From the NCBI RefSeq assembly GCF_007827695.1, contig NZ_VITA01000013.1, positions 62,001 to 126,000 of the forward strand: a DNA stretch of 64,000 bases. The letters are read 5' to 3'. The stretch's first letter is position 1; each line of letters begins with the position of its first letter. Position numbers and translations under genes: made by a program. The notes beneath the pieces are model-generated. The model was not told the DNA's origin and did not search any database. It was given only the letters and a program-made list of their open reading frames with translations. The stretch comes from Sinorhizobium medicae. GTDB lineage: Bacteria > Pseudomonadota > Alphaproteobacteria > Rhizobiales > Rhizobiaceae. Shown here piece by piece: positions 1 through 64,000 of the stretch.

Positions 1-495
1 CAGCGCGTGGTAGCACTTCATCTTGTCGTGGGTGATCGTCTGGATTTCCTCGTCCATCAAAGCTTCGATCTCATGCGAGCGGGCGTTACCGATGATGATC
101 AGCCGCACATAGTCGCAGATGAAGGCGGTCAGCTCCTTGTTCTGCAGAACGGTCGGCGCGGACTGGAAGATCGAGGATTCTTCCGGGTTGTCGATGTGGC
201 TCTCGATTTCGTTGCGCGACTTTGTTCTCAGGTCGCGCATCAGGCTGTAGAGGACGCCGAGCGTATCGAGGTATTGGCGTTCCTTGGGCACCTTGTGCTT
301 GAAGGCTTCGACGAGCGCCTTGCCGGTGTCTTTGACCACCTTCATCGAGTTCGCCATGATGAAGCCGCCGATACCGGCCCCGCCTATGATCATCAGCTCG
401 AAAGGCTGGTTCAGGACTTCCAGGTGGCCGCCCATGGCCATGTAGCCGCCGAGGATACAGCCGAAAGTCACAAGAAGCCCGATGATGATGTTCAT
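1..495 (-). CDS. motA: Flagellar motor stator protein MotA (3' truncated by window edge)
   Basis: MotA forms the proton channel of the flagellar stator with MotB in the inner membrane. The first 165 codons are visible, read leftward from ATG at 495, and the frame is open to the window edge. The N-terminus begins [20 protein letters not shown], a typical first membrane helix, followed by a second hydrophobic stretch (about residues 33-50, [15 protein letters not shown]) and the start of the cytoplasmic domain. The C-terminal helices lie outside the window. It is divergent from the 666-1445 gene, and the roughly 170 bases between them should hold promoters for both. Its partner motB is far away at 17082, as is usual in rhizobia. 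Confidence 0.93.
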
Positions 496-665
496 TGCCG
501 ATACCTGCCGCGATCGTGATTTTCCACCGATGGCATAGGGTTCGATCCTTGCGTGAGGCTGGCCCCGGAGACTGTCGGAGACTTGGGGGGGCGGACGTCC
601 GGGACAGGTTCGCGCAAGCCAATTCGGTCAGGGTTGGCCAATTCATTGCGACAGGGCGGCCGACC

Positions 666-1445
666 GTGACGACGACCTATACGAGCTACAAGCTGATCAC
701 TGCCGATCTCACGAAATCGCTTGAGCGCGTTTCGGAGCAGCCGGATGTTGCCCGTGAGACGGAATATTACCTTTCGAAGATCGGCAGCATCAAAACGCTC
801 GACGAGTTCTTCGCCGACAGCCGGCTTTACGACTACGCTATGAAGGCGCACGGCCTCGAGGACATGGCCTACGCCAAGGCGTTCATGCGCAAGGTGCTTG
901 GCGAAGGCATAGACAGCGATGATGCCTTTGCCAATAAACTGGCGGACGGGCGCTACAAGTCTCTGGTCGAGTCGTTGAATTTCGCTCGGCACGGCGAAGC
1001 CGCCACGTCCTTCGAGCGGGCGCAGAAAGGCGTGGCCGAAAAATACACTCGGCAGACGCTGGAGCAGAAAGCCGGAGAAGAAAACACCGGCGTGCGGCTT
1101 GCGCTCTATTTCCAGCGCATGGCGCCGACAATCGCCAATGGCTATGAAATCATTGCCGACGAGGCTCTCTCGCATGTGGTCCGGACCGTCCTGCAGCTGC
1201 CCGAGGAATTCGCGGCCACCGACGTGGATCGCCAGGCGGCGGCCTACGAGTCGGCGGTCGACCTCAAGGATTTCCAGGACCCACACAAGGTCGCCGAGTT
1301 TCTGGACCGCTTCACCGCCCTTTGGGAGATCGACAATTCTTCCGACGGCTACGATCCGCTTGCGGTTTTCGGCTCCTCCAGCGGATACGGAATTTCTCCC
1401 GACCTGCTTCTGACCATCAACAATCTGAAACTCGGGGGACGCTGA
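666..1445 (+). CDS. DUF1217-type protein of the flagellar cluster
   Basis: A 259-residue soluble protein with no signal peptide or membrane helix. I chose GTG at 666 (MTTTYTSYKLITADLTKSLE) because the in-frame extension upstream runs through the divergent promoter region and has no protein-like character. The sequence is mostly helical, with repeated ETEYYLSKIGSI/LDEFFADSRLYDYAMKAHGL-type segments, and resembles the DUF1217 family that recurs in alphaproteobacterial flagellar clusters. The function is unknown. The stop lies 1 base before the TTG start of flgF, so it is the first gene of the flgF-fliI operon. An assembly or export-associated role is inferred from context only. Confidence 0.75.
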   Translation: MTTTYTSYKLITADLTKSLERVSEQPDVARETEYYLSKIGSIKTLDEFFADSRLYDYAMKAHGLEDMAYAKAFMRKVLGEGIDSDDAFANKLADGRYKSLVESLNFARHGEAATSFERAQKGVAEKYTRQTLEQKAGEENTGVRLALYFQRMAPTIANGYEIIADEALSHVVRTVLQLPEEFAATDVDRQAAAYESAVDLKDFQDPHKVAEFLDRFTALWEIDNSSDGYDPLAVFGSSSGYGISPDLLLTINNLKLGGR

Positions 1446-1446
1446 C

Positions 1447-2172
1447 TTGCAGACCGGTCTTTATGTCGCGCTTTCGTCGCAGATGGCGCTTGAAAAGCGC
1501 CTGAACACGCTGGCTGACAACATTGCCAACTCCAACACGGTGGGCTTCCGCGCGACGGAAGTGAAGTTCAACCAGGTGCTTGGCGACACCAAGCCGACCA
1601 AGGTGTCCTACGTGTCCGAGGGCGAAGAATTCCTGAGCACGAAAACCGGAGCGCTCGCGCGCACGGGCTCCGCGCTCGACTTCGCGGTCAAGGGTGACGC
1701 CTGGTTTTCGATCGACACGCCCGGCGGTCCGGCCCTGACGCGCGACGGACGGTTCACGCTGACCGAGGCCGGCGAGCTCGTGACGATCAAGGGATATCCG
1801 GTGCTCGACGCCGGCGGCGCGCCGATCCAGCTGAACGGCGGTGCCGGCGAAATTACCGTCGGCGCCGATGGAGCCATTCACCAGAACGGTGTCCAGGTCG
1901 CTCTGCTCGGGCTCCACGAGGCGGATTTCAGCAAAGGCTTCATGCGTTACGACAACAGCGCCGTCATGCCGGCCGCTCAACCGGAACCGGTCGTGGACCG
2001 TTTCGATGTCGGCGTGATGCAGGGCTTCCTGGAGGAGTCGAACGTGAACGCCGTCCAGGAAATGTCGCAGCTGATCATGATCACTCGGGCCTTCGATAAC
2101 GTCACCGCGCTGATGCGCGATAGCGAGGGATCGATCGACAAAGCCATCGAAACGCTCGGCGGCAGCCGTTGA
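1447..2172 (+). CDS. flgF: Flagellar basal-body rod protein FlgF
   Basis: FlgF is a proximal rod subunit exported by the flagellar type III apparatus. The 241-residue product has the N-terminal flagellar rod motif (LADNIANSNTVGFRATEVKF, about residues 21-40) and the C-terminal FlgG/E-type helix (LEESNVNAVQEMSQLIMITRAF, about 198-219). Both regions form coiled coils in axial proteins. The start is TTG, preceded by a GGGGGA ribosome-binding site, with one base between the preceding stop and this start, which suggests translational coupling. The length fits the family. Confidence 0.95.
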   Translation: MQTGLYVALSSQMALEKRLNTLADNIANSNTVGFRATEVKFNQVLGDTKPTKVSYVSEGEEFLSTKTGALARTGSALDFAVKGDAWFSIDTPGGPALTRDGRFTLTEAGELVTIKGYPVLDAGGAPIQLNGGAGEITVGADGAIHQNGVQVALLGLHEADFSKGFMRYDNSAVMPAAQPEPVVDRFDVGVMQGFLEESNVNAVQEMSQLIMITRAFDNVTALMRDSEGSIDKAIETLGGSR

Positions 2173-2214
2173 TGATTTCGATGCAATCTTAGGCGGGACG
2201 GAACGGAATTCGGG

Positions 2215-3618
2215 ATGGCACGTGAAGCCACTGAAAAATCTGCGGCATCGACGTCGCTGGCGGCGCTCGCCGGATTGGTCGAGCGCTATGCGAACCCTGA
2301 ATTCGCCATCGCGCCCGGGGGTCATGTCCAGACGATCTCTCCCGGGCATTACACCGTCAGCGGTCTGTCGCGGCACGTTCGGCTTGGCGACTTCGTCGCG
2401 CATAAGAGCGCAACCGGAACCCATCTCGGCGAAGTCGTCCGCGTCGAGCCCGAGCGGGTGGTCGTCTGCCCGATCGAACCCGGGGACCCGATCGGCATCC
2501 ATGATATCGTCATTCGCAAGGGTGCCTTCCGCATAGCGCCGACCGACAAGTGGTGCGGCCGCACCATCAACGCGCTGGCCGAGCCGATAGACAGTCTGGG
2601 TGTGCTGCTGCAGGGCGACGTCCGCCGCTCGATCGCGAACGTGGCGCCCCCTTCCATGACACGCAAGCGGGTGGAGCACGGATTCAAGACGGGTGTGCGG
2701 GCGATAGACATCTTCTCCCCGCTCTGCCTCGGACAGCGCCTCGGCATCTTCGCAGGCTCCGGCGTCGGCAAGTCGACGCTGCTCTCCATGCTGGCGCGGG
2801 CCGACGCCTTCGACAAAGTGGTGATCGCGCTGGTGGGCGAGCGCGGCCGTGAGGTGCGCGAATTCATCGAAGACACGCTCGGCAGCAATCTCTCGAAATC
2901 CGTCGCCGTGGTCGCTACCAGCGACGAGAGTCCCATGCTTCGGAAGATGGCACCGCTGACCGCGGTGACGATCGCCGAACATTATCGCGATCAGGGCGAC
3001 AACGTGCTGCTGATCGTCGACAGCGTTACCCGTTTTGCCCATGCGATTCGTGAGGTGGCGACCGCTGCGGGGGAGCCGCCGATCGCCCGCGGCTATCCCG
3101 CATCCGTCTTCACCGAACTGCCTCGGCTGCTCGAGCGCGCCGGACCCGGCGCGGAGGGGACCGGTACGATCACCGCCATCATTTCGATCCTGGTCGACGG
3201 GGACAACCACAACGACCCGGTCGCCGACTCGGCGCGCGGCATTCTCGACGGGCACATCGTTCTCGAACGCAGCCTTGCCGAAGAGGGTCGCTACCCTCCC
3301 GTCAATCCGCTTTCTTCCATCTCGCGTCTTGCCAGAAAGGCCTGGACGCCGGATCAGGAGAAGCTCGTTGCCCGGCTGAAATCCCTGATCCACCGCTTCG
3401 AGGAGACCCGCGATCTCAGGCTGATCGGCGGCTACCGTCCCGGCGGCGACGCCGACCTCGACATGGCGATCAGGCAGGTCCCGGTTATCTACGACGTACT
3501 GATGCAGACACCCGGCGAGAGGCCCGCCTTCGACGCGTTCACGGACCTCGCCAACGCCTTGAAGGCGGCCGCGACGGGCAATCAGCCGGGCGGCGCCGGT
3601 CCGCGCGGAAGGGGATGA
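2215..3618 (+). CDS. fliI: Flagellum-specific ATPase FliI
   Basis: FliI is the hexameric ATPase at the base of the flagellar type III export apparatus. The 467-residue protein has a Walker A motif (GSGVGKST, about residue 182), Walker B in the VLLIVDSVTRFAHA stretch (about 264-277) and the F1-beta-like catalytic core. The C-terminal tail after about 450 ([13 protein letters not shown]) is low-complexity and specific to this group. Its stop overlaps the next start (ATGA). Neither fliH nor fliJ is adjacent, unlike in enterobacteria. Candidate partners are the genes at 16438 and 30725. Confidence 0.97.
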   Translation: MAREATEKSAASTSLAALAGLVERYANPEFAIAPGGHVQTISPGHYTVSGLSRHVRLGDFVAHKSATGTHLGEVVRVEPERVVVCPIEPGDPIGIHDIVIRKGAFRIAPTDKWCGRTINALAEPIDSLGVLLQGDVRRSIANVAPPSMTRKRVEHGFKTGVRAIDIFSPLCLGQRLGIFAGSGVGKSTLLSMLARADAFDKVVIALVGERGREVREFIEDTLGSNLSKSVAVVATSDESPMLRKMAPLTAVTIAEHYRDQGDNVLLIVDSVTRFAHAIREVATAAGEPPIARGYPASVFTELPRLLERAGPGAEGTGTITAIISILVDGDNHNDPVADSARGILDGHIVLERSLAEEGRYPPVNPLSSISRLARKAWTPDQEKLVARLKSLIHRFEETRDLRLIGGYRPGGDADLDMAIRQVPVIYDVLMQTPGERPAFDAFTDLANALKAAATGNQPGGAGPRGRG

Positions 3619-4193
3619 AATTGACGGATTTCGATGCAGACGAGGTCGTGCGCCAGATTCACCGCGAAGTCGGGATGCCGCTGATCGACAAGCTTCTCGG
3701 GGCAGTCGGTCTGGCCATGGCTGCCTGTGCCACATTCCTGCCGTGGTACGTTTATCTGCACCCGGAGAAGTTCTCGATGCCCTCGCTCTGGCAGGGAACG
3801 ATGCGCGACCTGCCGGAGGGCCAGGAACGGTCGGTCGTGTCGGTGTCGCCGCTCGCGATGACGGACATGGACGAGGAGACCGCCGCCACGGTCGATCGCC
3901 TGACGACGGCTACGGTGCCGGGACTCGAGCGGGATCCCCCGGAAAGCCGCGACATAGGCGCCCCCGATCAACCGTTCCCCGGTCGCGCGAGCTTCAAACT
4001 CATGCATGTCGCCAATGGGCGCGCCTTGATCGAGGATGAGAGCGGCATGTATATCGTCCGGATCGGTTCGCTCTTGCCGGACCACAGCCGGCTTGCCACC
4101 TTCGAAGAGCGCAACGGTCGCTGGGTGATGATCACGTCCAGGGGCGAGGTCTACGAGGCGAGGAATAGACAGGCGATAAGGTGGCGGGGCTAG
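3615..4193 (+). CDS. Single-pass membrane protein of the flagellar cluster, PilP/GspC-like C-terminus
   Basis: A 192-residue protein overlapping the fliI stop by 4 bases, so translation is probably coupled. Residues 30-50 ([19 protein letters not shown]) form one membrane helix, so most of the protein should be periplasmic. After a Pro/Thr-rich linker (about 85-125), the C-terminal 55 residues ([20 protein letters not shown], then [13 protein letters not shown]) resemble the small beta-domain of PilP and GspC, the inner-to-outer-membrane connectors of type IV pili and type II secretion. This resemblance is my pattern recognition and was not searched. A role near the basal body rings would fit, but the function is unknown. 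Confidence 0.7.
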
Positions 4194-4318
4194 CTCCCGT
4201 CGCAGCTTGTCCCTCATCCGCCTGCCGGCACCTCCTTCACTGCAGTCCTTCCGCACTTCCCGACAAGTCCCACGCAAGATTACCGCCCTAAGGTCGGCCT
4301 CATCAGCAGGAGCTCTTG

Positions 4319-4699
4319 ATGGAACCGATTCAGCTTTTCGAACTCGCGTCGCGGCAGGCCCAGTGGCTCTCCGTTCGCCAGAACGTCGTGGCGGGCAACA
4401 TCGCAAATGCCAACACGCCGCATTACAAGGCGAGAGACGTCCAGCCCTTCGAAAGCGTGCTCCAGAACACCGGGGTGCAAATGGCCGCGACCCATCGCGC
4501 CCATTTTACCGAGAGTGCGGATGCCGCGCAGGTCACAGAGGTCAGCGCTCTCGACGATGTCGCCGTACAGCAATCCGGCAACACGGTCGCGCTCGAAGAA
4601 GAATTGATGAAGACCGGTGCGATCAAGCGCGACTACGAGCTCAATGCCGGGCTCGTGAAGTCCTTTCACCGGATGATACTCATGACGGTACGGAAGTAA
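4319..4699 (+). CDS. flgB: Flagellar basal-body rod protein FlgB
   Basis: FlgB is a proximal rod subunit. The ATG at 4319 was chosen over the in-frame TTG at 4316 because AGGAG at 4308-4312 sits 6 bases upstream of it. The 126-residue product carries the rod signature [21 protein letters not shown] (about residues 23-43) and a C-terminal amphipathic helix ([19 protein letters not shown]). It is followed after 5 bases by flgC. The 125-base gap before it may carry a promoter separating the fliI and flgB segments. Confidence 0.95.
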
Positions 4700-4704
4700 G
4701 TGCA

Positions 4705-5124
4705 ATGGACCCTTTGACTTCGGCCCTCAAGGTCTCGGCCTCCGGTCTCCAGGCGGAATCGACGCGCTTGCGCATCGTCTCGGAAAACATCGCCAATGCG
4801 CGCTCCACCGGCGACGCCCCCGGAACCGACCCCTATCGCCGCAAGACGATCAGCTTCGCCGCGGAAGTCGACAGGGCAAGCGGCGCCTCGCTCGTGGAGG
4901 TCGAACGCCTCGGCACGGACGATTCGGATTTCAACGTCGAGTTCGACCCAGGCAATCCGGCTGCCGACGAGAAGGGCATGGTGAAGTTGCCCAACGTCAA
5001 CATCCTGATCGAGATGGCCGACATGCGCGAGGCCAACCGCGCTTACGAGGCCAACCTGCAGACCATCAAGCAGGCGCGCGATCTCATCTCCCAGACAATC
5101 GACCTGTTGAGGGCTTCGCAATAA
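4705..5124 (+). CDS. flgC: Flagellar basal-body rod protein FlgC
   Basis: FlgC is a rod subunit. The 139-residue protein starts [20 protein letters not shown], includes the rod motif [10 protein letters not shown] (about residues 26-35) and the C-terminal [20 protein letters not shown] axial helix (about 107-126). The start at 4705 lies 5 bases after the flgB stop, and the TAA stop overlaps the fliE ATG by one base (TAATG). A longer in-frame reading upstream was rejected because it runs over flgB in another frame. Confidence 0.95.
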
Positions 5125-5459
5125 TGATCGATGCAATTCAGTCCATAGGTGCGTTTTCGGCCGTCAAGGAGACCGAAGCCGCCGGTTCGAGCTCGTCCGC
5201 CTCGCTCGCAACGCCGGGTACAGGCGCGGCCGCTCCTCAGGCGGGCAGCTTCGCGGAAGTCCTCGGAAACATGACCACGGATGCCATTCGCTCGATGAAA
5301 TCGGCCGAGGGCGTCTCGCTCCAGGCGATCCGCGGGGAAGCGAATACGCGTGAGGTCGTCGACGCCGTGATGAGCGCCGAGCAGTCTCTCCAGACGGCGA
5401 TCGCGATACGCGACAAAGTGGTCACCGCCTATCTCGAAATCGCGCGCATGCAGATCTGA
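5124..5459 (+). CDS. fliE: Flagellar hook-basal body protein FliE
   Basis: FliE joins the MS ring to the proximal rod and is the first export substrate. The 111-residue product has a low-complexity Ala/Ser-rich N-terminus and the conserved C-terminal region ([20 protein letters not shown] followed by [20 protein letters not shown], ending EIARMQI), which matches the family. It overlaps flgC by one base and is followed by flgG after 11 bases. Confidence 0.95.
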
Positions 5460-5470
5460 GGAAAAGAGAC

Positions 5471-6259
5471 ATGAAGGCCCTTTCCATCGCCGCCACGGGA
5501 ATGAATGCCCAGCAGCTGAACCTCGAAGTCATCGCGAACAACATCGCGAACATCAACACGACCGGCTACAAGCGCGCGCGCGCGGAATTTTCGGACCTGC
5601 TCTATCAGACCGAGCGGGCGCAGGGCGTCCCCAACCGCTCCAACCAGGCGATCGTGCCGGAAGGCGCGATCATTGGTCTGGGCGTCCAGACCTCCGCCGT
5701 GCGCAACCTCCATATCCAGGGCAGCCTGGTCAATACCGGCAACGACTACGATCTCGCGCTTGTCGGCCGCGGATGGTTTCAGATCGAGACGCCCGACGGC
5801 GAAACGGTCTACACCCGTTCGGGCGCCTTCAACACCAATGCAACGGGGCAGCTCGTTACGATCGACGGCTACACCGTCGTCCCCGGCGTGACCGTGCCGC
5901 AGGACGCCACCGAGATCGTCTTCACCTCGTCGGGCCAGGTGATGGTGCGCATCGGTAACGACACGGAACTGCAGGAAATCGGCCAGTTGACGGTTGCCAA
6001 CTTCGTCAACGAGGCGGGTCTCGAGCCGATGGGCGAAAATCTGTTCCGACAGACACCGGCTTCCGGCGATGCGATCGTCGGCACGCCGGCCGATCCGGGC
6101 TTCGCGCAGATCAAGCAGAACTATCTGGAGTCCTCGAACGTCGACCCGGTCAAGGAGATTACCGACCTCATCTCGGCCCAGCGCGCCTATGAGATGAACT
6201 CCAAGATCATTCAGGCCGCGGACGAGATGGCGGCCACAGTGAGCAAGAACCTGAGGTAA
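5471..6259 (+). CDS. flgG: Flagellar distal rod protein FlgG
   Basis: FlgG builds the distal rod. The 262-residue protein opens [20 protein letters not shown] with the rod motif [20 protein letters not shown] (about residues 21-40), and ends with the axial C-terminal helix ([20 protein letters not shown], about 220-239). Length and motifs are canonical. It is preceded by a GAAAAGAGA ribosome-binding region and lies within the flgBC-fliE-flgG-flgA run. Confidence 0.97.
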
Positions 6260-6277
6260 CAGGAAGAGGAGGCAAAC

Positions 6278-6787
6278 ATGATGTTTCGCCGATCCGCCGG
6301 AGGAAAAGCAATCGCAGGCGGTCGCGCGCGGCCAGTCCGTGCCGTCCTGCTTGCCGCGGTTGCGAGTTGCATGCTTCCGCCGGCCTCTGCCCTCGCAGAG
6401 AAGCCGACGGCCGTCATCCCGAAGCAGACGATCTATCCCGGCGAGACGCTCGATGCGAGCATGCTGGAGGTGGTCGACGTGACCAACCCGGACCTGCGCG
6501 ACGGCTATGTGCGCTCTCTCGACGAGGTCGACGGAATGGTGACCAAGCGGACCCTTCTTCCCGGTCGGGTGATCCTCGCCTCGGCGCTGCGCGAGCAATA
6601 TGCGGTGGAGCGCGGTTCCACGGTTCGAATCGTTTTCAGCAATGGCGGTCTGACGATAACGGCCGCCGGCTCGCCGCTGCAGGACGGCGCCATCGGCGAG
6701 TTGATCCGCGTTCGCAATATCGACACCGGCGTGATCGTCTCCGGGACGGTGATGGCGGACAGCACGATCCATGTGGTGGCGAAATGA
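6278..6787 (+). CDS. flgA: Flagellar P-ring assembly chaperone FlgA
   Basis: FlgA is the periplasmic chaperone that helps FlgI assemble into the P ring. The 169-residue precursor has a basic N-terminus (MMFRRSAGGKAIAGGRARPV) and a hydrophobic signal core (VLLAAVASCMLPPASALA, about 24-41). A SAF-type beta domain covers about residues 45-105 (IYPGETLDASMLEVVDV, LLPGRVILASAL), and the C-terminal SAF/antifreeze-like region ends in GTVMADSTIHVVAK. The stop overlaps the flgI start (ATGA), so FlgA and its client are translated in tandem. Confidence 0.92.
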   Translation: MMFRRSAGGKAIAGGRARPVRAVLLAAVASCMLPPASALAEKPTAVIPKQTIYPGETLDASMLEVVDVTNPDLRDGYVRSLDEVDGMVTKRTLLPGRVILASALREQYAVERGSTVRIVFSNGGLTITAAGSPLQDGAIGELIRVRNIDTGVIVSGTVMADSTIHVVAK

Positions 6788-7899
6788 AAATGCGTGCATG
6801 CAAGTGGCTGCTGACCCTCGCCGTGGCCTTCGCCGCGACACTGAGCTCCGCCTACGCGGCTTCGCGCATCAAGGACGTAGCGTCCCTGCAGGCGGGCCGG
6901 GACAACCAGCTCATCGGTTACGGTCTGGTGGTCGGTTTGCAGGGAACCGGCGACAGCCTGCGCTCCTCTCCTTTCACGGATCAGTCGATTCGCGCAATGC
7001 TGCAGAACCTCGGCATCTCCACGCAGGGCGGGGATTCGCGCACGCGCAACGTCGCGGCGGTGCTCGTCACCGCGACACTGCCGCCGTTCGCGAGCCCCGG
7101 CAGCCGCCTCGACGTGACCGTCGGCTCGCTGGGTGATGCGACGTCGCTGCGCGGCGGGACGCTGGTCATGACCTCTCTCTCGGGCGCCGACGGTCAGATC
7201 TATGCGGTGGCGCAGGGATCGGTGGTCGTCAGCGGTTTCAACGCACAAGGGGAAGCCGCCCAGCTGAACCAGGGCGTGACCACTGCGGGGCGGGTCCCGA
7301 ACGGCGCCATCATAGAGCGGGAACTGCCGTCGAAGTTCAAGGACGGCTTCAACCTCGTGCTGCAGCTCCGCAATCCGGATTTTTCGACCGCCGTCGGCAT
7401 GGCCGCGGCGATCAACAGATATGCTGCCGCCCAGTTCGGGGGCCGAATTGCCGAAGCCTTGGATTCGCAATCTGTCCTGGTTCAGAAACCGAAAATGGCG
7501 GATCTCGCGCGCCTGATGGCGGATGTGGAGAACCTGGTGATCGAGACGGACGCACCGGCCCGCGTCGTGATCAACGAACGCACCGGCACGATCGTCATCG
7601 GTCAGGACGTCCGCGTCGCTCAGGTGGCCGTGAGCTACGGCACGCTTACCGTCCAGGTCAGCGAAACACCGACGATCGTCCAGCCGGAGCCGTTTTCGCG
7701 CGGCCAGACCGCATACGAGCCCAATACCACGATAGAGGCGCAATCCGATGGCGGCACGGTCGCGATCCTCAACGGCTCAAGCCTGCGTTCGCTCGTCGCG
7801 GGTCTGAACAGCATCGGCGTCAAACCGGATGGGATCATCGCGATCCTCCAGAGCATCAAATCGGCGGGAGCCCTACAGGCGGAGCTTGTTCTGCAATGA
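6784..7899 (+). CDS. flgI: Flagellar P-ring protein FlgI
   Basis: FlgI forms the peptidoglycan-level P ring. The ATG at 6784 overlaps the flgA stop and begins a signal peptide (MKMRACKWLLTLAVAFAATL, cleavage near SSAYA-A about residue 25). The mature part carries the family hallmarks IKDVASLQAGRDNQLIGYGL and VVGLQGTGDSLRSSPFTDQS, and ends SIKSAGALQAELVLQ. The 371-residue length is normal. Its stop overlaps the motE start. Confidence 0.97.
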   Translation: MKMRACKWLLTLAVAFAATLSSAYAASRIKDVASLQAGRDNQLIGYGLVVGLQGTGDSLRSSPFTDQSIRAMLQNLGISTQGGDSRTRNVAAVLVTATLPPFASPGSRLDVTVGSLGDATSLRGGTLVMTSLSGADGQIYAVAQGSVVVSGFNAQGEAAQLNQGVTTAGRVPNGAIIERELPSKFKDGFNLVLQLRNPDFSTAVGMAAAINRYAAAQFGGRIAEALDSQSVLVQKPKMADLARLMADVENLVIETDAPARVVINERTGTIVIGQDVRVAQVAVSYGTLTVQVSETPTIVQPEPFSRGQTAYEPNTTIEAQSDGGTVAILNGSSLRSLVAGLNSIGVKPDGIIAILQSIKSAGALQAELVLQ

Positions 7900-8435
7900 C
7901 CGGACACTTCGAAGATTTTATCGCCAGGGCGCGCCGCGCGCTCCTGGGCTCGGTCGCCGGCGCATTCCTGCTTTCGATTTCAGGTGCTTTCGCACAGGAC
8001 GTCACGGCGCCGCCGGCCGACAGCGCGGCGGCCAGCGAAATCGAGAAGTTCTGCACCAACATCGCGGATGCCGCGCGCGACCAGCGCTATGTTCTGCAGC
8101 GCAAGGACCTGGAGAAATTGAAGGCGAATGTCGACGAGCGGATCGCGACGCTGGAGACCCGCCGGGCGGAATACGAAGACTGGCTCAAGCGCCGCAACGA
8201 TTTTCTCAAGCAGGCGGAGCTCGGTCTCGTCGACATCTATAAGTCGATGAAGCCGGATGCCGCCGCGGGCAAGTTGGAGATGGTGCGCCCGGAAATCGCG
8301 GCTGCGATCGTCATGCGCCTGCCGCCGCGCCAGTCGTCGCTGATCCTGAGCGAGATGAGCGACGAGAAGGCGGCGATGCTCACCAATATCATTTCGAGCG
8401 CGAGCGATCCCGATACCTCCAAGGAGCCATCATGA
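7896..8435 (+). CDS. motE: Motility chaperone MotE
   Basis: In S. meliloti MotE is known as a periplasmic chaperone for the motility protein MotC. The 179-residue product has a signal peptide (LLGSVAGAFLLSISGAFA, about residues 17-34) and a Lys/Glu-rich coiled coil (about 60-115, ending NDFLKQAELGLVDIYKSMKP). It ends in an MgtE-N-like helical segment (VRPEIAAAIVMRLPPRQSSL). It overlaps flgI (ATGA) and flgH (ATGA), so it is embedded in a coupled operon. Its client motC lies at 18279. Confidence 0.88.
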   Translation: MTGHFEDFIARARRALLGSVAGAFLLSISGAFAQDVTAPPADSAAASEIEKFCTNIADAARDQRYVLQRKDLEKLKANVDERIATLETRRAEYEDWLKRRNDFLKQAELGLVDIYKSMKPDAAAGKLEMVRPEIAAAIVMRLPPRQSSLILSEMSDEKAAMLTNIISSASDPDTSKEPS

Positions 8436-9142
8436 GAATGCGAATCACGGCCATATTGGCCGCAGGGCTCCTGGCGGGGTGCCAGAACCAGGCCTTCAAC
8501 GAGATCGGGCGAGCGCCGGCCATGAGCCCGATCGGCAGCGGACTGCAATATACGCAGACGCCTCAGCTCGCCATGTATCCAAAGCAGCCGCGCCACGTCA
8601 CGAACGGATATTCGCTCTGGAACGACCAGCAGGCGGCCCTCTTCAAGGATGCACGCGCGATCAATATCGGCGACATATTGACCGTGGACATCCGCATCGA
8701 TGACAAGGCTTCCTTCGAAAACGAGACGGACCGCAGCCGCAAGAACTCGAGCGGCTTCAATCTGGGCGCCAGCGGGGAGTCGCAGACGAGCGATTTTGCC
8801 TGGTCGGGCGATCTCGAATACGGCTCCAACACAAAGACGGAAGGCGACGGCAAGACAGAGCGCTCGGAGAAGCTCAGGCTGCTCGTCGCGGCGGTCGTCA
8901 CCGGGGTCCTCGAAAACGGCAACCTCCTCATCAGCGGCTCGCAGGAAGTGCGCGTCAATCACGAGCTGCGTATCCTCAACGTGGCAGGCATCGTCCGGCC
9001 GCGCGACGTGGATGCCGACAACGTCATCTCCTACGACCGCATCGCCGAGGCACGCATCTCCTATGGCGGCCGCGGCCGCCTGACGGAAGTCCAGCAGCCG
9101 CCATGGGGACAGCAGCTCGTCGACCTCGTCTCGCCCCTCTGA
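8432..9142 (+). CDS. flgH: Flagellar L-ring protein FlgH
   Basis: FlgH forms the outer-membrane L ring and is a lipoprotein. The 236-residue precursor begins MRMRITAILAAGLLAGC, with the lipobox Leu-Ala-Gly-Cys placing the acylated cysteine at residue 17. Family segments include SLWNDQQAALFKDARAINIG (about 67-86) and ILNVAGIVRPRDVDADNVIS (about 178-197). The start overlaps the motE stop by 4 bases. Confidence 0.96.
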   Translation: MRMRITAILAAGLLAGCQNQAFNEIGRAPAMSPIGSGLQYTQTPQLAMYPKQPRHVTNGYSLWNDQQAALFKDARAINIGDILTVDIRIDDKASFENETDRSRKNSSGFNLGASGESQTSDFAWSGDLEYGSNTKTEGDGKTERSEKLRLLVAAVVTGVLENGNLLISGSQEVRVNHELRILNVAGIVRPRDVDADNVISYDRIAEARISYGGRGRLTEVQQPPWGQQLVDLVSPL

Positions 9143-9158
9143 TCGGCCGGAACGCACA

Positions 9159-9650
9159 ATGGAAGAAATCGAGAGCAAAGAAACGAAATCGCCTTCGCGG
9201 GTGATGACCATCGCGGCGGTGGCGGCGCTGACGCTCGTCGCCGGCGGTGGCGGCTGGCTCGCAGGCATGCTCCTGGCACCGCCCGCGGCCGAGAAGACGG
9301 AAGCCGCGGTCGAGCTTCCGGCGAATGCGACCGGCGAGGAGGAAATAGCCAGGATCGCAACGGTCGCGAACGGCATCGTGCAGCTCGATCCCATTACGAC
9401 GAACCTTGCCTATCCAGCCGAAAACTGGGTTCGCCTCGAAGTCGCTCTTCAGTTCAACGGCGTTCCCGACGTTGCGTTGGCGGAGACGATACACCAGGAC
9501 ATTGCAGCCTACCTCAAGACCGTGTCGCTGCAGCAGGTTCAAGGGCCGCGCGGCTTCCAATATCTCCGGGATGACATTCAGGAGCGGGTTGACCTGCGCT
9601 CCGAGGGCCGCGTAACGAGTGTGATGTTCCGCACCTTCGTCATCCAATGA
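9159..9650 (+). CDS. fliL: Flagellar basal-body-associated protein FliL
   Basis: FliL is a single-pass inner-membrane protein that surrounds or stabilises the stator. The 163-residue protein has a short cytoplasmic N-terminus, one membrane helix (VMTIAAVAALTLVAGGGGWL, about 15-34) and a periplasmic domain ending in the FliL signature (DLRSEGRVTSVMFRTFVIQ). It lies between flgH and fliP, as in other rhizobia. A second FliL-like protein is proposed at 32322. Confidence 0.93.
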   Translation: MEEIESKETKSPSRVMTIAAVAALTLVAGGGGWLAGMLLAPPAAEKTEAAVELPANATGEEEIARIATVANGIVQLDPITTNLAYPAENWVRLEVALQFNGVPDVALAETIHQDIAAYLKTVSLQQVQGPRGFQYLRDDIQERVDLRSEGRVTSVMFRTFVIQ

Positions 9651-9657
9651 TTCGCTG

Positions 9658-10395
9658 ATGCTCCGGTTCGCCACGTTCATAATCGCCATGATGGCGATGT
9701 CGGGAATTGCCGGGGCTCAAGGGTTTCCGGCCGATATCCTGAATACGCCGGTCGATGGCTCCGTCGCCTCATGGATCATCCGCACCTTCGGCCTGCTGAC
9801 CGTTCTTTCGGTCGCTCCCGGCATCCTGATCATGGTGACGAGCTTCCCACGCTTCGTGATCGCCTTCGCGATCCTGCGCTCAGGCATGGGGCTTGCGACG
9901 ACCCCCTCCAACATGATCATGGTGTCGCTCGCTTTGTTCATGACCTTCTACGTCATGGCGCCCACCTTCGACCGCGCCTGGCGCGACGGCATCGATCCGC
10001 TTCTGAAAAACGAGATCTCCGAAACGGAGGCAATGCAGCGGATGTCCGAACCTTTCCGCGAATTCATGCTGGCCAACACCCGCGACAAGGACCTGCAGCT
10101 GTTCATCGACATTGCCCAGGAAAAGGGCCAGACCGTCGTCGTGGACGAGAAGGTGGACCTGCGCGCCGTCGTTCCGGCCTTCATGATCTCGGAAATCCGT
10201 CGCGGCTTCGAGATCGGCTTCCTGATCATGCTGCCCTTCCTTGTGATCGACCTGATCGTCGCGACGATCACCATGGCTATGGGCATGATGATGCTTCCCC
10301 CGACGGCGATTTCGCTGCCCTTCAAAATCCTGTTTTTCGTGCTGATCGACGGCTGGAACCTGCTCGTCGGCAGCCTCGTGCGGTCCTTCATCTGA
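9658..10395 (+). CDS. fliP: Flagellar export gate protein FliP
   Basis: FliP is the core of the export gate, a pentamer with FliQ and FliR. The 245-residue protein starts with a cleavable-type signal sequence (about 1-20, MMAMSGIAGA), followed by the family's hydrophobic segments and hallmark stretches LLTVLSVAPGILIMVTSFPR, VVPAFMISEIRRGFEIGFLI and MGMMMLPPTAISLPFKILFF. Length and motifs are canonical. It ends the flgF-fliP operon. The next 270 bases form the upstream region of flaA. Confidence 0.97.
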   Translation: MLRFATFIIAMMAMSGIAGAQGFPADILNTPVDGSVASWIIRTFGLLTVLSVAPGILIMVTSFPRFVIAFAILRSGMGLATTPSNMIMVSLALFMTFYVMAPTFDRAWRDGIDPLLKNEISETEAMQRMSEPFREFMLANTRDKDLQLFIDIAQEKGQTVVVDEKVDLRAVVPAFMISEIRRGFEIGFLIMLPFLVIDLIVATITMAMGMMMLPPTAISLPFKILFFVLIDGWNLLVGSLVRSFI

Positions 10396-10446
10396 GGCTG
10401 CGGAGGCACATTTCCCGTCCTCGCAGGACTTCGTTAAGCATAGGAT

Positions 10447-10463
10447 TTTACAGGAGATTAACC
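10447..10463 (+). promoter_or_regulatory. CtrA-like box upstream of flaA
   Basis: The sequence TTTA-N7-TTAACC departs from the CtrA consensus TTAA-N7-TTAAC at one base of the first half. It lies about 200 bases before the flaA start. A further TTAAA half-site occurs at 10498. The assignment is an inference. Confidence 0.35.
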
Positions 10464-10581
10464 ACATCTTCGCCGGGGCCGCACGCGCCTTCTCCGGTTA
10501 AACACTTGGCAATGAATGACTGCGAATTTCGTCCTCACACGACGGGTTTGGTATCCATCACGAGTTGAGCGGAGCCGAGTG

Positions 10582-10634
10582 GCATGATGCCGGACCGCCG
10601 TGACCGGTAGCGTTCTTTCAGTCCGGTATGTCCC
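10582..10634 (+). promoter_or_regulatory. Conserved flagellin leader element, flaA copy
   Basis: GCATGATGCC at 10582 is followed by a 5-bp hairpin (ACCGG at 10603-10607 pairing with CCGGT at 10623-10627), running into GGTATGTCCC. The hairpin ends 38 bases before the flaA ATG. The same order recurs before flaB, flaD and flaC. It could be a transcription-start region plus an mRNA hairpin, for example a FlbT target. Confidence 0.5.
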
Positions 10635-10665
10635 CCCAATCAGTATTTCGTAGGGACAAACGAGT

Positions 10666-11853
10666 ATGACCAGCATTCTCACCAACAATTCCGCAATGGC
10701 TGCGCTTTCGACGCTGCGCTCGATCTCTTCCAGCATGGAAGACACCCAGAGCCGCATCTCGTCGGGCCTCCGCGTCGGTTCGGCCTCCGACAACGCCGCC
10801 TACTGGTCGATCGCGACCACCATGCGTTCCGACAATCAGGCGCTCTCCGCCGTTCAGGACGCCCTTGGCCTCGGCGCCGCCAAGGTTGATACCGCCTATT
10901 CCGGTATGGAATCGGCCATCGAAGTCGTTAAGGAAATCAAGGCCAAGCTCGTCGCCGCCACCGAAGACGGTGTCGACAAGGCGAAGATCCAGGAAGAAAT
11001 CACCCAGCTGAAAGACCAGCTCACGAGCATTGCCGAGGCGGCTTCGTTCTCCGGCGAAAACTGGCTTCAGGCGGACCTCAGCGGCGGCGCCGTCACCAAG
11101 AGCGTCGTGGGGTCGTTCGTCCGTGACGCAAGCGGTTCCGTATCTGTCAAGAAGGTCGACTACAGCCTCAACGCCAACTCGGTTCTCTTCGATACTGTCG
11201 GCGACACCGGCATCCTGGACAAGGTCTACGACGTCTCGCAGGCAAGCGTTACGCTGACGGTCAACACCAACGGCGTCGAATCGCAGCATACTGTTGCTGC
11301 CTATTCGCTGGAGTCTCTCACCGAAGCCGGTGCGGAGTTCCAGGGCAACTACGCTCTTCAGGGCGGTAACAGCTACGTCAAGGTCGAGAACGTCTGGGTT
11401 CGCGCCGAGACCGCTACAGCCGGTGCCACCGGTCAGGAAATCGCCGCCACCACAACGGCAGCCGGTACCATCACTGCCGACAGCTGGGTCGTCGACGTTG
11501 ACAACGCACCTGCCGTCAGCGTTTCGGCCGGTCAGTCCGTTGCCGGGATCAACATCGTCGGAATGGGGGCAGCCGCCCTCGATGCGCTGATCAGCGGTGT
11601 CGACGCTGCACTGACCGACATGACCAGCGCTGCCGCCTCGCTCGGCTCCATCTCCTCGCGCATCGACCTGCAGAGCGAATTCGTCAACAAGCTCTCGGAC
11701 TCGATCGACTCGGGCGTTGGCCGTCTCGTCGATGCGGACATGAACGAGGAATCGACCCGCCTCAAGGCTCTGCAGACCCAGCAGCAGCTCGCCATTCAGG
11801 CCCTGTCGATCGCCAACTCGGACTCGCAGAACGTCCTGTCGCTCTTCCGCTAA
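10666..11853 (+). CDS. flaA: Flagellin A
   Basis: FlaA is the principal filament subunit of the rhizobial complex flagellum. The 395-residue protein has the conserved flagellin N-terminal D0/D1 segment (MTSILTNNSAMAALSTLRSI, then ISSGLRVGSASDNAAYWSIA) and the C-terminal segment (ALQTQQQLAIQALSIANSDS, ending SLFR). These flank a variable middle (about residues 140-300). It is almost identical to FlaB through much of the middle, including at DNA level. It is a stand-alone transcription unit with its own leader and a terminator at 11905. Flagellin genes of this type are activated by Rem (established for S. meliloti). Confidence 0.96.
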   Translation: MTSILTNNSAMAALSTLRSISSSMEDTQSRISSGLRVGSASDNAAYWSIATTMRSDNQALSAVQDALGLGAAKVDTAYSGMESAIEVVKEIKAKLVAATEDGVDKAKIQEEITQLKDQLTSIAEAASFSGENWLQADLSGGAVTKSVVGSFVRDASGSVSVKKVDYSLNANSVLFDTVGDTGILDKVYDVSQASVTLTVNTNGVESQHTVAAYSLESLTEAGAEFQGNYALQGGNSYVKVENVWVRAETATAGATGQEIAATTTAAGTITADSWVVDVDNAPAVSVSAGQSVAGINIVGMGAAALDALISGVDAALTDMTSAAASLGSISSRIDLQSEFVNKLSDSIDSGVGRLVDADMNEESTRLKALQTQQQLAIQALSIANSDSQNVLSLFR

Positions 11854-11904
11854 GAAGACATGCAATAGCGGGATGCAGGCGATTGCCTGCCTTCCGATAC
11901 TTCG

Positions 11905-11940
11905 AACCGCGCCCCGGAAACCGGGCGCGGTTTTTGTTTC
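11905..11940 (+). terminator. Intrinsic terminator after flaA
   Basis: A GC-rich hairpin (CCGCGCCC pairing with GGGCGCGG, with further pairing inside) is followed by TTTTTGTTT. It lies about 50 bases past the flaA stop. The rest of the 337-base gap to flaB holds the CtrA-like box and the leader element. Confidence 0.85.
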
Positions 11941-12036
11941 TTCCATCAGAGACCGGCGCTTCACTTTTTTTTAAACATGATGTGGCACGCGCGCACGCGC
12001 AAAGGTTGAGAAAATTGCGGAATAGCTCTCAGCTAC

Positions 12037-12053
12037 TTAGTGCTTCATTAACC
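12037..12053 (+). promoter_or_regulatory. CtrA-like box upstream of flaB
   Basis: TTAG-N7-TTAACC has one mismatch to the CtrA consensus. It lies 64 bases before the GCATGA of the flaB leader, nearly the same spacing as in the flaD and flaC regions. The assignment is an inference. Confidence 0.35.
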
Positions 12054-12117
12054 AAACCCGGATTATCTAGATCCATCGAAAGAACGGGCTAGCCCATAGA
12101 TATCAGCTGGTTAGCAA

Positions 12118-12160
12118 GCATGACGTTGACCGTCTTTCGCCGGTGGAACCGGAATGTCCC
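12118..12160 (+). promoter_or_regulatory. Conserved flagellin leader element, flaB copy
   Basis: GCATGA at 12118 precedes a tight hairpin (CCGGT at 12140-12144, a 3-base loop, ACCGG at 12148-12152) that runs into GGAATGTCCC. The hairpin ends 38 bases before the flaB ATG, exactly as for flaA. Confidence 0.5.
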
Positions 12161-12190
12161 TTCTCATCAGCCATCAAGGGGCACTAAACC

Positions 12191-13378
12191 ATGACGAGCA
12201 TTCTCACCAACATTGCGGCTATGGCCGCTCTCCAGACTCTGCGCACGATCGGCTCCAACATGGAAGAGACGCAGGCGCATGTCTCCTCCGGTCTGCGCGT
12301 CGGCCAAGCCGCCGACAACGCCGCCTATTGGTCGATCGCAACGACCATGCGCTCCGACAATATGGCGCTTTCCGCCGTTCAGGACGCCCTCGGCCTCGGC
12401 GCCGCCAAGGTTGATACTGCCTATTCCGGTATGGAATCGGCCATCGAAGTCGTTAAGGAAATCAAGAAGAAACTCGTTGCCGCTACTGAAGACGGTGTTG
12501 ACAAGGCCAAGATTCAGGAAGAAATCGATCAGCTCAAGGATCAGCTCACGAGCATTTCCGAGGCGGCGTCGTTCTCCGGTGAAAACTGGCTTCAGGCGGA
12601 CCTCAGCGGCGGCGCAGTCATCAAGAGCGTCGTCGGATCGTTCGTCCGGGATGCGAGCGGTGCCGTGTCGGTCAAGAAGGTCGACTACAGCCTCAACACC
12701 AACTCGGTTCTCTTCGATACTGTCGGCGACACCGGCATCCTGGACAAGGTCTACGACGTCTCGCAGGCAAGCGTTACGCTGACGATCAACACCAACGGTG
12801 TCGCGTCGCAGCATACGGTCGCTGCCTATTCGCTGGAGTCTCTCACCGAAGCTGGTGCGGAGTTCCAGGGCAACTACGCCCTCCAGGGCGGTAACAGCTA
12901 CGTCAAGGTCGAGAACGTCTGGGTTCGCGCCGAGACCGCTGCAGCCGGCGCCACCGGCCAGGAGCTTGCCGCCACCACAACGGCAGCCGGCACCATTACC
13001 GCGGACAGCTGGGTCGTCGACGTTGACAACGCACCTGCCGTCAGCGTTTCGGCCGGTCAGTCCGTTGCCGGGATCAACATCGTCGGAATGGGTGCAGCCG
13101 CACTCGATGCGCTGATCAGCGGTGTCGATGCTGCTCTGACCGACATGACGAGCGCAGCAGCCGACCTCGGCTCGATCGCCATGCGCATCGACCTGCAGAG
13201 CGACTTCGTCAACAAGCTCTCGGACTCGATCGACTCGGGCGTTGGCCGTCTCGTCGATGCGGACATGAACGAGGAATCGACCCGCCTGAAGGCTCTTCAG
13301 ACCCAGCAGCAGCTTGCTATCCAGTCGCTGTCGATCGCGAACTCGGCCTCGGAAAGCGTCCTCACGCTCTTCCGCTAA
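12191..13378 (+). CDS. flaB: Flagellin B
   Basis: FlaB is a 395-residue flagellin, the same length as FlaA and collinear with it throughout. N-terminal MTSILTNIAAMAALQTLRTI and C-terminal ALQTQQQLAIQSLSIANSAS are typical of the family. From about residue 60 to 310 it differs from FlaA at only scattered positions, and long DNA stretches are identical, so the two are a recent duplication or are kept alike by gene conversion. It forms a secondary subunit of the rhizobial filament. It has its own leader and tandem downstream hairpins. Confidence 0.95.
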   Translation: MTSILTNIAAMAALQTLRTIGSNMEETQAHVSSGLRVGQAADNAAYWSIATTMRSDNMALSAVQDALGLGAAKVDTAYSGMESAIEVVKEIKKKLVAATEDGVDKAKIQEEIDQLKDQLTSISEAASFSGENWLQADLSGGAVIKSVVGSFVRDASGAVSVKKVDYSLNTNSVLFDTVGDTGILDKVYDVSQASVTLTINTNGVASQHTVAAYSLESLTEAGAEFQGNYALQGGNSYVKVENVWVRAETAAAGATGQELAATTTAAGTITADSWVVDVDNAPAVSVSAGQSVAGINIVGMGAAALDALISGVDAALTDMTSAAADLGSIAMRIDLQSDFVNKLSDSIDSGVGRLVDADMNEESTRLKALQTQQQLAIQSLSIANSASESVLTLFR

Positions 13379-13391
13379 TCAGACGCGGAAA

Positions 13392-13416
13392 GGCGGTCGC
13401 GAACTGAACGACCGCC
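13392..13416 (+). terminator. First hairpin after flaB
   Basis: An 8-bp stem (GGCGGTCG pairing with CGACCGCC) with a 9-base loop lies 14 bases past the flaB stop and has no T tract. It may protect the mRNA 3' end rather than terminate transcription. Confidence 0.5.
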
Positions 13417-13433
13417 ATCCTGACCGACCTTAA

Positions 13434-13473
13434 CAAGGGCCACGCTCATCGAGCGTGGCCCTTGTTGTTGTTG
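13434..13473 (+). terminator. Second hairpin and terminator after flaB
   Basis: A perfect 14-bp stem (CAAGGGCCACGCTC pairing with GAGCGTGGCCCTTG) with a 3-base loop is followed by a T-rich TTGTTGTTG tract. It is a strong intrinsic terminator isolating flaB from flaD. Confidence 0.82.
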
Positions 13474-13487
13474 TCGGCAAATAGCCG

Positions 13488-13504
13488 TTTAATCTTTGTT
13501 AACC
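13488..13504 (+). promoter_or_regulatory. CtrA-like box upstream of flaD
   Basis: TTTA-N7-TTAACC has one mismatch to the CtrA consensus and lies 62 bases before the GCATGA of the leader. Two more TTAAC half-sites follow near 13541 and 13561. The assignment is an inference. Confidence 0.35.
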
Positions 13505-13566
13505 ATAGCCGCGCTAATTGGACTCAACGCAACGAACGGTTAACCAAGACGAAGAAGCGGTTAACG

Positions 13567-13611
13567 GCATGAGGCCTCGCGTTCGCTTCCCCGTGACAGA
13601 CGGGATGTCCC
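13567..13611 (+). promoter_or_regulatory. Conserved flagellin leader element, flaD copy
   Basis: GCATGA at 13567 precedes a hairpin (CCCGT at 13590-13594, 5-base loop, ACGGG at 13600-13604) that runs into GGGATGTCCC. The hairpin ends 37 bases before the flaD ATG. The stem bases differ from the other copies but remain complementary, which argues for a structural role. Confidence 0.5.
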
Positions 13612-13641
13612 TTTCCAACTAGCCATTCAAAGGGGCCCTTA

Positions 13642-14829
13642 ATGACCAGCATTCTCACCAATGTCGCAGCGATGGCTGCACTCCAGACCCTGCGCGGCAT
13701 CGACTCCAATATGGAGGAAACGCAGGCTCGGGTGTCCTCGGGCCTTCGCGTCGGAACAGCTTCGGACAACGCTGCCTACTGGTCGATCGCCACTACGATG
13801 CGTTCGGACAATATGGCGCTTTCCGCCGTTCAGGACGCGCTGGGCCTGGGCGCCGCAAAGGTCGACACAGCCTATGCCGGTGTGGAGAATGCGGTCGAGG
13901 TCGTGAAGGAAATTCGTGCCAAACTCGTCGCTGCGACCGAAGACGGTGTCGACAAGGCCAAGATTCAGGAAGAGATCGAACAGCTCAAGCAACAGCTGAC
14001 GAGCATTGCAACGGCCGCTTCCTTCAGCGGCGAAAACTGGCTCCAGGCTGACATCACCACGCCTGTTACGAAGAGCGTAGTGGGTTCCTTTGTCCGCGAC
14101 TCCTCAGGCGTCGTGTCCGTAAAGACGATCGACTATGTCCTCGACGGCAACTCAGTCCTCTTCGATACGGTGGGCAATACCGGCATTCTGGACAAGGTCT
14201 ATGACGTGTCAGAGTCCAGCGTCACGCTTTCGATCAACACGGGCGGCGTTGTTTCCGAGCATACGGTCGCAGCCTATACCGTTGACGACCTCATCGCCGG
14301 CGGCGCGGTATTCCAGAACAATTATGCGCTTGCGGGCGGCGTCAGCTATGTTCAGGTCGAAGGCGCTTGGGTCAGAGCAGTGGCTTCCTCTACGGTTCCC
14401 GGACAGGAGGTTGCTGCGGTGACGACGGCCGCAGCTCCCATCACCGCCGATTCCTGGATCGTAGACACGACTGCTGGGCCGGCAGCAAGTGTACCTGCAC
14501 CCGCATCGGTCGAGAATATCGACATCACCGACGCTACCCAGGCCGCAAACCTCGATGCCCTGATCAGGGGGGTCGACGAAGCGCTCGAGGATCTGATCAG
14601 CGCCACATCGGCTCTCGGATCGATCTCCATGCGCATCGGCATGCAGGAAGAGTTCGTATCGAAGCTCACCGACTCGATCGACTCGGGCATCGGCCGCCTC
14701 GTAGACGCCGACATGAACGAGGAATCGACCAGGCTCAAGGCGCTGCAGACGCAGCAGCAGCTCGCCATCCAGTCGCTGTCGATCGCCAACACCAATTCGG
14801 AAAACATCCTCCAGCTCTTCCGTCAGTAA
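13642..14829 (+). CDS. flaD: Flagellin D
   Basis: FlaD is a 395-residue flagellin with conserved ends (MTSILTNVAAMAALQTLRGI, and ALQTQQQLAIQSLSIANTNS ending LQLFRQ). The middle is clearly diverged from FlaA and FlaB (for example DYVLDGNSVLFDTVGNTGIL, VASSTVPGQEVAAVTTAAAP). It is a secondary filament subunit in rhizobia. It has its own upstream box, leader hairpin and terminator. The order flaA-flaB-flaD-flaC matches S. meliloti. Confidence 0.93.
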   Translation: MTSILTNVAAMAALQTLRGIDSNMEETQARVSSGLRVGTASDNAAYWSIATTMRSDNMALSAVQDALGLGAAKVDTAYAGVENAVEVVKEIRAKLVAATEDGVDKAKIQEEIEQLKQQLTSIATAASFSGENWLQADITTPVTKSVVGSFVRDSSGVVSVKTIDYVLDGNSVLFDTVGNTGILDKVYDVSESSVTLSINTGGVVSEHTVAAYTVDDLIAGGAVFQNNYALAGGVSYVQVEGAWVRAVASSTVPGQEVAAVTTAAAPITADSWIVDTTAGPAASVPAPASVENIDITDATQAANLDALIRGVDEALEDLISATSALGSISMRIGMQEEFVSKLTDSIDSGIGRLVDADMNEESTRLKALQTQQQLAIQSLSIANTNSENILQLFRQ

Positions 14830-14878
14830 GCGGCGCCCCGGCTAGGGGGCGACTTCGTCCCGCCCTGAAGGAGAAAAC

Positions 14879-14908
14879 TCCGCGGTCTCGCAAGGGGCCG
14901 CGGATTTT
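14879..14908 (+). terminator. Probable terminator after flaD
   Basis: A 7-bp stem (TCCGCGG pairing with CCGCGGA) with a 12-base loop is followed by TTTTCG, about 50 bases past the flaD stop. The rest of the 300-base gap contains the flaC box and leader. Confidence 0.65.
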
Positions 14909-14984
14909 CGTGCTGGCGCGGGGCTTGCGCCGGACTTGCCGAATTAACGAATTCTTCACCTCCGTTACCGATCCGTTTACGCCG

Positions 14985-15001
14985 TTAACCTTTTCTTAAC
15001 C
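14985..15001 (+). promoter_or_regulatory. CtrA-like box upstream of flaC
   Basis: TTAA-N7-TTAACC is a perfect match to the CtrA consensus TTAA-N7-TTAAC. It lies 61 bases before the GCATGA of the flaC leader, with another TTAA at 15009. This is the best of the flagellin copies. CtrA control is an inference. Confidence 0.45.
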
Positions 15002-15062
15002 ATCTTTGTTAAAGGTCCAGTAAGAACGGCGGCTGTCACCCAGGGCAAAAAGGTGTCAGCGT

Positions 15063-15100
15063 GCATGATGCCCCACCGTCGTTGCCGGCATTCCGGAATG
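15063..15100 (+). promoter_or_regulatory. Conserved flagellin leader element, flaC copy
   Basis: GCATGATGCC at 15063 precedes a hairpin (CCGG at 15085-15088, 4-base loop, CCGG at 15093-15096) that runs into GGAATGG. The hairpin ends 33 bases before the flaC ATG. The following TCCC block is displaced relative to the other three copies. Confidence 0.42.
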
Positions 15101-15129
15101 GTACGATTCTCCCAGCCAGGTGACCACCA

Positions 15130-16095
15130 ATGACCAGCATCATGACCAACCCCGCCGCCATGGCGGCGTTGCAGACGTTGCGCGCGATCAATCACAATCT
15201 GGAGACCACGCAGGGCCGCATCTCGTCCGGTTATCGGGTGGAGACGGCGGCCGACAACGCCGCCTACTGGTCGATCGCAACGACGATGCGATCGGACAAT
15301 GCCGCGCTGTCGACGGTCCACGACGCCTTGGGCCTCGGCGCTGCCAAAGTCGACACGTTCTACTCGGCCATGGATACGGTCATCGACGTGATGACGGAGA
15401 TCAAGGCGAAGCTCGTCGCGGCAAGTGAGCCGGGCGTGGACAAGGACAAGATCAACAAGGAAGTTGCCGAACTCAAGAGCCAGCTGAAGTCGGCCGCGCA
15501 ATCTGCCTCCTTTTCCGGCGAAAACTGGCTTTATAACGGCGCCGCGGCAGCACTTGGCACCAAATCGATCGTTGCCTCCTTCAACCGTAGCGCCGACGGC
15601 AGCGTTGCGGTCTCGACGCTCAATTATGACACCGCCAAATCCGTCCTGATCGACGTTGCCGACCCCGCGCGCGGCATGCTCACCAAGGCCGTCGATGCGG
15701 ATGCCCTCCAGTCAACTCCGGCGGGCACGGCGCGCAATTATTATCTCATCGATGCCGGCGCCGCCCCGGCAGGCGCGACCGAGATAGAGATCGACAGCGC
15801 AACGACCGGTGCTCAGCTCGGCGACATGATCAGCGTCGTCGACGAGCTCATCAGCCAGCTGACCGACTCCGCCGCCACGCTGGGGGCGATCACCAGCCGC
15901 ATCGAAATGCAGGAAAGCTTCGTCGCCAATCTTATGGACGTGATCGACAAGGGCGTAGGCCGCCTCGTCGATGCCGACATGAACGAGGAATCGACGCGGC
16001 TGAAGGCTCTGCAGACGCAGCAGCAGCTCGGCATTCAATCGCTGTCGATCGCAAACACCACCTCGGAAAACATTCTCCGCCTGTTCCAGGAGTAA
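15130..16095 (+). CDS. flaC: Flagellin C
   Basis: FlaC is a shorter flagellin (321 residues) with the standard ends (MTSIMTNPAAMAALQTLRAI, and ALQTQQQLGIQSLSIANTTS ending RLFQE). Its variable middle is about 70 residues shorter than in FlaA, FlaB and FlaD and unrelated to them in detail (DADALQSTPAGTARNYYLID). It is the most diverged of the four, so it probably has a minor or positional role in the filament. It has its own leader and a downstream hairpin. Confidence 0.93.
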   Translation: MTSIMTNPAAMAALQTLRAINHNLETTQGRISSGYRVETAADNAAYWSIATTMRSDNAALSTVHDALGLGAAKVDTFYSAMDTVIDVMTEIKAKLVAASEPGVDKDKINKEVAELKSQLKSAAQSASFSGENWLYNGAAAALGTKSIVASFNRSADGSVAVSTLNYDTAKSVLIDVADPARGMLTKAVDADALQSTPAGTARNYYLIDAGAAPAGATEIEIDSATTGAQLGDMISVVDELISQLTDSAATLGAITSRIEMQESFVANLMDVIDKGVGRLVDADMNEESTRLKALQTQQQLGIQSLSIANTTSENILRLFQE

Positions 16096-16145
16096 GGTCA
16101 TCGCTTTCCGCCGTGCCGCCGGTCATCGGCATCGGGTGGAAAAAG

Positions 16146-16179
16146 GTTGGACCGCGCTGTTGCCCTGGCGCGGTCCAAC
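16146..16179 (+). terminator. Hairpin after flaC
   Basis: A perfect 12-bp stem (GTTGGACCGCGC pairing with GCGCGGTCCAAC) with a 10-base loop lies 50 bases past the flaC stop. It lacks a clean T tract but is strong. In the rest of the 342-base gap to the next gene I see no further clear element; the mot operon promoter should be there. Confidence 0.65.
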
Positions 16180-16437
16180 ACCTTCGCACAAGTTTGACCG
16201 GATAACCTTCCTTCGCAGTCATGTTGGAGATTGCCGGCCGGAGACCATTCCGGCTGCCGCTTGCATCGCCTTCGCCTTGGCGGGCCGCTGCACAAACGAG
16301 AATGCTGGTCCGTCGCTGCTTCCGGCGGCGGCCGAGGGAGACGGTGAAAACGTGTCGGCTTCTTTAGGTTTCCGGGCCGTGAGGCCGCTCTTGCAGTTGC
16401 GGCAGGCTCTCGCCCGGCTGAGGTGGGGGGCGTGCCG

Positions 16438-17085
16438 ATGAGCGCATCGATTTCCCGTTATCTCAAAGACTTCAGTCCACCGAAGATCGAGTTCAAGCGG
16501 ATACCGCAGGGATATTTCCCGGACCTCGATGCAGAGCATCTGGAAGAGAGAACCGGTGCGAGGCCGGCCGTGCCCGAGGTTGATATCGACGCGGAGCGCC
16601 GCGAGGCATATGCGCAGGGCCGGGCCGAAGCCCGCGCCGAGATCTCCCTGGAGCATCAGAAAGAAATCGCCGATCTGAAAGCGCGTCATTCAGAAGAGAT
16701 GGTGGCCCTGACACGGCGCCTGGAGGAACAGGCTGCCGGAAAGATCGCAGCCGGCTTCGGTGAAATGGCGGATCGGCTGGCGCTCTTGCTCGGCGACCAG
16801 ACGGCGCGCGTCCTCGCTCCGGTGATGGACGACGCGCTCGCAAAACGCGCCGTCGACAATCTCGCCGGCATGGTCCGACACGGCCTTTCTGCCGGTGAAG
16901 GGATCACGGTCACGGTGCGGGGCCCGCTTGCGCTCTTCGAAACGTTGAAAGCCCTGCTGCCCGAGACGACGGCATTTCATTATGTCGAAAGCGGAGATGT
17001 CGACCTGACCGTCGAAGTAGGCGAGGCGATACTGGTGACGCGAATGGCCGCGTGGTCCGATACTGTTCGCAAGGTTCTGGCATGA
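16438..17085 (+). CDS. FliH-like protein, first gene of the mot operon
   Basis: A 215-residue soluble protein. ATG at 16438 follows a GAGGTGGGGGG purine run; the in-frame GTG at 16423 lies inside that run. The architecture resembles FliH/YscL, the type III ATPase regulators: an N-terminal segment (SRYLKDFSPPKIEFKRIPQG), then a charged coiled coil beginning EAYAQGRAEARAEISLEHQK (about 58-105) like the AYxxG repeats of FliH. A mixed alpha/beta C-terminal domain follows (GITVTVRGPLALFETLKALL, then VDLTVEVGEAILVTRMAAW). No fliH sits beside fliI here. The stop overlaps the motB start. Assignment is by pattern only and is plausible but not certain. Confidence 0.6.
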   Translation: MSASISRYLKDFSPPKIEFKRIPQGYFPDLDAEHLEERTGARPAVPEVDIDAERREAYAQGRAEARAEISLEHQKEIADLKARHSEEMVALTRRLEEQAAGKIAAGFGEMADRLALLLGDQTARVLAPVMDDALAKRAVDNLAGMVRHGLSAGEGITVTVRGPLALFETLKALLPETTAFHYVESGDVDLTVEVGEAILVTRMAAWSDTVRKVLA

Positions 17086-18275
17086 GCGACGAAAGCCATC
17101 ACAACGGCAAGAATGAAATCATCATCGTCCGGCGTTCCGCAGGTAGCCACGAAGGCCATCACGGCGGCGGATGGAAGATCGCATATGCCGATTTCATGAC
17201 GGCAATGATGGCCTTCTTCCTGGTTATGTGGCTGATCAACGCCGCGAATGAGGAGACCAAGGCGGCGATCGCCGCCTATTTCAATCCGGTGCAGCTGACC
17301 GATCAAAAGCCGGCGGAAAAAGGGTTGAAGGATCCGGCCAAGGATGCGCAGGGCGAAAAGACGCAGCAACGCTCCAAGGTCGACGGCGACCAGACGAAGT
17401 CGGGCGGCTCGGCAAAGTCCGGCGATCAGCTGACGGCGACTTCGGGCGAAGAGACCAAATATTCTGACGCCGACTTCTTCGAAAATCCCTATTCGGTCCT
17501 GTCGGAGATCGCCCGCGAAGTAGGCCACGAAGCGAATATCAGCGTCAAGGGCGACGGCGGTGCCGCCGAGTCGGGTCCTTCGACGGGCGCCGCCGGGGGC
17601 GAAGCCTATCGTGACCCCTTCGACCCGGACTTCTGGACCAAGCAGGTGGAAGTGAAGGACGCCGGCAACACGGTCGAGAGCGACGTGGCGATTGCGGCGA
17701 ATGCGGCCGCCGAAGAGAAGTTCGTGCCCGAAGAAACATCCGCAAAAGCTTTACAGAACCAGGCGAATGCTGAGGACCGCACCGAGAACGAAGCGGCGGC
17801 CGAAGACCGGCAGCAGGAGGCGGAAGCCTTGAAAGCCGAGATCGAAAGGGAGCTCGGCGGCGAGGCCGGGCGGCTTCTCGAAGGCCTGGTGGTGGCGCCG
17901 GCCGAGGGCGGCCTGCTGGTGACGATCAGCGAGCAGACGGACGCGCCGATGTTCGCAGTCGGATCCGCCGTTCCGCAAAAGGAGCTGGTGCTTGCGATGG
18001 AGAAAATCGGCAGGCTGCTCGCGCAGCGCCCTGGCGCCGTAGCCGTCCGCGGCCATACCGACGGACGGCCGTTCAAGGACGGAACCTATGACAATTGGCG
18101 CCTTTCCGCAGCACGCGCCCAGAGTGCCTATTACATGCTGGTCCGCGGCGGCTTGAAGGAAGAGCGCGTGAAACAGATCAGCGGCTTTGCCGACCGGCGG
18201 CTCCAGGTGCCGAACGATCCTTACGCGCCCGCCAACCGCAGGATTGAAATCCTGCTGCAATCGGGCCAGGGCTGA
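17082..18275 (+). CDS. motB: Flagellar motor stator protein MotB
   Basis: MotB anchors the stator to peptidoglycan and carries the proton-binding aspartate. I chose ATG at 17082 because it overlaps the upstream stop (ATGA) and gives the classic N-terminus: a basic segment, then WKIAYADFMTAMMAFFLVMW with the channel Asp37 in the single membrane helix. A long low-complexity linker (about 65-285, rich in Lys, Glu and Ala) makes it much longer (397 residues) than enterobacterial MotB. The OmpA-like peptidoglycan-binding domain follows (VRGHTDGRPF, PNDPYAPANRRIEILL). Confidence 0.96.
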   Translation: MSDESHHNGKNEIIIVRRSAGSHEGHHGGGWKIAYADFMTAMMAFFLVMWLINAANEETKAAIAAYFNPVQLTDQKPAEKGLKDPAKDAQGEKTQQRSKVDGDQTKSGGSAKSGDQLTATSGEETKYSDADFFENPYSVLSEIAREVGHEANISVKGDGGAAESGPSTGAAGGEAYRDPFDPDFWTKQVEVKDAGNTVESDVAIAANAAAEEKFVPEETSAKALQNQANAEDRTENEAAAEDRQQEAEALKAEIERELGGEAGRLLEGLVVAPAEGGLLVTISEQTDAPMFAVGSAVPQKELVLAMEKIGRLLAQRPGAVAVRGHTDGRPFKDGTYDNWRLSAARAQSAYYMLVRGGLKEERVKQISGFADRRLQVPNDPYAPANRRIEILLQSGQG

Positions 18276-18278
18276 AGA

Positions 18279-19580
18279 ATGCTGAAGCGGCTCGGCACCA
18301 TATTTGCGGCATCGGTCCTCGCCGTTCCCCTTGCGCTTGGCCCTGCCCGCGCCAGCGGGACGGAAGAGCTCGCGCCTTTCAAGATGATAAGGTCTCTGCA
18401 ATATGTGCAGGATTCGGTGGTGCTCGGTGACCACTCCGCGATCGAGATGCAGCGCTTCATGCTCGGCGCGATCGACGAACGGCTGAGAGCCGCCGATCCT
18501 TCCGCCTTTCGCGATCCGCGCAATGTCGACGCAGCTCTCGTCTATGTCATGAGTGGCGGTAATCCGGCGACCCTCGACCTTCTCGCCGACCGCGACATCG
18601 AGGGCAATTTCGATTCACGGGTGACCGACGCACTCAGGCAGTATCTGAACGGCAAGGGTCCTCTGATCGTCGAGAATCTCACCAAGGCCGCTCCGGAATA
18701 CAAGAACTCGCGTATCGGCCCGTATCTGTTCCTGATCCTCGGCAACGCCATGTCGCAGCAGGATCCGATCGAGGCGATGAAACATTACGATTGGGCACGC
18801 CTGACGGCACCGGGCACCATAATCGAGGAGGCTGCCCTTCGCCGTTCGGTTTCGCTGGCGGCGCAGGCGGGCCTTCCGGAGAAGGGCTTTCGCTATGCGC
18901 TGAACTACGCGCGCCGCTACCTGACATCACCCTATGCGAGCCAGTTTGCCGATGTCTTCGTCGAGCTGGCGGTCGCCCATTTCGACGAGTCGGCCGATGG
19001 GCGGGTCTCGGAGATACTCTCCTTCATGGACAGCGCCCGCCAGCGCGAGGTTTATCTGCGGGTGGCGCGCCGCGCGGCGATTGCCGGAAATCAGGCCCTG
19101 GCGCGTGTTGCTTCCAAGCGAGCTGAAGAGCTCGTGGGGGACGACGGCTCGCGCTCTCAGATGCTCGCGAGCTTCTACGAGGGGCTTGCCGCAGTCCCTT
19201 CGGCTGACGTCTTCTCCGCTGCCGAAGCGCTTGCCGCGATCCCGGACGACAAGCTGTCGCCGCGCGATCGCGCCTTGCGCGAAGCGGCCAGGGCGGTTGC
19301 CGATGCGGTGGTCCGCCCGCCAGCGATAGAAAGCCTGGCGCAAGCGCCCTTCCCTATAGCGGAAAGGCGGCCTGGGCAGGAAGACGGAGTGGCTGCGGAG
19401 GAAGACGGGAGTGGCATGAGTCCCTTCGGCCAGCCTGTCGAGGAGTCGCCCAGCAGGCCATCCGAGATGACGGCCGAAGCCGATGCCGCCTCAGGCGATC
19501 CGGCGATCGACGGCTTTCTTGCCAGCGGTCGTTCTAAAATCGAGGAGATCGATGCGCTGCTGAAGGGGGAAGGACAATGA
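18279..19580 (+). CDS. motC: Periplasmic motility protein MotC
   Basis: In S. meliloti MotC is a periplasmic protein needed for motor rotation, thought to interact with the periplasmic part of MotB. The 433-residue precursor has a signal peptide (MLKRLGTIFAASVLAVPLAL, cleaved near ARA-S about 25). A long helical repeat-like body follows, with TPR-like segments such as KGFRYALNYARRYLTSPYAS, and an acidic, disordered C-terminus (about 360-410). It starts 4 bases after motB, and its stop overlaps the fliK start. Its chaperone MotE is encoded at 7896. Confidence 0.9.
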   Translation: MLKRLGTIFAASVLAVPLALGPARASGTEELAPFKMIRSLQYVQDSVVLGDHSAIEMQRFMLGAIDERLRAADPSAFRDPRNVDAALVYVMSGGNPATLDLLADRDIEGNFDSRVTDALRQYLNGKGPLIVENLTKAAPEYKNSRIGPYLFLILGNAMSQQDPIEAMKHYDWARLTAPGTIIEEAALRRSVSLAAQAGLPEKGFRYALNYARRYLTSPYASQFADVFVELAVAHFDESADGRVSEILSFMDSARQREVYLRVARRAAIAGNQALARVASKRAEELVGDDGSRSQMLASFYEGLAAVPSADVFSAAEALAAIPDDKLSPRDRALREAARAVADAVVRPPAIESLAQAPFPIAERRPGQEDGVAAEEDGSGMSPFGQPVEESPSRPSEMTAEADAASGDPAIDGFLASGRSKIEEIDALLKGEGQ

Positions 19581-20992
19581 GACCTCTTGACGAGAGTTTG
19601 CGTGCGCCCGTCGCCAGCAGGCCGGCGCTTTCCCCGGGAAGTCGCGATCAGGCGGAGCCATCGCCCGGTGCCTTTGGCGAGGCGATCGCCGACGCGGGCC
19701 GTCGGAGGGCGCAGGGCCAGGGCGATTCGCAATCCCATGGCCTGCAACAGATCATAACTGCGAAAGACGGCCGGCCATCGGTTCAATCGACGGTGGACGG
19801 ATTTGGCGAGAACGATCCGGCGCCTCTGACGAATATCGCATCGCCGGACGGTGGTCTCGCGCCCCGACGCGCGAACACCACGCGGGACGTGGCGGTAAAA
19901 CCGTTGCCGCAAGACCCTCTCGCGGACACGCCGCGCCAGTCGTCGGAAGGGGAGGACGTCGCCGTGCCGGCGCATCGGGCGGCGGGTCGCGGACGCGATG
20001 CGGTGCGGACTTCGGCCGATGCCTCGGACGAAGCGTCGGGAGTGGCCGCAACGGCGGGTGGCAAAACCGGAGAGCCTGCCGGCGAAACCGTCTCCGATCT
20101 CCTGTCGATGCTCGCAGGTGCACCACCCGTTGCGGCTGCCGGTCCCCATCCGGAGGGTAAGACAAGGCCCGCCTCGGCCGCTCGCGATGGCGTGGACAGT
20201 CCGACGAGGACGGCCGATGGGCGGTCGCTCGAAACTGCCGACGGTGAGCATATGACGAACGGAGAGGTGACCGGCGAAAGCGAGCCGGACCGGCTTTTCC
20301 GCTTCGCCCGCGCCGACGGCAGGGGACAGGCCGTTTCGATGAGTGTTTCGCCAGATGGCGAGCGGGCGACCGTGGAGAACGGGCGATCGTCAGTCGGCTC
20401 AAGGGCGGAAGCTGTGACGGTTCTGGAGGCGCGCCGCTATCTCGGGCTTGCCGTGAACGAGAACGCCAGTTCCGTGACCAGCGCGATCGCCGGCGATAGC
20501 GGCTGGGCCGAGGCGCTGCAGTCCGGCTCTGCGATGCCGAAACCCGAAGCCTGGAGCCAGGCGGGCAAGACGCTCAACACGCTGAAGATCCAGATGCACC
20601 CGGTCGATCTCGGCATGGTGACGGCGACGCTGAGGCTGAAGGACGACGAGCTGCAGGTCGATCTGAAGGTGGAAACGGGCGAGGCCTTCCGCCAGTTGCG
20701 CGACGACCAGAGCGAAATGGTGAAAACCCTGCGGGCGCAAGGATTTACGGTCGATCAGGTGAACATCGTTTTCAATGGAGGCGGAGATAACACAAGCAAT
20801 GGCGGCGGACAGTCGCAGGCTCAGGCACAGTTTGGTCAGGAGGGGCGTGAGCGGGCAGGGGAAGAAGGAAGCCAGGGGCGCCAGCCACGCGACGGCGGTC
20901 GGGCGGCGGCGGAAAGGTGGGCGGGCAATGATGGAACGGACGATGTGCCTGATGCTGCCGGGCGTTCTCGTGCTGGCCACGTCTACATGTAG
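19577..20992 (+). CDS. fliK: Flagellar hook-length control protein FliK (formerly MotD)
   Basis: FliK measures hook length and switches export specificity. The 471-residue protein has a long, low-complexity N-terminal two thirds (Asp, Gly, Ala and Arg rich) and the conserved FliK C-terminal domain at about 335-400 (KIQMHPVDLGMVTATLRLKD, ELQVDLKVETGEAFRQLRDD, LRAQGFTVDQVNIVF). A Gln/Gly-rich tail follows. In S. meliloti this gene was first named motD and later recognised as fliK. The start overlaps motC by 4 bases, and the 3' end overlaps the next gene by 65 bases in another frame. Confidence 0.88.
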   Translation: MRPLDESLRAPVASRPALSPGSRDQAEPSPGAFGEAIADAGRRRAQGQGDSQSHGLQQIITAKDGRPSVQSTVDGFGENDPAPLTNIASPDGGLAPRRANTTRDVAVKPLPQDPLADTPRQSSEGEDVAVPAHRAAGRGRDAVRTSADASDEASGVAATAGGKTGEPAGETVSDLLSMLAGAPPVAAAGPHPEGKTRPASAARDGVDSPTRTADGRSLETADGEHMTNGEVTGESEPDRLFRFARADGRGQAVSMSVSPDGERATVENGRSSVGSRAEAVTVLEARRYLGLAVNENASSVTSAIAGDSGWAEALQSGSAMPKPEAWSQAGKTLNTLKIQMHPVDLGMVTATLRLKDDELQVDLKVETGEAFRQLRDDQSEMVKTLRAQGFTVDQVNIVFNGGGDNTSNGGGQSQAQAQFGQEGRERAGEEGSQGRQPRDGGRAAAERWAGNDGTDDVPDAAGRSRAGHVYM

Positions 20993-21494
20993 CGCCTTTG
21001 CGAGTGCGGGGGTCTGTGAGCGCGAGATCGCGTCCGCCGCCGCCAAATACGGCGTTCCGACAGGGATACTCTATTCCGTCGGATTGACCGAGACGGGGCG
21101 CAAAGGGTCCCTGCAGCCCTATGCGATGAACATCGAAGGCAAGGCCTTTTTCGGAGCCAGTGCCGAGGATGTTCTCACGCGTTTCGGGGTCGCGCGCGCC
21201 GAGGGCGCCAAGCTCATTGATCTCGGCTGCATGCAGATCAATTATCACTTCCACGGCGAGCATTTCAGCTCCCCGGCGGAGATGCTCGATCCGCGCAAGA
21301 ACGTCGAATATGCGGCACGTTTTCTGTCCGACCTCCACGCCAGGCACGAGACCTGGACGATGGCCGTCGCCCGCTATCATGCCGGACCGAATAACGATCC
21401 GGCGCAGAAGAAATATGTCTGCCGCGTCATCGCAAACCTCGTCGCAACCGGCTATGGCAAGTGGACGCCGAACGCGCAGAGCTTTTGTCAATAA
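20928..21494 (+). CDS. Secreted lytic transglycosylase-like protein of the mot operon
   Basis: A 188-residue precursor with a signal peptide (MCLMLPGVLVLATSTCSAFA region). The SLT-like fold shows Glu in YSVGLTETGRKGSLQPYAMN (catalytic-Glu position), then GCMQINYHFHGEHFSSPAEM and WTMAVARYHAGPNNDPAQKK, which are motifs of soluble lytic transglycosylases. I chose ATG at 20928 because AAAGGTGG precedes it and the signal peptide then starts properly; a start at 20775 would add a basic non-signal extension. It probably opens peptidoglycan for the rod, complementing the FlgJ-like protein at 31237, which lacks a muramidase domain. Confidence 0.82.
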   Translation: MMERTMCLMLPGVLVLATSTCSAFASAGVCEREIASAAAKYGVPTGILYSVGLTETGRKGSLQPYAMNIEGKAFFGASAEDVLTRFGVARAEGAKLIDLGCMQINYHFHGEHFSSPAEMLDPRKNVEYAARFLSDLHARHETWTMAVARYHAGPNNDPAQKKYVCRVIANLVATGYGKWTPNAQSFCQ

Positions 21495-21658
21495 TCAATC
21501 CCAGATTGCAGAACAGAGGGCAAAGCCGCATTGTGGCGACAATGCGGACAGAATGTGATCGCAAGCGATTTCATCGCGCGGCGTTAACTTTTCAACATCA
21601 TGTTTGTGCCATGGTTAACAGCTACATACTAGATATAGACCAAATCGGCAGGCAAATC

Positions 21659-21674
21659 TTAATCAACTATTAAA
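21659..21674 (+). promoter_or_regulatory. CtrA-like box upstream of rem
   Basis: TTAA-N7-TTAAA is close to the CtrA consensus and lies about 90 bases before the rem start, inside a 271-base gap that is unusually AT-rich for this genome. The assignment is an inference. Confidence 0.35.
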
Positions 21675-21718
21675 ATCACCCATTAATTTCCTCTAGTTGT
21701 TCCTGAATCGCGGGATTC

Positions 21719-21741
21719 GTACCTCTGTACCAACGAGGTAC
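21719..21741 (+). promoter_or_regulatory. Inverted repeat in the rem leader
   Basis: GTACCTC at 21719 and GAGGTAC at 21735 form a perfect 7-bp inverted repeat with a 9-base spacer, 24 bases before the rem ATG. The ribosome-binding site GGAGG is at 21755-21759. It could be an operator, for example for VisNR or MucR, which control rem in S. meliloti, or a leader hairpin affecting translation. Confidence 0.4.
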
Positions 21742-21765
21742 CCATACTGATTCGGAGGCTGACGA

Positions 21766-22437
21766 ATGATCGTGGTGGTTGATGAAAGAGCGCTTGTAAA
21801 GGACGGCTATGCGTCCCTATTCGGCCGCGAGGGCATTCCCTCGTCGGGCTTCGATCCCAAGGAGTTCGGCGAATGGGTCAGCACCGCTGCCGATTCCGAC
21901 ATAGATGCTGTAGAAGCTTTCCTGATAGGGCAAGGCGATAGCGCTTTGAGCCTTCCGCGCGCGATCCGCGACCGCTCCCGGGCGCCGGTTATAGCCATGA
22001 GCGACACGCCGTCGCTGGAGAACACGCTAGCCCTCTTCGACTGCGGCGTCGATGACGTGGTCCGCAAGCCGGTGCATCCGCGGGAAATCCTCGCCCGCGT
22101 CGCGGCGATCCGCCGGCGTTTGACGGCCATCGCCAATTTCACGGACATCGGGCCGATCCGCGTTTTCGCCGACGGGCGTGATCCGGAGATCAACGGCGAA
22201 GTCTTCGCGCTTCCCCGCCGCGAGCGGCGCATTCTCGAATATCTCGTCGCCAATCGCGGCCGCCGTGTTTCCAAGGCGCAGATTTTCAACGCGATCTACG
22301 GGATCTTCGACGAGGATGTCGAAGAGAATGTCGTCGAAAGCCACATCAGCAAGCTGCGCAAGAAACTGCGCAAAAAGCTCGGCTTCGACCCGATCGATTC
22401 CAAACGTTTCCTTGGCTACTGCATCGACTGGAACTGA
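21766..22437 (+). CDS. rem: Orphan OmpR-type motility activator Rem
   Basis: In S. meliloti Rem activates class III motility and chemotaxis genes during exponential growth. The 223-residue protein has a receiver-like N-terminal domain and an OmpR-type winged helix from about residue 130 ([20 protein letters not shown], then [20 protein letters not shown]). The receiver keeps the acidic pair (D6, E7) and the conserved Lys101. The phosphoacceptor position, aligned with OmpR, is Phe52 ([10 protein letters not shown]), so control by phosphorylation looks unlikely. No kinase gene is adjacent. It lies between the mot operon and the hook genes. Confidence 0.93.
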
Positions 22438-22526
22438 GCCCGCGCCGGACAGGCAGGGCGGACCAAGACAGGTTCACGCAAGGCCCGGCTTCTAGTGTCG
22501 CCGCAACAAGGAAATGAGGATCCGAT

Positions 22527-23735
22527 ATGAGTCTCTACGGTACCATGAGAACGGGCGTGTCCGGCATGAACGCCCAGTCGAACCGGCTCAGCACAGTCGC
22601 CGAGAACATCGCCAACGCCAATACCACCGGCTACAAGCGGGCGTCGACGGAATTCTCATCGATGATCCTGCCGTCGGGCAACGGCGCTTACAATTCCGGC
22701 GGCGTACAGACGGAGGTGCGCTACAGTATTTCCCAGCAGGGCGCGACGACCTTCACCACCTCGGCGAGCGACCTCGCCATCGACGGCGGCGGCTTCTTCA
22801 TCGTCGAAGGCGCAAACGGCCAGGAATATCTGACCCGCGCCGGCTCCTTCGTTCCGGACAGTGAGGGCAATCTGGTCAACGCCGCCGGCTTCACGCTGAT
22901 GGGCTACGAATACGAGGCTGGCGTCGATCCGACCGTGGTCGTCAACGGTTTCGACGGGCTGACGAGGGTCAATCTCGCTTCCAAAGGCCTCATCGCAGCG
23001 GGGTCGACCACCGGCTCCATGGGCGCGAACCTGCCTTCGGGCGCAGCGGTCGGCGACATTTCTACAACTTCGCTCGTCGTCTATGACAGCCAGGGCAATA
23101 CCCGCATCCTGGACTTCAACTACGAAAAGACCGCTGCGAACGCCTGGTCGGTCGAAGTCGTCGACCGGACCTCGTCGACGGTTCTCGGTACGCAAACGTT
23201 GAATTTCAACGCGGATGGTTCCCTCACAGCGACGCCAGCCACCTTGACGACGTCCGCGATGGCAAGCCTTCCCGGTACGGGTGCAAACCTTTCGGCGCTG
23301 ACCATCGACCTGACGAAGACGACCCAGCTTGGCTACGCCTTCAACGCCGACGGCGGCTCGATCGACGGCAATGCGCCAAGCAAGGTTGCCGGCTACCAGA
23401 TCGACTCCGACGGTATCGTCTATGTCAAATACGAGAACGGCAAACTCGATCCGCGCTATCGCATCGCTCTCGCCAACGTCCAGAGCCCGGACAAGCTGAA
23501 GCCTGAATCGGGCAACGTCTATTCGCAGGGCGTCGATTCCGGTGTCATCATCACCGGTTTCGCCGGATCGGGCGATTTTGGTGAAATCCTCTCCGGCGCT
23601 CTCGAAAGCTCCAATGTCGACATTGCCGAGGAACTGACGGCGATGATCGAGTCGCAGCGCAACTACACGGCAAACTCCAAGGTCTTCCAGACCGGCTCGG
23701 AGCTGCTCGAAGTGCTCGTGAATCTGAAGCGCTAA
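22527..23735 (+). CDS. flgE: Flagellar hook protein FlgE
   Basis: FlgE polymerises into the hook. The 402-residue protein starts MSLYGTMRTGVSGMNAQSNR, has the rod/hook motif [20 protein letters not shown] (about 25-44) and ends with the axial helix (ESSNVDIAEELTAMIESQRN, then LLEVLVNLKR). It opens the hook-filament junction operon downstream of rem, 89 bases after the rem stop. Confidence 0.97.
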   Translation: MSLYGTMRTGVSGMNAQSNRLSTVAENIANANTTGYKRASTEFSSMILPSGNGAYNSGGVQTEVRYSISQQGATTFTTSASDLAIDGGGFFIVEGANGQEYLTRAGSFVPDSEGNLVNAAGFTLMGYEYEAGVDPTVVVNGFDGLTRVNLASKGLIAAGSTTGSMGANLPSGAAVGDISTTSLVVYDSQGNTRILDFNYEKTAANAWSVEVVDRTSSTVLGTQTLNFNADGSLTATPATLTTSAMASLPGTGANLSALTIDLTKTTQLGYAFNADGGSIDGNAPSKVAGYQIDSDGIVYVKYENGKLDPRYRIALANVQSPDKLKPESGNVYSQGVDSGVIITGFAGSGDFGEILSGALESSNVDIAEELTAMIESQRNYTANSKVFQTGSELLEVLVNLKR

Positions 23736-23757
23736 TCTCCAGGAAAACGGTCCCGGC

Positions 23758-25176
23758 ATGTCGTTGTCTTCTGCAATTGCCATCGCGCAATCCGCGTTCA
23801 GCACCACGGCGCAACAAACCGCCACGGTCTCGAAGAACATTGCCAATTCGGGCAATGCGGATTACTCGCGCCGCATGGCCATGCTCGGGACCACCCCTGG
23901 CGGCGCCCAGATCGTATCGATCTATCGGGCGCAGAATGAAGCGCTTCTCAAGCAGAACCTGATCAGCATTTCGCAGTCCTCCGCGCAGAGCAGTCTCCTG
24001 TCCGGACTGGAGATCATGAAATCCGCCCTCGGCGGGAATGATTACGAGTCGGCGCCATCCACCTATCTTTCGGCCTTCCGCAACAGTCTGCAGACCTTCG
24101 CGTCGACGCCCGGCAATGCGACGATCGCGGCCACGGTCGTGTCGGATGCCTCGGATCTTGCCAATTCCATCAGCAGAACCTCGGCCGCTGTTCAGGACCT
24201 TCGTCTCGACACGGACAAGAAAATCGCTGAGGATGTCGCCAATCTGAACCGCCTTCTCGCGCAGTTCGAAACGGCGAACAATGCCGTCAGACAGGCGACG
24301 GCAGCGGGGACGGACGCGACCGCAGCACTCGACGACCGCGACAGGATCCTCAAGCAGGTATCGGAGCTCGTCGGCATCTCGACCGTCACACGGGCGAACA
24401 ACGACACCGTCATCTATACCGCAGGCGGCACCGTTCTGTTCGAGACTCTCCCGAGAGAGGTCACCTTTGCGCCGAAGAGCGCTTACGATGCCACCGTCAC
24501 CGGCAACGGCATATTCATCGACGGGGTGCCGCTCGCGGCCGGCAACGGCGCCGACACCAATGCTCAAGGGAAGCTCGCCGGTCTGCTTCAGCTGCGCGAC
24601 GATATCGCTCCGACCTTCCAAACGCAGCTCGACGAGATGGCCAGGGGCCTGGTCAGCCTGTTCCAGGAAGGCGGCCTGCCCGGGCTCTTCACGTGGTCCG
24701 GCGGCAACGTGCCCGCTGCGGGCGCCGTGGAAGCAGGGATCGCCGCGTACCTTTCGGTCAATCCTGCGGCGAAATCCAATCCCTTCCTCCTGCGCGATGG
24801 CGGTTTCAACGGCATCGTTTCGAACCCGGGCAACAATGCCGGCTTTACGGACCTGCTCGACAGCTTCGTCGCAGCCATGGACGGCGACATGGCATTCGAC
24901 TCTGCGGCCGGGCTCGATGGCACGAGCTCGATCATGGAGTTCGCGGCTTCGTCCGTCGGCTGGTTCGAGCAGATACGCAGCGGCGCCTCCACCGCCGACG
25001 ACAACAAGGCGGCGCTCCTGGCGCGAACGCAGGAGGCACTCGGCAGCGTGACCGGCGTGAGCATCGACGAGGAACTTTCGCTGCTTCTCGATCTGGAGCA
25101 GTCCTACAAGGCCTCGGCCAAGTTGATCAGCACAGTCGACGCCATGATGGCGTCGCTTCTGGAAGCCGTGAGGTAA
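23758..25176 (+). CDS. flgK: Hook-filament junction protein FlgK (HAP1)
   Basis: FlgK is the first hook-associated protein. The 472-residue protein has the N-terminal axial motif (SKNIANSGNADYSRRMAMLG, about 25-44), a coiled region (TDKKIAEDVANLNRLLAQFE) and the C-terminal segment SIDEELSLLLDLEQSYKASA, typical of FlgK. It follows flgE by 22 bases and is followed by flgL after 2 bases. No fliD or fliS gene is visible, as expected for rhizobia. Confidence 0.95.
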   Translation: MSLSSAIAIAQSAFSTTAQQTATVSKNIANSGNADYSRRMAMLGTTPGGAQIVSIYRAQNEALLKQNLISISQSSAQSSLLSGLEIMKSALGGNDYESAPSTYLSAFRNSLQTFASTPGNATIAATVVSDASDLANSISRTSAAVQDLRLDTDKKIAEDVANLNRLLAQFETANNAVRQATAAGTDATAALDDRDRILKQVSELVGISTVTRANNDTVIYTAGGTVLFETLPREVTFAPKSAYDATVTGNGIFIDGVPLAAGNGADTNAQGKLAGLLQLRDDIAPTFQTQLDEMARGLVSLFQEGGLPGLFTWSGGNVPAAGAVEAGIAAYLSVNPAAKSNPFLLRDGGFNGIVSNPGNNAGFTDLLDSFVAAMDGDMAFDSAAGLDGTSSIMEFAASSVGWFEQIRSGASTADDNKAALLARTQEALGSVTGVSIDEELSLLLDLEQSYKASAKLISTVDAMMASLLEAVR

Positions 25177-25178
25177 TC

Positions 25179-26231
25179 ATGAAGACATCCTTCGTTTCTA
25201 ACCTGGCCGTGCAGAACGCCATGCGCCTGACCATTCAGCAGGGGCAGGCGGAACTGCTGAAGCTCCAGACGGAGGTGACGACCGGCCGTCATGCTGATGT
25301 AGGGCTGGCGCTCGGTTCCTCGACGGCGCGTTCCGTCAGCCTGCAGCGCGAGCTGGCGCGGCTCGGCACCCTCGTTGATACCAATTCCGTCGTTACCCAG
25401 CGGCTTGCGGCGTCGCAATCGGCCCTCGCCGCGATGGCCGAAGCGGCCCAGCAGGTGCGCAACACCCTTGTCACCTTCAAGGGTAACGATGCAGCCGATC
25501 AGCTCGCCATCCAGAACACTGAAATACAGAGCGCCATATCGGCCTTCTCGTCGGCGGCGAACCTGTCATTCAACGGAGAATTTCTCTTCGCCGGCATCAA
25601 CACCGACGTAAGGCCGTTTAACGATTACAGTGCTGCCGGCTCGACGGCGAAGACGACCTTCGACAACGCGCTGGCCACCTACATGTCGGCGAACGGCATC
25701 GCCTCCATGAGCGACTTCACCAAGGCGCAGATGGAGGACTTCATCACCAACACGCTCGAGCCGCTCTATGCCAGCGACGCGCAATGGGCCGCCGATTGGT
25801 CAGATGCCTCGAGCCAGAACATGACGAGCCGCATCAGCACGACGGAGGTGGTTCAAAGCTCCGCCAATGCCACGACGGAAGGCTTCCGGAAATTCGCTCT
25901 CGCCAGCGTGATCGCGCTGGAACTGATGGACGAAAACGTAAGCTCCGAGGTTCGGGCCTATATCGGGGAGGCGGCGCTCGGCTATGTCGAACAGGCCAAC
26001 ACGCAGATCACCGCGGAGCGCAGCACCCTGGGTATTTCGGAGGCGCGCGTGAAGAAGGCGAACACCTCCCTCCAGGCCCAGATCAAGCTGATCAAAACAC
26101 ACATCACCGACCTCGAAGGCGTCGACACCTACGAGGCCTCGACGCGGATGAACACACTGCTGACGCAGGTAGAGACCTCCTACACTCTGACGTCGCGGAT
26201 CCAGCGGTTGAGTTTGATAGACTTCCTCTGA
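25179..26231 (+). CDS. flgL: Hook-filament junction protein FlgL (HAP3)
   Basis: FlgL joins FlgK to the flagellin filament. I chose ATG at 25179, 2 bases after the flgK stop, because it gives the flagellin-like N-terminus MKTSFVSNLAVQNAMRLTIQ. The frame extends upstream only as an overlap with flgK. The 350-residue product contains the LSFNGEFLFAGINTDVRPFN motif (about 128-147) and a C-terminal coil ending LTSRIQRLSLIDFL. Residues such as FLFAG are typical of FlgL. Confidence 0.94.
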   Translation: MKTSFVSNLAVQNAMRLTIQQGQAELLKLQTEVTTGRHADVGLALGSSTARSVSLQRELARLGTLVDTNSVVTQRLAASQSALAAMAEAAQQVRNTLVTFKGNDAADQLAIQNTEIQSAISAFSSAANLSFNGEFLFAGINTDVRPFNDYSAAGSTAKTTFDNALATYMSANGIASMSDFTKAQMEDFITNTLEPLYASDAQWAADWSDASSQNMTSRISTTEVVQSSANATTEGFRKFALASVIALELMDENVSSEVRAYIGEAALGYVEQANTQITAERSTLGISEARVKKANTSLQAQIKLIKTHITDLEGVDTYEASTRMNTLLTQVETSYTLTSRIQRLSLIDFL

Positions 26232-26234
26232 TGA

Positions 26235-27469
<1,235 letters not shown>

Positions 27470-27475
27470 GTTCCC

Positions 27476-27742
27476 ATGAATGAGGCAGATGCCCTCGACA
27501 TCGTACAGGCGGCGATCTGGACCGTGATCGTGGCCTCGGGGCCTGCCGTTCTCGCCGCAATGGTGGTCGGCGTTGGCATCGCCTTCATCCAGGCCCTGAC
27601 CCAGGTCCAGGAGATGACGCTGACTTTCGTGCCGAAGATTCTTGCCGTGATGATCACGGCCGCCATTTCCGCACCCTTCGTCGGCGCGCAGATTTCCATC
27701 TTCACGGATATCGTTTTCTCGCGGATACAGAGCGGGTTCTAG
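27476..27742 (+). CDS. fliQ: Flagellar export gate protein FliQ
   Basis: FliQ is a small two-helix component of the export gate. The 88-residue protein has helices at about 12-36 (AIWTVIVASGPAVLAAMVVG) and 52-74 (FVPKILAVMITAAISAPFVG), with the family loop FIQALTQVQEMTL between. It follows flgD by 6 bases. The 141 bases before flhA contain no gene. Confidence 0.94.
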   Translation: MNEADALDIVQAAIWTVIVASGPAVLAAMVVGVGIAFIQALTQVQEMTLTFVPKILAVMITAAISAPFVGAQISIFTDIVFSRIQSGF

Positions 27743-27883
27743 CTTAAGCTCGGATGGCGTGGCAGCACGCGCTTTCTCCCCCGGATACCACCTTCGCGCA
27801 AGCTTGGTGCTCTAGGTCTTCTGCCATAACCTTGGGCAGATCATATGACCGCTGCCCGCCTCTCATGAAGAGACGGAAGAGAC

Positions 27884-29971
27884 ATGGCACAACAGGCTAC
27901 GCTGATCATCCCGAAACTTGCACCCAAGGGCCGGGACATCGGCTTTGCGCTTGGGATCGTGATGATCCTGTCGATTCTGTTCCTGCCGATCCCTCCTTTC
28001 CTGATCGACCTCGGGCTTGCCTTCTCCATTTCATTCTCGGTGCTGATCCTGATGGTCGCGCTGTGGATACAGCGGCCGCTCGATTTCTCGTCCTTTCCGA
28101 CGATCCTGCTGATCTCGACCATGACCCGCCTGGCGCTGAACATCGCCACCACGCGTGTCATCCTTTCCCATGGTCATGAGGGCCATGGTGCCGCCGGCGG
28201 AGTCATCTCCGGCTTCGCAAGCCTGGTCATGTCCGGCGATTTCGTCATCGGCCTTATCGTTTTCCTGATCCTGATCACCGTGAACTTCATCGTCATCACG
28301 AAAGGTGCCACGCGCATCGCCGAAGTTGGCGCGCGCTTCACCCTTGATGCTATCCCCGGCAAGCAGATGTCCATCGATGCCGATCTCTCGGCCGGTCTGA
28401 TCGACGAAAAGGAAGCCCAGCGCCGCCGCCGCGAACTGGAGGAGGAAAGCTCCTTTTTCGGCGCCATGGACGGCGCGTCGAAATTTGTGCGGGGCGATGC
28501 AATCGCCGGCCTGATCATCACCGCGATCAACGTCTTCGGCGGGATCATCATCGGCTATCTCCGTCACGACATGGAGATCGGCGAGGCGGCCGACGTCTTC
28601 GTCAAGCTTTCCGTCGGCGACGGTCTCGTCTCCCAGATCCCGGCGCTGATCGTATCGCTCGCCGCCGGCCTGCTCGTCTCGCGCGGGGGCACCGCCGGCT
28701 CCACCGATCAGGCGGTCATGGGCCAGCTCAGCAACTATCCCCGCGCCCTGATGGTCGCCTCCGGTCTTATCGTCTTGCTCTCCGTCATGCCGGGCCTGCC
28801 TTTCCTTCCCTTCGCGGCACTTGGCGGCGGCATGGCATTCCTCAGCTGGTTCATTCCGCGGCAAGTAGAGGCCCAGAAGGCGGCAAAGCGGGATGAGGAG
28901 GCAGCAAAGGCGCAGCAGAGCAAGGAAAGTGACAAGGATTCCGTCAAATCGGTGCTGAAGACGGCGGAGATCGAGCTCTTGCTTGGCAAGCAGGTCTCCA
29001 CGAGGCTGCTGGGCGCCCACCAGGAACTCGCTTTCCGTGTTGGCAAAATGCGCCGGAAATTCGCGCTTCAGTACGGTCTCGTCGTTCCGGAGATCAAGGT
29101 TTCCGATGACATCACAATACCCGACAAGGCTTACCATGTCCGGATTCACGGAACCACGATCGCCTCCAACACCGTCCGCGTGGGCGAAGTGCTCGTGGTA
29201 ACCGGGGGCGGGCGGCGGCCGAGCGTGCCCGGCGACGACATCCGGGAACCGGCTTTCGGTATGCCCGCGGTATCGATTCTCGAGACGTTCACGGAAGACC
29301 TCAAGCGCGAGGGCTTCCACCCGATCGACAATGTGTCGGTGGTGCTGACGCATCTGAGCGAAGTGATCCGCAACAACCTGCCGCAGCTTCTCTCCTACAA
29401 GGACGTAAAGGTCCTGATCGAACGGCTGGACCCGGAATACCGCAAGCTTGCGGACGAGATCTGTACCTCACACATGTCCTACTCCGGCCTGCAGGCGGTG
29501 TTGAAGCTGCTGCTCGCCGAGCGCGTCTCGATCCGCAACCTGCATCTGATCCTCGAAGCCGTGGCGGAGCTGGCCCCGCATGTGCGCAAGACAGAGCAGA
29601 TCGTCGAACATGTACGCGTGCGCATGTCGCAGCAGCTCTGCGGAGATCTCGCCGACAACGGCGTGCTGCGCGTGCTGCGGCTGGGCAATAAGTGGGACAT
29701 GGTCTTCCACCAGGCGCTGAAGCGTGACGCCAAGGGCGAGATCGTCGAGTTCGATATCGATCCGCGCCATCTCGAGGAATTCAGCGAGCAGGCGACGAAG
29801 GTTATCCGTGAACATCTCGACCGGGGCATGCCGTTCGTGCTGGTAAGTTCGCCCGAATCCCGCTCTTATGTGCGCATGATCATCGAACGCCTCTTCGCCA
29901 CATTGCCCGTGCTCTCGCATGTCGAACTCGCCAAGGGGCTCGAGATCAAGATCATCGGCTCGATTTCATGA
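27884..29971 (+). CDS. flhA: Flagellar export gate protein FlhA
   Basis: FlhA is the nonameric inner-membrane export channel. The 695-residue protein has eight or so N-terminal membrane helices (to about residue 330). The cytoplasmic FHIPEP-type loop reads [20 protein letters not shown], then [20 protein letters not shown], and a large cytoplasmic domain binds chaperones (about 350-695). Length and motifs are canonical. Its stop overlaps the fliR ATG (ATGA). Confidence 0.97.
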
Positions 29972-30720
29972 TCACCGATCCCGAGGGTACGGTGCTGGCG
30001 CTGTTTGCGGCCTTCTGCCGGATCGGCGGCTGCATCATGATCATGCCCGGCTTCTCGACCGCACGCGTCCCGATGCAGATCAGGCTGTTCGTGGCAGTGG
30101 CGATCTCCATGGCCATCCTGCCGGTCATGTGGACGGACATCTATCCGCAGGTGACGGGCAAAGGTCACGATTATCTCTACCTGGTCGCGACCGAGACCGC
30201 GGTCGGCGCCGTGATAGGGCTCGTCGCGCGATATTATGTGCTTGGCCTGCAGTTTGCCGGAACCGCGATGACGATGATGATGGGGTTCAGCCCGCCGCCG
30301 ACGGCGGATGTGCTGGAGGATACCGCGGAGAACCAGCTCACCAGCCTGATCAGTTTCGCCGGATTGATGATTCTCTTCATGCTGGATTTCCATCACGTGA
30401 TCTTCGAGGCCATCGCACAGTCCTATAGAGTGATGCCTATAGGCGCGGGTTTCGACCCGCAGGGAATGCTGATCACGCTGACCAACTCGCTCGAACAGAC
30501 CTTCATGATCATGCTCAGGCTCGCCAGCCCCTTGGTGATTTACGGCCTTCTGTTCAACGTCGCGATCGGCATGGTGAACAAGCTGGCGCCGCAGATCCCG
30601 GTCTACTTCATATCGCAGCCCTATCTTATCATGGGCGGCCTGTTCCTCCTCTATCTCGGCATCGCGGCGATGCTGCGCCTCTTTGCGGACGGTTTCGCTC
30701 CCGTCATGCAGGGTGGCTAG
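29968..30720 (+). CDS. fliR: Flagellar export gate protein FliR
   Basis: FliR completes the FliP-FliQ-FliR gate. The 250-residue protein has about six membrane helices and the family segments [20 protein letters not shown] (about 12-31) and [20 protein letters not shown]. It overlaps flhA by 4 bases and is followed by the next gene after 4 bases. flhB is not in the window. Confidence 0.95.
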
Positions 30721-30724
30721 CTCC

Positions 30725-31138
30725 ATGAAGGCTCGGTCGGAGAAGCTGAAACGCCTGGTCGCCGTTCAGCGGCACCTGGAGCGGATGGCGGAAAGCGAAG
30801 TAGCGGAGACCGCCCGGCAGCGCGTGGAACTTGCCGGAACGATCGACGTGGTCGTCGATGCTATGGGGTCGGCCCATCCGATGCATCGCGTGTTCTCAGG
30901 TCACTATTCCTCCCAACTCGGGCGCCTCGTGCACAAGGATCAGATGCTGCTTGGAATTCAGCAGGTGCACGAAGCGCGAATGGTGAAGGAGCGCGCCAAG
31001 GGCGACAGGCTGGAGGAAAATATGAAGGACGCCCGGTTGCAGGAGGACCGCGAATCCGCCGACAATTCGGTTCTCGATCTGATCGACCAGTATGTTTCGC
31101 TCGGAGCGCCAGCTTCCCGTAAGGTTGACGGGCGATAG
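30725..31138 (+). CDS. FliJ-like coiled-coil protein
   Basis: A 137-residue soluble, highly charged helical protein, starting 4 bases after the fliR stop. The N-terminal part (MKARSEKLKRLVAVQRHLER, then AESEVAETARQRVELAGTI) and C-terminal part (VHEARMVKERAKGDRLEENM) would form a long antiparallel coiled coil. This is the architecture of FliJ, the stalk-like factor of the FliI ATPase, and the length is right. No other fliJ is visible. Identification rests on architecture and context, so it is a hypothesis; an unrelated chaperone is possible. Confidence 0.55.
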   Translation: MKARSEKLKRLVAVQRHLERMAESEVAETARQRVELAGTIDVVVDAMGSAHPMHRVFSGHYSSQLGRLVHKDQMLLGIQQVHEARMVKERAKGDRLEENMKDARLQEDRESADNSVLDLIDQYVSLGAPASRKVDGR

Positions 31139-31236
31139 TGGCTCGATCGACGCCCCAGCACGGGCATCATCTGGTTCACGAACATGGCGTTGCCCGGCGA
31201 ACGAAGTGCCGGCCTCGGCCTTGAAAAGGATCTGAC

Positions 31237-31788
31237 ATGGCAATTTCCCCGCCCAGCGATCTGGTGATGGATGTCGTACGCGCGGCGGATCCGGCGGAGG
31301 TTCAAGAGGCCCAGGCGCGGCTCAAAGCCAACCGTGCCGCTTTCCAGGCGACCAGCCTTGCGGAAAACGGAGATGGGTTCGCGGCTGCGGTTTCGGTGCT
31401 CAACACCTCCGAGGGATCGAGCGGCCTTGGCGACATCAGCAACCGGGCCGAAGCGAAGAAGATCCCTGAGACCTATCGGAAATTCGAGGCAATGGTCCTG
31501 CAGAATTTCGTGAAGTCCATGCTTCCGAGCGACAGCGAGAACGTCTACGGCAAAGGCACGTCCGGCGACATCTGGAAGAGCATGATGGCCGAGCAGATCG
31601 GCGATGTGCTTTCCAAGGGCGGTGGGATCGGGATCGCCGATCAGATGGTTGGAGACGACGCCGCCGGCCAGGTGAATGCCTCGCTCGATGGCGACAGTCG
31701 GAATCTCGCCGCCGGGATGGTCCAGGAATATGAGCGCAAGGCGCTCGCGTCTTTCTTGCCCGATGACGAAAAGAAGAAACAGGCCTGA
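31237..31788 (+). CDS. flgJ: FlgJ-type rod-binding protein without muramidase domain
   Basis: FlgJ caps the growing rod. The 183-residue protein carries the rod-binding domain at about 80-145 (YRKFEAMVLQNFVKSMLPSD, then DIWKSMMAEQIGDVLSKGGG). It lacks the C-terminal muramidase domain of enterobacterial FlgJ. The N-terminal 75 residues are low-complexity, and the C-terminus is acidic then basic (LPDDEKKKQA). The separate transglycosylase at 20928 probably supplies the cell-wall-cutting activity. Confidence 0.85.
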   Translation: MAISPPSDLVMDVVRAADPAEVQEAQARLKANRAAFQATSLAENGDGFAAAVSVLNTSEGSSGLGDISNRAEAKKIPETYRKFEAMVLQNFVKSMLPSDSENVYGKGTSGDIWKSMMAEQIGDVLSKGGGIGIADQMVGDDAAGQVNASLDGDSRNLAAGMVQEYERKALASFLPDDEKKKQA

Positions 31789-31953
31789 TGTCAGGCTCCA
31801 GGGCTCTAAGGGCCGGGGGCACGAGATTCACAATCAGCGGGTGAGGAGCACCTCCGGTGTTCCGCATCTCATACAAAATTGGAACAAGCGGGCGGGAAAA
31901 TGCCTGGGCATCGTTTCGCCCGCGCCCAGCGAAGTGCATATGGGGAGTTGATA

Positions 31954-32322
31954 ATGGAAGCTCTGGCATCCAATGACCTGCGAATCCAAAACGTTCTCGG
32001 CCGGCTGGAGATGATTATCGACAACGAGAACAGCCGTATCGGTGCAGATCCCGAATTTGATCTGAAGACATCGAATGCTCACAAGAGCCGTTGCCTCTAT
32101 GAGTTGACCATGCTTCATCGCGACGCCGGGCCGGGTGAGATTTCGCCCGCCTTCGCCGCCCAGACGCGCCATCTCAGGAACAAGCTGGAGGTCAACGCGC
32201 AGAAGGTCGCTGCGCATCTGGAAGCGGTTCGCTCCGTCGTCGACCTGCTCAAGACCGCCGCCCAGGATGCCGACGCGGATGGCATCTATACCGAAGCCCA
32301 GTTCCGCTACAGCGATTTCTGA
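31954..32322 (+). CDS. FlgN-like export chaperone candidate
   Basis: A 122-residue, all-helical, soluble protein. I chose ATG at 31954 (preceded by GGGGAG) over an in-frame upstream start that would add a basic, non-conserved segment. The pattern resembles FlgN: an N-terminal helix with ExxxI/L spacing (VLGRLEMIIDNENSRI), a middle helix (KSRCLYELTMLHRD), then HLRNKLEVNAQKVAAHLEAV and a C-terminal loop ending DGIYTEAQFRYSDF, comparable to the NG...Y-P-x-G ending of FlgN. FlgK and FlgL need such a chaperone and none is otherwise visible. This is a hypothesis from architecture and context. Confidence 0.5.
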   Translation: MEALASNDLRIQNVLGRLEMIIDNENSRIGADPEFDLKTSNAHKSRCLYELTMLHRDAGPGEISPAFAAQTRHLRNKLEVNAQKVAAHLEAVRSVVDLLKTAAQDADADGIYTEAQFRYSDF

Positions 32323-32891
32323 TGTTGAAGCTCGTCCTCACCGGGGTCTGGGTCTGCGTCGTCACGCTCGGATCCGTCTATTTTTCGATGCAGCATGCGT
32401 CGGCACCCGTGCTTTCGGATGCGGAGGCGGACCGGCGCGCGTCGCAGGAGTATGTCCCCGGGGAGATGATAACGGTGCCGTCCATCCGGGACGGGGCAGT
32501 GCAGGGTTATTTTCTCGCAAAGCTCTCCTTCTCGGCATCGCGGGAAGGTATCGCCGGGCTGCACGCGCCGCTGCGACAGCTCGTTACCGACGAGCTCTAC
32601 GACATGCTCGTGGGCTCGAAGTTCATCGATGTCGCCAATACGGCCGCGTTCGACCTCCCAAGCTTCAAGCTCGCGGTCAGGGAAGGTCTCAACAAAAAGT
32701 TCGGAGGCGAGGTCATCTCCGAAGTTCTGGTCGAGCAGCTTGAATATCTCACCAAAGACGACGTCGAGCGTCTCGCCAACAGCCAGAACCAGCCGCATCA
32801 GAAGCCCGTGCCGATCGTCGACAGGCGCGGCAAAGTGGCCTCGGACCGCCTCCCGGAAGGTGCGGTGCAGGCGACGAGCGGCGGGCGCTGA
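32322..32891 (+). CDS. Single-pass membrane protein with FliL-like periplasmic domain
   Basis: A 189-residue protein overlapping the previous stop by one base (TGATG). One membrane helix (LKLVLTGVWVCVVTLGSVYF, about 2-21) is followed by a periplasmic domain. The C-terminal part (LRQLVTDELYDMLVGSKFID, then REGLNKKFGGEVISEVLVEQ) follows the helix-strand layout of FliL (L-x-x-L-S-x-K-x-x-D-L ... I-N-x-x-L-x-x-G-x-V-x-x-V-x-F). It could be a second FliL-type stator-associated protein, the last gene of the cluster. The similarity is by eye only. The tail after about 150 is polar and unstructured. Confidence 0.5.
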   Translation: MLKLVLTGVWVCVVTLGSVYFSMQHASAPVLSDAEADRRASQEYVPGEMITVPSIRDGAVQGYFLAKLSFSASREGIAGLHAPLRQLVTDELYDMLVGSKFIDVANTAAFDLPSFKLAVREGLNKKFGGEVISEVLVEQLEYLTKDDVERLANSQNQPHQKPVPIVDRRGKVASDRLPEGAVQATSGGR

Positions 32892-32936
32892 CGCACGCGT
32901 TGCCCGGAGCGAAAACGGTTCAGAACGTCGACCATA

Positions 32937-33926
32937 TCAGGCCTTGTCGTCGTCTCGGCCACGTGTGTCGGCCGGGCCGATCCTTGCCGTCAGCCGCCCG
33001 ATCGCCACGTGGAGAGGGTAGAGACTGGCCGCGGCAAGGCCAGTCTCGGCCCAGAGACTGACCCCGACCGGCAGCGATGAGATCAGCAGCCGCAGGGACT
33101 TGCGCAGCGACTTCAGCCGGCCCGTGAACGTCGCATCCCGCTGATGTTCCATAAGCGCTGAGATCGCACCTTTTTCGAGGCTGCGGGCGCGCGTCCATGA
33201 AGCCGTCGTGTGATGAGCAGGAACCGATTCCGCGACCCATGCATCCGCTGCCCATGCGAAGGAGAAGCCTTTCGCCCTGCATCTGTCGAAGAAATCCGCA
33301 TCGCCGATGCCAACGACATTGAGAGCCGGATCCAGGAATGGTCGCGGCATGCCGTCGAGCACTCTGCGCGTGACAAGGACGTTGCCGGCGGAGTAGAGGG
33401 CAGGCACAGGTCCGTTCTGGTTATAGGGAGGGGCGAATACCGGGTGTCGCTTCCACTTCTGCTCCTGCGGGTGTCCGAAGACGGGAAGCTGCGGCCCGCC
33501 GACGATGTCGGCATCATGCGCCTCCTGCACCGCCATCAGGCCGCTCAGCCATTCGGGAGCGGCGACCTCGTCATCGTAGATGAAGGCAACGGCACGGACA
33601 TTGGGGAAGAGGTCGAGGGCGGCCGTCAGCCCGGCGTTGCAGGCATGTGCATGCCCGAGGCGCCGCGCGACGGCGACGACGCAATCGAAGGAATGGCCGC
33701 TGAAGAAGTTCTTCGCCGCCTGCGCACCGGCAAGCCCCTCTGCGTCGTTTTCGACGACGATGGTCGCCAAGGGGACGTCCGGCCGCTGCGAGACGATGGT
33801 CTTCAGCGTCTTGACTATATGATGGGGACGCCGGAACGTCGGCACGACCACGACGAGCTCGATGTAGGCCGCATCTTCCAGTTTCGCCTGGAAGTGGATG
33901 AAACTGTCTTGGCCGTCCGACGTCAT
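32937..33926 (-). CDS. Family 2 glycosyltransferase
   Basis: A 329-residue GT-A fold glycosyltransferase, cytoplasmic, acceptor unknown. Typical motifs are the nucleotide-binding VVVPTFRRPHHIVKTLKTI (about 25-43), a GHAHACNAGL loop (about 93-102), a metal-binding acidic cluster FIYDDEVAAPEWLSGL (about 116-131) and the acceptor-side GIGDADFFDRCRAKGF. A weak hydrophobic segment lies near the C-terminus (LWAETGLAAASLYPLHVAI). ATG at 33926 was preferred to TTG at 33932. It is convergent with the flagellar operon. It might glycosylate an envelope polysaccharide or flagellin, but nothing in the sequence decides. Confidence 0.8.
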   Translation of the reverse strand: MTSDGQDSFIHFQAKLEDAAYIELVVVVPTFRRPHHIVKTLKTIVSQRPDVPLATIVVENDAEGLAGAQAAKNFFSGHSFDCVVAVARRLGHAHACNAGLTAALDLFPNVRAVAFIYDDEVAAPEWLSGLMAVQEAHDADIVGGPQLPVFGHPQEQKWKRHPVFAPPYNQNGPVPALYSAGNVLVTRRVLDGMPRPFLDPALNVVGIGDADFFDRCRAKGFSFAWAADAWVAESVPAHHTTASWTRARSLEKGAISALMEHQRDATFTGRLKSLRKSLRLLISSLPVGVSLWAETGLAAASLYPLHVAIGRLTARIGPADTRGRDDDKA

Positions 33927-34277
33927 CGTCAAAGCCTGTTCGTGTTTAAAAGCAATTACTACAACAATCTTTCTGAACAGAGGTTGAATGGGAAAACAGC
34001 GTTTCGAATGAAGAGTTTACGCCCGGGGTCGGTATTGCAAAAGCCGGAATCGCCAGCGTGGCCGATCCGGATTCTTCTGTTCCGAAAAGGCTTGCATGTC
34101 GGGTGGAGAGGTCTCCTGCCGGTTCAAGGAACAACAACCCGGAGAACAGGTAGCACTTCCCTGCGGCCCGGGCACTTGCAATTATGCGTTTGGAACAGCA
34201 TAGGGCGCATGCAGGCAATCGCCGGATGCGGCTTGAATTAGAGTGTGCCGCGTTCGGGACAAATCGGGAGATACCCC
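33927..34277. other. Intergenic region between glycosyltransferase gene and folD
   Basis: These 351 bases carry no convincing gene. Open frames on both strands lack protein-like composition. It should hold divergent promoters for the two flanking genes. I see no strong palindrome or hairpin. The folD ribosome-binding site GGGAG is at 34266-34270. Confidence 0.6.
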
Positions 34278-35177
34278 ATGACGACTGTGATTGATGGCAA
34301 GGATGTTGCTGCTTCGGTCATCGAAACCGTAAAAACCGCCACCAGCACGCTGGAACGCGAAACGGGCGTGCGCGCGGGCCTCGCGGTCGTCATTGTCGGG
34401 GACGATCCGGCAAGCCACACTTATGTTTCGGCGAAGAGCAGGATGGCCAAGGAATGCGGCTTTCTGTCCGTCCAGCATACGCTGCCGGAGGAGACGTCGC
34501 AGGAGGAACTGGCGGCGCTTGTCGCTCAGCTCAATGCGGACGCGGCCATCCACGGCATTCTCGTGCAACTGCCTTTGCCGAAGCATCTCCGATCGGAGCC
34601 GATCATCCAATCGATCCTCCCCGAGAAGGACGTCGACGGCCTGCATGTGGTCAATGCGGGCAAGCTTGCAACCGGCGACCTCGAAGGTGGGCTGGTCTCC
34701 TGCACGCCGGCCGGTGCGATGGTTTTCGTGCGCCGGACGTATGGCGACGACCTCTCCGGACTCAGCGCGGTCGTGATCGGCCGCTCCAACCTCTTCGGCA
34801 AGCCGATGGGTGCCCTGCTCCTCGCAGCCAATGCGACGGTTACGACGGCGCATTCGCGCACCAAGAACCTTCCGGAAGTTTGCCGAAATGCGGATATTCT
34901 CGTTGCTGCGGTCGGTCGTCCGGAGATGGTCAAGGCGGACTGGGTCAAGCCCGGTGCGATGGTGATCGACGTCGGCATCAACCGCGTTCCTGCGCCGGAG
35001 CGAGGCGAGGGTAAGACCAAGCTCGTCGGTGATGTCGCTTTCAAGGAGTGCGCCGAGCTCGCAAGCGTGATTACGCCTGTGCCGGGCGGCGTCGGACCCA
35101 TGACGATCGCCATGCTGATGGCGAATACGATCATCGCCGCCCATCGCAAAGCCGGCCGTCGGCCGCCGAAGTTCTGA
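34278..35177 (+). CDS. folD: Bifunctional methylenetetrahydrofolate dehydrogenase/cyclohydrolase FolD
   Basis: FolD oxidises 5,10-methylene-THF to methenyl-THF with NADP and hydrolyses it to 10-formyl-THF in the cytosol. The 299-residue protein shows the catalytic Y-x3-K ([17 protein letters not shown], about 46-62), the folate-pocket [12 protein letters not shown] (about 121-132), the dinucleotide-binding [14 protein letters not shown] (about 169-182) and [15 protein letters not shown] (about 271-285). ATG at 34278 has GGGAG 7 bases upstream. It is a stand-alone gene unrelated to its neighbours. Confidence 0.95.
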
Positions 35178-35203
35178 CGGCTGCCGCGCGACGCCGCACG
35201 ACG

Positions 35204-36259
35204 CTACACAGTTTTCCCTGAATTGCGCTGGCGATCGGGTGCGGGCCCGGTCGAGGCTCGCACGATCAATTCGGCGCGCCAAAGCTCCTGCTCGGGATAG
35301 TCTCCCTGATCGAGGATCCCGCCGATCAGCCGCTTTGCGATGCGCGCACCCGCCGCGCGAAGCGAGGAGCGTGTCGTCGTCAGCGGGACGCTGAAGTTCT
35401 CGGGCTTCAGCATGGGCAGGACATCGTCATGGGCGATGAGCGAAATGTCGGTGCCGATGACGAGGCCGGCCTGGTTGATCGCACGCACCGCACCAAGTGC
35501 CGTCACGGTGCTGGAGCAGAGAACGGCGGTCGGCGGGTTCGGGCGTTTGAGAAAACGCTGCATGCTTCGGTAGCCGTGTTCGTCGGTCATTGCCGAGTGG
35601 TGGACGAGCGCCTCGTCGAGATTGAAACCCTTCTCCGCGAGTGCGCGCATCAGGCCCTTTTTCCGGCGGATCGCAAAGGTGAGGTGCTCCGGTCCGTTGA
35701 TAAGAGCGATACGTTGATGTCCCAACTGCATGAGAAGCCTGGCAGCGTCGTAGAAGGCGCCGGTATTGTCCACATCGAGATACGGATAGTCCCGCGGCCC
35801 ACCGATCGATCGGCCGTGAACCACGAAGGGGATGGAGAGGGCCTTTAGCATCTCGATGCGAGGATCGTTTGCGCGCATATAGGCGATGAAGACCGCGTCG
35901 ACATTGCCGCTCGCCGCCAGGCGGCGGAACGTCGCCTCCTCGTCTTCGGGAGCACTGGGGTTCAGCACGAAGTGAAAATCATGCTCGACGGCTTCCTCCG
36001 CCAGCCCCGCCAGGAACTCACCAAAATGGATGTCGGAATCGATGCCAGACGCGATCGGCATGACGAGGCCGATCGAAAAGGCTTTCCCGGTCGCGAGGCG
36101 TTGTGCTGCGCGATTGGGCCTGTAGCCCGTCTCCCTGACCGCTTCCAACACCCGCGCCCGCGTCTCCGCATTGACCTCGGGGTACCCGTTAAGCGCCCGG
36201 CTGACCGTGGTCTGCGACAGACTGAGCAGCTCCGCTAACTGCTTGAGGTTGACCGCCAT
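35204..36259 (-). CDS. aglR: LacI-type repressor of the alpha-glucoside operon, AglR
   Basis: AglR is the LacI-family regulator of alpha-glucoside uptake in S. meliloti. ATG at 36259 follows GGAGGA and gives a 351-residue protein with the N-terminal helix-turn-helix MAVNLKQLAELLSLSQTTVS and hinge helix (ETRARVLEAVRETGYRPNRA). A periplasmic-binding-protein-like sugar domain follows (about 65-335), with VVHGRSIGGPRDYPYLDVDN typical of the family. It is divergent from aglE. Palindromic operators lie next to its own ribosome-binding site (36274) and before aglE (36477), so autoregulation is likely. Confidence 0.93.
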   Translation of the reverse strand: MAVNLKQLAELLSLSQTTVSRALNGYPEVNAETRARVLEAVRETGYRPNRAAQRLATGKAFSIGLVMPIASGIDSDIHFGEFLAGLAEEAVEHDFHFVLNPSAPEDEEATFRRLAASGNVDAVFIAYMRANDPRIEMLKALSIPFVVHGRSIGGPRDYPYLDVDNTGAFYDAARLLMQLGHQRIALINGPEHLTFAIRRKKGLMRALAEKGFNLDEALVHHSAMTDEHGYRSMQRFLKRPNPPTAVLCSSTVTALGAVRAINQAGLVIGTDISLIAHDDVLPMLKPENFSVPLTTTRSSLRAAGARIAKRLIGGILDQGDYPEQELWRAELIVRASTGPAPDRQRNSGKTV

Positions 36260-36273
36260 GCCCGAAATCCTCC

Positions 36274-36285
36274 CAAAGCGCTTTG
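36274..36285. promoter_or_regulatory. AglR operator O1, next to the aglR ribosome-binding site
   Basis: CAAAGCGCTTTG is a perfect 12-bp palindrome with the central CG step typical of LacI-family operators. It directly abuts the GGAGG of aglR, so bound AglR would block its own transcript. The same core recurs at 36477. Confidence 0.75.
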
Positions 36286-36476
36286 AGTAATCTTTTTTGT
36301 TTTTCATGCTTCGGCAAGCACCTCCCATGTCCTGTATCATCGCCACCTCGTCGAAAAAAGCGAAAAGCCTGCATTTCGCGCCGCAAAACGTTGCCGCACG
36401 GCAAAAGCACGCGTCGTGTTTGATAGGACGGAAAGGCTCTTGACTCTTTCTCTGCGGCAATGGAGTGTGGAACGAG

Positions 36477-36492
36477 CTCAAAGCGCTTTGAG
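36477..36492. promoter_or_regulatory. AglR operator O2, upstream of aglE
   Basis: CTCAAAGCGCTTTGAG is a perfect 16-bp palindrome sharing the CAAAGCGCTTTG core with O1. Its centre is about 203 bp from that of O1, compatible with looping. A TTGACT hexamer (36440-36445) lies just upstream and could be the aglE -35 box, placing the operator near the transcription start. I see no other clear element in the 308-base gap. Confidence 0.78.
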
Positions 36493-36567
36493 TTCGCGCC
36501 TGAATGCGCGCTTTGACGATCCGCCCGTGGCGTGCCCGCCCGGGCTTCTTTTTGGGGAGGACAAGAG

Positions 36568-37926
36568 GTGAAAAGATCGTTTCTGATCGGCGTGGCCGCA
36601 CTCGCATTGCTTGCAGGAGCCGCCGGCGCTGCCGACCTGAAGTTCAAGCCGGGCGAGGATTCCAAATTCAATTGGGCGAGCCTGGAGGAATTCAAGAAGG
36701 GCCACGACCTCAAGGGTCAGACGCTCACGATCTTCGGTCCCTGGCGCGGCGAGGACGAGGCTCTGTTCAAGAGCGTATATGCCTATTTCGTCGAGGCGAC
36801 CGGTGTTGAGCTGAAATATTCGTCCTCCGAGAACTACGAGCAGCAGATCGTAATCGATACGCAGGCGGGAAGCCCGCCTGATATCGCAATCCTGCCGCAG
36901 CCCGGTCTGATCGCCGATCTCGCCGCCAAGGGGCTCCTGACGCCGCTCGGCGACGAGACCAAGCAATGGCTTCTCGACAACTATGCTGCGGGCCAGTCAT
37001 GGGTCGACCTCTCCACCTATAACGGCAAGGACGGCACGCCCGCGCTTTACGCTTTTCCATACAAGATCGACGTCAAGTCGCTCGTCTGGTACGTGCCGGA
37101 GAACTTCGAGGATGCCGGCTATGAAGTTCCGAAAACCATGGAGGAACTGAAGGCACTGACGGAGAAGATCGCCGAAGACGGCGAAAAGCCGTGGTGCATT
37201 GGTCTCGGTTCGGGCGGCGCGACCGGCTGGCCGGCCACCGACTGGGTCGAGGACCTGATGCTGCGGACCCAGCCCGCCGAGACCTATGACAAATGGGTGA
37301 AGAACGAGATACCGTTCACCGATGCGGCGGTCACGGGTGCGCTTGAGGAGTTCGGCTGGTTCGCCCGCAACGACGCCTTCGTCGAAGGCGGCGCAGCAGC
37401 GGTGGCGTCGGCCGACTTCCGAGACAGCCCGAAAGGCCTCTTCAGTTCTCCGCCGAAATGTTATCTGCACCACCAGGCCTCGTTCATTCCGTCCTTCTTC
37501 CCGGAAGGTAAGGTCGTCGGAGAGGATGCCGACTTCTTCTACATGCCGCCTTATGAGAGCAAAAAGGAGCTCGGCAATCCGGTGCTCGGCGCAGGCACGC
37601 TTGCCATGATCACCAGGGACACTCCAGCCGCGCGCGCCTTCATCGAGTTCCTGAAGACCCCGATCGCGCACGAGGTTTGGATGGCGCAGACGAGCTTCCT
37701 CACGCCGTATAAGAGCGTCAACGTCGACGTCTACGGAAATCCGCCATTGAAGAAGCAGGGTGAAATCCTGCTGAACGCCACGACGTTTCGCTTCGACGGT
37801 TCCGACCTGATGCCTGGCAAGATCGGCGCCGGCGCCTTCTGGACCGGCATGGTCGATTTCGTCGGGGGCAAGCCTGCTGCCGACGTCGCCGCCGGCGTGC
37901 AGAAGGCCTGGGACTCGATCAAGTAA
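36568..37926 (+). CDS. aglE: Alpha-glucoside ABC transporter substrate-binding protein AglE
   Basis: AglE is the periplasmic receptor for sucrose, maltose and trehalose type alpha-glucosides in S. meliloti. GTG at 36568 follows GGGGAGG at 36554-36560. The 452-residue precursor has a signal peptide (MKRSFLIGVAALALLAGAAG, cleaved near AGA-A about residue 21). The family 1 binding-protein fold includes QTLTIFGPWRGEDEALFKSV, PPDIAILPQPGLIADLA and AFVEGGAAAVASADF. It is the first gene of aglEFGAK. A terminator-like hairpin follows immediately at 37937. Confidence 0.94.
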   Translation: MKRSFLIGVAALALLAGAAGAADLKFKPGEDSKFNWASLEEFKKGHDLKGQTLTIFGPWRGEDEALFKSVYAYFVEATGVELKYSSSENYEQQIVIDTQAGSPPDIAILPQPGLIADLAAKGLLTPLGDETKQWLLDNYAAGQSWVDLSTYNGKDGTPALYAFPYKIDVKSLVWYVPENFEDAGYEVPKTMEELKALTEKIAEDGEKPWCIGLGSGGATGWPATDWVEDLMLRTQPAETYDKWVKNEIPFTDAAVTGALEEFGWFARNDAFVEGGAAAVASADFRDSPKGLFSSPPKCYLHHQASFIPSFFPEGKVVGEDADFFYMPPYESKKELGNPVLGAGTLAMITRDTPAARAFIEFLKTPIAHEVWMAQTSFLTPYKSVNVDVYGNPPLKKQGEILLNATTFRFDGSDLMPGKIGAGAFWTGMVDFVGGKPAADVAAGVQKAWDSIK

Positions 37927-37936
37927 AGTCAGGCAA

Positions 37937-37967
37937 GGCGGAGGGTGGGGGCACCGTCCGCCTTTTT
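37937..37967 (+). terminator. Attenuator-like hairpin between aglE and aglF
   Basis: The stem GGCGGA pairs with TCCGCC, with an inner GGTG/CACC stem and a GGGG loop, then TTTTT. It lies 10 bases past the aglE stop inside the operon. It could let most transcripts end after the binding protein, giving excess AglE over the permease, or protect the aglE mRNA 3' end. Confidence 0.7.
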
Positions 37968-38077
37968 CCTCGATTTCGGGCGGCTCTCCGGCAAGAGGGC
38001 CGCCGATGAAACGGCAGCGGCCGCTATACAAAGCGCCTGGAGCAGATTCCAGAGGCGTGAGAGGGGAGGAATGTGTC

Positions 38078-39088
38078 ATGGAGCAGTTGATTGCTGCCAT
38101 TCTCACGATGGTGGCCGGCGTCCTGGTCTGCGCAGCCTATTTCTGGAGCTCGAATCTTCTTCTCGACTGGATATTTCCTTGCAAAGGGAAATTCGGTGCC
38201 GCCGCCTCGCGCAACCTGCGCTTCGCGAACATGGTACGCCCCTGGCTGTTTCTCGCCCCGGCTCTGCTGGCGCTTGCGATCTATCTCGTCTATCCCGTCA
38301 TCAAATCGGTCTTGCTAAGCTTCAACGATCGTGGAGGCCAGGATTTCGTGGGCCTGCGCAACTACCTGTGGATGATCAATGACGGCGAGTTCCGTCAGTC
38401 GATTTTCAACAATTTCCTCTGGCTCCTCGTCGTGCCGGCGCTTTCGACTTTCTTCGGCCTGATCATTGCGGCGCTGACCGACCGCATCTGGTGGGGCAAT
38501 ATCGCCAAGACGCTGATCTTCATGCCGATGGCGATTTCCTTCGTCGGCGCGGCCGTCATCTGGAAATTCATCTATGACTACCGCGCGGCAGGCTCCGACC
38601 AGATCGGCCTTTTAAATGCGCTCGTCGTCGCGCTCGGCGGCGAGCCCCAGGCCTGGATCACGCTCCCCTTCTGGAACAACTTCTTTTTGATGGTCATCCT
38701 CATCTGGATTCAGACCGGCTTTGCCATGGTCATTCTTTCGGCGGCGCTGCGCGGCATCCCCGAGGAGACGATCGAGGCGGCGGTCATCGACGGCGCCAAT
38801 GGCTGGCAGATTTTCTTCAAGATCATGGTGCCGCAGATCTGGGGCACGATCGCCGTCGTCTGGACCACGATCACCATACTGGTCCTCAAGGTCTTCGACA
38901 TCGTACTCGCGATGACGAACGGCCAATGGCAGAGCCAGGTGCTCGCCAATCTCATGTTCGACTGGATGTTCCGCGGCGGCGGCGACTTCGGTCGCGGCGC
39001 AGCCATCGCAGTGGTCATCATGATCCTGGTCGTTCCGATCATGATCTGGAACATCCGCAACGCGACCCGGGAAACGGGGGGGCACTGA
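38078..39088 (+). CDS. aglF: Alpha-glucoside ABC transporter permease AglF
   Basis: AglF is one of two inner-membrane permease subunits. ATG at 38078 follows GAGGGGAGGA at 38061-38070. The 336-residue protein has about seven or eight membrane helices, the first at 7-32 (AILTMVAGVLVCAAYFWSSN). The ABC-permease EAA loop at about 228-247 reads EETIEAAVIDGANGWQIFFK. It precedes aglG by one base. The extra N-terminal helix resembles MalF-type permeases. Confidence 0.93.
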   Translation: MEQLIAAILTMVAGVLVCAAYFWSSNLLLDWIFPCKGKFGAAASRNLRFANMVRPWLFLAPALLALAIYLVYPVIKSVLLSFNDRGGQDFVGLRNYLWMINDGEFRQSIFNNFLWLLVVPALSTFFGLIIAALTDRIWWGNIAKTLIFMPMAISFVGAAVIWKFIYDYRAAGSDQIGLLNALVVALGGEPQAWITLPFWNNFFLMVILIWIQTGFAMVILSAALRGIPEETIEAAVIDGANGWQIFFKIMVPQIWGTIAVVWTTITILVLKVFDIVLAMTNGQWQSQVLANLMFDWMFRGGGDFGRGAAIAVVIMILVVPIMIWNIRNATRETGGH

Positions 39089-39089
39089 G

Positions 39090-40232
39090 ATGAATCCGTC
39101 TAGGCGTTCTCCGCTCACCTGGGCGGTGCATCTCTCCGTCCTGCTTCTGGTCCTGCTCTGGACTCTGCCGACCGCCGGTCTGCTGATTTCCTCCCTGCGC
39201 GACAAGGACCAGCTCGCCGTTTCCGGCTGGTGGACGGCCCTTTCCAGCTCGTCGCGAAACGCCGTCGCACGCGCTCCCTCGGCCGAGAGCCAGGTGGAGC
39301 GCGACGGCAAGTTCGTGATTTCCGGAAACCTGCTGGACGGGCGGGGTGAGGTCTCCGCCTTCGGCTTTTCCAGCCGTGAACCCACCAAGTTCGAGGCGGG
39401 AGAAACGGCGGAACTCAACGACGGCGAAAGACTGACGGTTCAGGCCGACGGCAGTTTTGAAATCGTGTCGGATCAACGAATGGAAGGTTCGCGAGGACAG
39501 CGCATCTTCTATACGGCCACGACGCCGCCACGCTTCACCCTGGAAAACTACGCCGAGGTCCTGAGTGCGGCAGGGATCGGCAGATCCTTCCTGAATTCGC
39601 TGACGGTCGCCATTCCTTCGACCGTCATTCCCATCCTGATCGCCGCTTTCGCAGCCTATGCGCTGGCGTGGATGCCCTTCCCGGGGCGTGCGATCCTGCT
39701 CGCCGCCGTCGTCGGTCTTCTGGTCGTGCCGCTGCAGATGTCGCTCATCCCGCTGCTGCAGCTTTATAATGGAGTAAGCGCCTTTTTCGGTGTTCCCGCC
39801 AAGACCTATATGGGCATCTGGCTTGCGCATACCGGCTTCGGCCTGCCGCTCGCCATCTATCTCCTGCGCAACTACATGGCCGGCCTGCCGCGCGAGATCA
39901 TGGAATCGGCGCGCGTCGACGGCGCCAGCGATTTTGAAATCTTCGTAAAAATCATTCTGCCTCTGTCTTTCCCGGCGCTCGCTTCCTTTGCGATTTTCCA
40001 GTTCCTGTGGACATGGAACGACCTGCTCGTCGCCCTCGTCTTCCTCGGCGCGGGGAACGACGAATTGGTGCTGACCGGACGCCTCGTCAATCTCCTCGGC
40101 TCACGCGGCGGCAATTGGGAAATTCTTACCGCCTCAGCCTTCATCACCATCGTCGTTCCGCTGATCGTCTTCTTGGCCCTGCAACGCTACCTCGTGCGCG
40201 GCCTGCTGGCTGGGTCGGTCAAGGGCGGCTGA
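39090..40232 (+). CDS. aglG: Alpha-glucoside ABC transporter permease AglG
   Basis: AglG is the second permease subunit (MalG type). The 380-residue protein has a first helix (WAVHLSVLLLVLLWTLPTAG, about 11-30), then an unusually long polar segment of about 125 residues predicted periplasmic (for example SKFEAGETAELND-like stretches and QADGSFEIVSDQRM). The remaining five helices start near SFLNSLTVAIPSTVIPILIA, and the EAA loop is REIMESARVDGASDFEIFVK. The insert makes it about 100 residues longer than standard MalG-type permeases. It starts one base after aglF. Confidence 0.93.
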   Translation: MNPSRRSPLTWAVHLSVLLLVLLWTLPTAGLLISSLRDKDQLAVSGWWTALSSSSRNAVARAPSAESQVERDGKFVISGNLLDGRGEVSAFGFSSREPTKFEAGETAELNDGERLTVQADGSFEIVSDQRMEGSRGQRIFYTATTPPRFTLENYAEVLSAAGIGRSFLNSLTVAIPSTVIPILIAAFAAYALAWMPFPGRAILLAAVVGLLVVPLQMSLIPLLQLYNGVSAFFGVPAKTYMGIWLAHTGFGLPLAIYLLRNYMAGLPREIMESARVDGASDFEIFVKIILPLSFPALASFAIFQFLWTWNDLLVALVFLGAGNDELVLTGRLVNLLGSRGGNWEILTASAFITIVVPLIVFLALQRYLVRGLLAGSVKGG

Positions 40233-40260
40233 TCCATTCGGACAAGGAAAACTGAACAGC

Positions 40261-41916
40261 ATGACACTGAGCGAAACGACGAGCTCCCTTCTCGAGCCGG
40301 ACAGGGACTGGTGGCGCGGAGCGGTAATCTACCAGATCTATCCCCGTTCCTTCCAGGACACCAATGGCGACGGGATCGGGGATCTGCAGGGGATCACGGC
40401 TCGGTTGCCTCACATTGCCGGGCTCGGCGCGGACGCGATCTGGATATCGCCCTTTTTCACGTCCCCGATGAAGGATTTCGGCTACGATGTCTCGAATTAT
40501 GTCGATGTCGACCCGATCTTCGGCGCGCTCGACGACTTCGATGCGCTGATCGCCGAGGCGCATCGGCTCGGTCTTCGAGTGATGATCGACCTCGTCCTGT
40601 CGCACAGCTCGGACCAGCATCCCTGGTTCGTCGAAAGCCGGTCGACCCGCAGCAATGCAAAAGCGGATTGGTACGTCTGGGCGGATTCGAAGCCAGACGG
40701 AACACCTCCGAACAACTGGCTGTCGATTTTCGGCGGTTCCGCCTGGCAATGGGATCCAACGCGGCTGCAATATTACCTGCACAATTTCCTGATCTCGCAG
40801 CCCGACCTCAATCTGCATAATTCCGAGGTTCAGGACGCACTGCTCTCTGTCGCACGCTTCTGGCTGGAGCGTGGCGTCGACGGTTTTCGGCTCGACACGA
40901 TCAACTTCTATTTCCATGACCGTGAGCTGCGCGACAACCCGGCTCTGGCACCAGAACGCCGCAACGCCTCGACCGCGCCGGCGGTTAATCCCTATAACTA
41001 CCAGGAGCATATCTACGACAAGAACCGGCCGGAGAACCTGGAATTCCTGCAGCGCTTCCGTGCGTTGATGGATGAGTTCCCGGCGATTGCCGCCGTCGGG
41101 GAAGTCGGCGACAGCCAGCGTGGTCTCGACATCGCCGCCGAATACACCTCCGGTGGCGACAAGGTGCATATGTGCTACGCCTTCGAGTTCCTGGCACCGG
41201 ATCAGCTGACGCCGCAAAGGGTGGCCGAGGTCCTGCGCGACTTCCAGAGGGCGGCTCCCGAAGGCTGGGCCTGCTGGGCCTTCTCGAACCATGATGTCGT
41301 TCGCCATATCAGTCGCTGGGCACATGGAGTCACCAGCCGTGATGCGCATGCGAAGCTGCTCGCCAGTCTGCTGATGTCGCTGCGTGGAAGCGTCTGCATC
41401 TATCAGGGCGAGGAACTTGCGCTTGCCGAAGCGGAACTCGCCTATGAGGACCTCAAGGATCCCTATGGCATTCAGTTCTGGCCCGACTTCAAGGGCCGGG
41501 ACGGCTGCCGTACGCCGATGGTCTGGGAGAGCCTCCCCGATGGCGGCTTCAGCAGCACGAGGCCTTGGCTGCCGATTTGCAAGAGTCACGTTCCGGGGGC
41601 AGTCGCCGTGCAGGAGAGCGATCCGAACTCCGTGCTGCATCACTACCGCCGCTTTCTCGCCTTCAGAAAAGCGCACCGGGCATTCGCCAAGGGAGAGATC
41701 GAGTTCGTCGAGACCAAGGGGGCTCTGCTTGGCTTCCTTCGCATTCATGGCGATGAGAAGCTGTTCTGCCTGTTCAATATGAGCGACCAGCCAGCGACGA
41801 AGGAATTACCGATCAAGCGGCTTGAGCCGCTCGATGGTCACGGCTTCGTCTTTGAGATAATGGATCACGAGGTCAAGCTACCGGCCTGGGGCGCGTTTTT
41901 CGCGCGTCTGGCTTGA
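40261..41916 (+). CDS. aglA: Cytoplasmic alpha-glucosidase AglA (GH13)
   Basis: AglA hydrolyses imported alpha-glucosides to glucose in the cytoplasm; there is no signal peptide. The 551-residue GH13 enzyme has RGAVIYQIYPRSFQDTNGDG at the N-terminus, catalytic nucleophile Asp212 (DGFRLDTINFYFHD), acid/base Glu281 (AVGEVGD) and the transition-state Asp345 (FSNHDVVRH). This matches oligo-1,6-glucosidase/alpha-glucosidase relatives. It lies between aglG and aglK, 28 bases after aglG. The released glucose can enter the zwf-pgl-edd pathway encoded next to this operon. Confidence 0.95.
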   Translation: MTLSETTSSLLEPDRDWWRGAVIYQIYPRSFQDTNGDGIGDLQGITARLPHIAGLGADAIWISPFFTSPMKDFGYDVSNYVDVDPIFGALDDFDALIAEAHRLGLRVMIDLVLSHSSDQHPWFVESRSTRSNAKADWYVWADSKPDGTPPNNWLSIFGGSAWQWDPTRLQYYLHNFLISQPDLNLHNSEVQDALLSVARFWLERGVDGFRLDTINFYFHDRELRDNPALAPERRNASTAPAVNPYNYQEHIYDKNRPENLEFLQRFRALMDEFPAIAAVGEVGDSQRGLDIAAEYTSGGDKVHMCYAFEFLAPDQLTPQRVAEVLRDFQRAAPEGWACWAFSNHDVVRHISRWAHGVTSRDAHAKLLASLLMSLRGSVCIYQGEELALAEAELAYEDLKDPYGIQFWPDFKGRDGCRTPMVWESLPDGGFSSTRPWLPICKSHVPGAVAVQESDPNSVLHHYRRFLAFRKAHRAFAKGEIEFVETKGALLGFLRIHGDEKLFCLFNMSDQPATKELPIKRLEPLDGHGFVFEIMDHEVKLPAWGAFFARLA

Positions 41917-41935
41917 GAACTGAGGGGAGGGTGCC

Positions 41936-43024
41936 ATGACAGGCCTGCTGCTGAAAAATATCCGTAAGTCCTACGGGGCGGTCGACGTTATTCACGGCAT
42001 CAATCTCGAGATCAAGGAGGGCGAGTTCGTCGTCTTCGTCGGACCGTCCGGTTGCGGAAAGTCGACGCTTTTGCGCATGATCGCCGGACTCGAGGAAATA
42101 ACCGGCGGCGACATGTTCATCGCCGGCGAGCGGGTCAACGATGTGCCGCCTTCGAAACGCGGCATCGCCATGGTGTTCCAGTCCTATGCGCTCTATCCGC
42201 ATATGACCGTCTACGACAACATGGCCTTCGGCATGCGGATTGCCAGGGAATCGAAAGAGGAGATCGATCGCCGCGTGCGCGCAGCGGCGGACATGCTTCA
42301 GCTTACGCCCTATCTCGACCGGCTTCCGAAGGCGCTGTCCGGCGGCCAGCGGCAGCGCGTGGCCATCGGCCGGGCGATCTGCCGGAACCCCAAGGTCTTC
42401 CTCTTCGACGAGCCGCTTTCCAACCTCGACGCCGCTCTCCGCGTGGCGACACGCATCGAGATTGCCAAGCTCAGTGAGCAGATGTCGGATACGACGATGA
42501 TCTACGTCACCCATGACCAGGTGGAGGCGATGACGCTCGCCGACCGGATCGTGGTCCTTTCCGCCGGGCACATCGAGCAGGTCGGCGCCCCTCTCGAACT
42601 CTATGAACGCCCGGCAAACCTCTTCGTTGCCCGCTTCATCGGCTCGCCGGCCATGAACGTCATCCCGGCGGCAATCACCGCGACCGGGCAGCAAACCGCC
42701 GTCACGCTCGCGGGCGGAAAATCGGTAACGCTCGACATCCCGACGAACGCCTCCGAAAACGGCAAGACTGCAAGCTTCGGCGTGCGTCCGGAAGACCTGC
42801 AGGTGACCGGGACCGACGATTTCCTGTTCGAGGGCACCGTCTCGATCGTCGAGGCGCTGGGGGAGGTGACTTTGCTCTATATCGAGGGACTGGTCGAGAA
42901 CGAGCCGATCATCGCCAAGATGCCCGGCATTGCCCAGGTCGGCCGCGGCGACAAGGTGCGGTTCACCGCCGACAAGGCGAAGCTGCATCTCTTCGACACC
43001 AGGGGGCAAAGCTATCGGGCGTAG
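41936..43024 (+). CDS. aglK: Alpha-glucoside ABC transporter ATPase AglK
   Basis: AglK powers the transporter on the cytoplasmic face. The 362-residue MalK/UgpC-type ATPase has Walker A (GPSGCGKST, about 38-46), the signature LSGGQRQRV (about 135), Walker B with D-loop (VFLFDEPLSNLD, about 154-165) and the switch His (YVTHDQVEAMTLADR). A C-terminal TOBE region follows (FGVRPEDLQVTGTDDF). It ends the aglEFGAK operon, 20 bases after aglA. Confidence 0.95.
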   Translation: MTGLLLKNIRKSYGAVDVIHGINLEIKEGEFVVFVGPSGCGKSTLLRMIAGLEEITGGDMFIAGERVNDVPPSKRGIAMVFQSYALYPHMTVYDNMAFGMRIARESKEEIDRRVRAAADMLQLTPYLDRLPKALSGGQRQRVAIGRAICRNPKVFLFDEPLSNLDAALRVATRIEIAKLSEQMSDTTMIYVTHDQVEAMTLADRIVVLSAGHIEQVGAPLELYERPANLFVARFIGSPAMNVIPAAITATGQQTAVTLAGGKSVTLDIPTNASENGKTASFGVRPEDLQVTGTDDFLFEGTVSIVEALGEVTLLYIEGLVENEPIIAKMPGIAQVGRGDKVRFTADKAKLHLFDTRGQSYRA

Positions 43025-43129
43025 TTCAGCGGGGGGTGGATGATGGGCATTTTCGGCGTGAAGCCTTGAACTCTCTGTTAAATTTCATGGGCTAGGCTCG
43101 CCGAAATTGGAATGCAGAAGGCGAGTTCG

Positions 43130-43540
43130 ATGAGCAGTGCAGCCCCCGGGATCATCAGGCACTTCCTGAACAGGGAAGAGTCGTTCATGTACGATCGGGA
43201 GGCGAGTTACCCGTTGGAGGATACGCGCAACGAAGCGCGGATAGAGTTCACCGAAAAGGGCATGCAGCATCTCTCCTCGCGCCGCTGCGAGATCATCAAG
43301 ATCTCGAAGAGCAGCGCGCTGATCGGCATCCTGACCCAGTTCCAGCTGCCGGAGAACTTCTATCTCGACATACCGAGCGCCCGCATTCCCCTGATCGGCT
43401 GCCTTTTGAAGCGCGTCCACTCCAACAACATCATCGAGGCGCGCTTCCTGCGGCTCCTGAGTGACCGGGACCTCAACCGGATCTTCGTTTACAGCACCCA
43501 TCCGAACCACCGGAACCGCACGCTCGACATCTATCGGTGA
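43130..43540 (+). CDS. Degenerate PilZ-like protein
   Basis: A 136-residue soluble protein with a PilZ-like beta-barrel pattern: TRNEARIEFTEKGMQHLSSR, then CEIIKISKSSALIGIL and RIPLIGCLLKRVHSNNIIEA. The c-di-GMP-binding RxxxR and (D/N)xSxxG motifs are poorly preserved (RNEAR; SKSSALIG), so ligand binding is doubtful. Start choice is open: ATG at 43130 has GGCGAG upstream, while ATG at 43112 or 43187 is possible. It lies alone between aglK and the convergent edd. The link to motility or sugar use is unknown. Confidence 0.6.
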   Translation: MSSAAPGIIRHFLNREESFMYDREASYPLEDTRNEARIEFTEKGMQHLSSRRCEIIKISKSSALIGILTQFQLPENFYLDIPSARIPLIGCLLKRVHSNNIIEARFLRLLSDRDLNRIFVYSTHPNHRNRTLDIYR

Positions 43541-43706
43541 CCGGTGGGCCCCAGGGCGAGCCCGGAGCCGTTCTGATTTTTTGGAATGATCATTCCCGCG
43601 CGGCATTATCCGGGATCCCGTGAGCTGGTGACGGAAGCGCTTTTCTCTCCCTCTTCCCTGTACTCGTCACGGGAATGAATGACCATCACGCACGCCCGGA
43701 AGTGAT

Positions 43707-45527
43707 CTAATTGAAGAGCACGCTTCCGCCACGGTCGGCTGCACCGGCGATCTGCCTGAAGGGAGCGAAGAGTTCGCGGCCCATACCGAACTCGTTGTCG
43801 GACAGATCGATATGCGCCGGCACGCGCGTCTTAAGCGCGATATCCTCGACGAGCACCTCGATCTTGCCTTTGATCGCATCGATGCGGACGATGTCGCCCT
43901 CCTGGATGCGCGCGATCGGACCGCCTTCCTTCGCTTCCGGGGTCACATGGATTGCCGCCGGAACCTTGCCGGACGCGCCGGACATGCGCCCGTCGGTGAG
44001 TATTGCAACTTTCTGGCCGCGGTCCTGCAGGATCCCGAGCACCGTCGTCAGCTTGTGCAGTTCGGGCATGCCATTGGCCTTGGGGCCCTGAAAGCGCACG
44101 ACAGCCACGAAATCGCCTTCGAGCTTACCCGCCTTGAAGGCGGCGTTGAGTTCACCCTGGCCGTTGAAGATCTTGGCGGGCGCCTCGATGACATGGCTTT
44201 CCGGTTTGACGGCGGAGATCTTGATGACCGCCTTGCCGATATTGCCGCTCAGCATCTTGAGGCCGCCAGTGTGCTGGAACGGACGGTCGATGGTTGCGAG
44301 GACCTTCGGATCGGCGCTCACAGCCGGCGCCGGCTCGCGTTTGACGCTGCCTTTTTCGCCGAGCTTCACGTCGATGGCATAGGCACTGAGCCCCTGGCCG
44401 TAGACGGTGCGGACGTCGTCATGCAGCAAGCCTTTGCTGAGGAGCTGAGCGATCATGAAACCCATCCCGCCTGCGGCGTGGAAATGGTTCACGTCAGCCA
44501 GCCCGTTCGGATAGACGCGCGCGAGCAGCGGCACTAGGTCGGAAAGCTCCGAAATGTCCTGCCAGGTCAGCACGATGCCCGCTGCGCGAGCCATTGCGAC
44601 AAGGTGCAGCGTGTGGTTCGTGGAACCGCCGGTCGCATGCAGGCCGACGACGCCGTTGACGATCGACCGCTCGTCTATCATCTCGCCGGCCGGGGTGAAT
44701 TCGTTGCCCAGCGCCGTGATCGCAAGCGCCCGCTTCGTGGCTTCCTTGGTCAGCGCGTCGCGAAGCGGCGTGCCGGGATTGATGAAGGAAGCGCCGGGCA
44801 AGTGGAAGCCCATGATTTCCATCAGCATCTGATTGGAATTGGCGGTGCCGTAGAAGGTACAGGTGCCGGGGCCGTGATAGGATTTGGACTCCGCCTCCAG
44901 CAATTCGTCGCGGCCGACCTTGCCCTCGGCGAAGAGCTGCCGGATCTTGGCCTTCTCGTCGTTCGGCAGGCCTGAGGTCATCGGCCCGGCGGGAATGAAG
45001 ACCGCCGGCAGATGGCCGAAGGTGAGCGCGGCGATCGCAAGCCCGGGTACGATCTTGTCGCAGACGCCGAGATAGACGGCCGCGTCGAACATGTTGTGCG
45101 ACAGGCCGATGCCGGCCGCCATGGCGATGACATCGCGCGAGAAGAGCGACAGCTCCATGCCGGGCTGCCCCTGGGTGACGCCGTCGCACATGGCCGGCAC
45201 ACCGCCGGCGACCTGCGCGACACCGCCGGCCTCGTGCGCGGCCTCACGGATCAGCGCCGGATAGGTTTCGAACGGCTGATGCGCCGAAAGCATGTCGTTG
45301 TAGGAGGTGATGATGCCGAGATTTGCCACGCGGTCGCCCGCAAGCGCCACCTTCTCGGCGGGGGAACAGACCGCAAATCCATGCGCGAGGTTGCCGCAGC
45401 CGAGCACCGTGCGGTGCGGCCCGTTCGCTGCGGCCCCGCGTACACGGTCAATATAGGGCTCCCGGTAGGGCTTTGAGCGTTCGACGATGCGTGCGGTAAT
45501 GGCGGCTATGCGGGAATCGGCGGACAT
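43707..45527 (-). CDS. edd: 6-phosphogluconate dehydratase Edd
   Basis: Edd converts 6-phosphogluconate to KDPG in the Entner-Doudoroff pathway and is an iron-sulfur enzyme. ATG at 45527 with GAGGA upstream gives 606 residues, the usual length. Signatures include [18 protein letters not shown] (about 53-70), [20 protein letters not shown] (about 126-145), [20 protein letters not shown] and [20 protein letters not shown]. Its likely partner aldolase eda is not in the window. It is the last gene of the zwf-pgl-edd operon, 100 bases downstream of pgl. Confidence 0.96.
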
Positions 45528-45627
45528 GGCACATCCTCTTCCGGAGTCCTGACGACTCCTGTTTTCATCGGTCATCGGTTTCGGGCGCTACAGCGCCAGG
45601 TTGCGCCGCGGCGCTTTGCGGGCCGCC

Positions 45628-46323
45628 TCAAGGCGCCCAGTATATCTGCAGCGGCGATGCGGCCCGCCTGAGCATGGCCCGGATCGGCATCTCTGCCTCC
45701 GCGCCGGGGGCCTCTGCCTGAGCAAGCACCTCTTTCTTGCTGCCTTCGATATGCAGCACCAGATAGCCGGCATCCTGCAAGCTGGAGAAAGTGAAGGTGA
45801 GACGGGGTTCGCCGGCGCCTTCCGCTTCCATGGTGATCACGCCGCGCGGGGTCGCCGGGTCGAGTGCTTCACCAAGGCGCGATCCTCCGGGAAAGAACGA
45901 GGCCGTGTGGCCGTCCGTTCCCATTCCAAGCACCACGACATCGAGAGGTGCGCCGAGATCAGCCGTTTTCTGGCTCGCGATTGCCGCAGCCGCTGGCACA
46001 GTCTCTGCCGCGTAGTAGAGCGGAACGAAACGCGCCTCCGCAGCCCTGTGCTTGAGCAGGTTGTCGGCAACCAGACGATGATTGGAGCGCTCGTTCTCCG
46101 GCGGCACGAAGCGCTCATCGACGAGGGTGACCGTCACTTTCGGCCAATCGATTTCGCGACGGGAAAGCGACTGGAAAAACGCCTTTGGCGTCGAGCCCCC
46201 CGACACCGCGAGGCTCGCAGTACCTCTCGCCGCGATTGCAGCGGCAAGCCTTGCGCCGACGTCGTCCGCGAGGGCCTCCGCCACTGCGGACGCGTTTTCG
46301 AATATGTGCATGTTCGCGCTCAT
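45628..46323 (-). CDS. pgl: 6-phosphogluconolactonase Pgl
   Basis: Pgl hydrolyses 6-phosphogluconolactone to 6-phosphogluconate. ATG at 46323, 8 bases after the zwf stop and preceded by AGGG, gives a 231-residue DevB/NagB-type protein with ASLAVSGGSTPKAFFQSLSR (about 36-55), VTLVDERFVPPENERSNHRL and the signature LGMGTDGHTASFFPG (about 135-149). The upstream in-frame extension overlaps zwf and is not used. It lies between zwf and edd in one operon. Confidence 0.95.
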   Translation of the reverse strand: MSANMHIFENASAVAEALADDVGARLAAAIAARGTASLAVSGGSTPKAFFQSLSRREIDWPKVTVTLVDERFVPPENERSNHRLVADNLLKHRAAEARFVPLYYAAETVPAAAAIASQKTADLGAPLDVVVLGMGTDGHTASFFPGGSRLGEALDPATPRGVITMEAEGAGEPRLTFTFSSLQDAGYLVLHIEGSKKEVLAQAEAPGAEAEMPIRAMLRRAASPLQIYWAP

Positions 46324-46331
46324 GATCGGCC

Positions 46332-47807
46332 CTAGATCGCATCGTTCCAGGTACGGCCGTCGCGCTCGATCAGCGCGATCGACTGGCTCGGCCCCCAGGT
46401 TCCGGCCGTATAGCCTTGCACCTGCTGCCCGGTCATTTCCCAGGCCTTGAGGATCGGGTCGATCCACTGCCAGGCGGCTTCCACCTCGTCGCGCCGCACG
46501 AACAGGGTCTGGTTGTTGCGGATCACGTCGAGCAGCAGGCGCTCATAGGCGTCGGCATTGCGCACGGCGAAGGCCTCCGCGAAGCTCATGTCGAGCGGAA
46601 CGTTCCTCAGCCGCATGCCGCCCGGCCCCGGGTCCTTGATCATGAGGGACTGCTTGACGCCCTCATTCGGCTGCAGGCGGATCATCAGCTGGTTGGCCGA
46701 AATGCGTCCGGCGCTCTGGTCGAAGATCGAGTGCGGAATCTGTTTGAAGGTGATGACGATCTCCGACATGCGGCCGGCCATTCGCTTTCCGGTGCGCAGA
46801 TAGAAAGGCACGCCCGCCCAGCGCCAATTGCTGATCTCGGCTTTGATCGCGACGAAGGTTTCCGTGTTGGAAACGCCTCCCTCGAGCTCTTCGAGATAGC
46901 CCTTGACCGGGCCGCCGGATGATGCGCCCGCACGATACTGGCCGCGGACCGTCACCTGTTCCGCATTGGACGCGGTGATCGGTTTCAGCGCGCGAAGCAC
47001 CTTGAGCTTCTCGTCGCGCACGGCCTCCGCGTCCATCGAGGTCGGCGCCTCCATGGCCACGAAACAGAGGAGCTGGAGAATATGGTTCTGCACCATGTCT
47101 CGCAGTGCGCCCGCCTTGTCATAGTAGCCGGCCCGATTTTCGAGCCCGACGGATTCGGAAACGGTGATCTGTATGTGATCGATATGGGCGGAATTCCACA
47201 AGGGTTCATAAAGCGCATTGGCAAAACGGAGCGCCATAAGGTTTTGCACCGTTTCCTTGCCGAGATAGTGATCGATGCGGAAAATCTGCTCTTCACGAAA
47301 GACCTTGCCGATCGTGTCGTTGAGCTCCGTCGCGGAGGCGAGGTCGCGGCCGATAGGCTTCTCGACGACGATGCGCGTGTTCCTGGTGATCAGCTTGTGA
47401 TCGCGTATTTTCTCGGAAATGTCGCCGAAGATCGCCGGCCCTACAGCGAGGTAAAAGGCGCGGGTGCGCTCCTTGCCTTCGTCCAGAAGCTTCTTCAGAT
47501 CGTCCCATCCCTGCTCGGACTTGGCGTCGACGGACACGTAGAAGAGCCGCGCGGTGAATTTTTCGACTTCCGCCTCGTTGAACTCCCCGGATTTCAGATG
47601 TTCCTTCAGGGCGTCGGCCGCGAAGTTGCGGTATTCTTCGTGGGAGAGGCTTGCGCGCGAGGCGCCGATGATCCGCGTCGGCTCCGAAAACTGGCCTTCC
47701 ATCTGACGGTGGTAAAGCGCCGGCAGCAGCTTGCGCTCCGCTAGATCGCCGGTGCCCCCGAACACCACATAGTCAAACGGTTCGACGGGAATGATCTGGC
47801 TGCTCAT
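46332..47807 (-). CDS. zwf: Glucose-6-phosphate 1-dehydrogenase Zwf
   Basis: Zwf oxidises glucose 6-phosphate with NADP, starting the Entner-Doudoroff and pentose phosphate routes. ATG at 47807 gives 491 residues, the normal length, beginning MSSQIIPVEPFDYVVFGGTG. The dinucleotide fingerprint is FGGTGDLAERKL (about 16-27), and the active-site motif RIDHYLGKETVQ contains the catalytic His and Lys (about 174-185). It is the first gene of zwf-pgl-edd. The 205-base region upstream (47808-48012) contains an AT-rich patch at 47839-47861 that may be the promoter core. Confidence 0.96.
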   Translation of the reverse strand: MSSQIIPVEPFDYVVFGGTGDLAERKLLPALYHRQMEGQFSEPTRIIGASRASLSHEEYRNFAADALKEHLKSGEFNEAEVEKFTARLFYVSVDAKSEQGWDDLKKLLDEGKERTRAFYLAVGPAIFGDISEKIRDHKLITRNTRIVVEKPIGRDLASATELNDTIGKVFREEQIFRIDHYLGKETVQNLMALRFANALYEPLWNSAHIDHIQITVSESVGLENRAGYYDKAGALRDMVQNHILQLLCFVAMEAPTSMDAEAVRDEKLKVLRALKPITASNAEQVTVRGQYRAGASSGGPVKGYLEELEGGVSNTETFVAIKAEISNWRWAGVPFYLRTGKRMAGRMSEIVITFKQIPHSIFDQSAGRISANQLMIRLQPNEGVKQSLMIKDPGPGGMRLRNVPLDMSFAEAFAVRNADAYERLLLDVIRNNQTLFVRRDEVEAAWQWIDPILKAWEMTGQQVQGYTAGTWGPSQSIALIERDGRTWNDAI

Positions 47808-47838
47808 AGGAAATCTCGATCTCGTTGAGGTCTGGCTG

Positions 47839-47861
47839 ATATAATCTAATCGATTTAAAAT
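47839..47861 (-). promoter_or_regulatory. AT-rich patch upstream of zwf
   Basis: In this GC-rich genome an isolated AT-rich stretch with a central AATCGATT palindrome lies 32-54 bases upstream of the zwf ATG. Read on the minus strand it offers TTATAT as a possible -10. A promoter or operator role is an inference. Confidence 0.3.
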
Positions 47862-48012
47862 GGCTAGGGTGCGCCGCAACAAAATGGGTGAGTGCCGCGC
47901 TTTCCGACGCACCGTCGCTGATATCGTCGTCGATCAGGCGCCGGAATTATGCAACAATTCAAGGCTTTGCGCGACCGTCCGAAAATAGGGGCCAGTCGTT
48001 TCAGCTTATCCG

Positions 48013-49299
48013 CTACATTCTGTCGCGCAATGCGTACCAGGTGAGAGCGAGGAACAGAAGAGCCGAGCGGAACCGCGTCCCTCCGGGAAAGGCCGGAATT
48101 TTGAGCTCTTTCAGCAGATCGAGCTCCGTGGCTTTACCAAGCGCGAGATCGGCATAGAGCTTGCCGCAGTAGTTGGCGAGCATGACGCCATGGCCGGAAT
48201 ATCCCCCGATCGAGGTGATGCCCGGCATGACGTCGCGGCAGAAGGGTTGGCGCGGCATGGTGATGCCGACCGAGCCTCCCCAGGCGTGCGTGACCTCGAT
48301 GTCCGCAAGCGCCGGATAGATTTCGCATATCTGACGGCGGATATGCGCAGAGATGTCGCGCGGATTGTCGGCCGTGTAGGCCTCGCGCCCGCCGAAGAGC
48401 AGCCGCCCGTCCTTCGATTTGCGGAAATAGCGCACGACGAAGCGCGAGTCGTCGACCGATTCGCCGCCGGGCAGAACTTCGGGATGGTCGGCCAGCACCG
48501 ACGTCGCGCCGATGAAGGAACGGATCGGCATGACATGGGCCGCGGTAACCGGCTCGAGATTGCCGATATAGGCATTGCAGGCGATCAGCGCCCGATCGGC
48601 CGTTATCGTGCCGCTCGTCGTCTCTATGACGACCAGGCCGCCCTTCTTCTCGATCCTCAGCGCCTTCGTCTGCTCGTAGAGATTGGCGCCCGCTCGCGCT
48701 GCCTGTCGCGTGAGCCCCACGACCAGCTTCATGGGGTGGATGTGCCCGGTCCCGACATCCCGGATGCCGAAGTGGTAATGGCTGGAGCCGAGCCGGCTTA
48801 CGGTTTCCTCACGATCCATGAAGGAAAGGTGCGGATAGCCGAATCGCTCCGTCATCGCCTCGACATGGTCGCGATAGTCCCGTTCGAGGCTTTTCTTGTG
48901 ACTGACCGAGAGTTGGCCCGGCATGAATTCGATATCGATCGCATGCTCTTCGGCAAAGCCCAGGACATAGCGCTTGGCGTTTTCGGCCATGTCGAAGAGC
49001 CGCTGGGCCCGTTCGCGGCCGAGCATCTCCTCCGCTTCCTCCGCCCAGAGACGCTGACCGGTGCCGAACTGCCCGCCATTGCGCCCCGAGGCGCCGTCGC
49101 CGAAGCGGCAGGAGTCTATCAGCGTGACGTCCGTCCCGCTCCGGGCGAGGTTATAAGCCGCCTGCAGACCGGTATAGCCACCGCCGATAATGGCGACATC
49201 GGCCCTGCGGGAGCCGGGCATGACCGGAAAGGCAGGCCTCTCCGGGATAGTGGCCTCATACCAGGAATATCCGGGCGAGATCGGGCTTTGCCAGCTCAT
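48013..49299 (-). CDS. puuB: FAD-dependent amine oxidase, PuuB/OrdL type
   Basis: A DAO-family flavoprotein, 428 residues, probably oxidising gamma-glutamylputrescine. Motifs are YSWYEATIPERPAFPVMPGS near the N-terminus, the Rossmann ADVAIIGGGYTGLQAAYNLA (about 33-52), DGASGRNGGQFGTGQR and the C-terminal FAD contact GITSIGGYSGHGVMLANYCG. I preferred ATG at 49299 (GGAAG upstream, matches PuuB starts) over ATG at 49323, which overlaps the puuA stop and has no ribosome-binding site. It is cotranscribed with the glutamine-synthetase-like puuA, which makes the substrate in the Puu pathway. Other D-amino-acid-type substrates are possible. Confidence 0.8.
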   Translation of the reverse strand: MSWQSPISPGYSWYEATIPERPAFPVMPGSRRADVAIIGGGYTGLQAAYNLARSGTDVTLIDSCRFGDGASGRNGGQFGTGQRLWAEEAEEMLGRERAQRLFDMAENAKRYVLGFAEEHAIDIEFMPGQLSVSHKKSLERDYRDHVEAMTERFGYPHLSFMDREETVSRLGSSHYHFGIRDVGTGHIHPMKLVVGLTRQAARAGANLYEQTKALRIEKKGGLVVIETTSGTITADRALIACNAYIGNLEPVTAAHVMPIRSFIGATSVLADHPEVLPGGESVDDSRFVVRYFRKSKDGRLLFGGREAYTADNPRDISAHIRRQICEIYPALADIEVTHAWGGSVGITMPRQPFCRDVMPGITSIGGYSGHGVMLANYCGKLYADLALGKATELDLLKELKIPAFPGGTRFRSALLFLALTWYALRDRM

Positions 49300-49315
49300 G
49301 GAACCGTCTTCCGGG

Positions 49316-50752
49316 TCAGACATTCAGGAGCAGGAACTCGCGTTCCCACGGGCTGATGACCTGCATGAACGTTTCGAACTCGCCGCGTTTGACGCCGGCA
49401 TAGATGGCGATGAACTCGGCGCTGAAGACTTCCGTCAGCGCCGGCGCCGATTCGAGCAGCGAGACTGCCTCGAGCAGCCCTCGCGGCAACTCGATCGCAC
49501 CTTCGTTTGCCGTGTGCTCCGACGGCGGCGTCGGCAGCAGGCCCTCGACGATGCCGAGATAGCCGCATCCGAGCGAGGCGGCCAGCGCAAGATAGGGGTT
49601 CGCGTCGGAGCTCGGAAGACGGTTCTCGATCCGTCTGGCGACCGGATCGGAAACGGGGATACGAAACGCCGTCGTCCTGTTGTCGTAGCCCCAGGCGGTG
49701 TTGACCGGCGCGGACATGTCCGGTGTCAAGCGCCGGTAGGAATTCACATAGGGTGCCATCATCGACAAGGTCCGTGGCACATAGTGCTGCATGCCGCCGA
49801 TGAAGAAAAAGAACTCCTGGGACGGTGAGCCGTCAGGATTGGAAAAAATATTACGGCCGGTTTCGATGTCGATCACCGACTGGTGGATGTGCATGGCGGA
49901 GCCCGGCTGGCCCTGCATGGGCTTGGCCATGAACGTCGCATAAATTCCATGCTTCAATGCCGCTTCGCGGATCGTGCGCTTGAACAGGAAGACCTGGTCG
50001 GCAAGCTCGACCGGATCGCCGTGCCTGAGATTGATCTCGAGTTGAGCCGGGCCCTCCTCGTGGATCAGCGTGTCGATCTCCAGACCCTGCTTTTCGGAGA
50101 AATGGTAGATGTCGTCGATAAGCTCGTCGAACTCGTTGATGCCGGCAATCGAATAACCCTGGCCGCCGAGGATGGACCGGCCGGACCGGCCCTTCGGCGG
50201 CCGCAGCGGGTAGTCGGGGTCGTCGTTCTGGGCGACGAGATAGAATTCGATCTCCGGTGCGACCACCGGTTTCCAGCCCTTCTGCCGATATAGCTCGATA
50301 ACACGCTTGAGCACGTTGCGTGGAGTGTAGCTGATCTGCTCGCCCTGCGAGCCGACGATATCACAGATGACCTGTGCAGTCGGGTCGGTCTCCCAGGGAA
50401 CGATCGAAAGGGTTGAGAGATCAGGAACGAGCTTGATGTCGCTGTCGCGGGCGTCGTAACGGAACTGGCCGGTTTCCTCGGGATACTCGCCGGAGATCGT
50501 GTGGCGGTAGATCGCCGATGGCAAGGCGAGCGAGGTATTGGATGTGAACTTGGACGTCGGCATCATCTTGCCGCGCGCAACGCCCGCAAGGTCCGGGGTG
50601 ATGCATTCGATATCTTCGATACCACGGATCTTTAGCCAGTCGACGGCTTCGGTCCAGGTCTTCACGCCACGGGCGGAATGAAGGGCGGGGGGGATTTTCG
50701 AACTTTTGCTGACCTTTGCTGTCTCTTGGGCAACACTTCTCTTGGAAGACAT
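49316..50752 (-). CDS. puuA: Glutamine-synthetase-family gamma-glutamylputrescine synthetase
   Basis: A 478-residue member of the glutamine synthetase family. Active-site segments are VVAPEIEFYLVAQNDDPDYP (about 166-185), HEEGPAQLEINLRHGDPVEL, GQPGSAMHIHQSVID (about 280-294) and NRTTAFRIPVSDPVARRIEN. The sequence and the adjacent puuB-type oxidase fit PuuA, which ligates glutamate to putrescine, rather than ammonia-assimilating GlnA. A basic N-terminal extension of about 30 residues is present. It is divergent from the flavoprotein gene at 50877. A polyamine transporter is encoded 9 kb away (potFGHI). Confidence 0.82.
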   Translation of the reverse strand: MSSKRSVAQETAKVSKSSKIPPALHSARGVKTWTEAVDWLKIRGIEDIECITPDLAGVARGKMMPTSKFTSNTSLALPSAIYRHTISGEYPEETGQFRYDARDSDIKLVPDLSTLSIVPWETDPTAQVICDIVGSQGEQISYTPRNVLKRVIELYRQKGWKPVVAPEIEFYLVAQNDDPDYPLRPPKGRSGRSILGGQGYSIAGINEFDELIDDIYHFSEKQGLEIDTLIHEEGPAQLEINLRHGDPVELADQVFLFKRTIREAALKHGIYATFMAKPMQGQPGSAMHIHQSVIDIETGRNIFSNPDGSPSQEFFFFIGGMQHYVPRTLSMMAPYVNSYRRLTPDMSAPVNTAWGYDNRTTAFRIPVSDPVARRIENRLPSSDANPYLALAASLGCGYLGIVEGLLPTPPSEHTANEGAIELPRGLLEAVSLLESAPALTEVFSAEFIAIYAGVKRGEFETFMQVISPWEREFLLLNV

Positions 50753-50876
50753 AAATCACCGGGGTTGGCTTCGGATGCCGCAATCATAACCGCAGTTTGG
50801 CAATTAGCTAGACACAGGCGATTGACTTTCGCCATGGTCGCCGGGAAGGAGGAGGCGAAGACAGGAGGAAGGCTGC

Positions 50877-52061
50877 GTGGCGGAAAAGCAGGACGTGGTG
50901 ATCATCGGGGCGGGTGCCGCCGGCATGATGTGCGCCATCGAGGCAGGCAAGCGGGGGCGCCGCGTGCTCGTACTCGACCATGCCAAGGCACCCGGTGAGA
51001 AGATCCGCATTTCCGGCGGCGGCCGCTGCAATTTCACGAACATAGATGCGAGCCCGAGAAACTTTCTCTCCGGCAACCCGCATTTTTGCAAGTCGGCGCT
51101 TGCCCGCTACCGGCCGCAGGACTTTGTCGCGCTCGTCGAGCGCCATGGCATAAGCTGGCACGAGAAAACGCTCGGGCAACTCTTCTGCGATCATTCGGCC
51201 AAGGACATCATCCGCATGCTGACGGCGGAGATGAGCGAGGCGGGTGTGCAGTTGGCGCTCGAGACAGCGATTTCGGCGGTCGAGAGGATTGCCTCCGGCT
51301 TCCGTATCACCACGAGTGCCGGGAGCGTCGACGCCGCGTCGCTGGTCCTGGCGAGCGGCGGCAAGTCCATCCCGAAGATGGGAGCGACGGGTTTTGCCTA
51401 CCGCATCGCGGAGCAGTTCGATATGCCGCTCGTCGAAACCCGACCCGCGCTGGTTCCCCTCACGCTCGATCAGGCGCAGCTTGCGAAGCTCGGCGGGCTT
51501 GCCGGTGTTGCGGCAGATGCCGAGGCCCGGTTCGGGAAGGAGGCCTTCCGCGAAGCTGTTCTCATTACCCATCGCGGCCTGAGCGGACCGGCAATCCTGC
51601 AGATTTCATCCTACTGGCGCGAAGGCGAGGAGATCGTGCTTCGGCTCATGCCGGACATCGATATCGCTTCGATCCTCAAGGGAATGCGCCGGACGAATGG
51701 CCGGCAGGCAGCCCAGACGGCTCTTGCCGACATCCTGCCGCGCCGGCTCGCGCAATTCTTCGCCGATGAAGCAAAGGTGACGGGGCGCATGCTTGCCGAT
51801 CTCTCCGACAAGGCGATCGACGCGCTTTCCAACTCCATTCAGGCCTGGGCGATCAAACCGGCGGGATCGGAAGGGTACCGCACCGCCGAGGTCACGCTTG
51901 GCGGCGTCGATACGCGCGCGCTCGACTCCCGCAGCATGCAGACAAGGGAAGTTCCCGGCCTTTACTTCATCGGCGAGTGTGTCGATGTGACCGGTTGGCT
52001 CGGTGGGTACAATTTTCAATGGGCGTGGTCGTCGGGCTTCGTCGCCGGTCAAGACGTGTAA
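50877..52061 (+). CDS. BaiN/HI0933-family NAD(P)/FAD-dependent oxidoreductase
   Basis: A 394-residue flavoprotein with the Rossmann fingerprint VVIIGAGAAGMMCAIEAGKR (about 7-26), the family signature GEKIRISGGGRCNFTNIDAS (about 41-60), SLVLASGGKSIPKMGATGFA and a C-terminal GLYFIGECVDVTGWLGGYNF. This is the HI0933/YhiN group, whose physiological substrate is generally unknown. The GTG start at 50877 is supported by an upstream GGAGGAAGG. It is divergent from puuA across 124 bases and not obviously part of the polyamine pathway. Confidence 0.88.
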   Translation: MAEKQDVVIIGAGAAGMMCAIEAGKRGRRVLVLDHAKAPGEKIRISGGGRCNFTNIDASPRNFLSGNPHFCKSALARYRPQDFVALVERHGISWHEKTLGQLFCDHSAKDIIRMLTAEMSEAGVQLALETAISAVERIASGFRITTSAGSVDAASLVLASGGKSIPKMGATGFAYRIAEQFDMPLVETRPALVPLTLDQAQLAKLGGLAGVAADAEARFGKEAFREAVLITHRGLSGPAILQISSYWREGEEIVLRLMPDIDIASILKGMRRTNGRQAAQTALADILPRRLAQFFADEAKVTGRMLADLSDKAIDALSNSIQAWAIKPAGSEGYRTAEVTLGGVDTRALDSRSMQTREVPGLYFIGECVDVTGWLGGYNFQWAWSSGFVAGQDV

Positions 52062-52332
52062 CCGTCCGGCAAAATTGGTGATTTGCATATTCAGCCATTC
52101 TTAAGGGAAATAACGAAAGCATGGATTCATGGCGCTACCTCCGCAAAGGCTGTGGTAGTCAACAAATGGCAACCACATTGTTTCCATTTCGAGGACTTTC
52201 TTCAGCCGCACGATGGATGCACCATAATCCGCGAAGGCAAGGGCTAACCGGTCTTTGCCAGCAACTCGAAGTGCTACAGCGAGCTCTACGCGTCGAGGAC
52301 GTTAGATGCTGTAGCGGCAAGGACAAGAGGCC
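52062..52332. other. Intergenic region after the flavoprotein gene
   Basis: No gene is evident in these 271 bases. An 8-bp inverted repeat (GCTACAGC at 52273-52280 and GCTGTAGC at 52308-52315) lies just before the candidate small gene at 52333 and could be an operator or leader hairpin. A weaker GTGGT/ACCAC pair lies near 52152. Confidence 0.45.
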
Positions 52333-52473
52333 ATGAACCAGCAACGCCGCCGTCCCCGTGCAATAGCCATCGCCCGTGCAGACAAGAGCAGCCGGCAGAA
52401 CGAAATGGCGGCTTACCTCGCCACGCTCGTGCTGTGTGCATTGACGGCGATTGCTCTCTTTTCCTCGCTTTGA
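52333..52473 (+). CDS. Candidate 46-residue small membrane protein
   Basis: ATG at 52333 opens a 46-residue frame with a strongly basic N-terminus (MNQQRRRPRAIAIARADKSS) and one clear hydrophobic segment at the C-terminus (MAAYLATLVLCALTAIALFS). AAGGA at 52319-52323 provides a ribosome-binding site 9 bases upstream. The layout (basic tail, single helix) is typical of small inner-membrane proteins and unlikely from random GC-rich DNA. There are no known relatives that I can name. It stands alone between the flavoprotein and mcpZ genes. Between 52474 and 52776 I see only a short GGGC/GCCC hairpin near 52555. Confidence 0.45.
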   Translation: MNQQRRRPRAIAIARADKSSRQNEMAAYLATLVLCALTAIALFSSL

Positions 52474-52776
52474 GGCGTCGCTTCCGACCGAGCACGTCGG
52501 CGCGCCGGGCGCAATCCCGTTTATGGAATTCTTAATCGTTTGAAATGATTATGACGGGCAATTGAGCCCGCCAGGTCCGCGCCGCCGATCGGTTGCATGG
52601 GCCCGCAATGACTGCCGGCGGGCTGGCGGCGCCGCGCCGCATGACTTTCCCGAAAACATCAGCCTGTTTGCGCATCGGGTGGCGCCCGAGCACCTTGGCG
52701 CGTTCACCGGACGCGACATCGGGTGCTTCGAGCCATTGGGGGAGCGAAACGCGAGCTGGTAAGCCAAGGTGTTTCC

Positions 52777-55302
52777 ATGTTCATCGACAGGATACTCGCG
52801 CGCTTCAAGATTCAGACGAAGGTTCTCTTCTTCATCCTTCCCTTCGTCATCAGCATTTCAGCCGTCGGCATCACCGGCCTTTATGCCACGGGCCTTTTGC
52901 AGGGCCGTATGGAGATCTCGAACAGCGTCCTGCAGACGCTGAGCGGCTTCAAGGACGTCTATGCGCAGATGAACAACTTCCTGCAGCGGACGACCGATGA
53001 AAGTCGCCGGATGCTCAAGGACGCAATCGTCACGCAAAAGGAAGTGCTGGCCGAAGCCGCGACGCAGGTCGCCGATGGAAATGGCAAGGACGAGCTCGCT
53101 GCTGCCATCGCCGAGACCAGCGACATCGAGACGCGCATCGACGGGCTGTGGACGCTCCATGAAGGCGAACAGAAGCTGCGGGCCGGGACAAGGGCCAATC
53201 TGGAGCGGCTTGCGGCCGAACAGGCGAAGATCAATGAGGAGGCGAACCGGCTGCAATACGCCGTGCGCAAGGACGAGAATGCAGCCAAGACGATGCTGCG
53301 CAACGCCGAAAAGCTCATGCGCGCCAGCCGCTTCTACGCAGAATTCGCGACGGAGGTGAGCGGGGCGGTAACGGTCGAGGAGAAGCTCAAGGTCACAGAG
53401 GCCCGATACCCGACCATTGGCCGCACGCAACGGGATATCTTCGTGCTCCTGCCGAAGGGCGAGAAATCTCTTGCCGAAACCGTCAACTCGGCTTCCGGGG
53501 CGATCGGCGCTCTCATCAAGACGCCGCCCGGCCCCGAAACGCTCGCCGGTCTTTCGAAATATGTCGACCGTTTCCGCACCGCGAGCTTTCGCCTGGAAGC
53601 AGCATCGGTCGGCAAGATGCGCGAGGCGACGCAGATTTTCAGCGAACTCGACGGGAAGATCGCCGGGACTGAATCCGTGCTGACAGCGACACGCAGGCTC
53701 ACGATATCCCTGACCGATATCCAGATCGCCACCGCGGCCTTTCTCGGAGTGACGGACGAGGAAAATCGCAAGAAGCTCCTCGACAAATTCCTCGCAGTCC
53801 AGTCCAACCTGACAACCTTGCGCGGCATAGCCAGCGGCATGACCTTCTTCGATCAGACCGAGGGCGTCCTCCTGCCGATCATCGACGGGATGAAGAAAGA
53901 CGGCCTGGCGCTCGTCGAGACAACCGCGAAGCGAACTGCGGAATTCGAGGCTGCGGGAGCGGCGATCAACAAGATCTGGAGCGATCTCACCGGTTTTGCC
54001 GAGCAGCAGAAGGTCGTCGCCGGTGCCGAGCGGGAGGAGGCGGATCAGATTTCCCTGGGGGCGACCATTGCCGGCGTCGTCATTGCCCTTCTCGCGGGAA
54101 TTGCGCTTACGATTACGCTCAAGAAACCCATTGGACAGATAACGGCTGCCATGCGGCGCCTCGCGGATGGTGCGCTCGATACTTCGATCGATGGCGGCAT
54201 GCGCCGCGACGAGATCGGCGACATGGCGCGTGCCCTCGGCGTCTTCAAGGAAAATGCACTCTCCAAGGTGCGCATCGAGGTGGAGAGTGCCCAGGAACGT
54301 GCTCGCGCGGATGCCGAGCGCAACCGCAACGACGCAGAGAAGCGCGAACTCGACAGGCAGATCGACCTTGCCGTCAATGAACTCGCCGCCGGTCTGGGGC
54401 GCCTGGCACAGGGCGACCTGTCGCGGCAGATCGAAGTGCCCTTCAAAGGCCGGCTCGAACAATTGCGGCTGGATTTCAATGGTTCGCTCGTTCGCCTTCA
54501 GGATACGCTGGCGCAGATCCGTGCCAATGCCCAGTCTATCCAGAAAAGCGGCGCCAGCATGCACCGGTCCGCCGACGCGCTGTCGAAGCGGACCGAGGCT
54601 CAGGCCGCTTCGCTGGAGGAGACGGCGGCGGCGGTCGACCAGATCACCGTCACGGTGCGTTCTTCGGCGGAAAGGGCGCACGAGGCGAACCAGGCGGTGA
54701 TCGAGACCAAGCGGAGCGCCGACAGCTCGGCAACGGTCGTCACCAACGCCGTTGCTGCTATGGGACGCATCGAGGATGCCTCGCGGCAGATTGAACAGAT
54801 CATCGAGGTGATCGACGACATTGCCTTTCAGACCAATCTTCTGGCGCTCAACGCAGGCATCGAAGCGGCTCGCGCCGGGGAAGCGGGCAAGGGCTTTGCC
54901 GTGGTGGCGCAGGAAGTGCGCGAACTCGCGCAGCGCTCGGCCGGGGCGGCGCGCGAAATCAAGGGGCTGATCGAGAAATCGACGAAAGAGGTGAGCTCCG
55001 GCTCACGCCTCGTCAACGAAACGGGCGCCGTGCTCGCCTCGATCAGCGCCGAGATCGTCACCGTAAGCCGGCATGTGGAGATGATTGCCACGGCGAGCCG
55101 CGACCAGGCGATAGCCCTGAACGAAGTCAATGGTTCGGTCAACCAGATGGACCAGATGACCCAGCAGAACGCCTCGATGGTCGAGGAAGCGACTGCCACC
55201 AGCCTGGCGCTCGCGAACCAGGCAGATAGCTTGATGACGCTGGTCGAACAGTTCCGTCTCGAGCCGGTGGTTGCAGCCGATCACGCTTATCGGGCGGCAT
55301 AG
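52777..55302 (+). CDS. mcpZ: Methyl-accepting chemotaxis protein with very large periplasmic domain (McpZ type)
   Basis: An 841-residue chemoreceptor. ATG at 52777 has AAGGTG upstream. The first membrane helix is about 17-37 (VLFFILPFVISISAVGITGL) and the second about 424-446 (ATIAGVVIALLAGIALTITL). The periplasmic part of about 385 residues is helical and far longer than the usual 150-250. HAMP-like segments follow (LKKPIGQITAAMRRLADGAL; LGRLAQGDLSRQIEVPFKGR), then the signalling hairpin with tip IAFQTNLLALNAGIEAARAG (near residue 685). No CheR-binding pentapeptide is seen at the C-terminus. The large domain and the aceA/potF neighbourhood match McpZ of S. meliloti; I am fairly but not fully sure of the name. 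Confidence 0.85.
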   Translation: MFIDRILARFKIQTKVLFFILPFVISISAVGITGLYATGLLQGRMEISNSVLQTLSGFKDVYAQMNNFLQRTTDESRRMLKDAIVTQKEVLAEAATQVADGNGKDELAAAIAETSDIETRIDGLWTLHEGEQKLRAGTRANLERLAAEQAKINEEANRLQYAVRKDENAAKTMLRNAEKLMRASRFYAEFATEVSGAVTVEEKLKVTEARYPTIGRTQRDIFVLLPKGEKSLAETVNSASGAIGALIKTPPGPETLAGLSKYVDRFRTASFRLEAASVGKMREATQIFSELDGKIAGTESVLTATRRLTISLTDIQIATAAFLGVTDEENRKKLLDKFLAVQSNLTTLRGIASGMTFFDQTEGVLLPIIDGMKKDGLALVETTAKRTAEFEAAGAAINKIWSDLTGFAEQQKVVAGAEREEADQISLGATIAGVVIALLAGIALTITLKKPIGQITAAMRRLADGALDTSIDGGMRRDEIGDMARALGVFKENALSKVRIEVESAQERARADAERNRNDAEKRELDRQIDLAVNELAAGLGRLAQGDLSRQIEVPFKGRLEQLRLDFNGSLVRLQDTLAQIRANAQSIQKSGASMHRSADALSKRTEAQAASLEETAAAVDQITVTVRSSAERAHEANQAVIETKRSADSSATVVTNAVAAMGRIEDASRQIEQIIEVIDDIAFQTNLLALNAGIEAARAGEAGKGFAVVAQEVRELAQRSAGAAREIKGLIEKSTKEVSSGSRLVNETGAVLASISAEIVTVSRHVEMIATASRDQAIALNEVNGSVNQMDQMTQQNASMVEEATATSLALANQADSLMTLVEQFRLEPVVAADHAYRAA

Positions 55303-55324
55303 CCGAATTCAAACGCCGCAGACT

Positions 55325-55360
55325 GGGCCGCGCATCCCCGGATGCGCGGCCCTTTCATTT
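55325..55360. terminator. Bidirectional terminator between mcpZ and the 68-codon gene
   Basis: A perfect 13-bp stem (GGGCCGCGCATCC pairing with GGATGCGCGGCCC) with a 2-base loop is followed by TTTCATTT, 22 bases past the mcpZ stop. The convergent small gene ends at 55355, so the hairpin probably serves both directions. Confidence 0.85.
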
Positions 55361-55561
55361 GACGGCGCTTCCGCAGGAAGCCGCAAGATTGCCGGCGCAA
55401 CCATCATGCGTCTTCGCCGGTCGCCGCTTGCGGAGCATTGCCGCAATGAAGCGCCTCGCGAAGCCCGGCCGGCGGCTCGGCGGCCGGGGCTCGAACGGTT
55501 CGTCCCATCGGCGGTTTCTGGAAGCCATATCGAACAGCAATGCCATTGCCATCATGTCCAT
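55355..55561 (-). CDS. Uncharacterised 68-residue basic protein
   Basis: ATG at 55561 is preceded by a perfect AAGGAG at 55569-55574 with 7-base spacing. The 68-residue product begins MDMMAMALLFDMASRNRRWD and is Arg/Pro rich in the middle (EPFEPRPPSRRPGFARRFIA, then AMLRKRRPAKTH), with two Cys near the C-terminus. It has no recognisable domain and is soluble or peripheral. It is divergent from the LysR-type regulator gene at 55651 across about 90 bases, a layout typical of a LysR target. The strong ribosome-binding site and terminator placement argue that it is real. Confidence 0.62.
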   Translation of the reverse strand: MDMMAMALLFDMASRNRRWDEPFEPRPPSRRPGFARRFIAAMLRKRRPAKTHDGCAGNLAASCGSAVK

Positions 55562-55650
55562 GGTGATGCTCCTTCATGTTCGGGCATCCCCTTTTTTATG
55601 CATCCGAGATTGATTTACATACAGCCAATTACCTCATATGTTTTTCAGCT

Positions 55651-56526
55651 ATGAAAAACCCGGATTGGGATATTTACCGCTGCTTCGTCACGGTAGCGCG
55701 TAGCGGCGGCCTGACCGGGGCGGCGCAGGCGACGGGTCTTAGTCCGGCCACGGTCGGCCGCCGCATGCTGGAGCTGGAGGAGCGCATGGGGCGCTCGCTC
55801 TTCATCCGCAGCCAAACCGGCTATGTGCTGACCGGCGACGGCCGCTTCCTCTTCGAGCAGTTGCAGGAGATGGAGGCGGCGGCCCGCAAGGTCGAAAGCT
55901 GGCAGAAAGAGGGGGAGGGGGCGACGGTCGTCCGCATCGCGGCCGGCACCTGGGTCTCCTGGCTGATTGCCGAGAACTTCCCGGCGATCTGCACGGAACG
56001 GGACGCATTCGGCATTTCGCTGACGATCGGCGAGACGCGCGCCAATCTCGCCTATCGCGAAAGCGATATCGGCATTCGCGCCTTCGAGCCTGAAGAGACC
56101 TATCTCGCCGCGCGGCCGGTCGGCGAAGTCGCCTATGCCGCCTACCGGCAGAAGAACGCGCCAGGCGGAGAGGAGCGCTGGGTTGCAATCGACGAAGAGG
56201 ACGCGATATCGGCCTATCTGAGATGGCCGCATGAGCACGCTGCGGGGCGCATCGTCGCGGCCGTCACCCGTCCTCGCTCGCTTCTGGATCTCGCGCGATC
56301 CGGCGCCGGGCGGGCGGTGCTCCCCTGTTTCGTCGGTGATCTCGATCCGTTGCTCGAACGGGTGGGGGATGAGATAGAGCCGCTCAGGCACCGGCAGTGG
56401 ATCGTCATGAACAACGAGGATCGCCACAGGCGGGATATCCGTACCGTGGTCGACCGCATGACACGCCTCCTGCGCAGCCACACGGATCTATTCGCCGGCA
56501 AGCGGCCGCGGCGCAATTCGGTTTGA
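55651..56526 (+). CDS. LysR-type transcriptional regulator
   Basis: A 291-residue regulator with an N-terminal winged helix-turn-helix (WDIYRCFVTVARSGGLTGAA, then QATGLSPATVGRRMLELEER, about residues 6-45). The effector-binding domain (about 88-290) includes VRIAAGTWVSWLIAENFPAI and ARSGAGRAVLPCFVGDLDPL. ATG at 55651 fits the family start but has no clear ribosome-binding site; an in-frame ATG at 55576 would add 25 unlikely residues. It is divergent from the 68-residue gene, its probable target together with itself. The inducer is unknown. Confidence 0.88.
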   Translation: MKNPDWDIYRCFVTVARSGGLTGAAQATGLSPATVGRRMLELEERMGRSLFIRSQTGYVLTGDGRFLFEQLQEMEAAARKVESWQKEGEGATVVRIAAGTWVSWLIAENFPAICTERDAFGISLTIGETRANLAYRESDIGIRAFEPEETYLAARPVGEVAYAAYRQKNAPGGEERWVAIDEEDAISAYLRWPHEHAAGRIVAAVTRPRSLLDLARSGAGRAVLPCFVGDLDPLLERVGDEIEPLRHRQWIVMNNEDRHRRDIRTVVDRMTRLLRSHTDLFAGKRPRRNSV

Positions 56527-56597
56527 GCCTCCAACCGGGCTGCGGGCCGAAAGCCGCACGCGTTCCTCATGCCGCTTCAGGCCGGCCGATCCTTGTC

Positions 56598-56717
56598 TCA
56601 TCTGCTTCGGTCTCGTGCGGCGCGGGCTTCGCGGGCCGACAGCTTCGGCCTGTTCGATTCGTTGCAGCAGACGGCGCAAAGCATGAGCACCGCGATTGTC
56701 CACGCGATCCCCGCCAT
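56598..56717 (-). CDS. Candidate 39-residue small membrane protein, coupled to the 79-residue gene
   Basis: ATG at 56717 overlaps the TGA of the preceding gene by one base (TGATG), a hallmark of translational coupling, with CAGGGA upstream. The 39 residues are MAGIAWTIAVLMLCAVCCNE, then SNRPKLSAREARAARDRSR: one membrane helix with a Cys-Cys at its end and a basic tail. The pattern is that of a small inner-membrane protein. The operon order would be aceA, the 79-residue gene, then this one. No known family comes to mind, and the evidence is compositional and positional. Confidence 0.45.
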   Translation of the reverse strand: MAGIAWTIAVLMLCAVCCNESNRPKLSAREARAARDRSR

Positions 56718-56956
56718 CAGTGCCGTCCCTGAGTGACGATGACGGGGATCAGCAGGTCGCCCCAGTTGCCGTCTCCGCCGTGATGGCGTGCCGAACGGAC
56801 CAGTTCGACGGAGACGCCCGCATCGACGGCTTTCATCACCGCCTGGTTGAGGCGATGCAGGTCATTGGCGACCATGCGGATTGCGGCCTGTTGCTCTGGT
56901 GTCATGGCCGACGATTGTTCCTCGGCCCGTTCCTTGACGCGTGTCTGTACAGTCAT
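56717..56956 (-). CDS. Uncharacterised 79-residue protein downstream of aceA
   Basis: ATG at 56956 has AAGGAG 7 bases upstream and gives MTVQTRVKERAEEQSSAMTP, then EQQAAIRMVANDLHRLNQAV and a C-terminal GDLLIPVIVTQGRH. An upstream in-frame start at 57070 would overlap the aceA 3' end and adds a Pro-rich non-conserved stretch, so I rejected it. The protein is soluble and helical, with no recognised domain. It starts 111 bases after the aceA stop on the same strand and may be cotranscribed with it. Confidence 0.62.
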   Translation of the reverse strand: MTVQTRVKERAEEQSSAMTPEQQAAIRMVANDLHRLNQAVMKAVDAGVSVELVRSARHHGGDGNWGDLLIPVIVTQGRH

Positions 56957-57066
56957 CTGAGTGCTCCTTTGGGCGATGGTCGCGGGGGCTTCGTTGATAC
57001 CCGCTTCAGTTTCGAGGTCTGGTTCGGGACGCGCGGCGGGGCAGGGGGGCCGCGCGTCCCGCCCGT

Positions 57067-58356
<1,290 letters not shown>

Positions 58357-58423
58357 ACTTGCCTCCTCGTAAAATCTGCAACTTCTTCGACTTGCGTCTC
58401 GCGACAATTGCAGCCGCGAGATC

Positions 58424-58443
58424 ATGTGACAGTTTTTACATTG
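58424..58443 (-). promoter_or_regulatory. Candidate regulator site, aceA side
   Basis: Read on the minus strand, the site carries TGTAAAA-N2-TGTCA, 68-87 bases upstream of the aceA ATG. The same core occurs on the plus strand at 58532. Matching 14 of 20 positions over the aligned windows suggests a shared operator for the divergent XRE regulator. Confidence 0.45.
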
Positions 58444-58507
58444 CGGTGCACGAAGGCGCTATGGAATTCCCGTTTTCGGCTGAGGAAAACGGGTTACCTT
58501 GTCTTGC

Positions 58508-58549
58508 CTTTGACAGTACTGGGAAGTAAAATTGTAAAAGATGTCAAAG
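58508..58549. promoter_or_regulatory. Inverted repeat and candidate regulator site before the XRE gene
   Basis: CTTTGACA (58508-58515) and TGTCAAAG (58542-58549) form a perfect 8-bp inverted repeat. The left arm contains TTGACA, which with a 17-base spacer and TGTAAA (58533) could be the promoter of the gene at 58584. The TGTAAAA-N2-TGTCA core at 58532-58549 overlaps the -10, consistent with autorepression. This is an inference. Confidence 0.45.
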
Positions 58550-58583
58550 CCGAATGCTCGCAGAATATGTAAAAGGAATTACA

Positions 58584-59996
58584 ATGGCGGAGAACAAGAT
58601 CTTTGCCGGGCCGCGTGTCAGACGAATTCGCAACGGCCTTCAGCTGACGCAGACGGCCATGGCCGAGGCGCTTGGCATCTCTCCTTCCTATCTGAACCTG
58701 ATCGAGCGCAACCAGCGGCCGCTGACGGTACAGCTGCTTTTGAAGCTGGCCTCCGTTTACAGGATCGACCTCGAAGAACTTCAGGGTGAGGCGGGCAGCG
58801 GCCTTGCCGAGCTGCGCGAGGTCTTCGCCGATCCGCTGCTTGCCGGCGAACTGCCGGGCGACCAGGAGCTGGTGGAAGTCGCCGAAGCTGCGCCGAACGT
58901 TTCCGGGGGCATCGTCAAACTGCACCGCGCCTATCGCGAACAGGCCGCGCGTCTGAGGGATCTCGCCGCTCTGCTGGCGGATCAGGGGCACATGGCGGCA
59001 CTTGCCGACACACGACTGCCGATGGACGAAGTCCGAGAGGCCTTCGAGGCGCGTCCCAACCACTTCGGCCGAATCGAGGAGGCGGCGGAGGCTCTGCACG
59101 AAAGCCTTTCGCCTGGCGACGATCTTTCAGGGTCAATGAAGGCGTGGCTCAGGAAAGAGCACGGGCTCGCAGTGCGAACGCTGCCGGTGCATGTCATGCC
59201 CACATTGCGCCGCCGATTCGACCGCCATTCCATGCGCCTCTTCATTTCCGAACGCCTGTCTCCCTTCGACCAGCTGCGCGAGATCGCGATCGAAGTGGCT
59301 TCGATCGCGATCCACGAGGCGATTGCCGCCGAGCTCGAGCAGTTCCGCTTCTCCACCGCGGAGGCACGGCGCATCGGCCGTTTCGAGCTCGCGCGCTATG
59401 CCGCTCACGCGCTGATGATGCCCTATGCGGCGTTTCTTGCCGCGGCGCAGCGGGCGAAATACGATGTCGGCGTACTTGCGGCACGTTTCCAGGTCTCGTT
59501 CGAGCAGGCCGCAAACCGCTTGACGATGCTGCAACGGCCAGGGTCCGGTGGGGTCCCGTTCTTTCTCATGGAGGTCGATAGCGCCGGCAACAGGCTGCGT
59601 CGCGCGGGAGCGCAGGCCTTCCCCCATGCCCGCTTCGGTGGCGCCTGTCCCAAGCTCAATGTCCAGGCAGCCTTCGCCGTGCCGGGTCAGCTTCTCGCCG
59701 AGCGCGTCCAGATGCCCGAGGGCGCCGAATTCCTCGTCATTGCCCGGACTGTCGACGGACCGCAGGCCGGCTTCCACGAGCGCGTACGACGCACGGCGAT
59801 CCTCATAGGCTGCGAGGCTGCCTTCGCGAATGAAACGGTCTATGGAGCCGCCGCAGGCCTGCCTGCGATCGCAGTCGGCCCGGCTTGCCGCCTCTGCGAG
59901 CGGCAGGGCTGTCTGGCGCGCGCCGAACCGCCGATCACACGGCCGCTCGGCCTTGACGAAATGGCAACGGGGTTGAGCGTCTTCGACTTTCAGTAA
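58584..59996 (+). CDS. XRE-family regulator of the RamB/ScfR type
   Basis: A 470-residue regulator with an N-terminal XRE helix-turn-helix (PRVRRIRNGLQLTQTAMAEA, then LGISPSYLNLIERNQRPLTV, about 10-50). A central IrrE/DUF955-like helical domain follows (about 190-310, EVASIAIHEAIAAELEQFRF) in which the HExxH zinc motif is absent. The C-terminal DUF2083-type domain has a Cys-rich segment (PACRLCERQGCLARAEPPIT). Members of this family control glyoxylate and short-chain fatty acid genes; RamB lies next to isocitrate lyase in actinobacteria. ATG at 58584 has AAAAGGAA upstream. Divergent aceA is the probable target. Confidence 0.85.
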   Translation: MAENKIFAGPRVRRIRNGLQLTQTAMAEALGISPSYLNLIERNQRPLTVQLLLKLASVYRIDLEELQGEAGSGLAELREVFADPLLAGELPGDQELVEVAEAAPNVSGGIVKLHRAYREQAARLRDLAALLADQGHMAALADTRLPMDEVREAFEARPNHFGRIEEAAEALHESLSPGDDLSGSMKAWLRKEHGLAVRTLPVHVMPTLRRRFDRHSMRLFISERLSPFDQLREIAIEVASIAIHEAIAAELEQFRFSTAEARRIGRFELARYAAHALMMPYAAFLAAAQRAKYDVGVLAARFQVSFEQAANRLTMLQRPGSGGVPFFLMEVDSAGNRLRRAGAQAFPHARFGGACPKLNVQAAFAVPGQLLAERVQMPEGAEFLVIARTVDGPQAGFHERVRRTAILIGCEAAFANETVYGAAAGLPAIAVGPACRLCERQGCLARAEPPITRPLGLDEMATGLSVFDFQ

Positions 59997-60168
59997 GCAG
60001 GTCCGGAAGCGGATAATGAAAGTGCGCGCGTTTTCCGCCGGCATCCCTCTCTAGCTCCTTGAGCTTATCGAGAAAGATGCCTAACCTCGACACCGGCGCG
60101 ATCACAGGCGGGGCATAGCGGCACCGGAAGGATTGCTGTCCAGAGCCGATAAATAAGAGGGGAGTTGT

Positions 60169-61263
60169 ATGTCCAAACTCATCGTCGCAACCCTGACTGC
60201 CGCGGTGCTTGCGGGATCGACCATGCTTGCCTCCGCGCAGGAGCGGGTTGTCAACGTTTACAACTGGTCGGACTATATCGACGACAGCATCCTTGCGGAT
60301 TTCACCAAGGAGACTGGTATCAAGGTCGTCTATGACGTCTTCGACTCCAACGAGATTCTGGAAACCAAGCTGCTCGCCGGCGGTTCCGGCTACGACGTCG
60401 TCGTCCCGACCGCTTATTTCCTACAGCGCCAGATTGCCGCCGGGGTGTTCCAAAAGCTCGACAAGTCGAAACTGCCGAACCTCTCCAACATGTGGGACAT
60501 GGTCATGGAACGTACCGCCCAGTACGATCCGGGCAACGAGTATGCCGTCGACTACATGTGGGGGACGACTGGGATCGGCTATAATGTCGACAAGATGAAG
60601 GAAATTCTCGGCACCGACGAGAAGCCGAACTGGGATGTCATTTTCGACCCGGAGATATCGGCGAAGTTCAAGGACTGCGGCATTCATCTGCTCGACTCGC
60701 CGACGGACATCATGCCCTCGGCGCTGGCCTATCTGGGGCTCAATCCCGACAGCCATGAACAGGCGGATCTCGAAAAGGCAGCCGACCTGCTGATGAAGGT
60801 CCGGCCGAATATCCGCAAGTTCCATTCCTCGGAATATATCAACGCGCTTGCCAATGGTGACATCTGCCTCGCCGTCGGCTTCTCCGGCGACATCTTTCAG
60901 GCGCGCGACAGAGCGGCCGAGGCGAATGCCGGTGTGACGGTCGACTACTCGATACCGGAACAGGGTGCCCAGATGTGGTTCGACATGCTGGCGATCCCCG
61001 CTGATGCGCCGCATGTCGCCGAAGCGCATGAATTCATCAACTACATGATGAAGCCTGAAGTCATCGCCAAGGCGTCGAACTACGTGTTCTACGCCAACGG
61101 CAACAAGGCTTCCCAGCAATTCCTCGACAAGGAAGTGCTCGAAGACACTGCGATCTATCCGTCCGATGCCGTAATGGAGAAACTCTTCACCACGACGCCT
61201 TTCGAGGCCAAGGAACAGAGGGTTTTGACCCGGCTCTGGACCAGGATCGTCACTGGTCAATAA
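60169..61263 (+). CDS. potF: Putrescine/polyamine-binding periplasmic protein PotF
   Basis: PotF is the periplasmic receptor of the PotFGHI polyamine ABC transporter. The 364-residue precursor has a signal peptide (LIVATLTAAVLAGSTMLASA, cleaved near ASA-Q about 23). It carries the family pattern VVNVYNWSDYIDDSILADFT (about 27-46), GYDVVVPTAYFLQRQIAAGV and VDYMWGTTGIGYNVDKMKEI. ATG at 60169 is preceded by GAGGGGAG. A terminator-like hairpin separates it from potG. The sequence fits putrescine binding, but related polyamines are possible. Confidence 0.93.
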   Translation: MSKLIVATLTAAVLAGSTMLASAQERVVNVYNWSDYIDDSILADFTKETGIKVVYDVFDSNEILETKLLAGGSGYDVVVPTAYFLQRQIAAGVFQKLDKSKLPNLSNMWDMVMERTAQYDPGNEYAVDYMWGTTGIGYNVDKMKEILGTDEKPNWDVIFDPEISAKFKDCGIHLLDSPTDIMPSALAYLGLNPDSHEQADLEKAADLLMKVRPNIRKFHSSEYINALANGDICLAVGFSGDIFQARDRAAEANAGVTVDYSIPEQGAQMWFDMLAIPADAPHVAEAHEFINYMMKPEVIAKASNYVFYANGNKASQQFLDKEVLEDTAIYPSDAVMEKLFTTTPFEAKEQRVLTRLWTRIVTGQ

Positions 61264-61275
61264 AGAGCGGAGACG

Positions 61276-61310
61276 AATTGCCCGGACCGTAAGATCCGGG
61301 CAATTTTCTT
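61276..61310 (+). terminator. Attenuator-like terminator between potF and potG
   Basis: A perfect 11-bp stem (AATTGCCCGGA pairing with TCCGGGCAATT) with an 8-base loop runs into TTTTCTT, 12 bases past the potF stop. A second hairpin (GCAGGATG at 61314 with CATCCTGC at 61339) follows directly. It would make potF-only transcripts abundant relative to potGHI. Confidence 0.8.
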
Positions 61311-61415
61311 GGAGCAGGATGGTACAGACGAGAAGCGTCATCCTGCCCGCTTCCGCTCCGACTCTTGACGCGTGGGCCGGCTGAACGCGCCTGCGGCTGT
61401 GGCATTCGAGGATAG

Positions 61416-62561
61416 ATGATGAAGTCTCTCGGCAGTATCCGGCGTTCTTTCGCACCATGGGCGGACCCCGCCTCCAAACCATTCATTTCCTTCAAGAACG
61501 TTACCAAGAAATTCGGTGACTTCACCGCCGTAGACGATCTCTCGCTGAATATCTACACGCGCGAATTCTTCGCCCTGCTCGGTGCTTCGGGCTGCGGCAA
61601 ATCCACCCTCCTGCGCATGCTGGCGGGTTTCGAGCAGCCGACATCAGGCGAAATCATTCTCGACGGACAGAGCCTCACAGGCATCCCGCCCTACCGGCGT
61701 CCGGTCAATATGATGTTCCAGTCCTATGCGCTGTTCCCGCACATGACGGTCGAAAACAACGTCGCCTTCGGCCTGAAGCAGGACCGAATGCCGAAGGCTG
61801 ATATCGCCGAACGCGTCGCGCAGATGCTGAAGCTCGTCAAGCTCGAGAAGTTCGCCAAGCGCAAGCCGCACCAGCTTTCCGGCGGCCAGCGCCAACGCGT
61901 CGCCCTTGCCCGTTCGCTGGCCAAGCGACCGAAGGTATTGTTGCTCGACGAGCCGCTCGGTGCACTCGACAAGAAACTGCGCGAAGAAACGCAGTTCGAA
62001 CTGATGGATCTGCAGCAGGAACTCGGCCTGACCTTCGTCGTCGTCACCCATGATCAGGAAGAGGCTATGACCATGGCTGACCGTATCGCCGTCATGAGCC
62101 ACGGCAAGGTCGTCCAGGTGGCGACGCCCGCTGAAATCTACGAAGCGCCAAATTCGCGTTTCGTTGCCGATTTCATCGGCGATGTGAACATATTCGACGG
62201 GTCGGTGACCTCGGCCGGAGACGGTTATGTCGTCATCGAGACGACAGGCGCAATTTCGGTGCGGATGGCATCGGCGGAGAAGCCGGCGAAGGGCGCCAGG
62301 GCCGCGGTGGCCATACGGCCCGAGAAGATCAGACTAAGCCGCCAGGCGCCTGCGCATGCGCCGACCAATGCTGCCGAAGGCGAGATATGGGACATAGGCT
62401 ATCTCGGCGACATGACGGTTTTTCACATCCGGCTGAAGGACGGCAAGGTCATCAAGGCATCGTCGCTGAACGCCGTGCGGGCGGTCGAGGATCCTCTTGG
62501 CTATGACCAGCAGGTCTGGGTCTCCTTCGGTGAAGATGCAGGCGTCGTATTGAAGGATTGA
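61416..62561 (+). CDS. potG: Polyamine ABC transporter ATPase PotG
   Basis: PotG is the ATP-hydrolysing subunit. The 381-residue protein has Walker A (GASGCGKST, about 53-61), signature LSGGQRQRVALARSLAKRPK (about 154-173), Walker B with D-loop (VLLLDEPLGALDKKLREE) and H-loop VTHDQEEAMTMADRIAV. A C-terminal TOBE region follows (AAVAIRPEKIRLSRQAP). GAGGAT precedes the paired ATGs at 61416 and 61419, and either may be used. It starts 152 bases after potF and is followed by potH after 4 bases. Confidence 0.94.
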   Translation: MMKSLGSIRRSFAPWADPASKPFISFKNVTKKFGDFTAVDDLSLNIYTREFFALLGASGCGKSTLLRMLAGFEQPTSGEIILDGQSLTGIPPYRRPVNMMFQSYALFPHMTVENNVAFGLKQDRMPKADIAERVAQMLKLVKLEKFAKRKPHQLSGGQRQRVALARSLAKRPKVLLLDEPLGALDKKLREETQFELMDLQQELGLTFVVVTHDQEEAMTMADRIAVMSHGKVVQVATPAEIYEAPNSRFVADFIGDVNIFDGSVTSAGDGYVVIETTGAISVRMASAEKPAKGARAAVAIRPEKIRLSRQAPAHAPTNAAEGEIWDIGYLGDMTVFHIRLKDGKVIKASSLNAVRAVEDPLGYDQQVWVSFGEDAGVVLKD

Positions 62562-62565
62562 AGCC

Positions 62566-63477
62566 ATGGCGAAACTTGCCTCAGCCTTTGTCAGCCGCCT
62601 GGTCATCATCATTCCTTATGCCTGGCTGCTGTTCTTCTTCCTGATCCCCTTCTTCATCGTCTTCCGCATTTCGCTGTCGCAGACGGCCGTGGCGATGCCG
62701 CCCTACATGCCGGTCTTCGACCTGGCGGGCGGCCTTTCCGGTATTGCGCAGAAGCTGCGGGAATTCTCTCTCGACAATTACGTATGGCTGACGGAGGACG
62801 CGCTCTATTTCAACGCTTACGTGTCCAGTGTCGTTATCGCCGCGATCTCGACCTTTCTGACGCTCCTGATTGGATATCCGATTGCCTACGGCATGGCGAA
62901 GGCGCCGCGCTCGTTGCGGCCCACGCTGCTGATGATGGTGATCCTGCCGTTCTGGACGAGCTTTCTGATCCGCGTCTATGCCTGGATCGCCATCCTGAAA
63001 CCGGAGGGCCTGCTCAATCAGTTTTTATCGACCCTCGGCCTGATCGATCAGCCGCTGATTATTCTCAATACCAACTGGGCGATCTATATCGGCATCGTCT
63101 ATTCCTATCTCCCCTTCATGGTGCTGCCGATCTACTCGGCTCTGGAGAAGATGGACCTTTCGCTGACGGAGGCTGCGCAGGATCTCGGCTGCACGCCGGC
63201 CGCCGCGTTCTGGCGCGTGACCTTTCCCCTGTCCCTGCCCGGCGTCGTCGCGGGCTGCCTGCTCGTATTCATTCCCGCCGTCGGCGAATTCGTCATTCCC
63301 GATCTCCTCGGCGGTTCGGAGACGCTGATGATCGGCAAGACTTTGTGGAGCGAGTTCAACTCCAACCGCGATTGGCCCGTATCGTCGGCAGTGGCGATCA
63401 TCCTGCTGATGATCCTGGTGATACCGATCGTATATTTCCAGAACATCCAGGCCAAAGCCGACGGCGAGGGAAGGTGA
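62566..63477 (+). CDS. potH: Polyamine ABC transporter permease PotH
   Basis: PotH is an inner-membrane permease subunit. The 303-residue protein has about six membrane helices (first LVIIIPYAWLLFFFLIPFFI, about 12-31) and the permease EAA-type loop LTEAAQDLGCTPAAAFWRVT (about 201-220). The FIPAVGEFVIPDLLGGSETL segment is typical of PotB/PotH. It follows potG by 4 bases and precedes potI by 3. Confidence 0.94.
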   Translation: MAKLASAFVSRLVIIIPYAWLLFFFLIPFFIVFRISLSQTAVAMPPYMPVFDLAGGLSGIAQKLREFSLDNYVWLTEDALYFNAYVSSVVIAAISTFLTLLIGYPIAYGMAKAPRSLRPTLLMMVILPFWTSFLIRVYAWIAILKPEGLLNQFLSTLGLIDQPLIILNTNWAIYIGIVYSYLPFMVLPIYSALEKMDLSLTEAAQDLGCTPAAAFWRVTFPLSLPGVVAGCLLVFIPAVGEFVIPDLLGGSETLMIGKTLWSEFNSNRDWPVSSAVAIILLMILVIPIVYFQNIQAKADGEGR

Positions 63478-63480
63478 GAC

Positions 63481-64000
63481 ATGGAAAAGTGGTCACGATT
63501 CAATATCGCCTCCGTCGTTCTCGGCTTCGGCTTTCTCTATCTGCCGATCGTGCTCCTGGTGATCTTCTCCTTCAACGAGTCGAAGCTGGTAACGGTCTGG
63601 GCGGGGTTTTCCACCAAGTGGTACGGCCAGCTCTGGCAGAATCAAAGCCTTCTGGACGCGGCATGGGTCACGATCCGGGTCGCACTCCTTTCGGCAACCT
63701 GCGCGACCGTGCTGGGAACGATGGCCGCGCTCGCGCTGGTGCGCTACACCCGCTTCCGCGGGCGCGTTCTCTTTTCCGGCATGGTCTATGCGCCCCTGGT
63801 GATGCCGGAAGTGATAACCGGACTCTCGCTGCTTCTTCTCTTCGTGGCGATCGGGTTTGACCGTGGCTTCTGGACGATCACGCTCGCCCACATCACCTTC
63901 ACCATGTGTTTCGTCGCGGTCGTCGTGCAGTCGCGTCTTCTGAGCTTCGATCAGTCGATCGAGGAGGCCGCGCTCGATCTCGGCGCGACGCCGGTCAGGA
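63481..64000 (+). CDS. potI: Polyamine ABC transporter permease PotI (3' truncated by window edge)
   Basis: ATG at 63481 opens a frame that stays open to the window end (173 codons). It begins MEKWSRFNIASVVLGFGFLY with a first membrane helix, then PIVLLVIFSFNESKLVTVW, a PotC/PotI hallmark. Further helices include LFSGMVYAPLVMPEVITGLS and HITFTMCFVAVVVQSRLLSF, and the EAA loop begins at the edge (IEEAALDLGATPVR). It is the second permease of the PotFGHI system. About 100 C-terminal residues lie outside the window. Confidence 0.92.
   Translation, partial: MEKWSRFNIASVVLGFGFLYLPIVLLVIFSFNESKLVTVWAGFSTKWYGQLWQNQSLLDAAWVTIRVALLSATCATVLGTMAALALVRYTRFRGRVLFSGMVYAPLVMPEVITGLSLLLLFVAIGFDRGFWTITLAHITFTMCFVAVVVQSRLLSFDQSIEEAALDLGATPVR

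Follow-up and report, generated by a model that had tools for sequence, protein, structure and literature searches.

A two-hairpin leader precedes the flagellin genes

The flagellin genes of the 64 kb window (the whole stretch of DNA analyzed here) are preceded by a two-hairpin leader that is probably a switch letting the cell hold back flagellin production. We read it as a switch because its predicted second hairpin (P2) lies over the ribosome-binding site in three of the four genes, and because similar leaders occur in related families. More specifically, we favor a cis-regulatory leader that would close the ribosome site within P2, with a lateral-type FlbT as its likely regulator, and we give this reading a probability of about one half.

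As a first-pass annotation of this DNA had described, all four genes share one leader order, consisting of a GCATGA box, a spacer and a small hairpin (P1), and every element could be located. The features are listed below; GCATGA boxes were placed by covariance model and element mapping, and flagellins are ORFs with Pfam matches.

10582..10587, + strand: GCATGA box, flagellin 1 leader
10603..10627, + strand: P1 of flagellin 1, arms 10603-10607 and 10623-10627 (ACCGG/CCGGT)
10629..10658, + strand: predicted P2 of flagellin 1, arms 10629-10634 and 10653-10658 (TGTCCC/GGGACA), the 3' arm being the Shine-Dalgarno region
10666..11853, + strand: flagellin 1 (PF00669, PF00700)
12118..12123, + strand: GCATGA box, flagellin 2 leader
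12140..12152, + strand: P1 of flagellin 2, arms 12140-12144 and 12148-12152 (CCGGT/ACCGG)
12155..12183, + strand: predicted P2 of flagellin 2, arms 12155-12162 and 12176-12183 (TGTCCCTT/AAGGGGCA), the 3' arm being the Shine-Dalgarno
12191..13378, + strand: flagellin 2
13567..13572, + strand: GCATGA box, flagellin 3 leader
13590..13604, + strand: P1 of flagellin 3, arms 13590-13594 and 13600-13604 (CCCGT/ACGGG)
13607..13636, + strand: predicted P2 of flagellin 3, arms 13607-13614 and 13629-13636 (GTCCCTTT/AAAGGGGC), the 3' arm being the Shine-Dalgarno
13642..14829, + strand: flagellin 3
15063..15068, + strand: GCATGA box, flagellin 4 leader
15085..15096, + strand: P1 of flagellin 4, arms 15085-15088 and 15093-15096 (CCGG/CCGG), with no strong P2 after it
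15130..16095, + strand: flagellin 4
26269..26616, + strand: flaF (PF07309, E = 8.3e-35)
26613..27062, + strand: flbT (PF07378, E = 1.5e-42), in the leader-associated FlbT clade and the proposed trans-acting partner

The four P1 stems and their distances to the ATG (38, 38, 37 and 33 bases for flagellins 1 to 4) agree with the annotation, as does the near-constant spacing after GCATGA, for which the range given (16-18 bases) has to be corrected to 15-17 (15, 16, 17 and 16 bases to the first P1 arm). The leaders span 45-63 bases between the 5' arm of P1 and the ATG, and in three of the four genes P2 starts 1-2 bases after P1. The motif GGnATGTCCC, noted earlier for three of the four leaders, has exactly three copies in the window, each 5' of a flagellin (0.60 expected; at least three in 5 of 100 shuffles). 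GCATGA by itself is common (56 window matches against 48.75 expected, with 18 of 100 shuffles reaching 56), and GCATGA-N14-19-CC has 27 matches against 19.14 expected, with as many in 5 of 100 shuffles. The unusual feature is the whole leader arrangement, and neither of these two patterns singly. When the window was scanned with a covariance model built from relatives, the four flagellin sites scored 57.4, 55.1, 44.9 and 40.8 bits and the next best 12.1 bits; leaders 2, 3 and 4 were rows of this model, and leader 1 (55.1 bits) was not. The pattern GCATGANGC..CCGG has 28 matches in the window's own genome, 25 of which overlap an ORF of at least 150 codons on either strand. Passages of PMC3616915 name CtrA motifs for flaA, flaC, flaD and mcpE.

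Conservation and placement of P1

In relatives, P1 is mostly CCGG..CCGG (176 of 203 anchored leaders), and since CCGG is self-complementary, the P1 stems of most relatives pair with themselves for free. The first-pass annotation had pointed to stems that differ in sequence yet stay complementary; this is true within the window, whereas most relatives carry the self-complementary form. The P1 of flagellin 3 is CCCGT/ACGGG, where some relatives, for example L006 and L011, carry CCCGG/CCGGG. Selection on P1 structure, as the annotation proposed, is supported by an arm-swap test with corrected anchors (p = 0.0025 in the 14 leaders without CCGG, with the last match as anchor and the stems of L009 and L163, cut by a segment border, scored as misses) and by the number of paired cells in the P1 core, which none of 1000 runs of a tree-based null equaled.

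GCATGA and P1 also occur, without P2, 5' of the che operon in the window's own genome and 5' of an icpA-like gene of another genome (G023). These occurrences would suit a DNA element, in which GCATGA and P1 make up the core of a class III promoter, inverted repeat included, and P2 alone acts as RNA, as would the nearly fixed distance of 15-17 bases between GCATGA and P1 in the window, where the P1 loop varies from 3 to 15 bases; P1 would then say nothing on translation. However, the distance between the two CCGG motifs ranges from 3 to 15 bases over the 176 leaders, which exceeds a helical turn and is ill suited to two half-sites of one operator, and arms other than CCGG tend to change together (the swap test above, n = 14). 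We consider a DNA element unlikely, while granting it a real share of the probability. Because the che operon is preceded by GCATGA and P1 without P2, it is P2 that looks specific to flagellins.

Predicted pairing of the Shine-Dalgarno region in P2

In flagellins 1-3, ATGTCCC is the 5' arm of P2 and the Shine-Dalgarno its predicted 3' arm, and folds of the window leaders give the Shine-Dalgarno bases an unpaired probability of 0.0-0.3. The P2 of flagellin 4 is weak, the longest pairing found being 4 bp; a P2 stem of 6 pairs is absent from 47 of 202 leaders, this one included. The pairing of ATGTCCC with the Shine-Dalgarno, which we regard as the main point, was absent from the first-pass annotation.

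Across 136 non-redundant leaders, 72% have a 5' region that pairs with the leader's own Shine-Dalgarno tail at -6 kcal/mol or lower. The corresponding shares are 10.6% for 1360 shuffled tails, 12.7% for 4216 class-B tail pairings and 24.7% for 2312 pairings with the tails of 17 further genes of the window. Similarly, 89 of 175 leaders (both classes) have a two-hairpin energy under -12 kcal/mol, compared with 4.1% of shuffles. Dinucleotide shuffling restricted to the 18-base tail failed to separate leaders from shuffles, as a stem of at least 6 pairs was found in 155 of 202 leaders and in 61% of shuffles too. Against the tree-based null, for which the alignment was fitted to the covariance model, which leans towards structure, there was an excess of P2 paired cells (p = 0.002) and a higher covariation score over all pairs (p = 0.018), and no excess of double changes in P2 (p = 0.39; all pairs, p = 0.056). 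The P2 arm-swap test gave p = 0.0014 in 32 order-level leaders, several of them with wrong P1 calls (e.g., L093 1492, L110 1486 and L152); it was not significant in 19 divergent order-level leaders (p = 0.15), nor in 46 divergent leaders at family and order level, where the tail window was two bases short (p = 0.39). Compensated P2 arms are found in L031 (TGTTCCT/AGGAACA), L104 (TCTTTCT/GGAAAGA) and L163 (TGTTTCG/CGAAACA). Covariation across relatives, which the annotation had set as a test, thus moderately backs both P1 and P2, with some tests failing.

Part of this evidence could be accommodated by conservation of primary sequence only, for promoter and ribosome site, with the CCGG/CCGG and TGTCCC/GGGACA pairings incidental: CCGG..CCGG prevails in P1, the P2 arms of relatives are mostly a few fixed variants, RNAalifold returned no structure from the full 116-row leader alignment, and P2 double changes do not rise above the tree null. 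The compensated variants in both stems, the excess of paired cells and the better pairing of own tails than of other tails argue against it, and we hold it to be very improbable.

Hairpins that pair with the Shine-Dalgarno can melt or be invaded. P2, being short and moderately stable, might therefore work without a protein, as an RNA thermometer, as a brake on basal translation or as a hairpin opened by a small RNA. We judge this improbable, since both the ATGTCCC box and the junction between P1 and P2 keep their sequence across families, beyond the needs of a melting hairpin, and the window gave no match to any Rfam family at gathering thresholds.

The leader tracks a clade of FlbT

Of 111 genomes sampled from the order, 18, belonging to nine families, have the leader 5' of flagellins. 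Other flagellins of the order have a different leader, with hairpins bearing AGRA loops, one of them often over the Shine-Dalgarno; the models of the two leader classes match 18 and 26 genomes, with no overlap. All 18 leader genomes encode FlbT, and their FlbTs form one clade, outside of which fall all 23 sampled others. A search of viral contigs found no FlbT. FlbT and leader may co-occur merely as parts of one flagellar system type.

These associations, with flbT in the flagellin cluster itself, indirectly favor the proposal of the first-pass annotation that the leader is a FlbT target; the hairpin that it named, P1, is not over the ribosome site and also stands 5' of the che operon without P2. 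Its analogy with the Caulobacter repressor may have the wrong sign, as according to passages of PMC8429497, PMC8781033, PMC4347634 and PMC9812332 FlbT is required for flagellin synthesis, or activates it, in Brucella and the lateral system of Bradyrhizobium. A motility screen in Agrobacterium also picked up flbT (in part of PMC9812332), and passages of the review PMC4347634 call unresolved both the mode of FlbT action on flagellin mRNA and the reversal of its sign between Caulobacter and Brucella.

In the FlbT-regulated leader that we favor, the GCATGA box is probably part of a class III promoter or of the transcript 5' end, and P1, about 16 bases on, would be transcribed. Both hairpins would form in vivo, and P2, by pairing the Shine-Dalgarno with the ATGTCCC box, would shut the ribosome site by default. 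The lateral-type FlbT of the same cluster, with FlaF, would most likely read the P1-P2 unit by binding both hairpins and set the timing of P2 opening, so that flagellin translation would be coupled to flagellum assembly; FlbT would be an activator in rhizobia. If true, the leader would offer an RNA marker of one type of flagellar system within the order, and would also be a likely point of control over flagellin, the flagellum's main protein. With two leader classes tracking two FlbT clades, FlbT action is open to a direct binding and reporter experiment.

Comparison with known systems

The RF01736 flg-Rhizobiales RNA, described in parts of PMC2864571 and PMC3765529, resembles the window leader in occurring in Rhizobiales and having several stem-loops, but has 141 positions. 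It had no window match at its gathering threshold, and its best score in the window's own genome was 17.6 bits against a threshold of 55, not at a flagellin. Across 61 genomes of the order it had five matches. With genes named by eye, four of them (L079-L082) lie 5' of flgF-like ORFs, one (L083) 5' of a fliL-like ORF, and none 5' of a flagellin. RF01736 was rejected as the identity of the leader on its sub-threshold score and lack of a flagellin position. More generally, no Rfam family matched the leader at gathering thresholds, only three unrelated matches appeared around the flagellins at E <= 1, and none appeared in 20 relative loci; an Rfam family was therefore rejected as an explanation.

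CsrA sites are comparable in that a small protein reads a flagellin mRNA leader, and part of PMC4894983 draws an analogy between CsrA on flagellin leaders and FlaF/FlbT. CsrA itself was rejected as the regulator, as csrA was found in none of 111 genomes of the order by a search that found it in 3 of 14 control genomes. Hairpins with CsrA-type AGGA/AGRA loops are lacking in window-type leaders as a class (1 of 118 upstream, 0 of 118 over the Shine-Dalgarno), and AGRA loops are present in the order's other leader class. Tentatively, and at well under even odds, FlbT may be the alphaproteobacterial counterpart of CsrA, each of its two clades reading a two-hairpin leader of its own in which the second hairpin covers the Shine-Dalgarno: paired AGRA loops, as CsrA-like sites in genomes without CsrA, for the subpolar type and the CCGG/ATGTCCC leader for the lateral type. 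Such a division, if true, would explain repression in one lineage and activation in the other. When a profile of 23 subpolar-type FlbTs was compared with one of seven CsrAs, in which one row (L315) contains an internal stop and was kept unchanged, the probability was 4% over 38 co-linear columns, and 1 of 100 column shuffles did as well. The same comparison with lateral-type FlbT found nothing, and a sequence search of FlbT against the PDB gave nothing relevant to the CsrA comparison.

A further parallel is the FlbT leader of Caulobacter crescentus, where a flagellin 5' region is likewise proposed to be read by FlbT; the window holds both FlaF and FlbT. Unlike in Caulobacter, the window FlbT belongs to a different clade from the 'LREKDI' type, which we take to resemble Caulobacter FlbT. 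The sign differs as well, FlbT being a repressor in Caulobacter and a reported activator in related rhizobial-type systems. Binding of FlbT to the Caulobacter flagellin leader is reported in parts of PMC3930126 and PMC4347634. As regards what marks a FlbT-regulated leader, the window's genome has flbT in the same genome and flagellar system, together with a predicted structured leader over the ribosome site in three of four flagellin genes.

Flagellin leaders of the window

The first-pass annotation described a GCATGA box and a short hairpin (P1) before four flagellin genes, with a GGnATGTCCC box in three of them, and a recheck of the sequence positions found this layout as described, the sole discrepancy being one base in the spacer range. 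Folding of the leaders showed that the GGnATGTCCC box, whose presence had been recorded and its pairing overlooked, supplies the 5' arm of another hairpin (P2), with the Shine-Dalgarno sequence (SD) in its 3' arm. The features are as follows:

Flagellin 1, start 10666; P2 arms TGTCCC 10629-10634 and GGGACA 10653-10658
Flagellin 2, start 12191; P2 arms TGTCCCTT 12155-12162 and AAGGGGCA 12176-12183
Flagellin 3, start 13642; P2 arms GTCCCTTT 13607-13614 and AAAGGGGC 13629-13636
Flagellin 4, start 15130; P1 present, about 4 bp only where P2 would stand

In flagellins 1-3, bases of the P2 3' arm have a predicted unpaired probability of 0.0-0.3.

Two neighboring features were also recorded. An inverted repeat, GGTTAACC..GGTTAAC (13538-13565), lies immediately 5' of the GCATGA box of flagellin 3, as in relatives of this gene, and we take it to resemble CtrA half-sites. 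A long hairpin 3' of flagellin 2 (13423-13478; CAAGGGCCACGCTC..GAGCGTGGCCCTTG), which drew chance Rfam matches, is probably a terminator.

Conservation and pairing of the two hairpins

A scan of a species-genome collection returned 552 stretches encoding relatives, and the best 80 of these, representing 69 distinct loci, were retained. Together with the own sequence they contain 203 flagellin-like ORFs (186 with a match reaching the N-terminus), from which came 170 unique leaders having an upstream region of 110 bases or more. Across the order, a PF00669 search found flagellin-like genes in 68 of 111 genomes; 59 fetched regions and the loci of the search itself gave an order-level set of 60 unique leaders. 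CATGA or CATCA stands at the expected distance in 177 of 230 leaders, and several of the remaining 53 have it just beyond the distance range. An alignment of 116 of 118 non-redundant leaders (L106 and L151 were omitted, being judged off-target) gave the consensus GCATGAnGCC..CCGTCGTTnCCGG..CCGGAATGTCCC..loop..CAAGGGGCA..ATG. Matches to the flg-Rhizobiales RNA (RF01736) were seen in L079-L083, by eye before flgF-like ORFs in four cases and before a fliL-like ORF in one.

Among 175 non-redundant leaders drawn from both classes, 89 had a combined energy of the two hairpins below -12 kcal/mol, the figure for dinucleotide shuffles being 4.1%. The leader's own SD tail was paired at -6 kcal/mol or better in 72% of 136 leaders, with controls at 10.6% (shuffled tails), 12.7% (class-B tails) and 24.7% (tails of 17 other window genes). 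A stem of at least six pairs occurred in 155 of 202 leaders, yet also in 61% of dinucleotide shuffles of the tail alone, a control that therefore did not discriminate. Since a few fixed arm variants make up most leaders, structural evidence must come from the divergent minority, in which compensated stems occur.

Compensated stems (locus, arms)
P2, L031: TGTTCCT/AGGAACA
P2, L104: TCTTTCT/GGAAAGA
P2, L131: ACTCA/TGAGT
P2, L163: TGTTTCG/CGAAACA
P1, window flagellin 3: CCCGT/ACGGG
P1, L017: CCTCCT/GGGAGG
P1, L018: CCGACG/TGTCGG
P1, L091: CATGTCGG/CCGACATG
P1, L104: GCCGA/TCGGC

Against shuffles ignoring relatedness, eight of ten measures exceeded all 500 and the other two all but 3 and 7. A tree-based null, in which the observed substitutions were scattered over a flagellin tree, gave 0/1000 for paired cells of the P1 core and p=0.002 for those of P2, p=0.018 for the covariation score over all pairs, and, for double changes, p=0.013 in P1 including its outer pair and p=0.056 over all pairs; P2 double changes showed no excess (p=0.39). 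Swapping arms among leaders gave p=0.0025 for P1 (14 leaders without CCGG) and p=0.0014 for P2 (32 order-level leaders), with p=0.15 for the 19 divergent ones of these 32; RNAalifold returned no structure from the full leader alignment. On these results we regard both stems as real, at moderate statistical support. P1 is also probably transcribed, because its inter-arm distance is too variable for a two-site operator and its arms covary where they vary.

In several families P1 is extended outward, for example CATGCCGG/CCGGCATG, and then overlaps the P2 arm ATGTCCC, so that the two stems compete for the bases in common (L095, L097, L102, L103, L145, L147, and L149).

Distribution of the leader and association with FlbT

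R1, a covariance model of the window-type leader, matched the four flagellin leaders and nothing further in the window above 12.1 bits. The own genome has one more strong site (40.2 bits, L202:488-561), roughly 28 kb ahead of the leader of flagellin 1 and 18 kb ahead of the window, which carries GCATGA and P1 without P2. This site stands before a che operon, whose ORFs, assigned by eye, are icpA-like (a receptor), then cheY-like and cheA-like; related sites precede an MCP-like ORF (L203) and an icpA-like ORF (L204). R1 matched all 18 genomes searched within the genus and, at E<=0.001, 18 of 111 genomes of the order in nine families, 15 of which, all except G022, G028, and G107, were represented in the model; each of the 18 has at least one match immediately 5' of a PF00669 gene. 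At the same threshold, a class sample of 144 genomes gave matches in two genomes besides the own, at 27 bits and with no flagellin start found beside them. From this distribution and the sites without P2, GCATGA-P1 therefore looks like a common class III 5' module, with P2 in the apparent role of a translation lock specific to flagellin.

FlbT (PF07378) was found in 72 of the 111 genomes, including all 18 with R1 matches. In the FlbT tree, the proteins of these 18 (lateral-type, the type of the window's FlbT) are cleanly separated from 23 others (subpolar-type), sampled from the 54 further FlbT genomes plus the second copy of G035, as two deep clades with support of 1.0 and 0.81. G035 holds both types: its leader-bearing flagellins lie in the region of one, and its second cluster has the other type and no R1 match. 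This association supports recognition of the leader by FlbT, yet joint inheritance alone would predict it as well.

A second leader class in the order

We collected 31 flagellin leaders from systems in which R1 has no match (12 out of the order-level set and 19 fetched in addition; one further region yielded no start, and a few starts are doubtful, e.g., L287 and L298). Under strict scan conditions, 19 of 31 had an AGRA-loop hairpin in the upstream position (shuffles, 1.4%), 12 of 31 had one covering the SD (1.8%), and 12 of 31 had both in tandem, the second over the SD (0.06%); the window-type leaders had 1/118 and 0/118 for the upstream and SD hairpins. With the loop unconstrained, 29 leaders had a short hairpin, and in 19 of these the best one carried an AGRA loop. 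Each of the first five stem pairs takes several standard pair types in a set of 20 leaders selected to have four or more stem pairs. Members of this class, with its AGRA loops and freely covarying stems, are L107, L158, L161, L165, L167, L170, L171, L281, L282, L284, L288, L290, L291, L293, L296, and L297.

At E<=0.01, R2, the model of this class, matched 26 of the 111 order genomes, including 12 that had contributed nothing to it, and missed two of its own 16 source genomes. None of the 26 is an R1 genome, and 25 encode FlbT. The class sample gave R2 matches in 6 of 144 genomes, three before flagellin-like ORFs.

CsrA binds GGA motifs (PMC4894983), and CsrA was absent from all 111 order genomes searched. 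The N-terminus of subpolar-type FlbT has a weak co-linear likeness to CsrA that the window type (26613-27062) lacks; this likeness is faint, too weak to claim.

A possible role for FlbT

The proposal that these leaders are FlbT targets is partly supported, the regulatory focus moving from P1 to P2. If P2 closes the ribosome site, some factor would have to open it or hold it shut. Passages of PMC3930126 and PMC4347634 describe Caulobacter FlbT as binding the flagellin 5' UTR and repressing. For Brucella and the Bradyrhizobium lateral system, flagellin synthesis is described as needing, or being induced by, FlbT (passages of PMC8781033, PMC9812332, and PMC8429497), and an Agrobacterium fabrum motility screen picked up flbT and flaF (PMC9812332). 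No record of the conserved flagellin leader, which belongs to a known general kind, was found in Rfam or in the open-access literature searched. We suggest that lateral-type FlbT may open a leader that is closed by default, a reading that fits the reports from Brucella, Bradyrhizobium, and Agrobacterium.
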